From NCBI RefSeq assembly GCF_034479635.1, contig NZ_CP140153.1:813501-877500 (forward strand): a stretch of DNA of 64,000 nt. Direction: 5' to 3'. The notes beneath the pieces are model-generated. The model was not told the origin of the DNA, searched no databases, and worked only from the letters and a program-made list of their open reading frames with translations. This document shows, in pieces, positions 1 to 64,000 of this stretch. The DNA comes from Guyparkeria halophila (lineage in GTDB: Bacteria > Pseudomonadota > Gammaproteobacteria > Halothiobacillales > Halothiobacillaceae). Made by a program: the position numbers and the translations under genes. Numbering within the stretch: the first letter of the stretch is position 1; every line of letters starts with the position of its first letter.

Positions 1-861
1 GGCCGGGTGCGTGCGCTGCTCGACGAGAACGGCAAGCAGGTCAAGTCGGCCGGCCCGTCCATCCCGGTGGTCGTGCTGGGTCTTTCCGGTACGCCGGAGG
101 CCGGTGACGAGCTGGTGGTGATCGAGGACGAGCGCAAGGCGCGCGAGATCGCCGAGTTCCGCGAGGCCAAGCAGCGCGATTCGCGCCTGGCGGCCCAGCA
201 GGCGGCCAAGCTCGAGAACCTGTTCGACCAGATGAAGGAAGGCGAGGTCGAGTCACTGAACGTGCTGGTCAAGGCCGACGTGCAGGGCTCCGCCGAAGCC
301 ATCCGCGACAGCCTGCAGAAGCTGTCGACCGACGACGTCAAGGTCAACGTCCTGATGAGCGGCGTGGGCGGGATCAACGAGTCGGACATCAACCTCGCGG
401 CCACGTCGAGTGCGATCGTGATCGGCTTCAACGTCCGTGCCGATGCCGCTGCGCGCAAGACGGCCGGCGAACAGGATGTCGAGATCCGCTACTACTCGGT
501 CATCTACGAGATGCTTGATGACGTCAAGGCCGCCATGACCGGCCTGCTGGGCACCGAGACCCAGGAGAAATTCGTCGGTCTGGCCGAGGTGCGCGACGTG
601 TTCCGCTCGCCGAAGCTGGGCGCGATCGCCGGCTGCATGGTCACCGAGGGCGTGGTCAAACGGAACAACCCGATCCGCGTACTGCGCGACAATGTCGTCA
701 TCTACGAAGGCGAACTCGAGTCGCTGCGTCGCTTCAAGGACGATGCCCAGGAAGTCCGCTCCGGCATGGAGTGCGGCATCGGCGTGAAGAACTACAACGA
801 CGTCAAGGTCGGCGACCAGATCGAGGTCTTCGAGCGCTTCGAGGTCCAACGGACCCTGTAA
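1..861 (+). CDS. infB: Translation initiation factor IF-2, C-terminal part (5' end outside window)
   Basis: The reading frame is open from base 1 to a TAA at 859-861, giving the last 286 residues of IF-2. IF-2 is the GTPase that places initiator tRNA on the 30S subunit. The visible part covers the end of domain II and the C-terminal domains; the [12 protein letters not shown] segment is typical of the region preceding the fMet-tRNA-binding domain. The GTPase domain lies upstream, outside the window. rbfA starts 10 bases after the stop, as in the classic nusA-infB-rbfA-truB-rpsO-pnp order. Confidence 0.97.
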
Positions 862-871
862 GGCGGACGTT

Positions 872-1306
872 ATGGCACAGGGTTTTCAGCGCCACAAACG
901 AGTGGCCGGCCAGATCAAGCGCGAGATCGCCGAGTTGATCCGTGATTCCGGCGTGGACAGTGGGCCGAATGCGCCCTTGACCATGCTGACTGTCACGGAC
1001 TGCGAGGTCTCTCGCGATCTCGCCCATGCACGCATTTTCTACAGCGTGCTCAACGCCGACGAGCAGCCGATCGCCGAGCAATGGCTCAACGAGGCGGCCG
1101 GTTTCCTGCGGGGCGAATTGGGCCACCGGATGCGCCTGCGCATCGTCCCGCAGCTGTCCTTCATCTTCGACAACTCGATCGAGCAGGGCATGCAGATGGA
1201 TGCCCTGATTCGTGCCGTGCGTGACAAGGATGGCGATGCCGAGCACGCAGGCACCGACGAGAACGGTGCCGATCGGGACGAATCCGAGGAAGACGACCGG
1301 CGTTAA
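872..1306 (+). CDS. rbfA: 30S ribosome-binding factor A
   Basis: This 144-residue protein matches RbfA, a KH-like factor that binds the immature 30S subunit and helps process the 16S 5' end. It opens MAQGFQRHKRVAGQIKREI, a standard RbfA start, and ends in an acidic tail from about residue 120 (DGDAEHAGTDENGADRDESE) that is more acidic than usual. It sits 10 bases after infB and 18 bases before truB, so cotranscription is likely. Confidence 0.96.
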   Translation: MAQGFQRHKRVAGQIKREIAELIRDSGVDSGPNAPLTMLTVTDCEVSRDLAHARIFYSVLNADEQPIAEQWLNEAAGFLRGELGHRMRLRIVPQLSFIFDNSIEQGMQMDALIRAVRDKDGDAEHAGTDENGADRDESEEDDRR

Positions 1307-1324
1307 GCCGGTTCCGTCCGTCGT

Positions 1325-2248
1325 ATGGCACGCAAGCGTCGCGGTCGCGAGATCAATGGCATCGTCCTGTTCGACAAGCCCTTGGGCTTGAGCTCGAATC
1401 AGGCGCTGCAACGTGTACGGCGGTTGTTCGATGCCGCCAAGGCCGGTCACACCGGCAGTCTCGACCCGGCGGCTTCCGGCCTGTTGCCGGTTTGCTTCGG
1501 TCAGGCGACACGTATCTCCGGATTGCTGCTCGACGCCGACAAGACCTACCGGGTCACCGGCCGGCTGGGCACGCGGACCGACAGCGGCGATCTCGAGGGC
1601 GAGGTGATCGAGACGCGCGAGGTGCCGGCCATCGACAATGACGCGATGGAGGCGGTGCTAGGCCGCTTTCGCGGCCGCGTCGAGCAGGTGCCGCCGATGT
1701 ACTCGGCCCTCAAGCACGAGGGCAAGCGCCTGTACGAACTGGCGCGCGAAGGCAAGACGGTCGAGCGCAAGGCGCGGCCCATCGATTTTCACGAGATCAC
1801 GCTGGAATCGCTTTCGCGCACCGAATTCACGCTGCGCGTGCATTCGAGCAAGGGTGCCTACATTCGCACCCTGGTCGAGGATATCGGTGAGGCGATCGGT
1901 TGTGGCGCGGTGGTGACCGAGCTGCGCCGCATCGGCCTGGGTCCGTGGTCGATGGACGAGCAGCCGACTTACCGGCTAGAGGACCTCGAGGCGATCGCCG
2001 CCGAGGGCGGGATCGAGTCCCTCGACCGTGTTATCCTCCCGATCGATTCGGCGCTGGGCGCCTATCCGGCCGTTGTGCTGGATGCGGGCAGCGTCACACC
2101 AATTCGCCATGGTCATCCGGTGTTTGTGCCCAACGCGCCACAAACCGGGTGGTTTCGACTCTACGCACCTGACGACCTCTTCCTGGGTATGGGGGAAGTG
2201 CTGGATGACGGGCGAACCGCGCCGCGACGATTGTTCGCGGCGTTGTAA
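1325..2248 (+). CDS. truB: tRNA pseudouridine(55) synthase TruB
   Basis: The 307-residue product matches TruB, which makes pseudouridine 55 in the T-loop of tRNAs. The catalytic motif GHTGSLDPAASG is at residues 41-52, with Asp47 as the predicted nucleophile. The N-terminal NGIVLFDKPLGLSSNQAL block is typical of the family. The C-terminal region carries a PUA-like domain. The gene lies in the infB-rbfA-truB series, followed by a 109-base leader before rpsO. Confidence 0.97.
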   Translation: MARKRRGREINGIVLFDKPLGLSSNQALQRVRRLFDAAKAGHTGSLDPAASGLLPVCFGQATRISGLLLDADKTYRVTGRLGTRTDSGDLEGEVIETREVPAIDNDAMEAVLGRFRGRVEQVPPMYSALKHEGKRLYELAREGKTVERKARPIDFHEITLESLSRTEFTLRVHSSKGAYIRTLVEDIGEAIGCGAVVTELRRIGLGPWSMDEQPTYRLEDLEAIAAEGGIESLDRVILPIDSALGAYPAVVLDAGSVTPIRHGHPVFVPNAPQTGWFRLYAPDDLFLGMGEVLDDGRTAPRRLFAAL

Positions 2249-2249
2249 G

Positions 2250-2299
2250 GAGCGCGCAAGCGCTCAAACGCATTGCGGGACGGTGCCGAGGTGATCGGC
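2250..2299 (+). promoter_or_regulatory. rpsO leader with two short hairpins
   Basis: The truB-rpsO gap holds a GAGCGC-gcaa-GCGCTC hairpin (2250-2265) and a smaller GCCGA-ggtga-TCGGC hairpin (2285-2299). Neither is followed by a T run, so they are not intrinsic terminators. In E. coli, S15 represses its own mRNA through a structured leader. A similar role here is inference only. Confidence 0.25.
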
Positions 2300-2357
2300 C
2301 GAGCCACTGACCCGTGATGGACTTCAAAGCTTCACCCAGGCAGATAGGAGAACGTCC

Positions 2358-2627
2358 ATGTCCCTGAACGAAAAGACCACCGCCGATATCGTTGCCGAGT
2401 TCGGCAAAGACGCGAACGACACCGGTTCCCCGGAAGTCCAGGTTGCGCTGCTGACCCAGCGGATCACGCACCTGACCGAGCACTTCGCGACCCACAAGCA
2501 GGATCACCATTCCCGCCGTGGCCTGCTCAAGCTGGTCAACCAGCGTCGCAAGATGCTCGATTACCTCAAGTCCAAGAGCCTCACTCGCTACCAGGACTTG
2601 ATCAAGAAGCTGGGCCTGCGCAAGTAA
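2358..2627 (+). CDS. rpsO: 30S ribosomal protein S15
   Basis: The 89-residue protein has the standard S15 length and sequence (for example [19 protein letters not shown] and [19 protein letters not shown]). S15 binds 16S rRNA in the platform early in 30S assembly. The start is supported by a TAGGAGAACGTCC ribosome binding site. An intrinsic terminator separates it from pnp, the same arrangement as in E. coli. Confidence 0.98.
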
Positions 2628-2647
2628 GCGCTTGCCGTTACACTAGG

Positions 2648-2675
2648 AACCCGCCGCAAGCCGGCGGGTTTTTTG
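2648..2675 (+). terminator. Intrinsic terminator between rpsO and pnp
   Basis: A 9-bp stem, AACCCGCCG pairing with CGGCGGGTT around a 5-base loop, runs straight into a T run (TTTTTTG). It ends at least part of the rpsO transcript. Confidence 0.85.
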
Positions 2676-2725
2676 TTTGTGGGCCAAGGTGCCCCTCTTT
2701 CAATCAGTCAGTGCAGGAGCCAACC

Positions 2726-4810
<2,085 letters not shown>

Positions 4811-4886
4811 AACGAAGGCGGTTATGCTGGGGTTTCTGCCCGACTGCCAATCCGTCGGCTGACCATCCAGCGAGCTGCTACATGCC

Positions 4887-6158
4887 ATGACAACGGCCGA
4901 ACACCATCCATCCAATGACGAGGCGGTCCAGCGGATCGTCCAGTCGGTGCGTCTTGCACGTCAGCCGATCGTCGACGCCGATCTCAACACCATCGGTTAC
5001 GAACTGCTCTACCGGGCGGCGGATGCCGACCAGGTGGCGCGGATCGGCAATTCGAACCAGGCCACGGCATCGACCGTACTCAATGCCCTGAGCGAGATCG
5101 GTCTCGATAGCCTGGTCGGAGGCAAGCAGGCCTTCATCAATGTGCCCAGCAAGATGCTCTTCAGTGACGTGCTGGAGGGCATCGTCGCTCCCTCGGTCGT
5201 CCTGGAAGTCCTCGAGACGATCGATTGCGATGAACGGACCGCCGAGGCCATCAAGCGCCTGAAGAAGGCCGGGTATCGCGTCGCCCTGGATGACTTCTCG
5301 CCCGAATCGATTGCCAAGCCCTGCGTGGGCGAGTGCCACTACGTCAAGTTCGACGTGCTGGAGGTGGGGGTGGACCGGATCATCGCGGCGCTGCCGGGCG
5401 CCCGCGAGGCGGGCCTCAAGGTCATTGCCGAGAAGGTCGAGGAGTGGGACGTCTACGACCGCCTGCGCGAGGCCGGGGTGGATTACTTCCAGGGTCATTT
5501 CGTCTCCCGCCCGGAGATGGTGGTGCGTCCGACCGTGCGCGCCTCCAAGGCGAACCTGATGGGGCTGTTGATCCTCCTTCAGGACGATGAGGCCTCGCTG
5601 GGCGAGATCGTCGAGCGCATCAACACCGATCTGGCCCTGAGCTACCGGTTGTTGCGGTTGGTCAACTCGGCCGCCATCGGCCTGCGTCGACAGGTCGACT
5701 CGGTCGAGGAGGCGGTGCGTCTGCTGGGGCTCAAGGCCGTGCGTAGCTTGGTTTACCTGTCCGCGCTAACGGGCGTGGATGGCAAGCCGCCAGCCCTGAT
5801 CCACAACACCATGATCCGGGCGCGCTTTGCCGAGCTGCTGGCCGCGCAGAGTCGGCTGGCGAATCCGCCGACCGCCTTCCTGGTCGGGCTGTTCTCCAAT
5901 CTCGATGCCTTCTACAACCAGCCACTCGCGCAGTTGATCGAGGAGCTGCCGCTGACCGACGACATTGCCAAGGCGTTGTTGGAGGGGCAGGGCAGTCTCG
6001 GGGAATTGCTCGAGTACGTCCGTTTCTACGAGAAGGGCCAATGGCTCGAGGCCGATGGCGAGACCGCGGTCTCGTCGCTCAACGAGGTGGCTCCCAACTG
6101 CTATCTCGATGCCGTGCGGTGGGATGAGGCATTGCGGGAGTCGCTCGGCGGCCCCTGA
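4887..6158 (+). CDS. EAL-HDOD signalling protein (YuxH/CdgJ type)
   Basis: The 423-residue soluble protein has an EAL-like domain (about 25-225) followed by an HDOD domain (about 230-420). The EAL domain is degenerate: GYELLYR replaces the EAL(L)R signature, ALDDFS replaces DDFG, and IAEKVEE stands where AEGVE is usual. The FINVPSKML and YFQGHFVSRP segments remain recognisable. Family members of this architecture, such as V. cholerae CdgJ, influence motility; whether this one hydrolyses c-di-GMP is doubtful from the motifs. It follows pnp by 76 bases, with no terminator seen between them, and ends at a strong bidirectional terminator. Confidence 0.85.
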   Translation: MTTAEHHPSNDEAVQRIVQSVRLARQPIVDADLNTIGYELLYRAADADQVARIGNSNQATASTVLNALSEIGLDSLVGGKQAFINVPSKMLFSDVLEGIVAPSVVLEVLETIDCDERTAEAIKRLKKAGYRVALDDFSPESIAKPCVGECHYVKFDVLEVGVDRIIAALPGAREAGLKVIAEKVEEWDVYDRLREAGVDYFQGHFVSRPEMVVRPTVRASKANLMGLLILLQDDEASLGEIVERINTDLALSYRLLRLVNSAAIGLRRQVDSVEEAVRLLGLKAVRSLVYLSALTGVDGKPPALIHNTMIRARFAELLAAQSRLANPPTAFLVGLFSNLDAFYNQPLAQLIEELPLTDDIAKALLEGQGSLGELLEYVRFYEKGQWLEADGETAVSSLNEVAPNCYLDAVRWDEALRESLGGP

Positions 6159-6190
6159 CAGCCAGCCGCGCAGAGTTCGCTTCGCATCAA

Positions 6191-6230
6191 GAAAAAGGGC
6201 CGTGATCGTCGGATCACGGCCCTTTTTGTC
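6191..6230. terminator. Bidirectional intrinsic terminator
   Basis: A near-perfect inverted repeat (AAAAAGGGCCGTGATC, loop GTCG, then its complement ending in TTTTT) lies between two convergent genes. It can terminate both the EAL-HDOD transcript and the minus-strand cNMP-binding gene. Confidence 0.92.
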
Positions 6231-6258
6231 TCCGAGTATCCGGGGGTATCCGGCGGGC

Positions 6259-6747
6259 TCAGAACCGGCCGATGCTCGGGTTGATGTAGCTCAACAGTTC
6301 GCTGTGCTGACGGTTCATGCGCCGGATGATCTCGCGCACGCTGTGCACGATCGCGCGCATCACCTTGTAGACCAGGATCGGATGGTCGACCAGCAACGAC
6401 TCGAGATGGGCCCGGTCGAGCATGACCACGTGGGCGTCACCGACGGCGCGCAGGGTCGCGCTATGCGGTGTGCCATCGAGAAAGCCCGACTCGCCCGCCA
6501 GTTGCCCGGTTTCGAGCAGGTGCAGCGTGTCGGAGAATCCGCGGCCGGTATCACGGCTGACCGCGAACCGCCCCTGGACGACGACGAACAGCGTATCGCT
6601 GCTGTGACCTTCCTCGAACAGGATCTCGCCATTGGCTATCGCGCGACGCGTGCACACGTTGGCGAGCAGGCGGCACTGATCATCGTTGAGTTCCTTGCCC
6701 AGCGCGGTCTGCTTGAGCTCCTCGCCGTTTACGACTTGTTTCGTCAT
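6259..6747 (-). CDS. Cyclic nucleotide-binding domain protein (no DNA-binding domain)
   Basis: The 162-residue protein is essentially one CRP-type cNMP-binding beta-roll. The phosphate-binding cassette resembles GESGFLDGTPHSATL, where the canonical Arg position is occupied by His, so ligand specificity is uncertain. After a C-terminal helix (about 125-150) there is no helix-turn-helix, so it is not a transcription factor by itself. It may act as a stand-alone sensor subunit. It lies 41 bases downstream of the parvulin gene on the same strand, and its target is unknown. Confidence 0.8.
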   Translation of the reverse strand: MTKQVVNGEELKQTALGKELNDDQCRLLANVCTRRAIANGEILFEEGHSSDTLFVVVQGRFAVSRDTGRGFSDTLHLLETGQLAGESGFLDGTPHSATLRAVGDAHVVMLDRAHLESLLVDHPILVYKVMRAIVHSVREIIRRMNRQHSELLSYINPSIGRF

Positions 6748-6788
6748 GGTCTTTCCTGTTGCCGTTTGACGGATGGGCGTGGCCCGCT

Positions 6789-7841
6789 TCAGGGCATGGC
6801 CTTGAGCGGCTCGGCCGGGAGGTTGCCCATGTTGGCATCGTCCGCGGTGGTCTCGGCCTCGTCCGAGTCCGCCTCGCCGGCGCCGGTCTCATCGCCCGGC
6901 TGGGCCTCGTTGCCGTCGCGCTCGACCATGGACCGTACGTCGGTGGTGAGAATCTCGACATTGGCCGATTCCCGCAGCTCGGCGATCATGTCGTTGATGG
7001 CCTCACGCCGGGCCTGATCCTCCAGTTCCGGACGCATCTGGTCGAGCGTCGGCTTGGGCATCGGCCGGGTTTCCTCGACCTGCACGATGTGCCAGCCAAA
7101 CCGCGTTTCGACCGGCTCCTCCGCCCGTTGCCCCGGTTCCAGGGCGCCGACGGCCTCGGCGAACGGTTCGACCATCTGGTCGAGGGAGAACCAGCCCAGA
7201 TCGCCGCCAGCCTCGCCCGAACCGGTGTCCTTGGAGTGCTGCCGGGCCAGTTCGCCGAAGTCGCCACCCTCGTCGAGCTCCGCGATCAGTTCGCGCGCGG
7301 TTTCTTCGTCCTCGACCAGGATGTGCATGGCGCGGTACTGGGTCTCTTCGCCCAGGGCCTCCATTTCGCGCTCATAGGCCGCCTCGACATCCGCTTCGCT
7401 CAGTTCCATCTCGGTCATGAAGTTCATGAGATAGGCGTTGGCGAGCTGGTTGTCGATCGCGTTCTGGACGCGCGCCTGGGTGCGCGGATCGCTGTCGAGG
7501 CCTTGCTCCCGGGCGCGGTTGGCCAGCAGGCGCAGTTCGACCATGCGGCTGACCAGGCGATCCTCGGGCACCTCGGCGCCCAGGTTCTCCTTCACCACCT
7601 CCAGGTTCTCGCGGTAGAGCGGGGAGCCGTTGATGCGGGCGATCACCTCGCCGCCTTCAATGGTGGCGAACGAGCCCGACGGGGCGCTCTGCTGGCCCAG
7701 CGGTGTCTTTTCGGCAGACTGCGGGCGGTCGTCACTGCAGCCGGTCATCGCGCCGGCGCTTAGCAACAGTCCCGCACCGAGGGCAATCGCCAGGCGGTGG
7801 CGACGGTGAGGGACGCGATCGATGGTCGGGTTGCTATCCAT
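6789..7841 (-). CDS. Parvulin-type peptidyl-prolyl isomerase lipoprotein
   Basis: The 350-residue product has an N-terminal signal ending in a lipobox-like AMTGC, so it is probably a lipoprotein facing the periplasm. A SurA-like N-terminal helical region precedes one parvulin (PpiC-type) domain at about 165-270 (YRAMHILVEDEETARELI ... GDLGWFSLDQMVEPF ... FGWHIVQVEE). The last 50 residues are acidic and low in complexity. The likely role is folding of exported proteins. It is the third gene of a yciB-yciI-PPIase unit on the minus strand. Confidence 0.88.
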   Translation of the reverse strand: MDSNPTIDRVPHRRHRLAIALGAGLLLSAGAMTGCSDDRPQSAEKTPLGQQSAPSGSFATIEGGEVIARINGSPLYRENLEVVKENLGAEVPEDRLVSRMVELRLLANRAREQGLDSDPRTQARVQNAIDNQLANAYLMNFMTEMELSEADVEAAYEREMEALGEETQYRAMHILVEDEETARELIAELDEGGDFGELARQHSKDTGSGEAGGDLGWFSLDQMVEPFAEAVGALEPGQRAEEPVETRFGWHIVQVEETRPMPKPTLDQMRPELEDQARREAINDMIAELRESANVEILTTDVRSMVERDGNEAQPGDETGAGEADSDEAETTADDANMGNLPAEPLKAMP

Positions 7842-7915
7842 GAGGGGTCCTTTGGTTTCTTGGCTTGGTTCGTTGTTTGTCTGGGGACGGTCTGTTTGGG
7901 TGGCGCCGCCCGGTG

Positions 7916-8221
7916 CTAGCCGGTGGCACCGAAAATCGGCTTGTAGGGTCGGACATCGACCGAGGCGTAGACCCCGCCGGCGTGAAACGGGTCCGCCTCC
8001 GCCCAGGCGCGAGCCGCATCCAGGCTTTCGAAGGCCGCGACGATCAGGCTGCCCGAGAGCCCCCGATCGGGATCGCCAGGATCGATCGGCAGCGGGCCGG
8101 CGGTGAGGATGCGACCCTCGCTGGTCATCGATTCGATGCGTGCGCGGTGGGCGTCGCGGTGCGTTGCCCGCAGCGGGGCGCTGTCGGCCACGTCATTGGC
8201 CACGATCATAAACCATTGCAT
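7916..8221 (-). CDS. yciI: YciI family protein
   Basis: The 101-residue protein belongs to the YciI-like family (ferredoxin-like alpha-beta barrel; biochemical role unclear). Conserved signs are MQWFMIVANDV at the start, a central R-x-x-H (LRATHRDAHRARI) and a C-terminal DPFHAGGVYASVDVRPYKP block with the family's conserved His. The ATG at 8221 was chosen because it gives the family length and has GGAGG 11 bases upstream. A longer frame to 8272 would overlap the end of yciB. The yciB-yciI pairing is common in gammaproteobacteria. Confidence 0.87.
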   Translation of the reverse strand: MQWFMIVANDVADSAPLRATHRDAHRARIESMTSEGRILTAGPLPIDPGDPDRGLSGSLIVAAFESLDAARAWAEADPFHAGGVYASVDVRPYKPIFGATG

Positions 8222-8255
8222 CGGCGGTGCGTCCTCCGTTGCCGTCAGGGAGCGA

Positions 8256-8834
8256 TCAGGGGCGTTCGTCACTATCCTGCGGGCCGGTGTCCGCCTGGAC
8301 CTCGGCCGGGCGTTCGGCGTACAGGCCGAGGTAGAGCCCCTGCAGGATCATGAACACGAAGGTCATGCCCATCAAGCCGAACAGCTTGAAGTTGACCCAG
8401 AACGCCTCGGAAAACTGGTAGGCGACCAGGATGTTGGCCACGCCGGAAATCACGAAGAAAGCCACCCATGCCCAGTTGACGCGATGCCAGATGGCCCTGG
8501 GGACCTGAATGACATGTTCCATCATCCGCTGGACCAGCGGTTTCTTGCCGATGAACGCGCTGCCGAGAAAGACCAGCGCGAACAGCCAGTTGAGGATAGT
8601 GGGCTTCCACATGATGAACAGCGGGTTGTGCAGGATCAGCGTCATGCCGCCGAACAGCACGATCAACCCGGCCGAGACCCAGTGCATCCGCTCGACCTTG
8701 CGCCACATCAGCCAACCGGCGGCGATCTGTACCACCGAGGCCACCATGGCCACCGCGGTGGCGACATAGATGCCCTCCAGGTGGTAGGCACCGAAGAACA
8801 GCAGGATAGGGAAGAAATCGAACAGGAATTTCAT
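8256..8834 (-). CDS. yciB: Inner membrane protein YciB / septation protein A
   Basis: This 192-residue multi-spanning membrane protein opens MKFLFDFFPILLFFGAYH, the hallmark of YciB (IspA/IspZ). Five or so hydrophobic helices are visible. Family motifs FGGMTLILHNPLFIMWKPT and GLMGMTFVFMILQGLYL are intact. YciB is linked to cell-envelope synthesis and division in enterics. The ATG at 8834 fixes the family start. It is the first gene of the minus-strand unit with yciI and the parvulin lipoprotein, divergent from the YciO-like gene. Confidence 0.95.
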   Translation of the reverse strand: MKFLFDFFPILLFFGAYHLEGIYVATAVAMVASVVQIAAGWLMWRKVERMHWVSAGLIVLFGGMTLILHNPLFIMWKPTILNWLFALVFLGSAFIGKKPLVQRMMEHVIQVPRAIWHRVNWAWVAFFVISGVANILVAYQFSEAFWVNFKLFGLMGMTFVFMILQGLYLGLYAERPAEVQADTGPQDSDERP

Positions 8835-9010
8835 CGTGTCTCGCGTAACGTTAAGGGCCCTGGAATCGAGGCCGGCAGGACGTGCCCGCGGCCGCTTGCA
8901 GTACACTAACATGGGCGTGAGGGCGCGGGGAGCGTGCCGTTTGGCCACCCGCCGCCCAGCCCTTAATCCGGGTTCGCCACCACTGCCATCCGACGCCACG
9001 AGGGTCAGCC

Positions 9011-9637
9011 ATGACCAGAATGCTCGACATCCATCCCGAGACCCCCCAGCCGCGACTGGCCAAGCAGGCCGCCGACGCGATTGCCCGCGGGCAGATCGTG
9101 GTCGTCCCGACCGACTCGGGCTATGCGCTCGCCTGCCGCCTGGAGGACAAGAACGCGATCGAGCGCATCGGGCAGATCCGGCGTGACGACGGTATCCACC
9201 ATATGACCCTGTCGGTGCGCGATCTATCCGAGCTGGGTGTCTATGCCAAGGTAGACAATGTCCAGTTCCGTTTTCTCAAGAACCACATTCCCGGCCCCTA
9301 CACCTTCATCCTGCCGGCGACGCGCGAGGTCCCGCGGCGATTGCAGCACGAGAAGAAGCGCTCGATCGGCCTGCGGGTGCCTTCGCACGTGGTCCTGCGC
9401 GCCATCCTCGAGGCCCTGGATGCACCGATCCTGAGTGCCTCGCTGGTGATTCCCGACCTCGACGAACCACTGGACGATCCGGAGCTCTTCCCGACCGCGG
9501 TGACCAACCAGGTCGACCTGGTCGCCGGCGCGGGCTTTCTCGAACAGATTCCCGGCACGGTGCTCGACCTGACCGGCGACGACTTCGACGTCCAGCGCGA
9601 AGGGCTCGGCGGCGTGCCGCCCGAACTGGCGGACTGA
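9011..9637 (+). CDS. yciO: L-threonylcarbamoyladenylate synthase-like protein (Sua5/YciO/YrdC family)
   Basis: The 208-residue product has the Sua5/YrdC fold: IVVVPTDSGYALACRL near the N-terminus, HHMTLSVRDLSELGVYAK, then PGPYTFILPATREVPRRL. Length and sequence fit the YciO branch better than TsaC. TsaC makes the threonylcarbamoyl-AMP used for t6A in tRNA, while YciO's own role is not settled. An M50 protease gene starts 7 bases after its stop, and scpA-scpB follow, an order seen in many gammaproteobacteria. Confidence 0.9.
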   Translation: MTRMLDIHPETPQPRLAKQAADAIARGQIVVVPTDSGYALACRLEDKNAIERIGQIRRDDGIHHMTLSVRDLSELGVYAKVDNVQFRFLKNHIPGPYTFILPATREVPRRLQHEKKRSIGLRVPSHVVLRAILEALDAPILSASLVIPDLDEPLDDPELFPTAVTNQVDLVAGAGFLEQIPGTVLDLTGDDFDVQREGLGGVPPELAD

Positions 9638-9644
9638 GCCGGAC

Positions 9645-10301
9645 GTGCTGGAGCTTTCGTTCCTGCAGAAGATCGCGATCGGCATCCTGCCGATCCTGCT
9701 GGCGGTGACCGTGCACGAGGCAGCGCACGGTTATGTCGCCAACGCGCTGGGCGACCCCACCGCCAAGCGGGCCGGGCGGCTGACGCTCAACCCGATCCCC
9801 CACATCGACTGGCTGGGCACGCTCGTCGTGCCACTGCTGATGTACCTGTTTACCCCGTTCGTCTTCGGCTGGGCCAAGCCGGTGCCCATCAATGCCGCGC
9901 GGCTGCGCAACCCGCGTCGCGGCATGTTCCTGGTCGCGGCGGCCGGCCCCGGGGTCAATATCCTGATGGCGCTCGGCTGGGCGCTGGTCACCGTGCTGGC
10001 CTTGAAGGGCCTCGACGGCGGCATGCGCTTTGCCGAGGCACTGGCCCTGATGGGGCAGGTGGGGATCTTCATCAACCTGATACTCGCCGTGTTCAACCTG
10101 TTGCCCATCCTGCCGCTGGACGGCGGGCGGATGCTGGTGGCCGTGCTGCCGGCGAGCTGGGGCGACCGGTTGTCCCGCCTCGAGGCTTGGGGGCTGCCGA
10201 TCGTGGTGGTACTCCTGGTCAGCGGGGTGCTCTCGGCGATCCTGCTGCCGATCATGGGCACGCTGCTCGGCTGGTTCAACGCCTTGATCCATGTCCTCTG
10301 A
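9645..10301 (+). CDS. Site-2 protease family (M50) membrane metalloprotease
   Basis: The 218-residue protein is mostly hydrophobic helices. It carries the zinc motif HEAAH (within VTVHEAAHGYVANALGDPTA) and the second ligand motif NLLPILPLDGGRM, as in small PDZ-less M50 rhomboid-like site-2 proteases (YwhC-like). It begins with GTG 7 bases after yciO and overlaps the start of scpA by 11 bases, so translation is probably coupled. The substrate is unknown. Confidence 0.92.
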   Translation: MLELSFLQKIAIGILPILLAVTVHEAAHGYVANALGDPTAKRAGRLTLNPIPHIDWLGTLVVPLLMYLFTPFVFGWAKPVPINAARLRNPRRGMFLVAAAGPGVNILMALGWALVTVLALKGLDGGMRFAEALALMGQVGIFINLILAVFNLLPILPLDGGRMLVAVLPASWGDRLSRLEAWGLPIVVVLLVSGVLSAILLPIMGTLLGWFNALIHVL

Positions 10302-11151
10302 AGGTCACATGCCGGCCAGCGATTCACGCCGCTGGGTCGATGCCACGCCGCGGGTGTCCGGCCAGCCGCTCGAGCAGTTGCCGCTGGATCTCTACATCCC
10401 GGCCGATGCACTGGCCATCTGGTTGGAGCAGTTCGAGGGGCCCCTGGATCTCTTGCTCTACCTGATCCGCAAGCACAACATCGACATCCTCGAGATCCCC
10501 GTCGCCCGGGTCACCGAGCAGTACCTCGACTACCTCGCCCTGATGAAATCGATGGCGATCGAGCTGGCGGCCGAGTACCTGCTGATGGCCGCCTGGTTGG
10601 CCGAGATCAAGTCGCGCATGCTCCTGCCGCCCGAACCGCGTGATGACGACGAGGAGGAGCCGCTCGACCCGCGTGCCGAACTGGTCGAGCGCCTGCTCGA
10701 GTACGAGCGCACCACTCGAGCCGCGGGGCTGCTCGACGAGCAGCCGCGGCGAGGGCGCGACTGGTTCGCGCTCTCCGTCGAGCCACCCGAGCACCTGCCG
10801 GCCCCGCCGGTGCCGGCGGATCTTGCCGGGTTGGTCGCGGCGATGAACGGGCTGCTGCGCGAGGGCAGCGTGCGTCGTGCCCACCACGTGCGTGCCGAGG
10901 GGCTGAGCATCCGCCAGCGGATGACCGACATCCTCGATGCGCTGGCGGATCGGGCGAGCTGCGATCTGGCCGACGTGTTTCACCCCGAGGAGGGGCGCAT
11001 GGGGGTCGCGGTGACCACCGTGGCCGTGCTGGAGCTCGCGCGCACCCACGCGCTCGACTGGTCGCAGGAACACCCCTTCGGGCCCGTGACCTTGTTTCGC
11101 CTGGCCGGGACAACCCCCGAGCCGGCCGTTGAAGAGGAGATGCCCCGATGA
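10291..11151 (+). CDS. scpA: Segregation and condensation protein A
   Basis: The 286-residue kleisin ScpA joins SMC/MukB-type condensin arms with ScpB and supports chromosome segregation. The diagnostic LWLEQFEGPLDLLLYLIRKH-type block lies at about residues 43-62, followed by EIPVARVTEQYLDYL and the C-terminal winged-helix end. It begins inside the M50 gene and overlaps scpB by 4 bases (ATGA). Confidence 0.95.
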   Translation: MSSEGHMPASDSRRWVDATPRVSGQPLEQLPLDLYIPADALAIWLEQFEGPLDLLLYLIRKHNIDILEIPVARVTEQYLDYLALMKSMAIELAAEYLLMAAWLAEIKSRMLLPPEPRDDDEEEPLDPRAELVERLLEYERTTRAAGLLDEQPRRGRDWFALSVEPPEHLPAPPVPADLAGLVAAMNGLLREGSVRRAHHVRAEGLSIRQRMTDILDALADRASCDLADVFHPEEGRMGVAVTTVAVLELARTHALDWSQEHPFGPVTLFRLAGTTPEPAVEEEMPR

Positions 11152-11756
11152 CCGATAGGCTGCCCCCTGGGGATCGTGCCGAACCGCCCGCGCCGTCGGG
11201 CAGCGAGCCGCCGGAAGGCCTGGTCGAACTGGTCGAGGCGTTGCTGCTGACGGTCGACGAGCCCCTGTCGCTGGAGGCGCTGGGTGCCATGGTGGGGCAG
11301 GAAACGGCGCCCGAGTTGCTCGAGGCCGCACTCGCGCAGGTGGCCGGGCGCTGGGAATCGCATCGTTTCATCGAGCTGAGCACTCGCGAGATCGGCGGGC
11401 GTCGCGTCTGGCACCTGGTCGCCACCGCGGCCGTCGCGCCGTACCTCAAGGCCGGCGATCCGGGGCGGGTGCCGAAGCTCAGCCGTGCGGCACTGGAGAC
11501 GCTGGCCTTGATCGCCTGGCGCCAACCGATCACCCGCGGCGAGATCGAGGCGTCCCGCGGGGTGGCGGTGAATCCGCAGATCCTCAAGCAACTGGCCGAA
11601 CGGGGCTGGGTGCGCAGCCTTGGTGTCAAGGACAGCCCGGGCCGGCCCGAGATGCTGGGGACCACGCGCAATTTTCTCAACGATTTCGGTCTGAATTCGC
11701 TGGCGGATCTGCCCGATTTCGAGCGGTTTGCCGGCCAGGACGATATCGATGTGTGA
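11148..11756 (+). CDS. scpB: Segregation and condensation protein B
   Basis: ScpB (202 residues) is a double winged-helix protein that dimerises and binds ScpA. Family segments include LVEALLLTVDEPLSLEAL, LSRAALETLALIAWRQPITR and GRPEMLGTTRNFLNDFGL. The start overlaps the scpA stop (ATGA). A proline-rich, acidic N-terminal extension of about 20 residues precedes the conserved part. Confidence 0.95.
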   Translation: MTDRLPPGDRAEPPAPSGSEPPEGLVELVEALLLTVDEPLSLEALGAMVGQETAPELLEAALAQVAGRWESHRFIELSTREIGGRRVWHLVATAAVAPYLKAGDPGRVPKLSRAALETLALIAWRQPITRGEIEASRGVAVNPQILKQLAERGWVRSLGVKDSPGRPEMLGTTRNFLNDFGLNSLADLPDFERFAGQDDIDV

Positions 11757-11807
11757 GCCGTTGTTTCCGGTCGACTACCGGCGTGCCGGCACCGACAGGA
11801 AGAGATC

Positions 11808-12773
11808 ATGATGTCGCATTCCCCCGATGAAATCCGCAGTCTCGATCAGCTGCTTGAACAGGCACGCGCGCTGCCGCCAGCGCCGACGGCGGTGGTCGGG
11901 GCCGATGAGCCGCATATTGTCGAGGCCGCCCGGCATGCTACCGAGGCCGGCCTGATCGAGCCGGTGCTGATCGGTCGAGGCGCGCGCATCGAGGCTCTGA
12001 TGGCCGAACAGGGCGTGGCCTACCCCGTCATCGACGCACTCGGGCCGGAACAGACCGCGAGAGCGGCGGTCGATGCCGTCGAGTCTGGCCGGGTGGGTCT
12101 GCTGATGAAGGGGGCGATTCACAGCGATGTTTTTCTGCGGCCGATTATCCGCGAACTGCGGCGCGGCCCGCGTATCTCGCACGTCTTCATGGCCGAGATG
12201 GCCAGCTACCACAAGCTGCTGTTCATCACGGATGCGGTGATCAATATCCAGCCGGACGTGCGCGCCAAGGCCGAGATCCTCCAGAATGCGGTCAACCTGA
12301 CTTGGTGGCTGGGCAACAAACGGGCCCGGGTAGCGGCACTGTCGGCCATCGAGATGGTCAATCCGGCCATCCCCTCGACCCTGGATGCCGCCTGTCTGGC
12401 CAAGATGGGCGAGCGAGGCCAGATTGCCCATGCGCAGATCGACGGGCCGTTGGCCTTCGACACCGCGATCTCGGCCGAATCGGCGCGGATCAAGGGCCTG
12501 ATCAGCCCGGTGGCGGGGCACGCCGACATTCTGTTGGTTCCGGATCTGGTCTCAGGCAATATCCTCTACAAGGATCTCGAGTATCTGGCCGGGGCACGTT
12601 TTGCCGGCATCGTCATGGGCGCCTGCGTGCCGGTGGTGCTCACCTCGCGGGCCGACCCCGAGGCGGTGCGGATCGCCTCGCTGGCGCTGGCCCGCGTGGC
12701 CGCGCATCGCCAGGCGCAGGTCGACCCGTTGCCGCCGTTGGAGTCCGGCAGCTGCGGTCATCCCGCTCATTGA
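11808..12773 (+). CDS. Phosphate acetyl/butyryltransferase family protein
   Basis: The 321-residue protein belongs to the PTA_PTB family, which exchanges phosphate and CoA on an acyl group. Visible blocks are GLLMKGAIHSDVFLRPII, HVFMAEMASYHKLLFITD, VNPAIPSTLDAACLAKMGERGQI and PDLVSGNILYKDLEYLAGA. It resembles the PTA module of enoyl-CoA hydratase/phosphate acetyltransferase proteins more than the long Pta of E. coli. No acetate or butyrate kinase lies nearby, so the physiological acyl group is not known. Confidence 0.85.
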   Translation: MMSHSPDEIRSLDQLLEQARALPPAPTAVVGADEPHIVEAARHATEAGLIEPVLIGRGARIEALMAEQGVAYPVIDALGPEQTARAAVDAVESGRVGLLMKGAIHSDVFLRPIIRELRRGPRISHVFMAEMASYHKLLFITDAVINIQPDVRAKAEILQNAVNLTWWLGNKRARVAALSAIEMVNPAIPSTLDAACLAKMGERGQIAHAQIDGPLAFDTAISAESARIKGLISPVAGHADILLVPDLVSGNILYKDLEYLAGARFAGIVMGACVPVVLTSRADPEAVRIASLALARVAAHRQAQVDPLPPLESGSCGHPAH

Positions 12774-12860
12774 GGCCGGATCGATTTCGCCCCGGCATTG
12801 GACTCACGGCCACCGGAGCCGGGGACCAACGACCTGGAACCCAGCCGTTTCAGTCGCTTT

Positions 12861-12886
12861 AACGTTTCACGACGTCAACAAACGTT
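12861..12886. promoter_or_regulatory. Inverted repeat upstream of phosphoglucomutase
   Basis: AACGTTT and AAACGTT face each other across 12 bases, 22 bases before the pgm start. The symmetry suggests an operator, but the repressor is not known and chance cannot be excluded. Confidence 0.25.
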
Positions 12887-12907
12887 CAGCCGAAGGACTT
12901 CTCATCC

Positions 12908-14563
12908 ATGCCATTGCACGAACTAGCCGGCCAGACCCCGCCCCGTGACTTTCTCGTCGACGTGCCGCGTCTGATCAGTGCCTACTACCAGGGCGAACCG
13001 CTGGTGGAGGAGCCGTCGCAACGCATTTCCTTCGGCACCTCGGGGCATCGCGGCTCGAGTCTGACCGGCTCGTTCAACGAAGCGCACATTGCCGCCGTGA
13101 CCGCCGCATTGGTCGAGTATCGCAAGGCCGAGGGCATCGGTGGGCCGATCCTGATCGGTTTCGACACGCATGCGTTGGCCTGGCCGGCGTTCATGACCTG
13201 TGTCGAGGTGCTGGCGGCTGCCGGCGTGCCGTTCCGCTATCAGCACGACAATGCGCCCACCCCCACACCGGTGATCTCGCAGGCGATCATCGCCGCCAAT
13301 CGTCAAGGGGGCCAAGGTGGCCGGGGCGGGGCGCGTTGCGACGGCATCATCCTGACCCCCTCGCACAACCCGCCGGGTGATGGTGGTTTCAAGTACAACC
13401 CGCCGCATGGCGGCCCCGCGGACACCGGGGCGACCGGCTGGATCGAGCGTCGTGCCAACGAGTTGCTGGCCAATTGGCAGGCCATCTCTCGCCAGCCGTT
13501 CGACCGGGCGATCAAGAGCGGTGCGGCCCAGGGGGTGGATTTCATTCGCCCCTACGTCGAGGCCCTCGATACGGTCGTGGACATGCAGGCGATCGCCCGG
13601 GCCGGTGTCTCGATCGGCGTCGACCCGATGGGTGGGGCGGGTCTGCCGTACTGGGAGCCGATTGCCGAGCACTACGGCCTCGACCTGACCGTCGTCAATC
13701 GCCAGGTCGAGCCCGATTTTCGTTTCATCCCGCTGGACCACGACGGCAAGATCCGCATGGATTGCTCCTCGCCGTACGCGATGGCGGGTCTGTTGAAGAT
13801 CAAGGATGGTTTCGACGTGGCGTTCGGCAACGACACCGATGCCGACCGCCACGGCATCGTCAGCCCCGAGGGCGGACTGATCAATCCCAACCATTTCCTC
13901 TCGGTCTCGATCGACTACCTGTTTGGCCATCGGCCCGACTGGCGCGGTGATCTCAAGGTGGGCAAGACGATCGTGTCGAGCTCGATGATCGATCGCGTCG
14001 CCGGCGGGCTGGGCCGTGAGGTCTACGAGACGCCGGTGGGCATCAAGTGGTTCCAGCCGGGCCTGACGGACGGCTGGCTGGGCTTCGGCGGCGAGGAGTC
14101 GGCTGGCGCGACCTTCCTGGCGCGCAACGGCGAGGTCTGGAACACCGACAAGGACGGGTTGACCATGGGGCTGTTGGCCGCCGAGATCCTCGCGGTGACC
14201 GGAGAGGACGTCTGGGCGCGCTTCAATCGCTTGATCGACCGCTACGGCCAGCCGTTCTACGCCCGCCGCGATGCCGCGTTGAGCGCCGAGCAGAAGGAGC
14301 GCTTCAAGGCACTCGATCCGAATCAACTCGCCATCGACCGGCTGGCCGGCGAGTCGGTCACCGGCGTTCGTACCCGCGCCCCGGGCAACGAGGCGCCGAT
14401 CGGCGGTCTCAAGGTGGAGACGGCCAATGGCTGGTTTGCCGCTCGCCCGTCGGGCACCGAGCCGATCTACAAGATTTACGCAGAGAGCTTCCGGGATCCC
14501 GGTCACCTCGAGGAAATCTTCGCCCAGGCCGAGCAGGTCGTCGGTGAGGCATTAAACGGGTAG
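12908..14563 (+). CDS. pgm: Phosphoglucomutase (alpha-D-glucose-specific)
   Basis: The 551-residue protein interconverts glucose 1-phosphate and glucose 6-phosphate. It starts [21 protein letters not shown] as in Pgm of the E. coli type. The active-site serine lies in [19 protein letters not shown], metal ligands are in [11 protein letters not shown], and the phosphate-binding loop is [16 protein letters not shown] near the C-terminus. It supplies sugar nucleotides for glycogen and envelope synthesis. The tRNA-Arg gene follows. Confidence 0.96.
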
Positions 14564-14579
14564 GAAGTCGGGCGGCCCA

Positions 14580-14608
14580 TGGACGTGACGCGGCCAAGCC
14601 GCTATCAT
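14580..14608 (+). promoter_or_regulatory. Probable tRNA-Arg promoter
   Basis: A TGGACG -35 and TATCAT -10 are separated by 17 bases. Initiation would fall about 30 bases before the tRNA. The -35 match is modest. Confidence 0.45.
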
Positions 14609-14645
14609 GCCGCCCTTGCCTGGTGAGGTCGCCTTCATCAGCAAC

Positions 14646-14722
14646 GCGCCCGTAGCTCAGCTGGATAGAGTGTCGGCCTCCGAAGCCGAAGGTCACAGGT
14701 TCGAATCCTGTCGGGCGCACCA
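14646..14722 (+). tRNA. tRNA-Arg (anticodon CCG)
   Basis: The 77-base sequence folds as a cloverleaf. The acceptor stem is GCGCCCG with CGGGCGC. The anticodon arm TCGGC-CTCCGAA-GCCGA places CCG at positions 34-36. A GGTTCGAATCC T-loop is present and the CCA end is encoded. It reads CGG codons, which suits this G+C-rich genome. Confidence 0.97.
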
Positions 14723-14745
14723 GATACGGTAATTTCGCATTGCCA

Positions 14746-14787
14746 CGAAAAACGCCCCCGCAAGCATCGCTGCGGGGGCGTTTTTCG
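14746..14787. terminator. Bidirectional terminator between tRNA-Arg and the LOV-GGDEF-EAL gene
   Basis: A long stem (CGAAAAACGCCCCCGCA with TGCGGGGGCGTTTTTCG, 8-base loop) has T runs on both strands. It sits between the tRNA and the 3' end of the minus-strand sensor gene. Confidence 0.9.
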
Positions 14788-14809
14788 TGTGGGTGCGGCG
14801 TCGCCCCGA

Positions 14810-17800
14810 TCAAGTCGCCGAGTTTAGATGGGCAGCGATCTGACGGTTGTGACGCAGGCAGGTGGTGAGTTCGTCGAGCGGCATCGGCCGAGCGAACAGG
14901 TAGCCCTGCAGTATGTCGCAGCCCCAGCCGACCAGGATGTCGCGCTGGGCCTCGGTCTCGATCCCCTCGGCGACCACCTTGATGCCTAGGTGGTGGGCCA
15001 TGGAGATGACCCCCTGAACGATCGCGGCATCATCGGCGCTGTGCTCCACGCCCTGGATGAAACTGCGGTCGATCTTGATCTTGTCGATCGGCAGGTGCTT
15101 GAGGTAGCTCAGGCTGGAAAACCCGGTGCCGAAATCGTCGATCGACACGCTGATGGTGCTGTCGCGCAATTGGTGCAGGGTCTCGATGGCCGCCTCGGTC
15201 TCGTTCATCAGGATGCCCTCGGTCAGCTCGAGCTCGAGCCGACTGGCCGGCAGGCCGCTGAGTTCGAGCATCCGCCGGATGGTGGCGAGGAAATTGGGCC
15301 GATTGAACTGGATTGGCGATAGGTTGATGGCCACGCGGCCATCGTCCATGCCGTGGTCGACCAGGGTCTTCATGTCGCGGCAGGCACGCTCCAGTACCCA
15401 TTCGCTCAGCGGGATGATCTGGCCGGTTTCCTCGGCGAGCGGAATGAACGTGGCCGGCGAAATCCAGCCGTGGGTGGGGTGATGCCAGCGCAGTAGCGCC
15501 TCGAGCCCGGCGATGCAGCGCTCCTCGCCCAGGACCAACGGCTGGTAGAAGACCTGGAAGTCGCCGTGCTCCAGCGCTTCCTGCAGGTCATTGCGCAGCC
15601 CCACCCGGTGGCGCACCTGGCTGTCGATCTCCTCATTGAAGATCTGGCAGGTATTGCGCCCCTGCTGCTTGGCCCGATACATGGCCATGTCGGCCTGCTG
15701 GATCAGGGACAGCGGGCTCTCCATGCCCGGTTCGCTGATCGTGATGCCGATGCTCGCGCTCAGGTACAGCTCGTGCTCGTCGATGCGGTAGGGGCGGCTG
15801 ACTTCCGGCAACAAGCGCTCGGCGACCAGCAGTGCCTCGTCTTCACCGTCGATATCGGCGAGCAGGGCGACAAACTCGTCGCCACCGAAGCGTGCCAGGG
15901 TGTCCTCGGCGCGCATCTGTTCCTCGAGCCGGCGGGCCACCTCGATCAGGATCTTGTCGCCCACGGCGTGGCCGAGGCTGTCGTTGATCGGCTTGAACTC
16001 GTCGAGGTCGATGAACAGCACTGCTACGCGGGTGGCACGTCGGCGCGAGAGTTCGATGGTGTGTCGCAGACGGTCCTCGAACAGGCTGCGATTGCCCAGC
16101 CCGGTCAGGGCGTCGTGGGTGGCATTGAAGGCCAGTTGTGCCTCGTAGGACTTGTGGGCGGAGACGTCGTTCTGCAGGCCGACGAAGTGGGTGATCTCGC
16201 CGCGTTCGTCCTCGACCGGTGAGATGTGCAGTTCGTTCCAGAACTGGCTGCCGTCCTTGCGGTAGTTGCGCAGCAGTACGCGCACCGGCTGTCGAGCGGA
16301 TAAAGCGTGGCGGATCTCCTCGATCGCTGCCGGATCGGTTTGCTCCCCCTGAAGGAAGCGGCAGTTGCGCCCGAGCGCCTCGTCGGCACGGTAGCCCGTG
16401 ATCTGGGTGAAGGCGGCGTTGGTGTAGACGATCGGCAGGTCGGGTGCTTTCGCATCGGCGATGACCACGCCGTGAATGCTCGCCTCGACGCTGCGTTCAA
16501 GAGTGCGCAGGCGCCGTTCCTGGCGTTTGCGGATCGTCACTTCCTTGGCAATGCCGTAGGCGGCTTCGATTCGGCCGTTGATCACCATCGGCAGGAAGGT
16601 GACGTCGAATTCGTGCCGGCTGGTGTCGTCGTGCGTTACCGTCAGCTCGGCCACCTGGGTCCGTCCGCGCAGGGTGCGTTCGATCGCTCGCTGGATGGCG
16701 TCCCGCTCGGTCGAGTCGATCAACTCGATCAGCGATTGCCCCGAGAGCTCATCCTGACAGTGGGCCAGCATGGTCTCGGTGGCGTGATTGAAGGTGCGCA
16801 GCCGCCCCTGGCTGTCCAGCGAGAACACCGCATCCGGGTTGTAGGCGAACAGCGAGCGATAGCGTTGCTCGTTTTCCTCCAGGGCGGCGCGATCGTGATG
16901 GCGCTCGATGGCAAGCGAAACCAGATCCGCCGCGCGGGCGATCTGGCGTCGATGGGCCTCGGACGGCACACCGGGCCGATCCCGATAGCTGGCGAAGGTG
17001 CCGAGTACCCGGCCATCGGAAGCCAGCAGGGGGTAGGACCAGCAGGAGCGCAGCCCATTCTCGATCGCCAGTTCGGCAAAGCCGGTCCAGCGCGCATCCC
17101 GGGCAATGTCTTCCGTGAATGCCGGTTCCTTGTGGTGGGCGGCCGCGCCGCAGGCACCAATGTCGGTGATCGGGATCATGGTCATTGCCGCCCGATACGT
17201 CGTGCTGAGGCTGGGGGCGGCGGCCAGGTGCAGGTTCTCACCGGCCTCGTCGCTGAGCATGATCGAGCAGCGCGAATCGGGATCGTGCTCCTCCATCAGT
17301 TCGCACACCGAGACCAGCGTGTGCTCGAGCGACTCGGAGTGCAGGATCATCTGCTGGATGATCTGCTGGGATTCCAGCTCGCGGCGGGCCGTCGTCAATC
17401 GGCGGGTCTGCGTCAGTCGGCTCTGCCCCAGCGCGAGTAGCAGCACCACGAGGTACGTGACCGCGAGGGCGATCAGGGTCACCGCCGATGGCAGCATGGC
17501 AGCGATCGCCGGCTGCTGGTCATCCTCGAGATAGCTCGTGGCGGTCAGGGTCGGGCCGAACGGCAGGGTCAATTCCCGCTGGGCGAGCATGGCCCGGTGG
17601 TCGTGGTGGGTTGGGTCGCTGTAGATTTCGATGTGGGCGCCGTCGATGAAATCGAGGTGCACGGCAATGGGTTGGAGATGGGGCCGCATGGCGTTGTCGA
17701 GCAGCCGGTTGAAATCGAGCAGGGCGAGGAATTGTTGCTCGCGCCGTTGCGGATTGGTCATGGGTACGGCGACGAGGCTGGTGCTGCTGCCACGAGATGG

Positions 17801-18823
17801 GGTGTCGGCCAGCAACAGCAGCCGTGGCGACGGTCGGGCCTGGGAAAGCCATTCCCGTGTGCCCGGCTGTGAAAGCAACCGGGCGAGCAGTTCGTTGCCG
17901 CCGGGCCCCCGGCTGGACTGCCATACCGCCTGCTGTTGGTCATCCAGCATGGCGAGCACCTGCAGGCTCTCCATATCGCGCAGGTAGGTCGCTGCCTCGC
18001 GTTCACGGATGGATTCGGCCGTGGGCAAGCGGCCGATCAGTTGCCAGCGTTCGGCCAGGCGCCCCAGCGTCGTCACGTGGGCGGTGAGCACCTGTTGGCT
18101 GACGGTTTCCACCTGGTCGAGCTGGGCATCGCCGATTGCCTGCAGGTCGCGGTTGTGCAGCAAGGAGAGCTGGTACCACGCCAGCGCGGCGAGCAGCGAG
18201 CCTACCAACCCCGCCGCCACGGCCAACGTGCCCAGCTCCTTGAGGTCACCACGACGCAATCGGCTGGCGAGCAGCATCGCCCCACCGAAAAACAGGGTGA
18301 ACAGCACCGCCACCCAGGCGGTCGTCGACTGGAATTGTAACCACGGTGTGTGGCCCCAGAGCATCCACAGTATCGAGATCACGCCGAGAAACAGCATTAA
18401 CGTGCCGATCCAGCGCCAGGGGCGCCGCGCCAGACGCGAACGGCCGGGGATTATCAGGCCGATCGCGATCGCGGCCAGCAGCAGGGCCGCTTCGATGGAG
18501 AGATGCCCAAGGCCCTTGTGAGGGCCATCCATGGTGGCGGGGGGGTGGATGCCATTGACGGCGAGGCTATAGCCGACCAGCAGGAGGAGGGTCCCCCCGG
18601 CGGCCGTGTGCAGCATGCGCCACCCCTGCAGGTGCGCGCCGAGCCCGAGGCCGGCCAGCAAGGCCGCCAGGGCGCTCTCGCGGAGCAGTGGCAGACCCAG
18701 CGGACCCGGATCAGAGATCAGTAGCGGCGTGAGCAGGCCCATCGTGCCGATCGCCAGGCACGCAGCGACCACCATCAGCAGGTAGGACTTGGTCAGCAAT
18801 GGACTGTCAGCGGCGGGCGTCAT
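14810..18823 (-). CDS. Membrane-bound GAF-PAS-LOV-GGDEF-EAL c-di-GMP enzyme
   Basis: The 1337-residue protein has about seven N-terminal membrane helices, a periplasmic-looking stretch, another helix near residue 450-470, a GAF domain, a PAS domain, a second PAS of LOV type, then GGDEF (Gly at about 980) and EAL (Glu at about 1108). The LOV domain keeps GRNCRFLQ; its flavin-binding Cys is residue 821 (codon 16361-16363), with [11 protein letters not shown] and FVGLQNDV also present. GGDEF (FGGDEF) and EAL ([22 protein letters not shown]) signatures look intact, so both synthesis and breakdown of c-di-GMP are possible. I chose ATG 18823; an in-frame TTG at 18949 lies upstream, inside the putative sigma-28 promoter. 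Confidence 0.93.
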
Positions 18824-18926
18824 CGGGGCCTGTGGATGCACCGGTGGTTGTGTGGGCCAATCATTGGCAATCACTTTCCCGTCCGACGCGGCCGGTACGC
18901 TGCCAATGTTGAGCCACGCTAATGGT

Positions 18927-18955
18927 TTATCGGCTTGCGCACAAATCAAAGTTTC
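18927..18955 (-). promoter_or_regulatory. Possible sigma-28 promoter of the LOV-GGDEF-EAL gene
   Basis: On the minus strand an exact GCCGATAA -10 element occurs about 104 bases before the ATG. The -35 (GAAACTTT against TAAAGTTT) matches six of eight bases but is two bases farther away than the usual spacing. If real, expression of the sensor is tied to flagellar assembly. Confidence 0.35.
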
Positions 18956-19087
18956 TTGGTGGGTTATTCACCCGAGATGGCATCAGCCGCAGCCTGGCGG
19001 TTGAAATGTCCCCGCTAACCCGGGGCGATGACCCAAGGCCGCCTTCGGGCGGGCCATGTCCCCGCCCACCTGCCCGCGGATACAGGA

Positions 19088-19543
19088 TTAGAGCCAACGT
19101 CGGGTACGGGCGCGGTAAGCGGAATAACCGGCGCCGAACCGCTGGGTCAGGGCCCGCTCTTCGCCGCGGATCTGGAAACGATCAATAAACCAGACGAACG
19201 CGCCAATCACGACAAGCCCGCCCGGGTGGCCGAACCAGCTGACCACCCCCGCCAGCAGCAGCGCATCGCCCAGGTAGATCGGGTTGCGACTGAAACGGTA
19301 GATGCCGCTGGTGACCAGATGGCGGGTGCGTTCGGGGTGGATCGGGTTGATGGTGGTATGCGCCTGCCACAGCGAGACCAGCGCGGCCAGCATCAGCACG
19401 CCGCCGGCAAGGAAGAGCAGGCCGGCGAGCCAGGTCAGCCAGGTGCCATCGAGCGCAGCGGCTGGCCAAGCCACCGACAAGGCGTAGACGAGGGCGATAC
19501 CGATCAGCAGGGCAACGGGCGGGGGAATCAGCTTGGTAAGCAT
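19088..19543 (-). CDS. Isoprenylcysteine carboxyl methyltransferase (ICMT)-like membrane protein
   Basis: The 151-residue protein has four or five hydrophobic helices and the C-terminal signature of ICMT/PEMT-type methyltransferases: LVTSGIYRFSRNPIYLGDALL followed by IRGEERALTQRFGAGYSAYR. Bacterial members are usually of unknown substrate; protein prenylation is not expected here. ATG 19543 has AAAGG upstream and places the first helix at the N-terminus. It is a single gene, divergent from ovoA. Confidence 0.85.
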   Translation of the reverse strand: MLTKLIPPPVALLIGIALVYALSVAWPAAALDGTWLTWLAGLLFLAGGVLMLAALVSLWQAHTTINPIHPERTRHLVTSGIYRFSRNPIYLGDALLLAGVVSWFGHPGGLVVIGAFVWFIDRFQIRGEERALTQRFGAGYSAYRARTRRWL

Positions 19544-19908
19544 GGCTGGCCTTTTACTGCGGATTGGGAACGTGTGTTTTCGCAGTCTAGGGAAACTCTG
19601 CACGATTCGATAGCGTCTCTGCGGGACCGCCAAGGGTCCAGAGGCAAGGCGGGATCGGATCGGCACGACACCGATCGGGTAGATGCAAGTCGGCACGAAG
19701 GGCGAGTCCGGGGACGGACCGCGCGACGCCGCAGACGGGCCCTTGGCGGCCCGCCGGAAGGGGTTTGGTTTATCCGCCGCGGAGCATGGCCTAAAGTTGA
19801 TACCAGATTCGGTCGGACCTTCCCCGACTGTGATTCCCCCGCTGCCGGCCGCGGGCGCGTGGGGGCGACAATCACTGCCGAAAACGTGCCGTAATGAAGA
19901 GGATCGCC
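19544..19908. other. Intergenic region between the ICMT-like gene and ovoA
   Basis: These 365 bases carry the upstream regions of two divergent genes. I see no convincing coding sequence on either strand. An inverted repeat GATCGG-cacgaca-CCGATC lies at 19658-19676, but no sigma-70 promoter or known operator stands out. Control of ovothiol synthesis would have to be read from here. Confidence 0.5.
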
Positions 19909-22053
19909 ATGTTGTCCAGACTCAAGAGCCGCTCGGTCCTGCTGACCGGGACGGATGCCGAGAGCAAGCGCGAAGCGGTGCGTGCGTATTTCCACCGCAC
20001 CATGGATACCTACGAAAAGCTGTTCGAGGTGCTCACCGACGACCAGGCCTTCTACGAGCGGCCCGAGCCGCTGCGCCATCCGCTGATCTTCTACTTCGGT
20101 CACCCGGCGACCTTCTACATCAACAAGCTGGTCACCGCGAAGGCGACCACGCGCATCGACCCGACGCTGGAGGGCATGTTCGCTATCGGCGTCGACGAGA
20201 TGAGCTGGGACGACCTCAACGACGACCATTACGACTGGCCGTCGGTCGAGCGGGTACGCGAGTACCGCCGCAAGGTGCGTGAGCGCGTCGACCAGTTGAT
20301 CTCCGAGCTCGACTGGACCCCGCCGGTGCGCTGGGAGGATCATCCGACCTGGTCGATCTTCATGGGCATCGAGCACGAGCGCATCCACCTGGAGACCTCC
20401 TCGGTGCTGATCCGCCAGCTCGACCTCGAATGGGTCCGACCGCACGACGACTGGCCGATCTGCGATGCGGCCGCGGCGACCCCGGCCGAGGCGCCGGTCA
20501 ACGAGCTGCTCGAGGTGGCCGGTGGCACGGTGGTGCAGGGCAAGTCGCACGATGCGCCGCTGTACGGCTGGGACAACGAGTATGGCCACCTGTCGACCCG
20601 GGTGGATGCCTTCAAGGCCGGCCGCATGCAGGTGTCCAACGCCGAGTTCCTGGCCTTCGTCGAGGCCGGCGGCTACGAGACGCCCGAGTGGTGGACCGAG
20701 GAGGGCCGTCGCTGGCTCGACTTCCGCGGCGCCGCCCACCCGATCTTCTGGGTGCCGCGCGGCGGCTCCCAAGGCGACTCTTGGGGCTACCGGGCCATGA
20801 CCTGCGAGATCGACATGCCGTGGGACTGGCCGGTGGACGTCAACTACCTCGAGGCCAAGGCCTTCTGCAACTGGCTGTCCGAGATCACCGGCAAGTCCAT
20901 CCGCTTGCCGACCGAGCCCGAGTACGAGCGCCTTCGTCAGGTCGCCGGCGTACCGGACGAACCCGAGTGGGGCGAGCGGGCCCCGGGCAACATCAACCTC
21001 GAGTACTGGGCCTCGGCCTGCCCGGTCGACCGTTTCAAGCAGGGCGACTTCCATGACGTGATCGGCAACGTCTGGCAGTGGACCGAGACGCCCATCGATG
21101 CCTTCGAGGGCTTCGAGCCGCACCCGATCTACGACGACTTCTCGGTGCCGACCTTCGACAACCGGCACAACCTGATCAAGGGCGGCTCGTGGATCTCGAC
21201 CGGCAACGAGGCCACCCGCGACGCGCGCTACGCCTTCCGCCGGCACTTCTTCCAGCACGCCGGTTTCCGCTACGTCGAGGGCGAGCCGGTGCGCCCGCCG
21301 GCCTCCAGGGAGGAGAGCTACTACGAGACCGACGCCCAGCTGGCGCAGTACTGCGACTTCCACTACGGCCGCTCGTACTTTGGCGTGGCCAACTTCCCGC
21401 GGGCACTGGCCGAGTACGCCCTGCGCCAGATGGAGGGACGCCACCACGGCGCGGCGCTCGACATAGGCTGTGCCACGGGACGCGCGACCTTCGAGCTCGC
21501 GCCGCACTTCGAGTCGGTCACCGGGCTGGATTTCTCGGCGCGCTTCGTCCAGATCGCCCAGGCGATGCTCGACGATGGCCAGATCGCCTACGCGCTGCCC
21601 ACCGAGGGCGAGCTGACCGAGGACCGCGCCGCCTCGCTGGCCGCGCTCGGTCTCGAGCCGCGCGACAACATCGACTTCTGGCAGCAGGATGCCTGCAACA
21701 TGAAGCCGCACTTCAGCGGCTACGACCTGGTGCTGGCCGGCAATCTGATCGACCGGCTCTACGATCCGGGCAAGTTCCTCGACGACATCGCCCGGCGCAT
21801 CAACGCCGGCGGACTGCTGGTACTGGCCTCGCCCTACACCTGGCTCGAGGAGGTGACGCCGCGCGAGCGCTGGCTGGGCGGGTACGTCGAGAATGGTCGG
21901 CCGGTCTCCACGCTGGACACCCTGATCAAGCGCCTCGAGCCCAACTTCGAGCTGGTGGGTGAGCCGGCGGATATCCCATTCGTCATCCGCGACACGGCCC
22001 GTCGCTTCCAGCATACGGTCAGCCAGGTGACTGTCTGGGCCAGGAAGGGGTGA
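19909..22053 (+). CDS. ovoA: 5-histidylcysteine sulfoxide synthase / mercaptohistidine N-methyltransferase OvoA
   Basis: OvoA is a non-haem iron enzyme that couples cysteine to C5 of histidine with O2; its C-terminal domain methylates the imidazole after the sulfoxide is cleaved. The N-terminal DinB-like part has RSVLLTGTD at the start and the iron motif H156-x3-H160-x-E162 (EHERIHLET). An FGE-sulfatase-like domain fills the middle (GNVWQWTET, IKGGSWISTGNEATRDARYAFRR). A SAM methyltransferase domain follows, with ALDIGCATGRATFE at about 516-529. ATG 19909 has AGAGGA six bases upstream; ATG 19894 is possible (719 residues). ovoB follows after 4 bases. Confidence 0.95.
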   Translation: MLSRLKSRSVLLTGTDAESKREAVRAYFHRTMDTYEKLFEVLTDDQAFYERPEPLRHPLIFYFGHPATFYINKLVTAKATTRIDPTLEGMFAIGVDEMSWDDLNDDHYDWPSVERVREYRRKVRERVDQLISELDWTPPVRWEDHPTWSIFMGIEHERIHLETSSVLIRQLDLEWVRPHDDWPICDAAAATPAEAPVNELLEVAGGTVVQGKSHDAPLYGWDNEYGHLSTRVDAFKAGRMQVSNAEFLAFVEAGGYETPEWWTEEGRRWLDFRGAAHPIFWVPRGGSQGDSWGYRAMTCEIDMPWDWPVDVNYLEAKAFCNWLSEITGKSIRLPTEPEYERLRQVAGVPDEPEWGERAPGNINLEYWASACPVDRFKQGDFHDVIGNVWQWTETPIDAFEGFEPHPIYDDFSVPTFDNRHNLIKGGSWISTGNEATRDARYAFRRHFFQHAGFRYVEGEPVRPPASREESYYETDAQLAQYCDFHYGRSYFGVANFPRALAEYALRQMEGRHHGAALDIGCATGRATFELAPHFESVTGLDFSARFVQIAQAMLDDGQIAYALPTEGELTEDRAASLAALGLEPRDNIDFWQQDACNMKPHFSGYDLVLAGNLIDRLYDPGKFLDDIARRINAGGLLVLASPYTWLEEVTPRERWLGGYVENGRPVSTLDTLIKRLEPNFELVGEPADIPFVIRDTARRFQHTVSQVTVWARKG

Positions 22054-22057
22054 GCCG

Positions 22058-23296
22058 GTGAGCCGAGACGTGAGCAAGGCAGGCATGAGCCAGACCGACT
22101 TCACCCGGCTGGCCCAGTACCCCGGCTCGGGTTGCGAGAAGTACGACCGGCGCGCCGAGATCTTCGGCCGCGAGGACGTCATCCCCTTGTGGGTGGCCGA
22201 TATGGACTTCCCCGCGCCGGACTTCGTTACCCAGGCGCTGGCCGCACGGCTGGCCGACGGGGCCTTCGGCTATGCCAAGCCCACCGCCGAGCACCTCAGT
22301 GCGATCACCGGCTGGCTTGCCGGCCAGCACGACTGGCACGTCGGCCCCGAGACGATCGTGCCCGTGCCCGGCGTGGTGCCGGCGATGGCGATGGCCATCC
22401 GTGCGTTCACCACGCCCGGGGCGCGGGTGATCATCCAGCCGCCGGTGTATTTCCCGTTCTTCCAGGTGGTGCGCGACCAGGGGCGCGAACTGGTGGAGAA
22501 CCCGCTGGTCGAGCAGGCATCAGCCGACGGTGGCCGGCGCTACGTGATGGATTTCGCGGCGCTGGAGGCCCAGGCGCGCGAGGCGGAGATGCTGCTGTTG
22601 TGCAACCCGCACAACCCCGGCGGCCGGGCCTGGGATGCACGGGAGCTGGAGCAGGTCGTGGCCATCTGCGCCCGCCACGGCGTGATGGTGATGAGTGACG
22701 AGATCCACATGGACCTGACTTACCCGGGCATCCGGCACACGCCGTTCGCCCGAGTCGCCGATGCGGCCGGCTGTCGCTGGTTCACGGTCACCGCGCCGGG
22801 CAAGACCTTCAACACCGCCGGGATCGGCGGTGGCTATGCCGTGATCCCGGATGCCGCCATCCGCGAGCGTTTCGATCGCGAACGTCGCGGCATGCACCTG
22901 GGCGAGGGGTCGGTGTTCGGTCTGACCGCCTTGAAGGCCGCCTATACCCACGGCACCCACTGGCCCGACGAACTCATGGCGCATATCGCCGTCAATCGCG
23001 ACCGGGTGATCGAGGCGGTCAGTGATCTGCCGATCGAGCCGATGTGGCCGGAGGCGACCTATCTCTTGTGGCTGGATTGCCGGGGGATGGGGCTATCGGA
23101 TGCCGCGGCCGACCCCGAAGACCGGGCCCTGCAACGGTTCTTTATCGACGAGGCGGGGCTGGGTCTGAGCCAGGGGATCATCTTCGGCGAGGCCGGGCGT
23201 GGTTACATGCGCATCAATCTGGCCACGCCGACGCGGGTGATGGATCGGGCCATGGCCCAGCTGCGCCAGGCCGCGGTTCGGGTGTTTTCTCAGTAA
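22058..23296 (+). CDS. ovoB: PLP-dependent sulfoxide lyase OvoB (MalY/PatB fold)
   Basis: The 412-residue aminotransferase-fold protein resembles cystathionine beta-lyases of the MalY/PatB group (PLWVADMDFPAPDFVTQAL, LLCNPHNPGGR, MSDEIHMDL). The PLP lysine is Lys249 in TAPGKTFNTAG. Standing 4 bases after ovoA, it should cleave the histidylcysteine sulfoxide to 5-thiohistidine, which OvoA then methylates to ovothiol A. GTG 22058 has AGGAAGGGG upstream; ATG 22085 is an alternative. Its 3' end overlaps a convergent lipoprotein gene by 7 bases. Confidence 0.88.
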   Translation: MSRDVSKAGMSQTDFTRLAQYPGSGCEKYDRRAEIFGREDVIPLWVADMDFPAPDFVTQALAARLADGAFGYAKPTAEHLSAITGWLAGQHDWHVGPETIVPVPGVVPAMAMAIRAFTTPGARVIIQPPVYFPFFQVVRDQGRELVENPLVEQASADGGRRYVMDFAALEAQAREAEMLLLCNPHNPGGRAWDARELEQVVAICARHGVMVMSDEIHMDLTYPGIRHTPFARVADAAGCRWFTVTAPGKTFNTAGIGGGYAVIPDAAIRERFDRERRGMHLGEGSVFGLTALKAAYTHGTHWPDELMAHIAVNRDRVIEAVSDLPIEPMWPEATYLLWLDCRGMGLSDAAADPEDRALQRFFIDEAGLGLSQGIIFGEAGRGYMRINLATPTRVMDRAMAQLRQAAVRVFSQ

Positions 23297-23913
23297 TGCC
23301 GACGCCGATCCCAGTCGGGATGACTCGGATCGAGTGTCAGTTCGCAGTGCAGTCGACCGCGCAGGAAGTCGGGGCTCGCGACCTGCCGGCTGGTGCCCCG
23401 GCGCAGCTCGCCTTGCGTGGCGACCAGCCGGGCACAATCGTTTCGGGCGTGGTTCGGGCATAGGCGGATTTCCATGCCGTCAAAGTAAGCCATGCCGGTG
23501 CGAGCTCGATAATCGCCATCCTGCCGCCGCAGTTCGAATTCGAGTGGCATCCCCGCCACCAGATCGAGCCCGACGGGTTCGCTACGCCGCCATTTGCCGC
23601 CGTAATGGAGCTCGGTGCGATCCAGCACGCACTGGACTCGTTCGCCGGGTCCGGCGGTGGCGCGGGCATGCGATAGCTCGGCGGCGCGGGCGGTGGCCTC
23701 GGCCTGACGTGCCTGGGCTTCCTGTCGGCGCGCCTCGGCCTGAGCCCGATCGACTTCCGCCTGTTTGAGACGCGCTTGCTGCTGGGCATCGGCATCCATG
23801 CGAACCCACTGCTCTTCCGGGATGCCGAGCGGGTAATGCGGGCCGCAGGCCGAAAGCAGGAGAGTGGCCGCGAGCAGTCCGCCGATGGCGAACCGCCGTT
23901 TAGTCGCCGGCAT
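23290..23913 (-). CDS. Hypothetical lipoprotein with Gln/Ala-rich coiled coil
   Basis: The 207-residue protein has a lipoprotein signal (LLAATLLLSACGPHYP, Cys about 23). An alanine-, glutamine- and arginine-rich segment at about 45-85 should form a coiled coil. A C-terminal domain with four cysteines follows (VQCVL, RLCPN, NDCARL, LHCEL). I do not recognise a family. It ends 7 bases inside ovoB on the other strand and overlaps the upstream DUF2789 gene by one base. Confidence 0.75.
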   Translation of the reverse strand: MPATKRRFAIGGLLAATLLLSACGPHYPLGIPEEQWVRMDADAQQQARLKQAEVDRAQAEARRQEAQARQAEATARAAELSHARATAGPGERVQCVLDRTELHYGGKWRRSEPVGLDLVAGMPLEFELRRQDGDYRARTGMAYFDGMEIRLCPNHARNDCARLVATQGELRRGTSRQVASPDFLRGRLHCELTLDPSHPDWDRRRHY

Positions 23914-24146
23914 CAGTCGCGCAGTCGGGCATCGAGGTGATCGACGGCCTCGGCCCAGTCGGCGTCTTCGGCCAGCGATTCGCGCAGGAAGCGGCGCTGG
24001 TTCTCGTTCCAGAACGGCGCGTCGCTCAGTGCCACCTCGCTCGGCAGGGGGGAGTGGCGATCGATGAATGCCTCGATGTCTTCCTCGCCCGCGTCCAGGC
24101 CGAGTTGTTCGAACAGTTCACTCAGGGGGTGAAACGGTGGCTGCAT
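23913..24146 (-). CDS. DUF2789 family protein
   Basis: This 77-residue acidic protein matches DUF2789: HPLSELFEQLGL near the start, EAFIDRHSPLP in the middle, and FWNENQRRFLRESLAEDADWAEAVDHLDARL at the end (the last two given as separate helices). Its function is unknown. ATG 24146 has GGAGGAG upstream. It is transcribed with the lipoprotein gene. Confidence 0.85.
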   Translation of the reverse strand: MQPPFHPLSELFEQLGLDAGEEDIEAFIDRHSPLPSEVALSDAPFWNENQRRFLRESLAEDADWAEAVDHLDARLRD

Positions 24147-24255
24147 GCGATCTCCTCCGTCGGGCTGGTGCCGGACTCGCGTGTGGATTTCCGTGTGGAT
24201 GCTCTGGGCTCTCGCCCCGATTCTAGTCGCTTTTTCCGAGCCTGAAAGCCACGTC

Positions 24256-24261
24256 TATACT
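24256..24261 (+). promoter_or_regulatory. Probable -10 element of sohB
   Basis: TATACT lies 28 bases before the sohB ATG. The matching -35 (TTTCCG, 17 bases upstream) is weak. Confidence 0.4.
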
Positions 24262-24289
24262 CCTCCCTTTTGCCCGGAGCAGATCATCC

Positions 24290-25363
24290 ATGTGGCCAGA
24301 GTATTTCCTGTTTCTTCTCAAGACCCTGACGCTGGCGGTCGCCGTGATCTTCGTCGTGGCCGCGGTGGTGTCGGTCGTGGCGCAGGCGCGCAACACGCAG
24401 GCCGGCGACAGTCGGCTCAAGCCCTTGAAGATCCGCCGTCTCAACGACGAGATCGAGTCCCGCCGCAAGCAGCTGCGCGAGGCACTGCACAAAACCGACG
24501 CCGGCTGGAAGGCCAAGTGGGCCGATCTGCGCCGGCGCTTGCCCGGCAGCAAGAAGAAGGAGAGCGAGGCACCCACGGCGACCGAGGAAAAACCGGCAGA
24601 GGTGACAGAGGAGAAGGGCGAGGCGGAGGCATCGTCACGCACCTTCGTGCTGCGCTTTCATGGTGACATCCGTGCCTCGGCGGTCGAGGCCTTGCGCGAG
24701 GAGGTTAGCGCCGTGCTGCAGGTGGCGGAGCCGGGTCGTGACCGGGTGTTTCTGGTGCTCGATAGCCCCGGTGGTGTGGTGCCGGGCTACGGGCTCGCGG
24801 CCGCTCAGCTGGCGCGCCTGCGCAGCGCGGAGATCGAATTGATCGCGGTGGTCGACCGGGTCGCGGCCAGCGGGGGCTACATGATGGCCGCCGTGGCCAA
24901 TCGCATCGTCGCCGCGCCGTTCGCCATCGTCGGCTCGATCGGCGTGGTCGCCCAACTGCCCAATATCCATCGGCTGCTCAAGCGCAACGACATCGACGTC
25001 GAGTTGCACACCGCCGGGCAGTACAAGCGCACCCTGACGTTGCTGGGCGAGAACACCGAGGCCGGGCGGGAGAAATTCCGCGAGGAGCTCGAGCAGACCC
25101 ACGTGCTGTTCAAGGATTTTCTCAATCGTTATCGGCCGCAGCTGGACCTGGATAAACTCGCCACCGGTGAACACTGGTACGGCGAGGATGCGCTCGAGCT
25201 GGCCCTGATCGACGAGATCGGCACCAGCGACGACCTCGTCCTCGAGGCGGTGAACCAGGGCGATGCCTTCGAGATCACCCAGCCGATGAAAAAGCGCGGC
25301 CTGCTCAGTCGCCTGAGCGCCTCGGCCCAGGCGGTGTTGAGCGAGTGGCGCCAGCCGCTTTGA
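24290..25363 (+). CDS. sohB: Inner membrane peptidase SohB (S49 family)
   Basis: The 357-residue protein has an N-terminal membrane helix (FLFLLKTLTLAVAVIFVVAA), a charged Glu/Lys-rich linker at about 75-110, then an SppA-like serine protease domain. The nucleophile lies in DRVAASGGYMMAAVA and the catalytic Lys in HTAGQYKRTLT. LDSPGGVVPGYG is the oxyanion-side motif. SohB is a periplasm-facing peptidase of unclear substrate. GGAG precedes the ATG. Confidence 0.94.
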   Translation: MWPEYFLFLLKTLTLAVAVIFVVAAVVSVVAQARNTQAGDSRLKPLKIRRLNDEIESRRKQLREALHKTDAGWKAKWADLRRRLPGSKKKESEAPTATEEKPAEVTEEKGEAEASSRTFVLRFHGDIRASAVEALREEVSAVLQVAEPGRDRVFLVLDSPGGVVPGYGLAAAQLARLRSAEIELIAVVDRVAASGGYMMAAVANRIVAAPFAIVGSIGVVAQLPNIHRLLKRNDIDVELHTAGQYKRTLTLLGENTEAGREKFREELEQTHVLFKDFLNRYRPQLDLDKLATGEHWYGEDALELALIDEIGTSDDLVLEAVNQGDAFEITQPMKKRGLLSRLSASAQAVLSEWRQPL

Positions 25364-25395
25364 GCCGCGCGGGGCGAATGCCCCCGTGTGGGTGG

Positions 25396-27654
25396 TTACC
25401 GGCTCGACTCCTGCCGATCCGTCCGGAACTGGGCCAGGACCTGGGCGTAGGTCTCGGCCACATCGCGGGCGAAATGATCGATGGCGTGACGCCGGGCGGT
25501 CGTGACGGCCTGTGCGGCCATGGATCGGCGTAGCGCATCGTCCTCGATCAGCTGGCGGGTGGCGTTGGTCCAGCGGTCGATGTCCTCGGCGGTCTTGAAG
25601 CCGTTGCTCTCGTGGTTGACCACGTCATCAATGCCGCTGGAGCGCACCGCGACCACCGGCAACCCGGCGGCCATGGCCTCGAGGATGACCATCCCCTGGG
25701 TCTCCGATTTCGAGGCGAACACGAAGGCATCCCCCAGCTGGTAGTAGCGCGCCACCTCGTCGGGTGAAATCGCCCCGACCAGGGTGACCACCTCGGCCAG
25801 GTCCAGCGCGTCGATACGCCCCTGCAGTCGCTCGTGCTCGTCGCCATCACCGATGATCAGGCAGCGAAATGGCTGGTCGCTGCGACGACGCAGCTCGTCC
25901 ATCGCCGAGATCAAAAAGTCGATGTTCTTTTCCCGGGAAAGCCGCGAGACGCTCACCAACACGCGCTCGTCCGATCCAATGCCGTGTCGGCGGCGTAGGG
26001 CTTCCACGGCCTCGGGTTCGTCGGCCTGGAAACGATCGAAGTCGATGCCGGTGGGGTGCACGTAGATCGGTGCGGTGACCCCGATCACCCGCAGGTATTC
26101 CTCCGCCGATTCGGTCGGCACGATCACCCCGTTGCAGCGATTGGCGAACCGCCGGATGGCCGTGTGCGCGATCAGGTTGCGGAACAGCGGGCCCGGTAGC
26201 GGCACGAAGTGCGAGTAATGCTCCAGGCGCGTGTGGTAGGTGAACACCGTCGGCACCTTGAGTCGCCGGGCGTGCCATTGAGCCGCCCAGCCGAGCCAAA
26301 ACGGGTGGTGGATGTGGATCAGGTCCGGCGAGAAGGCCTTCAGTCCCCGTCGAATCCGGGGCGAGAGCGGGTTGGCCAGCCGGAATTCGCCGTTGCGCCC
26401 CATCGTCAGCAGCGTCGGGATACGGACCACGTCGGTCTTGCCGTCATCCGGGTCGGCGTAGCTGGGGGCGATGATCCGCACCCGGTGGCTTAACTGCTCC
26501 AGCCCGCGGCGTAGCCGGTCGATGGAGATGGGCACGCCGCCGATGAACGGCAGGTAGTTGTTGGTCACCATGGCGACGGACAGCGACCGGCCCGCCCACG
26601 GCGAGGTGTCCAGGTCGTAGTTCCGGTAGTAGTCGCGCTCGACGAAGATCGAGCTGTAAAGCTTGATCGCCAGCAGGATCAACAGGCCAAGTACCAGCAG
26701 GAAGTTCAGGTGGCCGACGTAGAACAGCGAGTGGATGAAGAACCACAGGCTCTCCAAGGTCTTGAAGACCTGGTGCTGGCCGATGTCGAGCCGCTCGACC
26801 GTGATCGACACGTTTTCGCCAGCCGTGTTTACGTCGACGTAGTGGTAGAAGCTGGTGTCGTCATTGAGCACCAGCCCGCCGGCGCCGCCGGTCACCACGT
26901 AGCGGACCCCGTCGCGGCTCTGCTCGTCGAACAGGTGCAGGTTGCTGGAAAACACTGCGTCGACGCCATGCGTGCGGAACAGGGCGTGGAGTCGATCGCG
27001 GAACGCCTCGTCGGTGAGGTACTGGTCGTCGAAATCGAGCGGGCTTTTCTGGGTGGTGCGGAACATCGGGTGGCCGATGAACACGAAGCGATGCGCGGCT
27101 GACGGGTCACGCAACTGCTCCTTGAGCCAGTGAAGCTGGAAGGGGTAGGTGTCCGGGTCGGTGCTGTCGAGGAACAGGAACTGGCTGCCGCCGGCGCGAA
27201 AGCCGAAAAAGTACGGGCCGAAATGTTCGTAGTAGTTGAACGAACCGAAGGCGCCGCTTTCCTTCTCGCCCACCGTCAACAGATAGGGCATTTCCAGGTG
27301 CGATAGCGTGCGGTACAGGGCGCGATACTTGTCCTCGCCGCCACCACTGACCGCGTTGCCTGCCGAGACCACGAAATCGAGCTCCGCGCGATTGAGCCGC
27401 GGGACCATCTTTCGTTCGAACAGGCCGACCGAGTTGTTGATATTGCCGACGACGGCGAAATGCAGCTCGTCATCAGTCGGACCATCCGTCTGATCCTGAA
27501 TGCGCTCGATCTGCTCGGCGTGGACCGCGTGATACGTGGTCTCGAAGATCGACAAGTAGATGCGGTAGCCGACCAGCAGCAGGATGGCGATCAGCGTCAG
27601 GTAGAAGGCCAGTTTCAGTCGGCGCGGTGTCAGCTTGTTCGACAACCGGCTCAT
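25396..27654 (-). CDS. Fused degenerate metallophosphoesterase - membrane - GT4 glycosyltransferase
   Basis: The 752-residue protein has a membrane helix (14-36), a calcineurin-like phosphoesterase fold (about 60-290), a second helix (305-335) and a GT-B family 4 glycosyltransferase (about 358-740). The GT4 part looks active: FIGGVPISIDRLRRGL, VSRLSREKNIDFL and a SETQGMVILEAM E-x7-E motif near 648. The phosphoesterase part has lost most metal ligands: GNIN at 70-73 instead of D-x-H, GN at 99-100 instead of GD, GEKE at 129-132 instead of GNHD, and SNLH at 237-240 instead of GHxH; only His195 and His240 remain. The first domain is therefore probably non-catalytic and lies outside the membrane. 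It overlaps the upstream UPF0104 gene by 4 bases; the sugar acceptor is probably a lipid. Confidence 0.87.
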   Translation of the reverse strand: MSRLSNKLTPRRLKLAFYLTLIAILLLVGYRIYLSIFETTYHAVHAEQIERIQDQTDGPTDDELHFAVVGNINNSVGLFERKMVPRLNRAELDFVVSAGNAVSGGGEDKYRALYRTLSHLEMPYLLTVGEKESGAFGSFNYYEHFGPYFFGFRAGGSQFLFLDSTDPDTYPFQLHWLKEQLRDPSAAHRFVFIGHPMFRTTQKSPLDFDDQYLTDEAFRDRLHALFRTHGVDAVFSSNLHLFDEQSRDGVRYVVTGGAGGLVLNDDTSFYHYVDVNTAGENVSITVERLDIGQHQVFKTLESLWFFIHSLFYVGHLNFLLVLGLLILLAIKLYSSIFVERDYYRNYDLDTSPWAGRSLSVAMVTNNYLPFIGGVPISIDRLRRGLEQLSHRVRIIAPSYADPDDGKTDVVRIPTLLTMGRNGEFRLANPLSPRIRRGLKAFSPDLIHIHHPFWLGWAAQWHARRLKVPTVFTYHTRLEHYSHFVPLPGPLFRNLIAHTAIRRFANRCNGVIVPTESAEEYLRVIGVTAPIYVHPTGIDFDRFQADEPEAVEALRRRHGIGSDERVLVSVSRLSREKNIDFLISAMDELRRRSDQPFRCLIIGDGDEHERLQGRIDALDLAEVVTLVGAISPDEVARYYQLGDAFVFASKSETQGMVILEAMAAGLPVVAVRSSGIDDVVNHESNGFKTAEDIDRWTNATRQLIEDDALRRSMAAQAVTTARRHAIDHFARDVAETYAQVLAQFRTDRQESSR

Positions 27655-28727
27655 GAAGCGCCCCGCCGCGTGGCGGCAATTTCCCGCTGGGTGACGAACA
27701 GTCCGATCAGCATGCCCAGGTAGATGGTCAGCGCCCGCCAGGCCACGGTCACCAACACCAGGTGCGAGGCGGTGACCACGTCACGGAAGAAGTAGCCGAA
27801 TACGCCCTCGGCAACGCCCGAGGCGCCCGGCGTGGGGGAGAAGTACATCACGAAGGTCGTCATCACCATGCGGCCGATCACCAGCCAGTAGTCGAAGCCG
27901 TAACCCAGGGCCCAGAAGAGCAGGGCGGGGAAGGAGAACAGGGCCAGGAGGAAGATCGCCGTGAAGACGAACGAGGCGGCGATATCGAGCCGGCGTCCCT
28001 GGAAATAGCGGACGAAACCGTGGGCGAATTGCTGCAACTCGCGCACCAGCCGGTGGCGCCAGCGATGATGTCGTCGCGGGCTGATCAGGTGCAGCGCTCG
28101 CAGCGCCTTGAGTACCCCCAGCATCGGGCGCAATAGCCAGTTGCTGCGCATCACCAGGATCGTGAAGAATCCCAGGTAAAGCACGACCGACACGCTCAGG
28201 GTAATCACCAGCGAGTCGCTCTGCGCCGCGCCCTGGGCGCCCGGAAGCGTCACCAGCAGGATGGGCGTGGCACCGAAGATGAACAACACCGCGAGCGCCG
28301 TGCGAATCGTGGTGGCCGTCAGTCCGGTGCCTACCGGCACGCCGCGGCGGCGCATGAACCAGACCTGGGCCACCCCGCCGCCGGTGGCCAGCGGCGTGAT
28401 GTTGGAGACGAAGATATTGAGAAACACCAGCCGGGCCATCGCCGACAGCGGGATCGAGTGACCCAGTGCACGCAGGGTGAACCACAGGCGCAGGCCGTCG
28501 GCGACAAAGTAGACCAGCAGCAGCGCCAGGCTCGCCAGTAACAGCTGCCAGCCGAGCAGACGGGCGTCCCAGTGGATCTCGTGACCGGCGACCTGCGAAT
28601 AGACCGCCCAGATCCCCGCCGCGCTCAGCCCGATGAACAGCAAGGCAAACCACGCCAGCCGGCGGCCACGAAAGGTCGGCTCGTCCTGGATCTCGAAGCG
28701 TTCGGGCTGGCGGTGGGGATCGGTCAT
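27651..28727 (-). CDS. UPF0104 / lysylphosphatidylglycerol synthase-like membrane protein
   Basis: The 358-residue protein has about eight membrane helices and the family motifs NITPLATGGGVAQVWFMRR and SPTPGASGVAEGVFGYFF. The family covers the flippase half of MprF and stand-alone YbhN-type proteins, often paired with lipid or polysaccharide glycosyltransferases. Its stop overlaps the start of the fused phosphoesterase-GT4 gene (ATGA), so the two probably act together, for example in making or flipping a glycolipid. That role is inference. Confidence 0.9.
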   Translation of the reverse strand: MTDPHRQPERFEIQDEPTFRGRRLAWFALLFIGLSAAGIWAVYSQVAGHEIHWDARLLGWQLLLASLALLLVYFVADGLRLWFTLRALGHSIPLSAMARLVFLNIFVSNITPLATGGGVAQVWFMRRRGVPVGTGLTATTIRTALAVLFIFGATPILLVTLPGAQGAAQSDSLVITLSVSVVLYLGFFTILVMRSNWLLRPMLGVLKALRALHLISPRRHHRWRHRLVRELQQFAHGFVRYFQGRRLDIAASFVFTAIFLLALFSFPALLFWALGYGFDYWLVIGRMVMTTFVMYFSPTPGASGVAEGVFGYFFRDVVTASHLVLVTVAWRALTIYLGMLIGLFVTQREIAATRRGAS

Positions 28728-28782
28728 TGCGGATTGTGCCGGGCGATGTGCCCATCGGCCGGGCCGTTTGCAGCGGACACAG

Positions 28783-28804
28783 AAAAACCCGCGCGAGGCG
28801 GGTT
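28783..28804 (-). terminator. Terminator of the tRNA-Gly-Cys operon
   Basis: Read on the minus strand, AACCCGC-ctcgc-GCGGGTT is followed by TTTCT, 22 bases after the tRNA-Cys end. Confidence 0.8.
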
Positions 28805-28825
28805 ATCCGTGACATACATCAGTGT

Positions 28826-28899
28826 TGGAGGCTGGACCCGGAGTCGAACCGGGGTAAACGGATTTGCAATCCGGTGCATAGCCACTCTGCCATCCAGCC
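28826..28899 (-). tRNA. tRNA-Cys (anticodon GCA)
   Basis: The 74-base minus-strand sequence has acceptor GGCTGGA pairing with TCCAGCC. The anticodon loop is TTGCAAA, giving GCA. The T arm contains GGTTCGACTCC and CCA is encoded. It lies 6 bases after tRNA-Gly, as in many gammaproteobacterial glyW-cysT clusters. Confidence 0.97.
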
Positions 28900-28905
28900 G
28901 AAATC

Positions 28906-28981
28906 TGGAGCGGGAAACCGGATTCGAACCGGCGACCCCAACCTTGGCAAGGTTGTGCTCTACCAGCTGAGCTATTCCCGC
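28906..28981 (-). tRNA. tRNA-Gly (anticodon GCC)
   Basis: The 76-base minus-strand sequence has acceptor GCGGGAA pairing with TTCCCGC. The anticodon loop is TTGCCAA, giving GCC. GGTTCGAATCC is in the T arm and CCA is encoded. It is first in the tRNA-Gly-tRNA-Cys pair. Confidence 0.97.
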
Positions 28982-28994
28982 TTGAGGGGGCGCA

Positions 28995-29023
28995 ATTTTC
29001 ATCAGGAACCGCCCCCGTGTCAA
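28995..29023 (-). promoter_or_regulatory. Sigma-70 promoter of the tRNA-Gly-Cys operon
   Basis: On the minus strand a consensus TTGACA -35 is 17 bases from GAAAAT. It is followed by a GC-rich discriminator (TGCGCCCC), typical of stringently controlled stable-RNA promoters. Confidence 0.75.
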
Positions 29024-29078
29024 GTCGTTCGTCGACGGCGTCCGACGGGTGTGGTTCGCGTCATCTCGCCGCCAATCG

Positions 29079-29486
29079 TCAATGACGACGAAGTCGCGCC
29101 AATAACCAACGCTGCAACATGCGGTTGCGCGACTGGCGTGCCCGGTTACACTCGGTGCGGTCGGCCTGCAGGCAGGAGGCCGGGTGACGCGGGTCGTGCA
29201 GTTCGGCCGAACGGGCGTCGAGGTAGATGCGCACCCGCAGGGTCACCGGGCGATGGTGGGAATCGAGCACCTCGTGGTCGGTGAACGCCATCTCGAGCGT
29301 GAACCGGCCCCGCTCGGTCACCCGCGCAACCACCGAGAACCCCAGGGTGAACTCGTCACCCGGAGTCAGGCGCCGTAGGTCGCCGAGCAGGCGGCGAATG
29401 AGGATATAGTTCTGCTCATAGAGATCCATCAACTGATCGAATGGATCGTGCTCGATGGAATGAGGAGTGCCGGTGTTGAGATTCAT
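29079..29486 (-). CDS. DUF1249 family protein (YqiB-like)
   Basis: The 135-residue protein matches DUF1249: FDQLMDLYEQNYILIRRLLGDL near the start, then FTLEMAFTDHEVLDSHHRPVTLRVRIYLDARSAE (motif core HHRPVTLRVRIYLDA). E. coli YqiB belongs here; the function is unknown. Its ATG lies in the palindrome CATG at 29484-29487 and overlaps the 5' end of the divergent transglycosylase gene. Confidence 0.85.
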   Translation of the reverse strand: MNLNTGTPHSIEHDPFDQLMDLYEQNYILIRRLLGDLRRLTPGDEFTLGFSVVARVTERGRFTLEMAFTDHEVLDSHHRPVTLRVRIYLDARSAELHDPRHPASCLQADRTECNRARQSRNRMLQRWLLARLRRH

Positions 29487-30180
29487 GACCGCCAGTGTAA
29501 GCAAGCGCCGCGCGAATAGGAATGCCGCCGGGCGGATGCCCGATCGTCGTTGGCTTCGACCGACGCCGGCCGCCTGGCCGTTGGCCGGCATCAGCGTGCT
29601 GGTCATGTGGCTGGCTGCCGGCAGTGCCGCGGCCGATGTCTACAAGTACCGCGATGCCCAGGGCGTGGTGCATCTGACCAACGTGCCGCAGCAGTCGGCC
29701 GACGAACCCTACGCGCTCTGGCGCAAGAGCGAGGCGACCAAGCCCAAGGGGTGGCAGGATGGCTACCGCGTCATGCCTCGCCTGGTGCATGACCGCTTCG
29801 TCGAGCCGGTCAACCGCTTCGCCGGCCTGTACGGTGTGGATCCGACCCTGATCCGCGCGGTCATCCATGCTGAGAGTGCCTTTCGACCGGAGGTGGTCTC
29901 CCCCAAGGGGGCTGGCGGGTTGATGCAACTGATGCCGGGCACCGCGGCGCGCTTCGATGTGGTCGATCGCTTCGATCCCGAGGACAACATCGCCGGCGGC
30001 GTGGCCTATCTCGCGCTGCTGCTCGAGATGTTCCAGGGGGACCGCGAGCTGGCCGTGGCGGCGTACAACGCCGGTGAGAATGCGGTCAAGCGCTACGGCG
30101 GCATTCCGCCGTACGAGGAAACGCGCACCTACGTCAAACGGGTCATGCAGTTGCAGGCGGCCTACGCCGGAGCGGGATGA
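29473..30180 (+). CDS. Lytic transglycosylase (SLT) with DUF4124 domain
   Basis: The protein has a signal peptide (AGISVLVMWLAAGSAAA), a DUF4124-like segment (DVYKYRDAQGVVHLTNVP) and a C-terminal SLT domain: IRAVIHAESAFRPEVVSPKG with the catalytic Glu, GLMQLMPGTAARF and AAYNAGENAV. It should cut peptidoglycan in the periplasm. GTG 29473 (235 residues) has TGAGGAG at a good distance; ATG 29485 is the other reasonable start. Either overlaps the divergent DUF1249 gene. Confidence 0.88.
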   Translation: MLRFMTASVSKRRANRNAAGRMPDRRWLRPTPAAWPLAGISVLVMWLAAGSAAADVYKYRDAQGVVHLTNVPQQSADEPYALWRKSEATKPKGWQDGYRVMPRLVHDRFVEPVNRFAGLYGVDPTLIRAVIHAESAFRPEVVSPKGAGGLMQLMPGTAARFDVVDRFDPEDNIAGGVAYLALLLEMFQGDRELAVAAYNAGENAVKRYGGIPPYEETRTYVKRVMQLQAAYAGAG

Positions 30181-30184
30181 GGCG

Positions 30185-30691
30185 ATGACGCCCGATGAAC
30201 GCCGCACGAGCCCGGATCTCGCGGTGGAGGAGGGAAGGCTGGCGGCGTTCCTGGCGCAGCAGTCGGCCTTGGTGCTGGCGGTGACCCCGGAGGGGGAAAG
30301 CCTGCCGGAGATCGGCACGCTGCCGTTCGTCCATCACGAAGACGCCTTGTGGGTGCTGGTCAGCGAGTTGGCCGCCCACACCCGGCCCCTGCTCGAACGG
30401 GGCGAGGCCCGTGTTGCCTTGCTGGCGGATCAGTCGGCCACCCGCAACCCCTTCGCCCGCGAACGCGCCCACTGGGCAGCGCGGGTCGAGGCCGTCGACC
30501 GCGAGGACGAGCGCTTTGCGGTCATCACGGCCGCCCTGCAAGAGGGCCACGGCAAGACGGTGGAGCTGCTGTGCGGGCTGGGTGATTTCCACCTGTTGGG
30601 TCTTCGTCCGGGGGCAGGCAGCTACGTCAACGGTTTCGGCCGTGCGTTCGAGCTCGACCGCTTCTCAATCGTCGCGCAACGGCGGGGCTAG
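30185..30691 (+). CDS. HugZ-like / pyridoxamine-phosphate-oxidase family protein
   Basis: The 168-residue protein has the FMN-binding split-barrel pattern of HugZ-type haem-utilisation proteins: LALVLAV-like strand, GTLPFVHHEDALWVLVSELAAHTRPL, ARVALLADQSATRNPFAR with the family's ARxTxxxxAxR-like motif, and a final FHLLGLRPGAGSYVNGFGRAF. It may bind or degrade haem. It starts 4 bases after the transglycosylase stop. Confidence 0.8.
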   Translation: MTPDERRTSPDLAVEEGRLAAFLAQQSALVLAVTPEGESLPEIGTLPFVHHEDALWVLVSELAAHTRPLLERGEARVALLADQSATRNPFARERAHWAARVEAVDREDERFAVITAALQEGHGKTVELLCGLGDFHLLGLRPGAGSYVNGFGRAFELDRFSIVAQRRG

Positions 30692-30693
30692 CC

Positions 30694-31701
30694 TCAGCGC
30701 AGCAACTCGATCGCCTCGTCGATCACGCTCGGATCGTCGGCGCGCCGGGGCGACTGCTCGCTCAGGTGGCGGCGGTAGGCGCGGGCGCCGGGGCGGCCCT
30801 GAAAGAGGGTCAATATCGGCTTGATCAGGGTGGGTAGGCGTGTGCCGCGGGCGATCTGGGCCGCCGCGTAGTCTCGATACGCCAGCAGGGCGGTCAGCCG
30901 GTTGGCGGACTGTTCGCCATCGAACAGGGCCGCATCGATGTCGGCCAGCAGGCCGACGTTCTGGTAGGCCGCTCGGCCCACCATCACGCCATCAACCTCG
31001 TCCAGTGCGCCCTGCATCGACTCGACGGTGGTCAGCCCGCCGTTGAGCACCACGGTCAGATCCGGTCGCTCCCGCTTGAGCCGCGTGGCGAACTCGGGAC
31101 GCAGCGGCGGCACGTCGCGATTCTGCTTGGGCGACAGCCCCTTCAGCCAGGCCTTGCGACTGTGGACGATGAACACCTCGGCCCCACCTTGTTCGGCAAC
31201 GATGTCGACGAATTCGCGGAATTCATCAAAGGTTTCCTGGTGATCGATACCGATGCGGCTCTTGACCGTCACCGGCACGTCGACCGCCGCGCGCATGGCG
31301 GCAATGCACTCGGCCACGAGCGTCGGTTGCGCCATCAGGCAGGCGCCAAACGCCCCGTTCTGCACCCGGTCGCTGGGACAGCCGACATTGAGATTGATCT
31401 CGTCGTAGCCCCAGTCGGCGCCGATCCGTGCCGATTCGGCCAGCGCCTGGGGATCGGAACCACCCAGTTGCAGCGCGACCGGGTGCTCGGCGTCATCGAA
31501 GCGCAGATGACGTTCGACGTCGCCGTGTAGCAACGCCCCAGTGGTCACCATTTCAGTGTACAGCCGGGCATGGCCGCTCAGCTGGCGGGCAAGGAAACGG
31601 TAATGCCGATCCGTCCAGTCGAGCATGGGCGCCACGCAGAACCGCCACGGGCTGGGCGACTGCGTTGCGGTACTGGCGGTAGGGTGGATCGAATCGGTCA
31701 T
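30694..31701 (-). CDS. dusA: tRNA-dihydrouridine(20/20a) synthase DusA
   Basis: The 335-residue flavoenzyme reduces U20/U20a in the tRNA D-loop. Marks are FCVAPMLDWTDRHYRFLAR at the start (the DusA form of the FMN motif), NVGCPSDRVQNGAFGACLM with the catalytic Cys, and VLNGGLTTVESM. ATG 31701 begins MTDSIHPTAST. It converges on the HugZ-like gene with only 2 bases between stops. Confidence 0.95.
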   Translation of the reverse strand: MTDSIHPTASTATQSPSPWRFCVAPMLDWTDRHYRFLARQLSGHARLYTEMVTTGALLHGDVERHLRFDDAEHPVALQLGGSDPQALAESARIGADWGYDEINLNVGCPSDRVQNGAFGACLMAQPTLVAECIAAMRAAVDVPVTVKSRIGIDHQETFDEFREFVDIVAEQGGAEVFIVHSRKAWLKGLSPKQNRDVPPLRPEFATRLKRERPDLTVVLNGGLTTVESMQGALDEVDGVMVGRAAYQNVGLLADIDAALFDGEQSANRLTALLAYRDYAAAQIARGTRLPTLIKPILTLFQGRPGARAYRRHLSEQSPRRADDPSVIDEAIELLR

Positions 31702-31754
31702 GGCGGCGCAGGCTCTTTCAGGGAGCGGCATTGTAGCGGTGGAGGCGCCAGACG

Positions 31755-32483
31755 TCAGGGCAGCAGGGCCTTGATGATGGCGCTTACGCCCGCGATCGCC
31801 GCGATGCCGAGGATGATCGGACGCAGGGCGCCGAACGGGATGCGGTTGATCAGGTGTCCCGAGGCGATAAACCCGATCAGGGTGCCCGGCAGCATGGCGG
31901 CGAACAGCCACCACTCGCGCGTGGCAATAAAGCCGCTGAAGAACAGGGCCACGGCACTGGCTAGGCTCGCGAACAGGAAGAAGGCCGACAGATTGGCCCG
32001 CACCAAAGGGCCTTGTTCGTTTTGGTAGATCAGGGCGATCGGCGGGCCGCCCACCGCGGTGATGGTGCCCATGTAGCCTGACGCGGCGCCGGCGATCACG
32101 CTATTGCGCGGGTTGAGGGCCGGGTGGATGCCGATCACGCTCAGGAAAACGGCCAGCAGGATCAGGATGCCGAAGGCCAGCTCGAAGCCGCGCGCCGTGA
32201 GCAGCGCCAGGGTCGCGACGGCGAGCAGGGTACCGACGATATCGCCGCCGATGGCGAATCGCACCGGGCGAAAGCTCAGGCTCGAGCGGCTGCGCCACAG
32301 GATCAGGACGGTCAGTAGCACGGCATTGAGGATCAGCGGGCCGGGCAGAAACAACGGGCTGATCAGAAAGAGCAGTGGCGCCGACAGGGTGCCAATGCCG
32401 TAGCCGGCCAACCCCTGCAGGAAGGCGCCGGCGAAAATGGCGAGGTTGGCCAGCAGCAACTGAAGAAAGGTGATGTCGTCCAC
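31755..32483 (-). CDS. Sulfite exporter TauE/SafE family permease
   Basis: The 242-residue protein has about eight hydrophobic helices and the TauE/SafE layout: FLQGLAGYGIGTLSAPLL near the start and GAASGYMGTITAVGGPPIALIYQ in the middle. Members export sulfite, sulfoacetate or similar anions; the substrate here is not determined. GTG 32483 (MDDITFLQLLL) has CGAGG upstream and is preferred to a TTG four codons earlier. Confidence 0.88.
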   Translation of the reverse strand: MDDITFLQLLLANLAIFAGAFLQGLAGYGIGTLSAPLLFLISPLFLPGPLILNAVLLTVLILWRSRSSLSFRPVRFAIGGDIVGTLLAVATLALLTARGFELAFGILILLAVFLSVIGIHPALNPRNSVIAGAASGYMGTITAVGGPPIALIYQNEQGPLVRANLSAFFLFASLASAVALFFSGFIATREWWLFAAMLPGTLIGFIASGHLINRIPFGALRPIILGIAAIAGVSAIIKALLP

Positions 32484-32497
32484 GGGACCTCGCAACG

Positions 32498-32521
32498 AAA
32501 AATCCCCGGCGGGGCCGGGGA
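32498..32521 (-). terminator. Terminator of the YjfB-like gene
   Basis: Read on the minus strand, ATCCCCGG and CCGGGGAT flank a short loop and are followed by TTTTTCG. It lies between the YjfB-like gene and the TauE-like gene. Confidence 0.75.
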
Positions 32522-32572
32522 TGACGGAACCGTTGGGCTACCGCTCACGCGACGGCGCCAAGGTGGGATGGA

Positions 32573-32788
32573 TCAGGCGAAGGTGTTGATCTGACCGCCG
32601 ACCGGACCGTTGCTGGTCGCGGTGCTGGACTGACCGCCACTGTCACCGATTGAATCGATCAGCGGCGCCATCGCCTGCTCCTGCGTCTCCATCGCCTGTT
32701 TCTGTACGCGTACACCCACTTCCTGTGCCAGCTGTGCGTTCGCCATGGCAGTTTGCATGCTGCCTGCGGCGGATACCGAGTCGGCCAT
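32573..32788 (-). CDS. Putative motility protein, YjfB-like
   Basis: The 71-residue protein resembles the YjfB/putative motility protein family: a short SMQTAMANAQLAQEVGVRVQ helix, then KQAMETQEQAMAPLIDSI, and a flexible Ser/Gly tail. Family members are linked with flagellar gene sets but have no defined function. ATG 32788 has GGAGGAGG upstream. It is divergent from a chemoreceptor gene with a sigma-28 promoter, which supports a motility link. Confidence 0.7.
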   Translation of the reverse strand: MADSVSAAGSMQTAMANAQLAQEVGVRVQKQAMETQEQAMAPLIDSIGDSGGQSSTATSNGPVGGQINTFA

Positions 32789-32947
32789 GATGCCTCCTCC
32801 GTCGAAACGTGTGTTTATGGGCCTATCACCAGTTGTGAGCACGCCCCGCCCACGAACAGTGTACGCTGCTCCGTCTTCGAATTCACCCTCGCTGTAATGG
32901 CATGCTGGCGCCGTTTTATAAGGGTTTGCTTATTTGCATGGGTAGGC

Positions 32948-32974
32948 TAAAGGTTTACCTGCCTCGGCCGAAAA
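32948..32974 (+). promoter_or_regulatory. Sigma-28 (FliA) promoter of the chemoreceptor gene
   Basis: TAAA, 15 bases, then GCCGAAAA matches the flagellar sigma-28 consensus TAAA-N15-GCCGATAA at 11 of 12 positions. It lies 47 bases before the chemoreceptor ATG. Confidence 0.85.
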
Positions 32975-33021
32975 GGCGCATGAAACGACATTTCGCAAGT
33001 CATCGGTTTCAAGGAGTGCTA

Positions 33022-34644
33022 ATGAACCGGCTGAATAACACCACCAAGATCCTCCTGGCGTTCGCCGTGTCCGCCTTGCTGTTCATCGGGGCACTCGGCT
33101 ATGCGCTGATCCAGATGGATTCCATCTCCGAGCAGTATCTGCAGGTTCAGCATCAGGACAACGCCCGCGTCGGGGCGCTGCAGGACATCATGAGCAACGG
33201 CCTTCTGGGTGGTGTGGCGACGCGCAACAAGGTGTTTCGTCCCAACCTCGAGGCGGCGATCAAGGTCACCGGCAAGACCGACGAGGTCGTGCGTGCCGCC
33301 TTGGCCGAGGCCCGCTCGTTGACCTCGCCGGACCACACCGAGGCCCAGGGGCTGATGGATGACATCGAGGCGCGTTGGGAGCGGGTCATGGCCGCCCGCC
33401 TAGCGGTGTTCGACCAGGTCAATGCCGGCAACATCGAGCGTGCCCAGCAGATCCTGGTGCAGGACGAGCACCCGGACTGGCAGCAGATCCGCAAGAACAT
33501 CCAGTCGCTGATCGCCACCGCCAAGGAGCGTGAGGACGCGCGCACCGAGGCGGCCGAGGAGCACATGCTCGAGGCGCGTGCGGCCACGCTGGTGATCGGT
33601 GCGGTAGCGCTGGGCGTGGGTATCTTCCTGCTGGTGCTGGTGATGGCGAACTTCACCCGACGTATCCACCATGTCATCCATGCAATGGAGGACATTGCCG
33701 AGGGCGAGGGCGATCTCACGCGGCGCCTGCCGGTGACCGGCAATGACGAGTTCGCCAAGCTCTCGCGGGGCTTCAACCGTTTCGTCGAGCGTATCCATGA
33801 CCTCGTTCACGAGATCACCGACTCCACCGGTCAGCTCGCCGCCTCGGCCGAGGAGATGTCGATGATCACCCAGCAGTCGCGCGCGAGCACCCACGAGCAG
33901 AACGAGCAGACCCAGATGGTGGCCTCGGCGATCGAGGAACTCACCGCCACCACCCGCGAGATTGCCGAGAACACCAACCAGACGGCCAGTGCCTCCAACG
34001 AGACCGAGGAGGTCACGCACAACGGCCAGCAGGCGCTCAAGCGCTCGATGGATACCGTCCACGAACTGATGGGCTCGATGCGCAATACCGCCGAATCGAT
34101 CGGTGAGCTCGAGTCGCAGACCAAGGACATCGGCAAGGTGCTCGACGTGATCCAGGGTGTGGCCGAGCAGACCAACCTGTTGGCACTGAACGCCGCGATC
34201 GAGGCGGCCCGCGCGGGCGAACAGGGCCGGGGCTTCGCGGTGGTCGCCGAAGAAGTCCGCAACCTCGCCAGTCGCACGCAGCAGTCGACCGAGGAGATCA
34301 AGGGCATCATCGACGGCCTGCGCGATCGGGCGCATCGAACGGTCGAGGCGATGGAAGTCAGCCAGTCACAGGGCGAGGCCACGCTGGAGGCGGTCAACGA
34401 GACCGACGAATCGCTGGATGCGGTGGTGCGCCACGTCAACCACATCAACGAGATGACCATGCAGATCGCCACCGCCGCCGAGGAGCAGTCGGCCACGGTC
34501 GAGGAGGTCAATCGCAACCTCGAGCGCATCCGCGCCAAGAGCGAGGAGCTCGACGACGCCTCGAAGCAGGTATCGACCGCGGGCGGCGATCTCACCCGGT
34601 TGTCAGCCAACCTCGATGGCCTGGTCAATCGCTTCAAGACCTGA
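33022..34644 (+). CDS. Methyl-accepting chemotaxis protein
   Basis: The 540-residue chemoreceptor has a membrane helix at about 8-30, a four-helix-bundle periplasmic domain, a second helix at about 190-212, a HAMP domain ([26 protein letters not shown] part) and a cytoplasmic signalling domain. The hairpin tip is [20 protein letters not shown] and [20 protein letters not shown]. No C-terminal NWETF pentapeptide is present, so CheR tethering is not expected. AAGGAG precedes the ATG. It is separated from the main chemotaxis cluster by 24 kb but shares the sigma-28 promoter type. The ligand is unknown. Confidence 0.96.
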
Positions 34645-34669
34645 GGCGATATCGCGTGACCCACGAACG

Positions 34670-34696
34670 AAGGCCGGCAATGTTGCCGGCCTTTTT
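34670..34696 (+). terminator. Terminator of the chemoreceptor gene
   Basis: AAGGCCGGCAA and TTGCCGGCCTT form a long stem ending in a T run, 26 bases after the stop. The symmetry may also serve the convergent CDF gene. Confidence 0.85.
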
Positions 34697-34747
34697 ACGT
34701 TGCCACCTTCGCGCCGTTGAGGGTTGCCGTGGCGTGTGTATTGCCCG

Positions 34748-35776
34748 TCAGAGAGGGCCGCGGCTCAGGCGTCGTACCAATGGCAGGCGTCGCCAGAAGC
34801 TGGGACGGGTATCGGTCAGATCCCGACAGGTCTCGCACTGGCCGGCACGGGGGCGTCGGGCGGTGAGCGGTTCGATCCGCGTCGGCGATGGTCCGCGACC
34901 CGGCTCCCAGGCGGAGAGCGGTTCCTCGTGGATCATCACGTCGGCACCGGGGAAGGTGCGCAGCAGCTTGGCCTCGATCTCGTCGCCGATCTGGTGGGCG
35001 CGATTGAGATCGATGTGATTGTCGAGATACAGATACAGCTGGATGATCATCGTCTGCCCGGCCAGGCGGGTGCGGATCTGATCGACCGCGTGGACGGAGG
35101 GATGCGCCGTGGCGATTTGGGCAATGCGCATCTCGGTGCCGTCGAGCACCTCGCGGTCCATCAGGTGATCGAGGGCTTCCCGGCCCACCTTGGAGGCACT
35201 GTAGAGCACGAAGATACCCACCAGGGCGCCGAAGATCGGATCGATCCAGTTCAGGCCATAACCGGCGAGGATCAGCACGGCGATGGTCGAGGCATTGACC
35301 AGAAAGTCCATGCTGTAGTGCGAGGCGTCGGCCTTGATCGCCGGCGAGCGCGTCTTGATGATCACGTAGCGTTGGAAGGTGATCAGGGCGAGCGTCGCCA
35401 CCATCGAGAAGATCATCACCGCCACGCCCCAGTTCACCGCATCGATCTCCTGCGGGCGAATCAGGCGCTGTAGTGCCTCGATCAGCAGGAACACGCCCGA
35501 GCCGGCGATGAAGGTCGCCTGGGCCAGGGCGGCCAGTGGCTCGGCCTTGCCGTGCCCGTAGCGATGGTCCTCGTCGGGCGGTTGCAGCGCGATGCGTACC
35601 GCCACCAGCGTGACCAGCGAGGCCAGCAGGTCCATGGTCGAATCGATCAACGAGGCGAGCATGCTGACCGAGTTGGTGGTGATGCTCGCCGCGAGCTTGA
35701 GCGCGATCAGCGTCAGGGCCAGCGTCACCGAGGCGGTGGTGACCATGCGCAGCAGTTTGGCGTGGGGATTGTGCAT
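34748..35776 (-). CDS. Cation diffusion facilitator (FieF-like)
   Basis: The 342-residue protein has about six membrane helices and a C-terminal cytoplasmic domain, as in FieF/YiiP (Zn2+/Fe2+/H+ antiport). Metal-site segments are SLIDSTMDLLASL, DEDHRYGHGKAEPLAALAQ and HYSMDFLVN. After the usual end it carries a roughly 50-residue Arg/Pro-rich tail with a C-x2-C pair (RAGQCETCRDL). ATG 35776 is the likely start; a longer frame to 35854 lacks family similarity. Confidence 0.9.
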   Translation of the reverse strand: MHNPHAKLLRMVTTASVTLALTLIALKLAASITTNSVSMLASLIDSTMDLLASLVTLVAVRIALQPPDEDHRYGHGKAEPLAALAQATFIAGSGVFLLIEALQRLIRPQEIDAVNWGVAVMIFSMVATLALITFQRYVIIKTRSPAIKADASHYSMDFLVNASTIAVLILAGYGLNWIDPIFGALVGIFVLYSASKVGREALDHLMDREVLDGTEMRIAQIATAHPSVHAVDQIRTRLAGQTMIIQLYLYLDNHIDLNRAHQIGDEIEAKLLRTFPGADVMIHEEPLSAWEPGRGPSPTRIEPLTARRPRAGQCETCRDLTDTRPSFWRRLPLVRRLSRGPL

Positions 35777-35967
35777 GGGTTGATCGTCGCCTTGTCGGAT
35801 CGCTGTCGGGCTTCGGTTTCCCACACGGGGGCTTGCCGCTGAAAAGTTAGGCAAGACTAATACCGAACCGGATTGGTCCCATTTTACTGCACTCCGTGTC
35901 CGGCCGCCAGTCCAGCCAGGGCCACACGGTTTGCAGCCCGCTGGAACTGCGCGGTGACGGGCAGGGC

Positions 35968-35996
35968 TTGGGTGGGATAGGTGGCTCGTCTACCAT
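35968..35996 (+). promoter_or_regulatory. Possible promoter of ycjX
   Basis: TTGGGT and TACCAT are spaced by 17 bases, placing initiation just before the ycjX start region. The match is modest. Confidence 0.3.
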
Positions 35997-36031
35997 CGTC
36001 ATACCCTTCGCTTGCCGGAATGTCCCCGCCC

Positions 36032-37369
36032 ATGGCCCACGATACGACCTCTTCGTTACTCGCCGGTTGCCCGGTCACGCGTGTCGGGATCACCGGCCTG
36101 TCCGGTGCCGGCAAGTCGACCCTGATCACGGCCATCATCAATCACCTGGAGAATGCCCGGCGCGGCGCGCTGTCGGAGCAATCCGGCCTGGCCGCCCTTC
36201 GCCACGGCCGCTGGCATCGCGAGATCGAGCGTGCCTTCGATTACGACCATGCCCTGACCGCGCTGACCGGCCAGCCTCCGAGCTGGCCCGAATCCACCCG
36301 CGACTGGTCGATTGCCCGCCTGACGCTGGATTACGACCGGCGCTGGTATTCGTTGCGGCCACGGCGTCGCTGCCTGGAGCTGTTCGACTACCCGGGCGAA
36401 TGGCTGCTCGACCTGTCCCTGCTCGACTGGTCGTTCGCCGAGTACAGCGCCCACTGGCGCGACTGGCTGGCGCGCAGCCCGCGCCGGGAGATCGAGCCGG
36501 GGCTGCTCGAGGAATTGCAGGCAATCGACCCCGCAGCGCCGCTCGAGCCCGAGCGATTGGAGGCATTGGCCGGGCGCTGGTCGGTGATGCTGGCCGACAG
36601 TCGCCTGCCGCCGCATCGGCTGTCGCGCAACCTGCCGGGTCGCTGGTTGATGCCGGGTGAGGGCTTCGATCCGGATGCCATGCCGTTCCTGCCCCTGCCG
36701 GCCGTCGCGACCGGGGCGTCGGATAACTACCCCGAGGGTTCCTGGGGCGAGGTCTGCCAGCGTCACTTCAGCTACTACCGCGACCGGATCGCACGGCCGT
36801 TCTTCGAATCCCACTTCGGTCGACTGGATGCGCAGGTGATCCTGGTCGACCTGCTCGGCGCGTTGCGCAGTGGCCGGGCGGCACTGGCCGACATGCGCGC
36901 GGCGCTCGAGTCGATCCTCGAGCCGTTTCGCTACCGCGACGGGCACTGGCTGGGCAACCTGTTTAGCCGCCGCATTCGCCGGGTGGCGATCGTCGCCACC
37001 CAGATCGATCACCTGCTGCCCGCCGATCAGGCCCGCCTGAGCCGCCTGCTCGACAGTTACCTGTTCGAGTTGACCCAGCGGCTGGCCGGCAAGGACATCG
37101 AGCTGCGCCTGTTCGCCGTCTCGGCGGTGACCGCCGCCCAGCCGCGGGAGGATGCCCGCGGCCGTCCCATGTTGGTGGGTATTGAAAAGAGCTCGCGGGA
37201 GAAGATCGCCTTCACCCCGCCGACCATCCCCGAGCAGATGCCGCATGACCTGGAGCTGGCCATCGATGACCTGCCCACGCTGGCCCCGCCCGCCGGGCTG
37301 GACCGGGCCCGAGCCTTTCCCGGCCGGCGCGTCGACGCCCTGCTCGACTTCCTGATCGGCGAGTCCTGA
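36032..37369 (+). CDS. ycjX: YcjX family P-loop protein (DUF463)
   Basis: The roughly 445-residue protein has a P-loop GLSGAGKST soon after its N-terminus and the DUF463 blocks LELFDYPGEWLLDLSLL, RYRDGHWLGNLF-like and VAIVATQIDHLLPADQARL. E. coli YcjX is a GTP-binding protein encoded next to the phage-shock genes and ycjF. ATG 36020 and GTG 35981 are alternative starts, and none has a strong ribosome binding site. ycjF follows after 61 bases, but no pspABC genes are nearby. Confidence 0.92.
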   Translation: MAHDTTSSLLAGCPVTRVGITGLSGAGKSTLITAIINHLENARRGALSEQSGLAALRHGRWHREIERAFDYDHALTALTGQPPSWPESTRDWSIARLTLDYDRRWYSLRPRRRCLELFDYPGEWLLDLSLLDWSFAEYSAHWRDWLARSPRREIEPGLLEELQAIDPAAPLEPERLEALAGRWSVMLADSRLPPHRLSRNLPGRWLMPGEGFDPDAMPFLPLPAVATGASDNYPEGSWGEVCQRHFSYYRDRIARPFFESHFGRLDAQVILVDLLGALRSGRAALADMRAALESILEPFRYRDGHWLGNLFSRRIRRVAIVATQIDHLLPADQARLSRLLDSYLFELTQRLAGKDIELRLFAVSAVTAAQPREDARGRPMLVGIEKSSREKIAFTPPTIPEQMPHDLELAIDDLPTLAPPAGLDRARAFPGRRVDALLDFLIGES

Positions 37370-37430
37370 GCCCCGATGGATGAACCCACAATGAACCCAT
37401 GCCGTCACAAGACACCTTCCGGAGCCTTCA

Positions 37431-38417
37431 ATGAGCGATGAGCAACCGCCGCGAGGGGGTCACCTGGCCACTCGCATCCACGCGCAAGGCGCCTCGGTGC
37501 CGGACGTCGATACCGAGGCGCTTTACGACGAGGAGTCGGTCGAGCAGATGGCCGACCTGCTCGAACCCCGGCGGGGCTTTCCCTGGGTGGCGACCCTGCT
37601 GGGCGTGGTGGCGGTCACCTGGCTCACCATCAACTGGCTGCAGGCCATCTGGTGGGCGCACGCCACGCATCCGGCACTGGGCTGGGCGATCTTCGCCATT
37701 GGGGTGGGCGTCGGCGGCGCTGGCCTGGCGCTGGCCTGGCGGGCCTGGCGCCAGCGCCACCAGATCGATGCCATCACCCGGCTGAATCGACGACTGGCAG
37801 AGGCCGAACGCGAGGGCGAGATGGGCGAGTCGGTGGTCGAGCTGCGTGAGGCGGCCGAGCACCTGCTCGCCGACAACCCGCAGCGCCGGACCTTCGAGGA
37901 AGCCCTGCTGGGCATCGATGCCGGCAGTCACGCCACCGAGCTGGTGGTGGCGCTCGAGCGCGGTTATGCCGACCAGGATGCCCGGGCACGGGCGCTGATC
38001 CATCGCGAGGTGGTGCGTACCGGCCTGTTCATCGCCGCCAGCCCCTATCCCGCGCTCGATCTGTTGCTGGTGGCCTGGCGCAATGCGCGCATGGTCAATG
38101 CCATCGCCCGCATCTACGGGCTGACGCTCTCGTTCCCGGCGCGCTGGCGCCTGTACCGGATGATCCTGCAGAACATGGCCTTTGCCTCGGCCACCGAGAC
38201 CGTGCTCGATTCGGCCAGCGAGGGTTGGGCATCCAACCTGATGGTCAACCTCGGCGCTCGCGCCGGGCAGGGCGTGGCCGTGGCGTTGTATTCGCTGCGC
38301 ATCGGTCGCCAGGCCATGCGTGCCTCACGCATCGCCCCGGAGCACAAGCCGCTGGTCGACCGCAACCTGGCGAAACTGATCCTCGGTGCGATCCGCGAGC
38401 GATCGTCGTCCCGATAG
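37431..38417 (+). CDS. ycjF: YcjF family membrane protein (DUF697, TIGR01620)
   Basis: The 328-residue protein has two close membrane helices at about 57-110 (WVATLLGVVAVTWLTINWL and AIFAIGVGVGGAGLALAW), a charged coiled region, and a C-terminal DUF697 part (LIHREVVRTGLFIAASPYPALDLLLVAWRN core). It is the usual partner of YcjX. Function in envelope stress is suspected in E. coli but not defined. Confidence 0.9.
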   Translation: MSDEQPPRGGHLATRIHAQGASVPDVDTEALYDEESVEQMADLLEPRRGFPWVATLLGVVAVTWLTINWLQAIWWAHATHPALGWAIFAIGVGVGGAGLALAWRAWRQRHQIDAITRLNRRLAEAEREGEMGESVVELREAAEHLLADNPQRRTFEEALLGIDAGSHATELVVALERGYADQDARARALIHREVVRTGLFIAASPYPALDLLLVAWRNARMVNAIARIYGLTLSFPARWRLYRMILQNMAFASATETVLDSASEGWASNLMVNLGARAGQGVAVALYSLRIGRQAMRASRIAPEHKPLVDRNLAKLILGAIRERSSSR

Positions 38418-38444
38418 CCGGCAATCATGGGGGAGGGGGTGGGC

Positions 38445-38882
38445 ATGGAACAGCGGCTGAGCGTGATTACCCTGGGCGTGGCCGACCTGGCCCGCTCGCG
38501 GGCCTTCTATGAGCAGGGGCTGAGTTGGACGGTCGGTCAAGCCGCCGAGTCGGTGGTTTTCTTCCAGCTCAACGGCATCATCCTGGCGCTCTATCCGCGC
38601 GAGGCGCTGGCCGCCGATGCCGGGGTCTCGCCCGAGGGCGGCGGCTTTGCCGGGATGGCCCTAGCGCATAACGTCCGCCGGCCCAGGGAGGTCGACGCGG
38701 TGCTTATCACGGCCGAACGCGCCGGCGGACGGGTCGTCAAGCCGGCGCAGGCCACGTTCTGGGGTGGCTACTCGGGCTACTTTGCCGACCCGGATGGCCA
38801 CCTCTGGGAGGTGGCCCACAACCCGTTCTGGACGCAGGATGCGGCAGGCGACGTGTTCTTGGCCAAGGGGCAGGGCGAGTGA
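38445..38882 (+). CDS. VOC (glyoxalase/dioxygenase superfamily) protein
   Basis: The 145-residue protein has the paired beta-alpha-beta-beta-beta modules of the VOC superfamily: SVITLGVADLARSRAFYEQGL at the start and WGGYSGYFADPDGHLWEVAHNPFW at the end. The substrate is not predictable. ATG 38445 follows GGAGGG; its stop overlaps the GTG of the YjdF-like gene by 4 bases. Confidence 0.88.
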   Translation: MEQRLSVITLGVADLARSRAFYEQGLSWTVGQAAESVVFFQLNGIILALYPREALAADAGVSPEGGGFAGMALAHNVRRPREVDAVLITAERAGGRVVKPAQATFWGGYSGYFADPDGHLWEVAHNPFWTQDAAGDVFLAKGQGE

Positions 38883-39502
38883 GGGAGGTGAAGAACGGGC
38901 GGTGGCTGCTGATCGGCGGGACCGCGCTGGTACTGGTCGCCTTGGTGGTCTCGGGCATCGATCCCTTCGATCGTGCTACCTGGGTGCTCGAAGTCGCCCC
39001 GGCGGCGATCGCGCTGCCGATCCTGTGGCTCACCCGCAAGCGATTCCCGCTCACCCCGCTGCTCTACGCGCTCGTGTTCCTGCATGCCCTGGTGCTGATC
39101 TACGGCGGGGCCTACAGCTATGCCCGCGTACCACTAGGTTTCGAGATCCAGGCGTGGTTCGATCTGGGGCGCAATCCCTACGACAAGATCGGGCACGTCT
39201 TCCAGGGGTTGGTGCCGGCGTTGCTGGCCCGCGAGATCCTGATTCGTGGCCGCTTTGCCCAGGGTCCCTGGATGGTCGGGTTTCTCGCCATCTGCGTCGC
39301 GATGACGGTGAGTGCCGGCTACGAGCTGATCGAGTGGGGCGCGGCCGTGATCGCCGGCGGCGGGGCGGTCGAGTTCCTTGGCACGCAGGGTGACCCCTGG
39401 GATGCCCAGTCGGACATGCTTTTTGCCTTGCTGGGGGCGGTCGTGGCGCTGGTCACGCTGGCGCGTTGGCAGGATCGGCAGATCCGTGGGCTGGGCGGGT
39501 AG
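38879..39502 (+). CDS. YjdF-like inner membrane protein (DUF2238)
   Basis: The 207-residue protein has about six hydrophobic helices and the DUF2238 motifs NPYDKIGHVFQGLVPALLARE and GYELIEWG...TQGDPWDAQSDMLFALLGA. The E. coli homologue YjdF has no clear function. It is translationally coupled to the VOC gene and ends 18 bases from a convergent cyclase gene. Confidence 0.88.
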   Translation: MREVKNGRWLLIGGTALVLVALVVSGIDPFDRATWVLEVAPAAIALPILWLTRKRFPLTPLLYALVFLHALVLIYGGAYSYARVPLGFEIQAWFDLGRNPYDKIGHVFQGLVPALLAREILIRGRFAQGPWMVGFLAICVAMTVSAGYELIEWGAAVIAGGGAVEFLGTQGDPWDAQSDMLFALLGAVVALVTLARWQDRQIRGLGG

Positions 39503-39520
39503 CGCTCGCGTCCGTTGCCG

Positions 39521-40462
39521 TCAGGCAGTCGAATGGACGCGGTTGCGGCCGGCGTTCTTGGCCCGATAAAGATGGCAGTCGGCCGTCTCGACCAGTTCCA
39601 CCGGGGCCATGTCGCCGGTGGGGATCACGGTAGCCACGCCGAAGCTCGCGCTCAATTGCGGGGCGATGGAAGAGGTGGCGTGGGGAATCCGTTGGTCGAG
39701 GACCAGTTGTCGGCAGCGCTCGGCCACCGCATGGGCCGCCTCCTCGTCGGTGTTCGGCAGCAGTAGCAGGAATTCCTCGCCACCAAACCGGGCCAGCAGG
39801 TCGCCGGCCCTCACCCCGCTTTGCTCCAGGGCGCGGGCGACGGTCTTGAGACAGTCGTCGCCGGCGAGGTGGCCGTACTCGTCGTTGTACTGCTTGAAGT
39901 AGTCGATATCGAGCATCACCAGCGAGATCGGCTGGCCATGGCGATACGCGTTGGCCCATTCCACCTCGAGTATCGAGTCGAACATGCGCCGGTTGGCGAC
40001 GCCGGTCAGGCCGTCCTTGAGCGACAGTTCTTCCAGTTCCTTCTGCAGGCTCAACAGCTTTTCCTCGTTGGCCTTGCGCTCGCTGATGTCGAACATGAAG
40101 CCGACTAGGCTGTCGACCTCGCCGTTCTCGTCACGCACCACGTGCACCACGTCGCGGATCCAGACGTAATCGCCTTCCCGGGTCAGGGCACGGTAGTCGG
40201 CCTCGTGGTCGGAACCGGCCTTGGACTGGGCGACGCAGAAGTTGACCACCCGTTCGCGATCCTTGGGGTGCATGCGCTCGGCCCAGTCGTCGATGCCCAC
40301 CCAGCTCTCCGGGTTCCAGCCGAGCAGGGATTCGATCTGTGGCCCGATGTAGGAAAAGGTCAGCGTCTGCCAGTCGATCTTCCAGGGAATCGCCCGGGTC
40401 GATTCGAGCAGGGTGCGGTAGACCTCGTGGTCGGGTTGCATCGGTCTGGGCGTGCCGGTCAC
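39521..40462 (-). CDS. PAS-GGDEF diguanylate cyclase
   Basis: The 313-residue protein has an N-terminal PAS domain (about 20-150; FSYIGPQIESLLGWNPE, YVWIRDVVHVVRDENGE) and a C-terminal GGDEF domain with DGLTGVANRRMFD and the active-site form RFGGEEF. An inhibitory-site RxxD occurs before it only loosely. It lacks membrane helices, so it is a cytoplasmic sensor making c-di-GMP. GTG 40462 has GAGG 8-9 bases upstream and is preferred; ATG 40441 is possible. Confidence 0.92.
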   Translation of the reverse strand: MTGTPRPMQPDHEVYRTLLESTRAIPWKIDWQTLTFSYIGPQIESLLGWNPESWVGIDDWAERMHPKDRERVVNFCVAQSKAGSDHEADYRALTREGDYVWIRDVVHVVRDENGEVDSLVGFMFDISERKANEEKLLSLQKELEELSLKDGLTGVANRRMFDSILEVEWANAYRHGQPISLVMLDIDYFKQYNDEYGHLAGDDCLKTVARALEQSGVRAGDLLARFGGEEFLLLLPNTDEEAAHAVAERCRQLVLDQRIPHATSSIAPQLSASFGVATVIPTGDMAPVELVETADCHLYRAKNAGRNRVHSTA

Positions 40463-40592
40463 GGTGTCGATCCTCGTTTTCCTAAACGGGCAGGGCGGCG
40501 ATGCCGGCGCGACGGGCTCGCGTTCGTGCCTCAAGGGTTGCGTAAAAGTAAGCGCAAATCAGCGAAAGGGGAAATTACCCGTGGTGAGGAAC

Positions 40593-40624
40593 AAAAAAAG
40601 CGGGTCTCCCCGAGGAAGGCCCGC
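40593..40624 (-). terminator. Terminator of hemB
   Basis: On the minus strand GCGGG and CCCGC close a hairpin with further inner pairing and are followed by seven Ts. It lies 36 bases after the hemB stop. Confidence 0.85.
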
Positions 40625-40659
40625 CTGTCGTATTGCTGAACTTGCTTGCCTGCCCCGAC

Positions 40660-42182
<1,523 letters not shown>

Positions 42183-42351
42183 AAGCCGACAAACGAATCG
42201 CAAGGCGTTGTTTTCTTTGTAACGTCGGGTGATTGATGGCCTACGCTCTAATCGAGGGACATCCGGACCTTTCCTGGTCGATGTGGCTGGGGCTCGATGG
42301 CGCCAGGCGGCACATCGTGTGCGTGGTCCGGCACGACGAGAGGTGGCCGTC

Positions 42352-42903
42352 ATGAAACGCAAGATCCTCCCCGCCCGGCACCTGGCGATGCCGGCATTCC
42401 TGATGTGGCTCGGCCTGGCGTTCGCGACGCTGGGTTCTTCGACCGTCTGGGCGCAGGCGAAGGTCATCACGCCCGACTACGAGCCGCCGAGGGTGGTCTA
42501 CGACTTCTATCTGGACGATCCGGGCAAGATCAACGCCGCCCTGTACTGGGTGCGCTCCCTGATGAATCCGTTGCAGGCCAGTCCGTACAACATGGACCCC
42601 ATGCTGGACATGGATATCGTGGTCGTGATCCACGGCACCGAGATCGTCACCGTGGCGAAAAAGAACGAGGCGAAGTACGAGGATGCGGTTGCCCGCATGC
42701 GCTACTACGCCAGCCTGGGCGTCGATTTCCATGTCTGCGGCCTGGCCGCCGAGGACTATGACTACGACCGCGAGGATTTCCAGGACTTCATTACCCTGGT
42801 GCCCTCGGCCTTCACCGACCTGGTCCATTACCAGCAGCAGGGCTACGCGGTGATCAAGCCCGAGGTGTTCGTGCGCACCCAATCGATCGAGTCGATGCGC
42901 TGA
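42352..42903 (+). CDS. Exported DsrE/DsrF-like protein
   Basis: The 183-residue protein has a signal peptide (MWLGLAFATLGSSTVWAQA) and a DsrE/F-like alpha-beta domain: VVYDFYLDDPGKINAALYWVRSL, MDIVVVIHGTEIVTVAK and a single Cys in VDFHVCGLAAEDYDY. Cytoplasmic DsrE-type proteins carry sulfur on such a Cys; exported relatives are common in sulfur-using bacteria, but a sulfur role here is inference. A 14-base tandem repeat begins at its stop codon. Confidence 0.78.
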   Translation: MKRKILPARHLAMPAFLMWLGLAFATLGSSTVWAQAKVITPDYEPPRVVYDFYLDDPGKINAALYWVRSLMNPLQASPYNMDPMLDMDIVVVIHGTEIVTVAKKNEAKYEDAVARMRYYASLGVDFHVCGLAAEDYDYDREDFQDFITLVPSAFTDLVHYQQQGYAVIKPEVFVRTQSIESMR

Positions 42904-42954
42904 GCCCAGCGTGGTGAGTCCAAGGTGATGAGCCCAGGGTGATGAGCCCAGGGT
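42902..42954. repeat. 14-bp tandem repeat, 3.8 copies
   Basis: Units related to GAGCCCAGGGTGAT follow each other directly (42902-42915, 42916-42929, 42930-42943, 42944-42954). The last two are identical over their shared length; the first two have two or three changes. The array starts inside the DsrE-like stop codon. Confidence 0.9.
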
Positions 42955-43015
42955 CCGCACCAGCCGGCTTTGCCGTATCCTTGGGGCCGTTTCCCCTGTC
43001 CCGAGGAGCCCGGTT

Positions 43016-43633
43016 TTGGACCCACACCAGATCCAGTCGCACGATGCACTCGAATCCCTGTTCGAAAAGCCCGGCGAGGCGGCGATCAGAAAAGAGGTCG
43101 ACCGCCTCGTGCCGGTCTACCGTCGCCTGATTGAGGCCTCGCCGTTTTACGTAATGGCCACGAACGGGGCGGGCGGCCTGGATTGTTCGCCGCGCGGTGA
43201 TCCGGCCGGGTTCGTGCAGGTGCTTGATGATCGGCACATTGCGTTGCCCGAGCGCCGCGGCAACAACCGCATCGACAGCCTGCGCAACCTGATCGACGAC
43301 CCGCGCGTCGGCCTGCTGTTCCTGGTGCCCGGCAAGAGCGAGACCCTGCGGGTCAACGGGCGTGCCCGGATCACCACCGACCCGGCCCTGCTGGAACAGA
43401 CCGCCATGAAGGGCAAGCCGCCGCAGTGCGTGATCGTGGTCGAAATCGAGACGGTGTTCTTTCAGTGCGCCCGGGCCTTGCTGCGCGCCCGACTATGGGA
43501 TCCGGAGAGTCGGGCGTTGTCAGAGGGAACGCCGACCGCCGGCGAAATGCTCGCCGGTGTCCCCGACTCGAGCATCGACGGCGCCGCCTACGATGACGGT
43601 CTCGACGAACGCCAGGCTCGGACGCTCTACTGA
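43016..43633 (+). CDS. Pyridoxamine 5'-phosphate oxidase-like FMN-binding protein (MSMEG_1061 type)
   Basis: The 205-residue protein has the split-barrel flavin fold: ASPFYVMATNGAGGLDCSPRGD, then ALPERRGNNRIDSLRNLIDDPRVGLLFLVPG and TLRVNGRARI. The MSMEG_1061 group is known for F420- or FMN-binding members with unknown substrates. The start is TTG 43016 with GAGGAG seven bases upstream; no good ATG lies nearby. Confidence 0.82.
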   Translation: MDPHQIQSHDALESLFEKPGEAAIRKEVDRLVPVYRRLIEASPFYVMATNGAGGLDCSPRGDPAGFVQVLDDRHIALPERRGNNRIDSLRNLIDDPRVGLLFLVPGKSETLRVNGRARITTDPALLEQTAMKGKPPQCVIVVEIETVFFQCARALLRARLWDPESRALSEGTPTAGEMLAGVPDSSIDGAAYDDGLDERQARTLY

Positions 43634-43735
43634 CGACGTCAGTGGGCAGAAATCAGAGATCAGAAAGGAAAGAACTCAGACGGAAGACTCTGGTGGATAG
43701 GGCTTGGCACCGACGTCGAGACTCGCAGCATCTCG

Positions 43736-43760
43736 CTCTGACCTCTGACCTCTGACCTCT
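43736..43760. repeat. 7-bp tandem repeat CTCTGAC
   Basis: CTCTGAC is repeated 3.6 times in the gap before the U32 peptidase-like gene. The 198-base gap otherwise shows only a possible TAGAAT -10 at about 43785. Confidence 0.8.
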
Positions 43761-43831
43761 TTCACGGCCCTTTCCGGTCAACCTGTTAGAATCGCGCGCC
43801 ACACACGAATTCCTGCATTTCGGAGCCCTCC

Positions 43832-45271
43832 ATGACCCAGGCTTCCCCCGCCGGCGCCGCCCGCAAGGCGCCCGAGCTCCTGTCCCCGGCCGGGACCATC
43901 AAGTCGATGCGTTACGCCTTCGCCTATGGCGCGGACGCCGTCTACGCTGGCCTGCCGCGTTACAGCCTGCGTACCCGCAACAACGACTTCCTCGAGGACA
44001 ACCTGCGCATCGGTATCGAGGAGGCGCATGCCGCGGGCAAGCAGTTCTTCGTCACGGTCAACGTCTCGCCGCACAACAGCAAGCTCAAGACCTTCATCCG
44101 CGACATGGAACCCATCGTCGCCATGAAGCCCGATGCCTTCATCATGGCCGACCCCGGCCTGATCATGATGGTGCGCGAGGCCTTCCCGGAGATGCCCGTT
44201 CACCTGTCGGTCCAGTCCAACACGGTCAACTGGGCCACGGTGAAGTTCTGGGAGTCGGTGGGCGTGACCCGCGTGATCCTGTCGCGCGAGTTGTCGCTCG
44301 AGGAGATCCGCGAGATCCGCCAGATGTGCCCCAACATGGAACTGGAGGTGTTCGTCCACGGCGCGTTGTGCATCGCCTACTCGGGGCGCTGCCTGCTGTC
44401 GGGATACTTCAACCACCGCGATCCCAACCAGGGCACCTGCACCAACGCCTGTCGCTGGGAATACACCCCGCAGAATGCCTCCGAGGACATCTCGGGGGTG
44501 GTGCGTCCCGAGCCGGCCGGCGAGAAGTCCCAGGAGCTGTCCAAGGAGCAGCCCATCTCGCTGGATGCGCTCAACGCCGCCAACCCGATGACGGACGGGG
44601 CGATGGGCGATCAGGAACGTCACCCGCTGGCCGACCAGGTCTATCTGCTCGAGGAGAAGAGCCGCCCCGGCGAGCAGATGCCGATCGAGGAAGACGAGCA
44701 CGGCACCTACATCCTCAACTCGCGCGACCTGCGGGCCGTCGAGCACGTCCAGGCGCTGGTCGACATCGGCGTGGACTGCCTCAAGATCGAGGGGCGCACC
44801 AAGTCGCACTACTACGTCGCCCGCACCGCGCAGGTCTACCGCCAGGCGATCGACGATGCCATGGCGGGGCGACCGTTCAACGAGGAGCTGATCGCCGATC
44901 TCGACAACCTGGCCAATCGCGGCTACACCGACGGCTTCTACAAGCGCCACCACACGCAGGAATACCAGAACTACATCGAGGGCGTCTCCAAGAGTCGTCA
45001 GCAGCAGTTCGTCGGCGAGATCAACGAGGTCGATGGCGACTGGGCGCAGGTCGAGATCAAGAACAAGATCAAGCTGGGTGACGAAATCACCTTCCTGCTG
45101 CCGGACGGCAACCGGGTCGATCAGCTCGCCGAGATGCAGACGCTGGAGGGCAAGCCGCTCGACGAGGCACCCGGCAGTGGCTGGCAGGTACGCCTGCGCC
45201 TGCCTGACGGTGCGCAAGGCTTCGGCGATCGGCTGCGCTACGGGCTGATCGCCCGCAATCTGGCCGACTGA
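43832..45271 (+). CDS. trhP: U32 family tRNA hydroxylation protein TrhP (YegQ)
   Basis: The 479-residue protein matches YegQ/TrhP, which works in 5-hydroxylation of uridine 34 in some tRNAs. It opens APELLSPAGTIKSMRYAFAYGADAVYAG; the U32 signature is EVFVHGALCIAYSGRCLLSGY, followed by DPNQGTCTNACRWEY, giving the cluster of cysteines seen in the family. An acidic insert at about 225-285 separates the two halves. lptF starts 4 bases later. Confidence 0.93.
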   Translation: MTQASPAGAARKAPELLSPAGTIKSMRYAFAYGADAVYAGLPRYSLRTRNNDFLEDNLRIGIEEAHAAGKQFFVTVNVSPHNSKLKTFIRDMEPIVAMKPDAFIMADPGLIMMVREAFPEMPVHLSVQSNTVNWATVKFWESVGVTRVILSRELSLEEIREIRQMCPNMELEVFVHGALCIAYSGRCLLSGYFNHRDPNQGTCTNACRWEYTPQNASEDISGVVRPEPAGEKSQELSKEQPISLDALNAANPMTDGAMGDQERHPLADQVYLLEEKSRPGEQMPIEEDEHGTYILNSRDLRAVEHVQALVDIGVDCLKIEGRTKSHYYVARTAQVYRQAIDDAMAGRPFNEELIADLDNLANRGYTDGFYKRHHTQEYQNYIEGVSKSRQQQFVGEINEVDGDWAQVEIKNKIKLGDEITFLLPDGNRVDQLAEMQTLEGKPLDEAPGSGWQVRLRLPDGAQGFGDRLRYGLIARNLAD

Positions 45272-45275
45272 CGGC

Positions 45276-46367
45276 GTGCGGCTCGGCGGTTACCTGCGTC
45301 GCGAGGCGCTGATCTCCATCGGTGCGGTGACCACCGTGCTGATGCTGATCATGGCCACCAATCTGCTGGCCCGGGCGCTGTCGCTGGCCGCCGAGGGCAC
45401 CCTGCCGGCCGCGCTGGTGCCCAATCTGCTGGGCTTCAACCTGGTCAAGATGCTGATGTACGTCATCCCGGTGGCGACGTTCATCGGCCTGATGTTCGCG
45501 CTCGGGCGACTCAATCGCGACAGCGAGCAGACGATCATGCGCTCGAGCGGTTTCGGCCTGTGGCGCATCACGGGAGCGTTGCTGCCGTTGGGCATACCGC
45601 TGGCGCTGCTGGCCGGCTGGATCGCGCTGTTCGGCTGGCCGATGGCCGAGCAGGCGCGGGATCGCATGGTCGAGGGCGCACAGTCGGATTACATCGGTCA
45701 GCAGGTCCCGGTCGGCCGTTTCATCGAGGCCAACGAGGGCCGGCTGGTGGCCTACGTGGGCTCGTCCGAGAACGGTGGCTACCAGCGCATCTTCCTGTTC
45801 GACCGCGCCGAGGATGGCTCGATCGCGGTCGAGAGCGCGCCGATGGGCGTGATGGTCGAGGAGGACGGGCAGCGCTACATCGCGCTCGAGGACGGTCGGC
45901 GCATCGGCGGGACCGTCGGTACGGCCGACTGGAACCGGCTCGACTACGATCGCCACCTGGTCCGCCTGCCAGGGCAGTCGGATGCCGATGGCGGCGAGGC
46001 CAGCGTGCGCTCTTCCGGCGAGCTTTGGCTCTCCGGCAACCCCAACGATCATGCCGAACTGTTCGAACGCCTCTCGCAGGGCATCATCGCCCTGGTGCTG
46101 GTGCTGATTGCCATCCCGCTGGCTCAGGCGCCGCCGCGTAGCGGGCGTTACGGGCGCCTGTTCTGGGCGTTCCTGCTCTACGCCCTGTACTTCAATGTCG
46201 TGCCGTTGGTCTCCGATGGTATCGAGGCCAACCATTATGGCTTGGTCGGGGCCGTCGCCCTGGCGCACGGCGGGTTCCTGCTGCTGTGGGGGGCGCTGTT
46301 CTGGTCGGCGCGAGGCGGCTGGGGGCGATTGCGCAGCCTGTGGAAGGGACGCCGTGAATACGCTTGA
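45276..46367 (+). CDS. lptF: LPS export ABC permease LptF
   Basis: The 363-residue LptF has three N-terminal helices, a periplasmic beta-jellyroll domain and three C-terminal helices. With LptG and the LptB ATPase it pulls lipopolysaccharide out of the inner membrane. Coupling-loop features include RLNRDSEQTIMRSSGFGLW. GTG start, 4 bases after trhP. Its end overlaps lptG by 14 bases. Confidence 0.93.
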   Translation: MRLGGYLRREALISIGAVTTVLMLIMATNLLARALSLAAEGTLPAALVPNLLGFNLVKMLMYVIPVATFIGLMFALGRLNRDSEQTIMRSSGFGLWRITGALLPLGIPLALLAGWIALFGWPMAEQARDRMVEGAQSDYIGQQVPVGRFIEANEGRLVAYVGSSENGGYQRIFLFDRAEDGSIAVESAPMGVMVEEDGQRYIALEDGRRIGGTVGTADWNRLDYDRHLVRLPGQSDADGGEASVRSSGELWLSGNPNDHAELFERLSQGIIALVLVLIAIPLAQAPPRSGRYGRLFWAFLLYALYFNVVPLVSDGIEANHYGLVGAVALAHGGFLLLWGALFWSARGGWGRLRSLWKGRREYA

Positions 46368-47451
46368 TCGCTATCTGATTCGCAGTGTGGTGACCGGCGG
46401 GCTGGCGGCCTCGGCGGCCTTCGGCGTGCTGATCCTGGTGTTCGGCATGATCGACGAGTTCAGCAAGATCGGTCCGGGCTACACCACCTTCCAGGCGATG
46501 CGGTTCGTGGTGATGAGCACGCCGGGCTATCTCTACGAGCTCTTTCCGGTCACGGTGCTGGTCGGCGGGCTGCTGAGCCTCGGCGCGCTGGCGGCCCACT
46601 CCGAACTGACCGTGATGCGGGCGACAGGCATGTCGTTACTGCGCCTGGCCCGCCCGGTGCTGATCGCGGGGGTCATTCTCGCGGCCCTGGGGACCGTGAT
46701 GGGCGAGACCATCGGCGCCTGGGGGCAGGCGGCGGCCAATCAAATGCGCGCGGCGGCCACGGAAAAGCAGGTCAGCACGGATCTCGCCAGCGGCTTCTGG
46801 CTGCGCGAGGGCGACCGGATCGTGAACGTCGAGCGGGCGTTGGTCGACGGCCAGCTGCTGGGCTTGCGGGTGTTCGAGTTGGGCGCAGACGGCCGACCAC
46901 GACGGGTGCTCGAGGCGACGCGCGCCGAAAGCCTGGGTGGGGATCGCTGGCGGCTCGAGGAGGTGGTCGACACGCGGCTGTCGATCGAGACGCCCGCCGA
47001 GCCGGTGGCCGTCGAGCGGCTTGGCGAGGACGAGATGCGCCTGTTCGACCGCGAGGTGCTCGAGATCGCCGCGCTCAACCCGCGCTACATGAACGTCGCG
47101 CAACTGTCCGAGTATGTCGCCTACCTCGAGCGTAACCAGCTGGATGCCTCGGTCTATGCCACGGCGATGTGGTCGCGGGTGGTCCAGCCGATCTCGGTGC
47201 TCGCGATGCTGCTGGTGACCCTGCCGTTCGTCTTCGTCGCCCAGCGGGGCGGCTCGGCCGGGCGCTGGCTGTTCATCGCCATTCTGCTGGGCGTGGCCTA
47301 CATGACGCTCACCCAGATCGTCTCGGCGCTGGCGCCGGCCTACGATATTTCCCCGATTCTCAGTACGATTCTGCCACCGGCCCTGTTCTCGATCGCCGGG
47401 GTGGTGGCATTGTATCGGGCGACCCCTCGTGTCCGCCGGGGGACCGGCTGA
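46354..47451 (+). CDS. lptG: LPS export ABC permease LptG
   Basis: The 365-residue LptG opens MNTLDRYLIRSVVTGGLAAS and has the coupling region LSLGALAAHSELTVMRATGMS. The topology mirrors LptF. The GTG at 46354 is preceded by AAGGGAC within lptF, so the pair is translationally coupled. parC begins 39 bases downstream. Confidence 0.93.
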   Translation: MNTLDRYLIRSVVTGGLAASAAFGVLILVFGMIDEFSKIGPGYTTFQAMRFVVMSTPGYLYELFPVTVLVGGLLSLGALAAHSELTVMRATGMSLLRLARPVLIAGVILAALGTVMGETIGAWGQAAANQMRAAATEKQVSTDLASGFWLREGDRIVNVERALVDGQLLGLRVFELGADGRPRRVLEATRAESLGGDRWRLEEVVDTRLSIETPAEPVAVERLGEDEMRLFDREVLEIAALNPRYMNVAQLSEYVAYLERNQLDASVYATAMWSRVVQPISVLAMLLVTLPFVFVAQRGGSAGRWLFIAILLGVAYMTLTQIVSALAPAYDISPILSTILPPALFSIAGVVALYRATPRVRRGTG

Positions 47452-47490
47452 CGGGCAGACCTTCCTTTACGAGGCATACAAGGGACTCGC

Positions 47491-49725
47491 ATGTTCGAAG
47501 ATTCAAGCAGCAACGAATTCGAGCGCCAGTCGATCGGCGCCTTCACGGAAAAGGCGTACCTCAACTACGCCATGTACGTCATCCTCGACCGGGCCCTGCC
47601 GCACGTCGCCGATGGCCTCAAGCCCGTGCAACGGCGCATCGTCTACGCCATGAGCGAGCTGGGGCTCTCGGCCCTGGCCAAGCACAAGAAGTCCGCGCGC
47701 ACCGTGGGCGACGTGCTCGGCAAGTACCACCCCCACGGTGACTCGGCCTGCTACGAGGCCATGGTGCTGATGGCCCAGCCGTTCTCGTATCGCTACCCGC
47801 TGATCGACGGGCAGGGCAACTTCGGTTCGCCGGACGACCCCAAGTCGTTTGCCGCGATGCGCTACACCGAGTCGCGCCTGACCCGCTATGCCCAGACGCT
47901 GCTGGCCGAGGCCGACCAGGGCACGGTCGACTGGGTCGACAACTTCGACGGCACGCTTACCGAGCCATCGCTGCTGCCCGCGCGCCTGCCCAACGTGCTG
48001 CTGAACGGCTCGACCGGCATTGCCGTGGGCCTGTCGACCGACATCCCGCCGCACAACCTCAAGGAGGTGGTCAACGCCTGCGTGGCGCTGATCGAGAATC
48101 CCGAGGCCGACGTCGCGGCGCTGTGCAAGCACGTGAAGGGACCGGACTTTCCCACCGAGGGCGAGATCATCACGCCGCCCGAGGACATCCGCCGGATGTA
48201 CGAGACGGGCACCGGCAACGTGCGCCAGCGGGCCCGTTACGAGCTCGAGTCGGGCCAGATCGTGGTCACCGCGTTGCCGTTTCAGGTCTCCGGTTCGAAG
48301 ATCCTCGAGCAGATCGCCGGCCAGATGCACGCCAAGAAGCTGCCGCTGGTCACCGACCTGCGCGACGAGTCGGATCACGAATCGCCCACGCGGCTGGTGA
48401 TCGTGCCGCGCAGCCGCCAGGTCGACATCGAGGCGCTGATGGCGCACCTGTTCGCGACCACCGATCTGGAGAAGAGCTACCGGATCAACATGAACGTGAT
48501 CACCGCCGACGGGCGGCCGCAGGTGCTCAATCTCCGCGACATGCTGACCGAATGGCTCGCCTTCCGTCAGGCCACGCTGCGCCGCCGGCTCGAGTGGCGG
48601 TTGGCCAAGATCGAGCGCCGCCTCGAGATTCTCGCCGGCCTGCTGATCGCGTTCCTCAATATCGACGAGGTGATCGCGATCATCCGCGAGGCCGAGGACC
48701 CCAAGGCCGAGCTGATCGCCCGTTTCGAGCTGACCGAGCTGCAGGCCGACTCGATTCTCGAGATCCGACTGCGCCAACTGGCCAAGATCGAGGAGATCGC
48801 GGTCAAAAAGGAGCAGGCCGAGCTGGCCGAGGAGGCCGAGGGTATCCGCACGCTGTTGGCCGACAAGCAAGCGCTGCGGGGCCTGATGCGCGACGAGCTG
48901 GTCAGTGATGCCAAGGAGTACGGCGATGTGCGCCGCTCGCGGCTGGTCACGCGCGAATCGGCCCAGCCGCTCGACGAGACCCGCCTGATGACCGCCGAGC
49001 CGGTGACCGTGGTGCTGAGCCACAATGGCTGGATCCGGGCGGCCAAGGGCCATGACGTGGATCCCGAGTCACTGTCCTACAAAGCGGGGGATGGCTACCA
49101 GGCGCATATCGCCGGGCGTTCGACCCAGCCGACGGTGGTCTTCGACGACACCGGCCGCGCCTACACCCTGGCCACCCACACCCTGCCGTCGGCGCGGGGG
49201 CAGGGCGAGCCGGTGACCGGCCGGGTCACGCCGCCCTCCGGGGCGTGCTTCACCGCGCTGGCGATGGGCGAGCCCGAGCAGCGCGTGGTCCTCTGGTCGC
49301 CGGCCGGGTTCGGTTTTGTTACCTCGGTTGGCGACCTGGTGGGGCGCCAGCGCGCCGGCAAGAAGGTCTTCTCCCTGCCCAAGGGCGCCGTCCCCGGGCA
49401 GCCGGCACTGCCGGGCAAGGGGTTTGCCTACCTCGCCGTGGCCACCAGCGATGGTCACGTGCTGGTGGTGGATGCCGACGAGCTGCCGGTGCTGGCCAAG
49501 GGCAAGGGCAACAAGCTGGTGGCGCTGAAGGCCGGGGCGGAGATCGTCGCCGTGGCCGCATTGGGCGAGGACGATGGCCTGCGCGTGACCGCCGGGGCGC
49601 GCACCATGACCATCAAGCCGGCCGATCTGGCCCTGTATCGCGGCAAGCGGGCCGCACGCGGACGCAGCCTGCCGCGGGGGCTGACCCGTGTCGATGCCCT
49701 GGCTGCGGCCTCGGCCAGCGGTTGA
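47491..49725 (+). CDS. parC: DNA topoisomerase IV subunit A
   Basis: The 744-residue subunit cuts and rejoins DNA to unlink daughter chromosomes. The catalytic Tyr125 lies in [11 protein letters not shown]. The quinolone-resistance region reads [12 protein letters not shown] with Ser85 and Glu89 (E. coli Ser80 and Glu84), the susceptible form. The length and the five-blade C-terminal domain (from about 500) fit ParC, not GyrA. parE is not in the window. Confidence 0.97.
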
Positions 49726-49806
49726 GTGATCTTGCGGCTGTCTCCCGGCCGGCGTGGCGAGGCCTGCTGAGTTTTCCTAACCGATAGCCCCGCGTTGCGA
49801 AAGCCG

Positions 49807-49835
49807 CTTGAAAAACCCACCACCGCACCCCAGAT
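49807..49835 (+). promoter_or_regulatory. Sigma-32 heat-shock promoter of htpX
   Basis: CTTGAA, 15 bases, then CCCCAGAT matches the sigma-32 consensus (CTTGAA ... CCCCATNT) with one change. It lies about 100 bases before htpX, a heat-shock gene in other proteobacteria. Confidence 0.8.
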
Positions 49836-49933
49836 TGGGGTAGGCTTCATCGGGCGCCGCGACGGCGTTCGGCCCCGGCGCGTGGACGTCGAGTCCACCC
49901 GCTGACGACCAACCACTCATACCTGAGGTAGAG

Positions 49934-50848
49934 ATGAAACGCATCGGCTTGTTCCTGCTGACTAACCTGGCCGTGATCGTCGTACTGATGATCGTCTGGT
50001 TCGTGATTTCCAGCGTCTTCGGTCTCGGCCGGACGATGGATTACCAGGCGGGTACCATCAACCTGACGTCCACGCTGGTGCTGGCTGCGGTGTTCGGCTT
50101 CGGCGGCTCACTGATCTCGCTGTTGATGTCCAAGTGGATCGCCAAGAAGAGCGTCGGCGCGCAGGTGATCGAGCAGCCGAGCTCCGAGGGCGAGCGCTGG
50201 CTGGTCGAGACCGTCCAGCGCCAGGCCCGCGAGGCCGGCATCGGCATGCCCGAGGTGGCCATCTACGACTCGCCCGAGATCAACGCCTTTGCCACCGGCG
50301 CAAGCCGCAACAAGGCGCTGGTCGCCGTCTCCACGGGGCTGCTTTCCAACATGACCCGTGACGAGGCCGAGGCCGTCCTGGGTCACGAGGTGGGCCACAT
50401 TGCCAACGGCGACATGATTACCCTGACGTTGATTCAGGGGGTGGTGAACACCTTCGTGATCTTCTTCGCCCGCATCGTGGGTTTCTTCGTCGATCGCATG
50501 ATCTTCAAGAACGAAGAGGGGCCGGGCATCGGCTTTTTCGTCACCACGATCGTGGCCGAAATCATCTTCGGCATCCTGGCGAGCACCATCGTCATGTGGT
50601 TCTCCCGTCAGCGGGAGTTCCGCGCCGACGACGCCGGCGCCCGTCTGGCCGGTCGCGAGAAGATGATCGCCGCACTCGAGCGTCTGAAGCTCAACTATGA
50701 TCGACCGTCGGACATGCCGGCCCAGATGCAGGCCTTCGGCATCTTCGGTCGCGGCGGCAAGTTCGGCCGGCTGTTCATGTCGCACCCGCCGCTGGACGAG
50801 CGGATCGCGGCCCTGCGCGCGGCCAAAGGTCAGGCCCAGGTCGCCTGA
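49934..50848 (+). CDS. htpX: Membrane metalloprotease HtpX
   Basis: HtpX (304 residues) is an M48 protease of the inner membrane involved in membrane-protein quality control. Two N-terminal helices precede the zinc motif HEVGH ([13 protein letters not shown]); two more helices follow, and the third ligand lies in [14 protein letters not shown]. The end is [21 protein letters not shown] precedes the ATG. A sigma-32 promoter lies upstream and a hairpin terminator downstream. Confidence 0.97.
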
Positions 50849-50922
50849 TCGCCTGCCCGGGATCGCGATTTGAAACCCCGCTGACGGCGGGTGACAATTG
50901 CCGGCCCCGCGGGGCCGAAACC

Positions 50923-50952
50923 GAAGGCCCGCCACGTGCGGGCCTTCTTGTC
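50923..50952 (+). terminator. Likely htpX terminator
   Basis: A 10-bp stem GAAGGCCCGC / GCGGGCCTTC with a 5-base loop is followed by a short, imperfect T-rich tail (TTGTC). It lies 75 bases after htpX and 54 before ccoS. Confidence 0.6.
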
Positions 50953-51005
50953 GCTCGGCAACCGAGATCGGTGCAATCGCAACCACACCCTGATGGAGCA
51001 ACGTG

Positions 51006-51260
51006 ATGGAAGTCCTGTTTCTGTTCGTGCCGTTGAGCATGCTGGTGGTCGCGGGCCTGGTCTGGGCCGCGTTCTGGGCGATCCGGAACAATCAGTACGA
51101 GGACCTGGAAGGTCCGGCACACCGTATTCTCATGGACGATGACGACCCCAAGATCCCGACCAATCAGGAGACGCAAGGCGCGGACGCGCCCGACGCCGAA
51201 AGCGCTGGCCGAGCGCGTCACGAGGCGGGGGGAAAGTCACCGCGCGCGGGTGGCGAATAA
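51006..51260 (+). CDS. ccoS: cbb3-type cytochrome oxidase assembly protein CcoS
   Basis: The 84-residue protein has one membrane helix (LFVPLSMLVVAGLVWAAFWAI) followed by NNQYEDLEGPAHRILMDDD, the CcoS signature. CcoS is needed to insert cofactors into cbb3 oxidase. The C-terminal 35 residues are hydrophilic and longer than in short homologues. It is away from any ccoNOPQ or ccoGHI genes in this window. ATG 51006 has GGAG upstream. Confidence 0.88.
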   Translation: MEVLFLFVPLSMLVVAGLVWAAFWAIRNNQYEDLEGPAHRILMDDDDPKIPTNQETQGADAPDAESAGRARHEAGGKSPRAGGE

Positions 51261-51329
51261 CCCCGACCCAACTAGTGACATTGCCGGGGGGCTGGTTTAC
51301 GATACGACCATCAACGGGAGGAACCAGAC

Positions 51330-51431
51330 ATGAAAGACTTCTTCAACTTCGACAACTTCGCGTTCACGTTCATCGTCGGCCTGATCGTGTTTTCCTGGCT
51401 GAGCTTCCTGAGCGTCATCTTCTTCGGCTGA
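51330..51431 (+). CDS. 33-residue phenylalanine-rich membrane peptide
   Basis: A short frame starts after GGGAGGAACCAGAC and encodes 33 residues: MKDFFNFDNFAFTFIV followed by a hydrophobic helix (GLIVFSWLSFLSVIFFG). Ten residues are Phe. The strong ribosome binding site, one clean membrane helix, and the terminator placed 35 bases later argue for a real gene. I do not recognise a family; it sits between ccoS and rpoH. Confidence 0.65.
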   Translation: MKDFFNFDNFAFTFIVGLIVFSWLSFLSVIFFG

Positions 51432-51465
51432 TCACCCGCGCATTCGAGGCGCCCGGTCAGCAACG

Positions 51466-51497
51466 AAAAAAGCCACCGCATCCGCGGTGGCTTTTTT
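51466..51497. terminator. Bidirectional terminator between the small peptide gene and rpoH
   Basis: AAAAAAGCCACCGC and GCGGTGGCTTTTTT flank the loop ATCC. Both strands have a T run after the stem. Confidence 0.92.
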
Positions 51498-51524
51498 GTT
51501 TTCCCGTATGGAACCGGGTCGAGA

Positions 51525-52409
51525 TCAGGCCGGCTGGGGCAGCGCGGTGCGCAGCTTCTTGAGTGCTGCCGTCTCAATCTGGCGGATGCGCTCCGCCGAC
51601 ACGCCGTACTCGTCGGCCAGCGTCTGCAGGGTAGCCTTGGGCTCGTCCAGCCAGCGACGGGAAAGGATGTCGCGGCTGCGCTCATCGAGCGTCGAAAGGG
51701 CGGCGGTCATCGCCTCGACCCGATCGTCGTCGTCGCGCTGCGAGGCGATGTCCTCGACCGAAGGCGCGTCCTGGTCGACCATGATCTGCTCGTAGGACGG
51801 GCCCTCGCCATCCTCCGAACCGTCGTACGCCGGGGTGTCGAGACCCATGTCACGCCCGTAGAGCCGGGCCTCCATGGTCATGACCTCGCGCTCGGGCACG
51901 TCGAGCTCCTCGGCCATCGCCTCGGCTTGTGACTTGCTCAGCCAGCCGATGGAATTCTTCATCTGGCGCATCTTGAAGAACAGCTTGCGCTGCGCCTTGG
52001 TGGTTGCCACCTTGACGATCCGCCAGTTCTTGAGAATGTACTCGTGGATCTCGGCGCGGATCCAGTGCACCGCGAACGTCACCAGGCGGACCTTCTGGTC
52101 CGGATCGAAGCGCTTGACCGCCTTCATCAGGCCGATGTTGCCTTCCTGGATCAGATCGGCCAGCGGCAGGCCGTAGCCCCGGTAGCCTCGCGCGACATGC
52201 ACGACGAACCGCAGGTGACCGAGCACGAGCTTCTGTGCCGCCTCGATATCACCGGTTTCCTTCAGTCGATGGCCCAGCGCCTGTTCTTCCTCGACGGAGA
52301 TGACGGGTAGACGACGCACTTCGTTGAGGTATTGCGACAACGAATCGCCGATCACCGGCATGGTCATGCCGGCGGACGGGTTGATGTCCCGCGATTTGTT
52401 GTCTGTCAT
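51525..52409 (-). CDS. rpoH: Heat-shock sigma factor RpoH (sigma-32)
   Basis: The 294-residue sigma-70 family factor matches RpoH. It has region 2 (LVLGHLRFVVHVARGYRGYG, LADLIQEGNIGLMKAVKRFDP), the RpoH box QRKLFFKMRQMK, and region 4 (LADEYGVSAERIRQIETAALKKL). ATG 52409 (MTDNKSRD) gives the family start; ATG 52430 with GAGG upstream would add seven residues. A perfect CIRCE operator lies upstream. The rpoH-ftsX-ftsE-ftsY order is conserved in gammaproteobacteria. Confidence 0.97.
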   Translation of the reverse strand: MTDNKSRDINPSAGMTMPVIGDSLSQYLNEVRRLPVISVEEEQALGHRLKETGDIEAAQKLVLGHLRFVVHVARGYRGYGLPLADLIQEGNIGLMKAVKRFDPDQKVRLVTFAVHWIRAEIHEYILKNWRIVKVATTKAQRKLFFKMRQMKNSIGWLSKSQAEAMAEELDVPEREVMTMEARLYGRDMGLDTPAYDGSEDGEGPSYEQIMVDQDAPSVEDIASQRDDDDRVEAMTAALSTLDERSRDILSRRWLDEPKATLQTLADEYGVSAERIRQIETAALKKLRTALPQPA

Positions 52410-52474
52410 CTGGCTGCCTGCTGTGTGCATTCTCTCGCCTCGCAAGTATCCCAATCGTGTCGTAGCCTCATATG

Positions 52475-52501
52475 TTAGCACTCGCGATGTGAGAGTGCTA
52501 A
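52475..52501. promoter_or_regulatory. CIRCE operator (HrcA binding site) upstream of rpoH
   Basis: TTAGCACTC, nine bases (GCGATGTGA), GAGTGCTAA is an exact match to the CIRCE consensus with its standard 9-base spacer. It lies 44-65 bases before the rpoH start, where an HrcA repressor would block transcription. HrcA is not encoded in the window. Confidence 0.95.
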
Positions 52502-52565
52502 ACGCGGGGCAAGTTCCACGGACCGCGGGTCAGAACGGTGAGACTAATCCACCCATCGATAAAAA

Positions 52566-53528
52566 TCATGGCGTGCTCAGCCGGCCGATATAGAACCGTC
52601 CGATGACCTGGGCCGACAGCCAGCCAAGCAGGGCGCCGGCGGTCATCAGGAGCAGGACCAGCGCCGGGTCGAGCTGGGGCGAGATGGCCGCGCCGTAGGA
52701 CGCGGCGAAGCGCTCGATCGGACCCGAGGTGACCGACAGGGCCAGGCCGACCAGCCCGCTGGCCACCAATCCGCCGAGCAGGCCGCTCAGCGTGCCGTCG
52801 TAGAGCAGCGGGCGCAGCATGTAGCGTTCCGTGCCGCCGATCAGCGCGATCAGTGCGATCTCGCGGCGGCGCTCGTGCAGTTCGAGCCTCAGGGTGTTGC
52901 CGACGACGAACACCACGGTCATGCCCAGCAGGATCAGGAGCCACCAGCCCAGTTCGTCGAAGAAGGCGCGGATCTGCTCGAGGCGCTGGATCCAGTCGTC
53001 CCCGGAGGAAAATTCGGCCACGGCTGGCTGTTCGCGCAGACTCTCGGCCAGTGCCAGACGGGTGTCGGGGCGCGCGTCGCTCAGGGTCAGTTCGATCACC
53101 CACGGCAGCGGGTTGGACTCGAGTGCCTCCAGGCCATCGATGTGCAGTCGCTCGGTCAGCGCCTCCAGACCCTCCTCGGGCGGGATGACGCGTTGCTCGG
53201 CCACGGTCGCCTGTCGGTCGAGCCAGTCGCGCAGTGTCTGGCGTGCGGTCTCGTCGGCATCGGTGGCCAGGTAGATGTCCATGCGGGCGGCGTCGCTCAT
53301 CCAGATGGCGCCCAGCCGCTCGACTTGGTGGCCGAGGGTCATCACCAGCGCGGGCAGGCTGAGCACGACTCCCAGCACCAGGATGGTGGCCCAGGCACCG
53401 ACCGGGCGTCGGATCAGTCGCGCAAAGGCCCCGCGCAGGCACTGGCGATGGTGACGCCGCCAGGCTGCAAGCGGTCGCCGGCTCTTCTCGCTGTTGCCGC
53501 GAGCGTCGTTGGTTGCCGTGGCACTCAT
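52566..53528 (-). CDS. ftsX: Cell division protein FtsX
   Basis: The 320-residue FtsX has a basic cytoplasmic N-terminus, a first helix at about 46-65 (GAWATILVLGVVLSLPALVM), a periplasmic domain, and three more helices after residue 195. With FtsE it controls peptidoglycan amidase activation at the septum. It overlaps ftsE by 4 bases. Confidence 0.94.
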   Translation of the reverse strand: MSATATNDARGNSEKSRRPLAAWRRHHRQCLRGAFARLIRRPVGAWATILVLGVVLSLPALVMTLGHQVERLGAIWMSDAARMDIYLATDADETARQTLRDWLDRQATVAEQRVIPPEEGLEALTERLHIDGLEALESNPLPWVIELTLSDARPDTRLALAESLREQPAVAEFSSGDDWIQRLEQIRAFFDELGWWLLILLGMTVVFVVGNTLRLELHERRREIALIALIGGTERYMLRPLLYDGTLSGLLGGLVASGLVGLALSVTSGPIERFAASYGAAISPQLDPALVLLLMTAGALLGWLSAQVIGRFYIGRLSTP

Positions 53529-54196
53529 GAGTCGGCCTCCTCGAATGCGCTGATGCGCCCCTCGTTAAGGGCGATGCGCGGCACCGGGTATTGCTTGAGG
53601 AGCTCGACGTCGTGACTGGCAATCAACACGGTCACCCCGACGGCGTGGAATTCGAAGAAGCGGTCGAAGATGTCGCGCGACAGGTCGGGGTCGAGGTTAC
53701 CCGTGGGTTCGTCGGCCAGCAGGATCCGCGGTCGGTTGACCAGCGCGCGGGCGATGTTGACCCGTTGCTGTTCGCCGCCGGAGAGCTCCTCGATACGGGC
53801 ACGCTGACGGCCCAGCAAGCCGACCTTGTCGAGCGCGGCATCCACGCGCCGCCGGACATCACCGGGCAGATAGCCGGAGACCTGCAAGGGCAGGGCGACG
53901 TTGTCGAACACGAGCCGGTCGGTCAGCAGGTGGTGGTCTTGGAAAACCACGCCGATTTGCCGACGCAGCTTGGGGTACTGGTGTCGGCCCATCTTGTTGA
54001 GATCGTAGCCGCCGATCAGCACCTTGCCCGAGGTGGGGCGGTCGAGCGCCGGGATCAGGCGCAACAGCGTCGACTTGCCGGCCCCGGAGTGGCCGGTAAG
54101 GAATGCCATTCGGCCGGTGGGCAGGCGGAAGTTGATGTCCTGCAGACCGAATTGCCCGTTGGCGTAGCGGCGGGAGACATTGGCGAACTCAATCAT
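53525..54196 (-). CDS. ftsE: Cell division ATP-binding protein FtsE
   Basis: The 223-residue ABC ATPase has Walker A GHSGAGKSTLLRL, the signature LSGGEQQRVNIARAL and Walker B ILLADEPTGNLD. ATG 54196 (MIEFANVSRRY) gives the usual FtsE start with GAGGT upstream. It is coupled to ftsX. A 298-base gap with no recognisable gene separates it from ftsY. Confidence 0.96.
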   Translation of the reverse strand: MIEFANVSRRYANGQFGLQDINFRLPTGRMAFLTGHSGAGKSTLLRLIPALDRPTSGKVLIGGYDLNKMGRHQYPKLRRQIGVVFQDHHLLTDRLVFDNVALPLQVSGYLPGDVRRRVDAALDKVGLLGRQRARIEELSGGEQQRVNIARALVNRPRILLADEPTGNLDPDLSRDIFDRFFEFHAVGVTVLIASHDVELLKQYPVPRIALNEGRISAFEEADS

Positions 54197-54494
54197 GGTG
54201 GCGGGCACCTCGAAAACCGGTTGCGCCGTTCGATGGCGGCGTCGCGTGCCCGTCTCGGGCCTTCCTGGCCCCTCGCGAGCGCAGGCTTCGCCCACGTCCG
54301 GAAAGGTCATTGGCTTTGCAAGGGGCAAGGCGGAAGGTGCGCAGCGCGTGTGACGCAAGCCAGCCATGGCTGGTCTGCATTCGCCTATCGACTGGATGTG
54401 TCTCTTCGCTCACGGCGCGGCTCCTTGCCCTCGAATCTTGTTCTCGAATCCGGCACTCGAACTTGCTCATGACGGTTTCCGATGCATTCGTGCC

Positions 54495-55736
<1,242 letters not shown>

Positions 55737-55890
55737 GAAATCGATGGTACCTGGGTTCGCGGCCGATGGTTGGCAGGGCGCAGCGGTGCCCCGCATGGCG
55801 CCGACGGAGTTTATCATGCAGCCATTGCCCAACGGCGGTGTCCGCCTACCGTTGGCTCATTACCCATAGCGATCGGCAAGGAGAGTCTTC

Positions 55891-56496
55891 ATGCCCAGCA
55901 CACCGAAGGGGCGCGGCCCGGCGCGTGGCGAGCAGGTGCGCATCATCGGCGGGGAGTGGCGCTCGAGGCGCCTGCGCTTCCCGTCGGCGCGTGATCTCCG
56001 CCCGACACCTGATCGTGTACGCGAGACCTTGTTCAACTGGCTGGGGCAGGGCCTGCCGGGGTGGCGGGTGCTCGATCTGTTTGCCGGCAGCGGCGTGCTG
56101 GGTATGGAAGCGCTTTCACGCGGGGCCGCGTGGGTGGGGTTCGTCGAGCGTTCGACGCGGGTGGCCAGGGCGCTGGAGGAGAATCTGGCTCGCCTGGATG
56201 CCTCGCCGGAACGGTCCTCGGTTTGGGCCATGAATGCCCGCCATTGGTTGTCTGCGGTGCCCGAGACGCTGGATGGGCCGATCGATCTGGTCTTTCTCGA
56301 CCCGCCGTTCCGTCAACCCGATTTGTTGCAAGGCGCGCTGGATGCCCTGGTCGAGGCACCCTGGCTGGCCGAGGATGCGCGGGTGTTTGTCGAGGGGGCG
56401 GCGCTCGAGTCCCTCAGGCTTCCGGGTGGGTTTGTCGTGAGCCGCGAGACGCGGGCAGGGGAGAGCCGCTCGGTATTGCTTGAACGGCGGGTTTGA
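55891..56496 (+). CDS. rsmD: 16S rRNA (guanine(966)-N2)-methyltransferase RsmD
   Basis: The 201-residue methyltransferase has VRIIGGEWRSRRLRF, RPTPDRVRETLFNWL, the SAM site LDLFAGSGVLGMEALSRGA and the catalytic DPPF motif (DLVFLDPPFRQ). It methylates G966 in 16S rRNA. Divergent from ftsY, a conserved neighbourhood. Confidence 0.96.
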   Translation: MPSTPKGRGPARGEQVRIIGGEWRSRRLRFPSARDLRPTPDRVRETLFNWLGQGLPGWRVLDLFAGSGVLGMEALSRGAAWVGFVERSTRVARALEENLARLDASPERSSVWAMNARHWLSAVPETLDGPIDLVFLDPPFRQPDLLQGALDALVEAPWLAEDARVFVEGAALESLRLPGGFVVSRETRAGESRSVLLERRV

Positions 56497-56500
56497 GGCC

Positions 56501-56998
56501 TCAGGCGTCGCCCAGCGTCCGCCCGCGACTGCCGGCGTTGTGCTCGGTGCCGCCGGCGGTGTAGAGCGAGCCGGCCGGCTCGTCGCGCTGGATCAAGAAG
56601 TCGATCCGCTCGCCGAGGAAATGATCGATGCGCCGTAGGGCCATCAGGTTGGTCTCCGAGAGATCACGGAATCGGCGGGCGGTGCTTTTCAGTTCATCCC
56701 AGGTAGCTCGCGCGGATGCGTTCTCGCGTTCCAGTGCCGTTTCGGTGTCGGCCTCACCCACGGACGTCAACCAGTCCAGTCGAGCCTGCTCGGCCGCGGC
56801 CAGTGCCTGGTTGTGTTCGCGGATCTGCCGGAACACCTCGTCGAACTCGTCGAGCGACGGGGTTTCCTGGCGTCGCAGCAGGGCGGCGAGCGCCTGATGG
56901 TCCTCGAGCAGCGCCCGTGCCGGCTCGAGCATGCCGGCCAGCCAGTCGGTGGGCGAGGGGGATTGATCGGCGGGGGCGCTGGTATCGAACTGGGTCAT
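56501..56998 (-). CDS. flgN: Flagellar export chaperone FlgN
   Basis: The 165-residue helical protein has the FlgN pattern: LEPARALLEDHQALAALLRRQ, a long central coiled coil, and RIDHFLGERIDFLIQRDE near the end. FlgN escorts FlgK and FlgL to the export apparatus. It follows flgM by about 160 bases on the minus strand. Confidence 0.85.
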   Translation of the reverse strand: MTQFDTSAPADQSPSPTDWLAGMLEPARALLEDHQALAALLRRQETPSLDEFDEVFRQIREHNQALAAAEQARLDWLTSVGEADTETALERENASARATWDELKSTARRFRDLSETNLMALRRIDHFLGERIDFLIQRDEPAGSLYTAGGTEHNAGSRGRTLGDA

Positions 56999-57155
56999 GT
57001 TGGTTGCCTGCTTGGCGTTCCTGCTTGATGTTCACGAATGCCGGGTGTCAGCGTGAGCATACGAATTGCTGGCGCCCAATAGAAGCACCCCGGTCGGGTC
57101 ATCCCGCCGGGGTGTCTTGTGCCGGGCTTTGCCCGCGCCCTGCTCGTCAAGGAGA

Positions 57156-57473
57156 TTACAGCGTCTCGAACTGGCGCAGCTTCTCGGCGATGCGGCCGGA
57201 GTCGATCTGGTACTCGCCCTGGCTGATCAGATCCTTGATGAGATCGACCTTGGCCTGATCGAATGGGGCGGACTCGGCCAGCGCCTGGCCCATTTCCTGG
57301 AGCTGGGAAGCCCCGCTGGAGAGCGTCACGGCGTCATCCTCCTTGATGCCCGTCGTCGCGCTGCCGGTTGCCTGTTGGCTCTCGCCCTTGGCCTCGGTCC
57401 GACTGCGGGACGAGTCCAGCGAGGAGTTCGGGCCCAGATTGCGCGGGCCGAAGCCGTTGATTTCGTTTGCCAT
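57156..57473 (-). CDS. flgM: Anti-sigma-28 factor FlgM
   Basis: The 105-residue FlgM holds sigma-28 inactive until the hook is complete and FlgM is exported. The N-terminal half is disordered and Ser/Gln-rich (from MANEINGFGPRNLGPNSS); the C-terminal half has DAVTLSSGASQLQEM and FDQAKVDLIKDLISQGEYQ, the FlgM signature. Its own sigma-28 promoter lies upstream, giving the usual feedback. Confidence 0.92.
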   Translation of the reverse strand: MANEINGFGPRNLGPNSSLDSSRSRTEAKGESQQATGSATTGIKEDDAVTLSSGASQLQEMGQALAESAPFDQAKVDLIKDLISQGEYQIDSGRIAEKLRQFETL

Positions 57474-57572
57474 GGTGCTTGATCCTTCCTGTCTCGGACA
57501 ATGTGTCCGCGCCGTGGCACGGGCCCGGCTGGCAGGCGTCTAGGTTAACTCAAAATGTCCCGTCGCCCTTGA

Positions 57573-57599
57573 ACATCGGCCGGTTGCCGTAAAACTTTA
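57573..57599 (-). promoter_or_regulatory. Sigma-28 promoter of flgM
   Basis: On the minus strand TAAA-N15-GCCGATGT fits the consensus, and the longer -35 TAAAGTTT is exact. It lies 100 bases before flgM, between flgA and flgM. Confidence 0.88.
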
Positions 57600-57656
57600 G
57601 CGCCGACTGAAATACTTTTGGAAACCGGCACGCATCGTCGCTGTTTTGTCACTAGC

Positions 57657-58421
57657 TTAACGGCCGATCGCCTCGACCGTGCGACTGTCGATGACGACCG
57701 CTTCAATTACCTTGCCGGAGCCGGTGTTCTTCACCTTGACCCGCTGGCCCACGCCGGCGCGGCCCTGGACCTCGCCGGTTGAGCCGACCACGAATCCGCC
57801 GTGGCCGACCTGGATGGAGACGAGGTCGCCGCGCTCGACCACCGCGTTGATCCCCAGGTTGTGTGCGGTTACCAATTGACCCGACTGTAGGGGTTGAGTC
57901 GCCATCATGCCGACAAGTTCCGCCGGATCGGTGTAGTACTGACGGCGGGCGCGGTTGGCATCCACGGTGGCCAGATCGAGATCCTCGAGACCGAGGACGT
58001 CACCGGCGGCCAGCGGGCGGGCGGCAACCACCGCGTGCTGACGCCGGGTGAGTTCGACCGGGACGTAGATGCGCCACGGCGAGTTGCCATGACAACTGAC
58101 CTTCACCGTTTGACGGCCGCGATTGAGGTTGAGTGGGCGGCCCTCGTTAATTTCCAGTGCCTGGTCGCAAACCCCCAGGCGTAATCGGGGGTCGAGGCGC
58201 CCGGCTCTGAGCGTGAGGTGATCGTTGCCGCCACCCTGCGCGTCAAGAAATGCCTCCATGGCCTGGCTGACCTGAATCTGGACGGTCTCAGGGGCGTTGC
58301 CCGATTCGGCCAGCGCCAAGGCCGGTGCCAACAACCAGCCGGCCAGAACCACTATCGAACGCAGCAAGGCCTTGCCGGTCAGCGTGTCTTTCGGTTTGGC
58401 GGTGACGCGGGAATGACTCAT
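57657..58421 (-). CDS. flgA: Flagellar P-ring assembly chaperone FlgA
   Basis: The 254-residue FlgA has a signal peptide (SIVVLAGWLLAPALALAES) and a SAF-type C-terminal domain with LEDLDLATVDANRARRQYYT and GMMATQPLQSGQLVTAHNL; the end is VEAIGR. It helps FlgI form the P ring. ATG 58421 was chosen. A sigma-54 promoter precedes it and flgM-flgN follow. Confidence 0.94.
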   Translation of the reverse strand: MSHSRVTAKPKDTLTGKALLRSIVVLAGWLLAPALALAESGNAPETVQIQVSQAMEAFLDAQGGGNDHLTLRAGRLDPRLRLGVCDQALEINEGRPLNLNRGRQTVKVSCHGNSPWRIYVPVELTRRQHAVVAARPLAAGDVLGLEDLDLATVDANRARRQYYTDPAELVGMMATQPLQSGQLVTAHNLGINAVVERGDLVSIQVGHGGFVVGSTGEVQGRAGVGQRVKVKNTGSGKVIEAVVIDSRTVEAIGR

Positions 58422-58464
58422 GGGGATGTAATCTTGATCTCGGGTTGCTTGCACCGCGTTTTAA

Positions 58465-58480
58465 AGCACTTACTATGCCA
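58465..58480 (-). promoter_or_regulatory. Sigma-54 (RpoN) promoter of flgA
   Basis: On the minus strand TGGCATAGTAAGTGCT matches TGGCAYR-N4-TTGCW with one change; GG and GC are in the required -24/-12 spacing. Confidence 0.75.
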
Positions 58481-58658
58481 TTCCTTGGGGCGGCCGGTCT
58501 TCGCGCGGACGATGTGGCGGTGTGAGCGCAACCCTCCGGTGACTGCGCTACCATGCCGGTACGATGTCGTTGCGGGGCCGTTGACCTGGATGAGTCGGGT
58601 CAGCGAGGCCGATTCAGCCAAACCGATTCACCCAGGCCGATGAGGTTGGCTGCGAGGC

Positions 58659-58685
58659 TAAAGATTGCGCCGACCGGGCCGATAC
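58659..58685 (+). promoter_or_regulatory. Sigma-28 promoter of cheV
   Basis: TAAA, 15 bases, GCCGATAC fits the consensus with one mismatch. It lies 58 bases before cheV. Confidence 0.85.
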
Positions 58686-58743
58686 GACGTCTGATTAACC
58701 AAGACTCCCCGCCACTTTCTGCGTCACCAGGACAGGACTAGCC

Positions 58744-59703
58744 GTGAAAAGCAACGTGATGTCATCAGTCGATTCCCGTACCCAGCTCGCCGGTCGCAAC
58801 CGACTGGAGTTGCTGGTGTTCGGCCTGGGCAACGATCAGCGTTTCGGGATCAATGTGTTCAAGGTCCGCGAGGTGATTCGTTGTCCCAAGCTGACTGACG
58901 TGCCGCACTCGGACAGCTCGATTCGCGGGATTGCCGACGTGCGTGGGCACACGATCACCGTCATCGATCTGTCGGAGGCGATCGGCAAGGGGCGCATGAC
59001 GGACGAGCAGGTGCAGAACGCCTTCGTCATCATCACCGAGTACAACCGTGCCGTGCAGGGGTTCCTGGTGCATTCCGTCGATCGGATCGTCAACCTGTCC
59101 TGGAAGGAAGTGCTGACCCCGCCGAGTGGGACCAACAATTCCAACTTCCTGACGGCCGTGGCCCGTATCGACAAGCAACTGGTCGAGATCATCGACGTCG
59201 AGCAGATCTTCGCGCGCGTTGTTGGTGTGGCCGACACGGTCTCCGATGACGTGATCGGCGAATACGGCGAGATCGCCAAGGGGTCGGATCTGGTGCTGGT
59301 GGTCGACGACTCGGTGGTTGCCCGCAAGCAGGTGGAAAGAACGCTCGAGCAGATGCATCTCAAGTCGGTGGTCACCAAGAACGGCCAGGAGGCAATCGAC
59401 ACGCTCCGGCGCTGGAAGGAGAAGCAGCCCGAGCAACTCGAGCGGCTGGCCATGGTGGTCTCGGACATCGAGATGCCGACGATGGATGGTTACACGCTGA
59501 CTTCTCTTATCCGCCAGGACTCGCAGCTCAAGGGCATCTACGTCATCCTGCATTCCTCCCTTAGTGGCGTGTTCAACGAAAGCATGGTCAAGCAGGTCGG
59601 TGCCGATCGCTTTATCCCGAAGTTTCATCCGGATGATCTGGCCCGGGTTGTGGGTGAAGCGCTCCGCCGCCACGAGGTGCACCACGCCGTGGACGAGGCT
59701 TGA
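58744..59703 (+). CDS. cheV: Chemotaxis protein CheV
   Basis: The 319-residue protein has an N-terminal CheW domain (about 15-165; LLVFGLGNDQRFGINVFKVRE, SIRGIADVRGHTITVIDL) and a C-terminal receiver with its phosphorylatable Asp in MVVSDIEMPTMDGYTL. It couples chemoreceptors to CheA and adapts by phosphorylation. cheR follows after 8 bases. Confidence 0.96.
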   Translation: MKSNVMSSVDSRTQLAGRNRLELLVFGLGNDQRFGINVFKVREVIRCPKLTDVPHSDSSIRGIADVRGHTITVIDLSEAIGKGRMTDEQVQNAFVIITEYNRAVQGFLVHSVDRIVNLSWKEVLTPPSGTNNSNFLTAVARIDKQLVEIIDVEQIFARVVGVADTVSDDVIGEYGEIAKGSDLVLVVDDSVVARKQVERTLEQMHLKSVVTKNGQEAIDTLRRWKEKQPEQLERLAMVVSDIEMPTMDGYTLTSLIRQDSQLKGIYVILHSSLSGVFNESMVKQVGADRFIPKFHPDDLARVVGEALRRHEVHHAVDEA

Positions 59704-59711
59704 CGAGCGGC

Positions 59712-60515
59712 ATGAAGGCCGAAACCTTTGACCGGTTCTGCGCGTTCCTGGAACAGCACAGCGGTATCCTGCTGAGTCGCGACAAGCAGTACCTGGTGGA
59801 AACCCGATTGTCGCGCGTGGCCCGTTCGAAGGGCCACGCCTCGGTGGAGGCGCTGATCGAGACATTGCTGTCGCGTCGCGATCGCTTGCTTGCCCGCGAC
59901 GTGGTCGATGCCATGACCACCAACGAGACGCTCTGGTTTCGTGACGGTTACCCCTTCGCGGCGCTGGAGAAGAAGTTCTTCCCCGAGGCGGTTGCGGCGA
60001 AGAAATCCAGCTACCGGATCTGGTCGGCGGCCTGTTCCACCGGTCAGGAGGCGTTTTCGATCAGCATCATTGCCGAGGAGCAGCGGGTGCCGTTCAATCT
60101 CGAGATCGTCGGCACCGACATCTCCGAGGCAGTGGTCGAGAAGGCCCGCCAGGGTGTTTTCGATGATCTTTCCCTGGGGCGTGGGCTATCGCCGGAGCGA
60201 AAGCGTCAATATTTCGTCAAGGCCGGTAATGGCTGGAAGGTCGCCCCCCAGATCAGTCGCCGGACGCAGTTCCGCGTCGGTAACCTGCTCGAGTTGCGCC
60301 CCGAGTCCCGTCGCTACGACCTGGTCTTCTGCCGCAACGTCCTGATCTACTTCTCGCGCGAGACCAAGGCTAAGATCATCGACCGCATCGCCGACACGCT
60401 GGTGCCCGGCGGCTACCTGATCCTCGGCGCATCGGAGTCACTGACCCAGCTCTCCGACCGCTTTACCCCTGAACGATTACCCACCGGTGGCACCGCCTAC
60501 CGACTCAAGGACTGA
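59712..60515 (+). CDS. cheR: Chemotaxis protein methyltransferase CheR
   Basis: The 267-residue CheR methylates chemoreceptor glutamates. The N-terminal helical domain includes LSRDKQYLVETRLSRVA and MTTNETLWFRDGYPF. The SAM domain has IWSAACSTGQEAFSI, EIVGTDISEAVVEKA and FCRNVLIYFSRETK. No Tpr or extra domain is present. Cotranscribed with cheV from the sigma-28 promoter. Confidence 0.96.
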   Translation: MKAETFDRFCAFLEQHSGILLSRDKQYLVETRLSRVARSKGHASVEALIETLLSRRDRLLARDVVDAMTTNETLWFRDGYPFAALEKKFFPEAVAAKKSSYRIWSAACSTGQEAFSISIIAEEQRVPFNLEIVGTDISEAVVEKARQGVFDDLSLGRGLSPERKRQYFVKAGNGWKVAPQISRRTQFRVGNLLELRPESRRYDLVFCRNVLIYFSRETKAKIIDRIADTLVPGGYLILGASESLTQLSDRFTPERLPTGGTAYRLKD

Positions 60516-60554
60516 CACCCCAAAAACGAGTCCCTTCGGCTCGATTCTCAAAAC

Positions 60555-60570
60555 TGGCACGCTTATCGCA
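60555..60570 (+). promoter_or_regulatory. Sigma-54 promoter of flgB
   Basis: TGGCACGCTTATCGCA matches the RpoN consensus with one change at the -12 region. Predicted initiation is at about 60581. Confidence 0.8.
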
Positions 60571-60574
60571 TAAG

Positions 60575-60607
60575 CCCTCGGCACTGACATTGTGTCGAGG
60601 GTTTTTT
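60575..60607 (+). terminator. Terminator hairpin that contains the flgB ribosome binding site
   Basis: CCCTCGGCAC and GTGTCGAGGG (one G-U pair, 7-base loop) are followed by six Ts, then C and the flgB ATG at 60609. The right arm contains GAGGG (60597-60601), the only plausible flgB ribosome binding site. Predicted sigma-54 transcripts begin after most of the left arm. Confidence 0.8.
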
Positions 60608-60608
60608 C

Positions 60609-61022
60609 ATGTCGATCATCAATGACCGCCTGCTTGGCATCCACGACGATGCCCTGATGCTTCAGGAACGCAGCCTCAAGCTGCGCGCCGAGAACATCGC
60701 CAATGCCGACACGCCGGGCTACAAGGCGCGGGTAATGTCGTTCGACCAGGCGATGGAGACGGCGTTGCAGAGCAAGTCCTCCTCGCCGGCCGGGAGTGCC
60801 GGGCGCCTGATGACCGAGGACCCGCGCCAGATGGGTGGCGGCGCCTCCTCGTCGATCCGCGAGGGCTTTTCCGTACCGGACGCGCCGGCGCTGGACGGCA
60901 ATACCGTCGATCTCGACAAGGAGCGGGTGGGCTTCACCCAGGATGCCGTGGGCTATCAGACGACGCTTTCGTTCCTCAACAGTCGCGTTGCCGGCATCAA
61001 GAAGGCCCTGAGTGGCCAGTGA
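60609..61022 (+). CDS. flgB: Flagellar basal-body rod protein FlgB
   Basis: The 137-residue proximal rod protein has the rod signature LRAENIANADTPGYKARVMSF and the C-terminal helix VGYQTTLSFLNSRVAGIKKAL. It forms the first rod ring on the MS ring. It is the first gene of flgBCDE behind the sigma-54 promoter. Confidence 0.95.
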   Translation: MSIINDRLLGIHDDALMLQERSLKLRAENIANADTPGYKARVMSFDQAMETALQSKSSSPAGSAGRLMTEDPRQMGGGASSSIREGFSVPDAPALDGNTVDLDKERVGFTQDAVGYQTTLSFLNSRVAGIKKALSGQ

Positions 61023-61074
61023 TGACCGATTTGGCGCCCCGCGACCTACACTTTCCAGTCAAGGCAGGTGAATC

Positions 61075-61482
61075 ATGAGCTTGTACGACGTATTCAATAT
61101 CTCGTCCTCCGCGATGGCGGCGCAATCGACCCGATTGAACACCACCGCATCGAACCTGGCGAATGCCAACGTGGATGCCTCCTCACCGGAAGAGGCCTAC
61201 AAGGCAAGACAGCCGGTGTTCCAGACCGTGCTCGAGGCCAATGGCGGTCGTGGCGTGAAGGTCGCCGGGATCACCGAGTCCCAGGCGCAGGCGGCCCCAA
61301 AGCACGACCCGGGCAATCCGCTGGCCGACGAGAACGGCTATGTCTATAGCTCGAACGTCAATCCGGTCGAGGAGATGGTCAACATGCTGTCGGCCTCACG
61401 GACCTACCAGACCAATGTCCAGGTGATGGACACCACCAAGCAGCTGGCCATGCGCACGCTGCAGCTCGGCCAGGGCCAGTAA
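61075..61482 (+). CDS. flgC: Flagellar basal-body rod protein FlgC
   Basis: The 135-residue rod protein has RLNTTASNLANANVDASSPEEAYKAR and the C-terminal VNPVEEMVNMLSASRTYQTNVQ, typical of FlgC. It lies 52 bases after flgB and 39 before flgD. Confidence 0.95.
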   Translation: MSLYDVFNISSSAMAAQSTRLNTTASNLANANVDASSPEEAYKARQPVFQTVLEANGGRGVKVAGITESQAQAAPKHDPGNPLADENGYVYSSNVNPVEEMVNMLSASRTYQTNVQVMDTTKQLAMRTLQLGQGQ

Positions 61483-61521
61483 GGCTTGATGTGAAGGCCG
61501 GGAACCGGCAAGGGGTATGAC

Positions 61522-62223
61522 ATGACCAGTTCCGTTAACAGCGACATCTACGCCGACCTCGGGCTTGCTGCCTCGAAGGGGAACAAGGGCGAGAACAAGC
61601 AGAACCTGGACCAGACGGACTTCCTGAAACTGCTGACCACGCAGATGCAGAACCAGGATCCGATGAAGCCGATGGACAACACCCAGTTCGTCGCGCAGAT
61701 GGCCCAGTTCTCCTCGCTCGAGGGCATTACCCAGCTCAACGACACCGTCTCCGGGTTCCAGGAGTCGGTGCAGTCAAACCAGGTAATGCAGGCCTCCTCG
61801 CTGGTCGGCAAGGCCGCCATGGTCAAGGGCGATACGGCCCAGATGTATCACATGCAGCAGGCGGATGGCAGCACGGCACCCTCTGGGATCCTGGGCGCGG
61901 TCGACGTGCCCGCCGGCGCCTCGAAGATGAGCGTCGAGATCACCAATGCGAGTGGACAGGTGGTCAAGACCATCGACGTGCCGGTCAACGGATCGGATCG
62001 ACCGTCCTTTTCCTGGGACGGACGGCTGAAGGACGGGCGCATGGCGCCCGAGGGCAACTACAAGGTGAATGCCACGGCGACGGTGGACGGCAAGGGGCAG
62101 GCGCCCCAGACCTACGTCGGGGCCGTGATCAGCAGTGTGGGCGTGACCAAGAATGGGCCGGAGCTGAATCTCGACGGTTTGTCGTCGGTCAAGCTGTCGG
62201 ATATCGTTGAAATCATTAATTAA
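61522..62223 (+). CDS. flgD: Flagellar hook cap protein FlgD
   Basis: The 233-residue hook-capping protein has FLKLLTTQMQNQDPMKPMDNTQFVAQMAQFSSLEGI (core QNQDPMKPMDNTQF) near the N-terminus and a FlgD-type Ig-like domain (SWDGRLKDGRMAPEGNYKV). It scaffolds FlgE assembly. AAGGGG precedes the ATG. Confidence 0.95.
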   Translation: MTSSVNSDIYADLGLAASKGNKGENKQNLDQTDFLKLLTTQMQNQDPMKPMDNTQFVAQMAQFSSLEGITQLNDTVSGFQESVQSNQVMQASSLVGKAAMVKGDTAQMYHMQQADGSTAPSGILGAVDVPAGASKMSVEITNASGQVVKTIDVPVNGSDRPSFSWDGRLKDGRMAPEGNYKVNATATVDGKGQAPQTYVGAVISSVGVTKNGPELNLDGLSSVKLSDIVEIIN

Positions 62224-62238
62224 ACCGGAGGACGCAGC

Positions 62239-63489
62239 ATGTCGTTCAATACCTCCATCAGCGGCCTGAACGCCGCGCAGAAAGACCTGAACGTGACGAG
62301 CAACAACATTGCCAATGCCAAGTCCACCGGCTTCAAGAAGTCGCGGGCCGAGTTCGGCGATATCTATGCGGTCAGCGCGTTCGGCAACAGCAAGACGGCC
62401 GTGGGCCAGGGTGTCATCAACCAGGCGGTCACCCAGCAGTTCTCGCAGGGTAACCTCGAGTTCACCGATAATTCGCTCGACTTGGCGATTTCCGGTCAGG
62501 GCTTTTTCGCCTTCCAGCCCTCACTGGATAGTTCCGAATCTGTGTTCAGCCGTGCGGGTGCGCTAGGCGTGAACAAGAACGGTTATCTGGTGAACCAGGC
62601 GGGTGAGTTCCTGAAGGCACTTCCGGTTAACGAGAATGGGACATTGCAATCGACCTCATTGGCGACCTCCAGTCCAGTCCAGTTGCCGGTAGCCGCCGGC
62701 GCCCCGCAGGCTACCACCGAGGGAAGTTTGTCGCTCAACTTGCCCGCAGGTGCAGCAACCCCGCCGGTGACGACGTTCGACCCTGATGACCCGGACTCTT
62801 ACAACCAGGCAAACTCGCAGCGGATTTATGATTCCTTGGGTAATCCGCACACGTTGACGAGTTATTTCGTCAAAACAGGCAATCCCAACGAATGGGATGT
62901 TTACTACCAGATCGATGATCAGCCGGTGGCTGACATGACCCAGCAGACGGTTACGTTCAATACAGATGGTTCGTTCGACTCGGCCAGTGCCAATCCGGTG
63001 ACCGTGACCGAGACCGGTGCAAATTTGGGCACTGGGGCTGGGGATCTGAGTATCGACATGACGTTTCGCACCGACTCGACTCAATACAATGGCCCGTTCA
63101 ATGTTGCCGATCAGTCAGCCGACGGCAACACCACCGGTCAACTGACTGGCATCTCGGTCGGCACCGACGGCCTGATTCGTGCGAGCTACACCAACGGCGA
63201 GTCCATCCCGCTTGGCAAGGTCGCCCTGGTCGACTTTCGTAACCCCCAAGGCCTGAAACAGGTGGGCGACAACCAGTGGATTGAATCCATCGACTCGGGT
63301 GGGCCGCTGGCGGGTGAAGCCGGTACCGGTACTTTTGGTGCCATTCAGGGTGGGGCATTGGAGACGTCCAACGTCGACCTCACTTCCGAGTTGGTCAGCC
63401 TGATCACCGCACAGCGGAACTTCCAGGCCAACTCGCGGGCGATCGAGGCCAACAAGACCCTGAGCGACACCATTATCGGCATCCGCTGA
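62239..63489 (+). CDS. flgE: Flagellar hook protein FlgE
   Basis: The 416-residue hook protein has FNTSISGLNAAQKDLNVTS and NNIANAKSTGFKKSRAEF at the start and ETSNVDLTSELVSLITAQR at the end. The middle (about 105-300) is the variable surface part and uses more A+T-rich codons than the ends. It is followed by a terminator. Confidence 0.96.
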   Translation: MSFNTSISGLNAAQKDLNVTSNNIANAKSTGFKKSRAEFGDIYAVSAFGNSKTAVGQGVINQAVTQQFSQGNLEFTDNSLDLAISGQGFFAFQPSLDSSESVFSRAGALGVNKNGYLVNQAGEFLKALPVNENGTLQSTSLATSSPVQLPVAAGAPQATTEGSLSLNLPAGAATPPVTTFDPDDPDSYNQANSQRIYDSLGNPHTLTSYFVKTGNPNEWDVYYQIDDQPVADMTQQTVTFNTDGSFDSASANPVTVTETGANLGTGAGDLSIDMTFRTDSTQYNGPFNVADQSADGNTTGQLTGISVGTDGLIRASYTNGESIPLGKVALVDFRNPQGLKQVGDNQWIESIDSGGPLAGEAGTGTFGAIQGGALETSNVDLTSELVSLITAQRNFQANSRAIEANKTLSDTIIGIR

Positions 63490-63517
63490 TCCCCTCCAGC
63501 GAATGACCGATCCATGA

Positions 63518-63541
63518 GGCGGCCTGCGGGCCGCCTTTTTC
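63518..63541 (+). terminator. Terminator of flgBCDE
   Basis: GGCGGCC-tgcg-GGCCGCC is followed by five Ts, 28 bases after flgE. flgF therefore starts a new transcription unit. Confidence 0.88.
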
Positions 63542-63590
63542 GTGCCCGCAAGCGCCTAAATCGGCGCGTCTTTCGTTGAATATTTCCTCT

Positions 63591-63606
63591 TGGCACACCT
63601 CCTGCA
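63591..63606 (+). promoter_or_regulatory. Sigma-54 promoter of flgF
   Basis: TGGCACACCTCCTGCA fits the RpoN consensus with one change at the -12 element. It lies 60 bases before flgF. Confidence 0.75.
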
Positions 63607-63666
63607 TTACCCAGGGTAACGGGGCATTTTCCCCGGTTGTGATTCGTGAATCGTGGAGGTGTTGTG

Positions 63667-64000
63667 ATGGATCGTCTGGCTTATATCGCCATGAGCGGTG
63701 CCTCGCAGACATTACGGGCCCAGGCCACCAACGCCAATAATTTGGCGAACGTGAACACCCAGGGCTTCAAGGCCGATATCGACGCCTTTGCCGCCCTGCC
63801 GGTCTACGGCCCGGGGCAGGCCTCGCGGGCCTATACCGAGGCGCAGGGCAAGGGCGCGGACTTCTCCGCTGGCCCCTTGATGACCACCGGTCGGGATCTG
63901 GATGTCGCTATCAAGGGTGACGGGTTTCTTGCCGTCGAGGCGCCGGACGGGCGGGTGGCGTACACCCGCCGCGGGGACCTGCACCTGACCGCCAACGGCC
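63667..64000 (+). CDS. flgF: Flagellar proximal rod protein FlgF, 5' part
   Basis: The first 111 residues of FlgF are present; the gene runs off the window. It opens MDRLAYIAMSGASQTLRAQATN, with NNLANVNTQGFKADI and later LDVAIKGDGFLAVEAPDGR, the rod-protein pattern. GGAGG precedes the ATG. flgG and later rod and ring genes are expected downstream. Confidence 0.94.
   Translation, partial: MDRLAYIAMSGASQTLRAQATNANNLANVNTQGFKADIDAFAALPVYGPGQASRAYTEAQGKGADFSAGPLMTTGRDLDVAIKGDGFLAVEAPDGRVAYTRRGDLHLTANG

Follow-up and report, generated by a model that had tools for sequence, protein, structure and literature searches.

The window, by which we mean the whole 64,000-nucleotide stretch of Guyparkeria halophila DNA that was analysed, carries rpoH, the gene for sigma-32, behind its neighbour ftsX. 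RpoH was identified with TIGR02392 (E 7e-115, above the curated cut-off). We set the start of rpoH at ATG 52430 by aligning 11 species of the genus, in which GAGGCGAG is conserved before this codon; the start was moved there because the internal ATG 52409 is absent from some species of the genus. The two genes are separated by a gap of 135 bp, and within it lies a perfect CIRCE operator, TTAGCACTC-N9-GAGTGCTAA, in which 18 of 18 arm bases are matched. This confirms the exact CIRCE that the preliminary description had reported just upstream of rpoH. With the conserved start at 52430 rather than 52409, the operator stands 44 bp before rpoH. Since ftsX and rpoH both lie on the minus strand, rpoH is the sole gene downstream of the operator, and we therefore ruled out that it serves another gene. 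The features of the locus are as follows.

52566..53528, minus strand: ftsX, co-directional upstream neighbour, ending at 52566 (order ftsE-ftsX-rpoH; TIGR00439, E 5e-65, under the curated cut-off)
52511..52517, minus strand: predicted sigma-E -35 box GGAACTT, at a fixed distance upstream of CIRCE (comparative)
52496..52501, minus strand: TTAGCA, a weak -35-like sequence within the left arm of CIRCE and 18 bp ahead of TAACAT, outside the calls of the sigma-70 consensus scan
52490..52494, minus strand: predicted sigma-E -10 box TCTCA (TCnnA), formed where the CIRCE left arm runs into the spacer, 16 nt after GGAACTT
52475..52501, no strand assigned: CIRCE operator (exact match; arms invariant at rpoH across the genus)
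52472..52480, minus strand: TGCTAACAT, extended -10 of a predicted second promoter of housekeeping type, its TGCTAA supplied by the CIRCE right arm (comparative)
52442..52456, minus strand: leader motif GATTGGGATACTTGC, lying after CIRCE and ahead of the rpoH start codon (genus alignment)
51525..52430, minus strand: rpoH, start ATG 52430, internal ATG 52409 (TIGR02392; genus alignment)

The leader motif is kept in most of the genus and has no match in Rfam.

The operator and its repressor in the genome

A scan of the window allowing up to 3 mismatches returned this one CIRCE match, where shuffled sequences lead one to expect 0.02, and a perfect CIRCE is expected by chance at about 4e-5 sites per 2.45 Mb genome. 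These figures rule out a chance origin of the palindrome.

The genome is a single contig of 2.45 Mb, and it encodes the repressor that the preliminary description had invoked: hrcA is present next to grpE (PF01628, E 1.9e-61), and the DNA-binding domain of HrcA was detected in its product as well. We found exactly three CIRCEs genome-wide at up to 3 mismatches. The rpoH site has none and is the sole perfect operator; the others lie at groES (776394-776420, 1 mismatch) and at hrcA-grpE (2 mismatches), in keeping with the earlier expectation of such sites at groES and dnaK. The groES operator directly follows CTTGAAA...CCTACTA, which resembles the sigma-32 consensus as given in PMC545781. An RpoE-type sigma factor is also encoded (TIGR02939, 260.8 bits, cut-off 236).

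Conservation of the operator and co-occurrence with hrcA

All 11 genomes of the genus carry a perfect CIRCE at rpoH; its arms are invariant, while the spacer and the flanks vary. We then compared 114 genomes of the class with rpoH, each of a different family code, in which the operator was sought within 350 bp. Where the genome bears hrcA, 78 of 85 rpoH loci have an operator, versus 5 of 30 where it does not (Fisher 2.5e-14); 73 of the 78 have at most 2 mismatches. Shuffled upstream regions from this sample yielded nothing within 3 mismatches of CIRCE. Some of the exceptional loci (7 with hrcA and no recognisable site, 5 with a site and no hrcA) may reflect assembly gaps. A second set of 50 named genomes was scanned for hrcA, which was found in 27; the 23 without it are for the most part enterics, vibrios, Haemophilus and the like. 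Among the loci listed for this set, no hrcA-less rpoH has the operator and most hrcA-bearing ones do. The loci of the contig scan, at least 80, are a sample. The RpoH tree offers 18 independent pairs with a difference in hrcA. CIRCE changed in the same direction in about 13.5 of them and in the opposite direction in about 0.06 (median p 2.4e-4), and when the test was confined to well-supported branches 4 pairs remained, too few for power.

The central proposal of the preliminary description, control of rpoH by HrcA, thus withstood the two refuting conditions checked here, lack of hrcA and lack of the palindrome in relatives. That description had treated a CIRCE at rpoH as unusual. Given the 78 of 85 loci with hrcA against 5 of 30 without, the rpoH CIRCE is no local oddity and, judged from the genomes compared, is widespread in HrcA-bearing Gammaproteobacteria, beta lineages included. 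A CIRCE at rpoH is, on the same comparison, the normal state among HrcA-bearing relatives, and E. coli, which has no HrcA, is an exception. Nor was the association without precedent, as a CIRCE at Geobacter sulfurreducens rpoH was predicted in 2004 (PMC545781, Table 8). As here, that operator is a perfect CIRCE near rpoH (-51), in a genome that also has CIRCEs at groESL and hrcA-grpE-dnaK-dnaJ (PMC545781). Unlike here, the organism belongs to another phylum and the site is a computational prediction, and the part of the description that covers it includes no promoter overlay (PMC545781). Our literature search, which covered papers outside subscription, found no description of a beta- or gamma-proteobacterial rpoH CIRCE or of its fusion with a sigma-E promoter.

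Two observations on individual lineages may be added. One hrcA-bearing genome of the class sample (G126, locus L212) has four perfect CIRCEs, none of them upstream of rpoH. Some Xanthomonadaceae rpoH operators carry a symmetric variant, TTAGCAGTC-N9-GACTGCTAA, which is perfect in L024:2921-2947 and has one further change in L020:2925-2951; such a symmetric change suggests a co-evolved HrcA specificity.

Pseudoalteromonas offers a more extreme arrangement. We scanned 40 genomes at up to 2 mismatches: a single CIRCE was found in 37, a weak second site accompanies it in two, and the remaining genome has no CIRCE. All 30 of the CIRCEs that we fetched lie at rpoH, 43-49 bp upstream (loci L307, L321-L349). 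The closeness to rpoH is as in our window; the difference is that rpoH is practically the only site and that the sigma-E -35 is absent from its usual place. In P. luteoviolacea, the one species concerned, HrcA is strongly divergent (L304:2208-3152; PF01628, E 1.2e-11, 314 aa) and encoded beside grpE.

These data bear on the idea that the operator is a relic, inherited with little current effect on rpoH. In model enterics, translation and protein stability are the main determinants of the sigma-32 level, so control of transcription might matter little. A site without effect, however, fits poorly with arms that are fully invariant in 11 of 11 species while spacer and flanks vary, with the loss of the operator along with hrcA, and with the retention of the rpoH CIRCE in Pseudoalteromonas as practically the sole site. 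We consider a relic improbable.

The operator overlaps two predicted promoters

The described sigma-E elements are GGAACTT and TCAAA boxes (PMC4890791). The window contains GGAACTT-N16-TCTCA, in agreement with GGAACTT and TCnnA at a separation of about 16 nt, and GGAACT is kept upstream of the rpoH CIRCE in 11 of 11 genomes of the genus. Across the class, GAAC lies 14-16 nt upstream of the CIRCE at 57 of 83 rpoH sites but at 0 of 37 groES sites. The -10 region behaves similarly: the third spacer base is A, which completes TCnnA together with the last left-arm bases, at 64 of 83 rpoH sites versus 6 of 37 groES sites. The two boxes are linked over all 129 rpoH sites, since the -10 A accompanies 73 of the 77 sites with the -35 GAAC and 15 of the 52 without it (p 8e-16). 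A left-arm A3 to G asymmetry was considered as a sign of promoter use and dropped, being about equally frequent at groES.

We also ran a composite search for GGAACT-N8-14-CIRCE independently of rpoH in 275 genomes of the class, with a reversed control. The composite was found once per genome in 39 of the 275 and never in the control, with spacings of only 9-11, and the composite sites that were fetched all lie upstream of rpoH (30/30).

A second promoter is suggested at the other end of the operator. A sigma-70 consensus scan (TTGACA/TATAAT, at least 9 of 12) of 52300-52750 gave no promoter call, and a sigma-70 consensus promoter at the site was accordingly rejected. The only conserved sigma-70-like element in the relatives is the extended -10 TGCTAAnAT, and T at +3 after the right arm, which gives TGCTAAnnT, is present at 74 of 83 rpoH sites versus 6 of 37 groES sites. 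As the scan made no call, the evidence for the second promoter comes from conservation among relatives.

The classical groESL CIRCE, with the same operator arms and the same repressor and present in this genome too, is laid out differently. The groES CIRCEs of the class (L259-L301) directly follow a CTTGAC-(about 16)-CCCTATtA promoter, so that the operator stands behind a CTTGAC/CCTAT-type promoter, whereas the rpoH CIRCE itself forms part of the predicted promoter elements. This fusion of an rpoH CIRCE with a core promoter, as deduced from the aligned sites, is new here.

The overlay also speaks to the suggestion that the palindrome is a hairpin at the 5' end of rpoH mRNA, acting in stability or thermosensing, or a terminator of ftsX, and not an HrcA site. 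A perfect dyad with 9-bp arms between ftsX and rpoH would suit either role. However, transcripts from either predicted promoter would start at or beyond the right arm and therefore would not contain the full hairpin; the T-run of a terminator is absent, and the sole terminator-like call in 52300-52750 lies elsewhere. There is no Rfam match near the palindrome, and its presence tracks hrcA. We rejected the leader and terminator readings, which appear very improbable.

Relation to the E. coli rpoH promoter P3

The E. coli ftsX-rpoH interval contains GAACTT-N16-TCTGA and no CIRCE. E. coli rpoH P3 is a known sigma-E promoter (PMC8103513, PMC2215328), and it was through this promoter that RpoE was discovered (PMC8103513). 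P3 and the window thus share sigma-E -35 and -10 boxes, a 16-nt spacer and a position between ftsX and rpoH, and they differ in that E. coli lacks both the CIRCE and HrcA. Similar boxes are found at other rpoH genes without hrcA: GAACT-N16-18-TCnnA occurs at 16 of 23 such loci in the named set and 6 of 30 in the class sample, where about 0.3 would be expected per set. At some hrcA-less loci a half-decayed operator accompanies intact sigma-E boxes, for example L154 with TTGGCACTCTTATTTGTTGATGCTAAA. We infer that the enteric P3 descends from a CIRCE/sigma-E composite.

It is possible that the operator is real but acts on the housekeeping promoter only, with GGAACTT/TCnnA unused by sigma-E in this bacterium. 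The region upstream of its own rpoE shows no clear GGAACTT, and the sigma-E -35 is missing from its fixed position at many rpoH CIRCEs (about one third in the class sample, more than half in the named set). Set against this are the conservation of GGAACT throughout the genus, the co-occurrence of -35 and -10 at a fixed spacing of 16-17 nt, a layout equal to that of the E. coli sigma-E promoter P3 (PMC8103513), and the RpoE encoded in this genome. We regard control of the housekeeping promoter alone as unlikely.

A model for heat-shock control of rpoH

Our results argue that HrcA represses rpoH through a CIRCE embedded in the promoter, with relief by heat and a feed-forward architecture; we put the probability of this reading at roughly 0.8. 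In the bacterium studied here, HrcA very probably shuts off the sigma-32 gene. HrcA bound to CIRCE would cover each promoter's -10 region and so occlude sigma-E and housekeeping polymerase alike. Elsewhere, HrcA releases its operator upon heat or GroE titration, and either event would be predicted to take HrcA off the rpoH CIRCE. The HrcA of C. jejuni has been reported as an intrinsic thermosensor (PMC8533110). After release, rpoH would be transcribed by sigma-E polymerase, housekeeping polymerase or both, and sigma-32 would then aid transcription of groESL and of the dnaK genes; the CIRCEs of these targets would be relieved at the same time.

The preliminary description had placed the two heat-shock circuits in simple series. 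Because groES and hrcA-grpE each retain a CIRCE, this must be revised: HrcA would act in parallel on rpoH and on sigma-32 targets, which would make the circuit a feed-forward loop, not a plain chain, with HrcA on top. Envelope stress would be the second input, and it would enter at the same DNA, since the rpoH CIRCE lies inside the predicted sigma-E promoter. If so, one 45-bp promoter would be the meeting point of the repressor, envelope-stress and sigma-32 pathways.

Sigma-32 control is usually taught from E. coli, an organism without HrcA. We judge it slightly better than an even bet that the model extends to HrcA-bearing Gammaproteobacteria in general, beta lineages included: HrcA would top the heat-shock circuit, a CIRCE-core promoter would gate transcription of rpoH by sigma-E and by the housekeeping polymerase alike, E. 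coli P3 would be what remained after the loss of hrcA, and the HrcA of Pseudoalteromonas would be a dedicated sigma-32 repressor. Should most HrcA-bearing relatives prove to gate rpoH in this way, the circuit of E. coli would be derived. Pseudoalteromonas, with rpoH as practically its sole HrcA site, provides a natural case.

A small membrane peptide near rpoH

A 33-aa membrane peptide, MKDFFNFDNFAFTFIVGLIVFSWLSFLSVIFFG, is encoded on the plus strand at 51330-51431 of the window, after the cbb3 oxidase maturation gene FixS/CcoS (approximately 51006-51260). Most of the genus retains it, as do more distant relatives, and it is possibly a small oxidase subunit.
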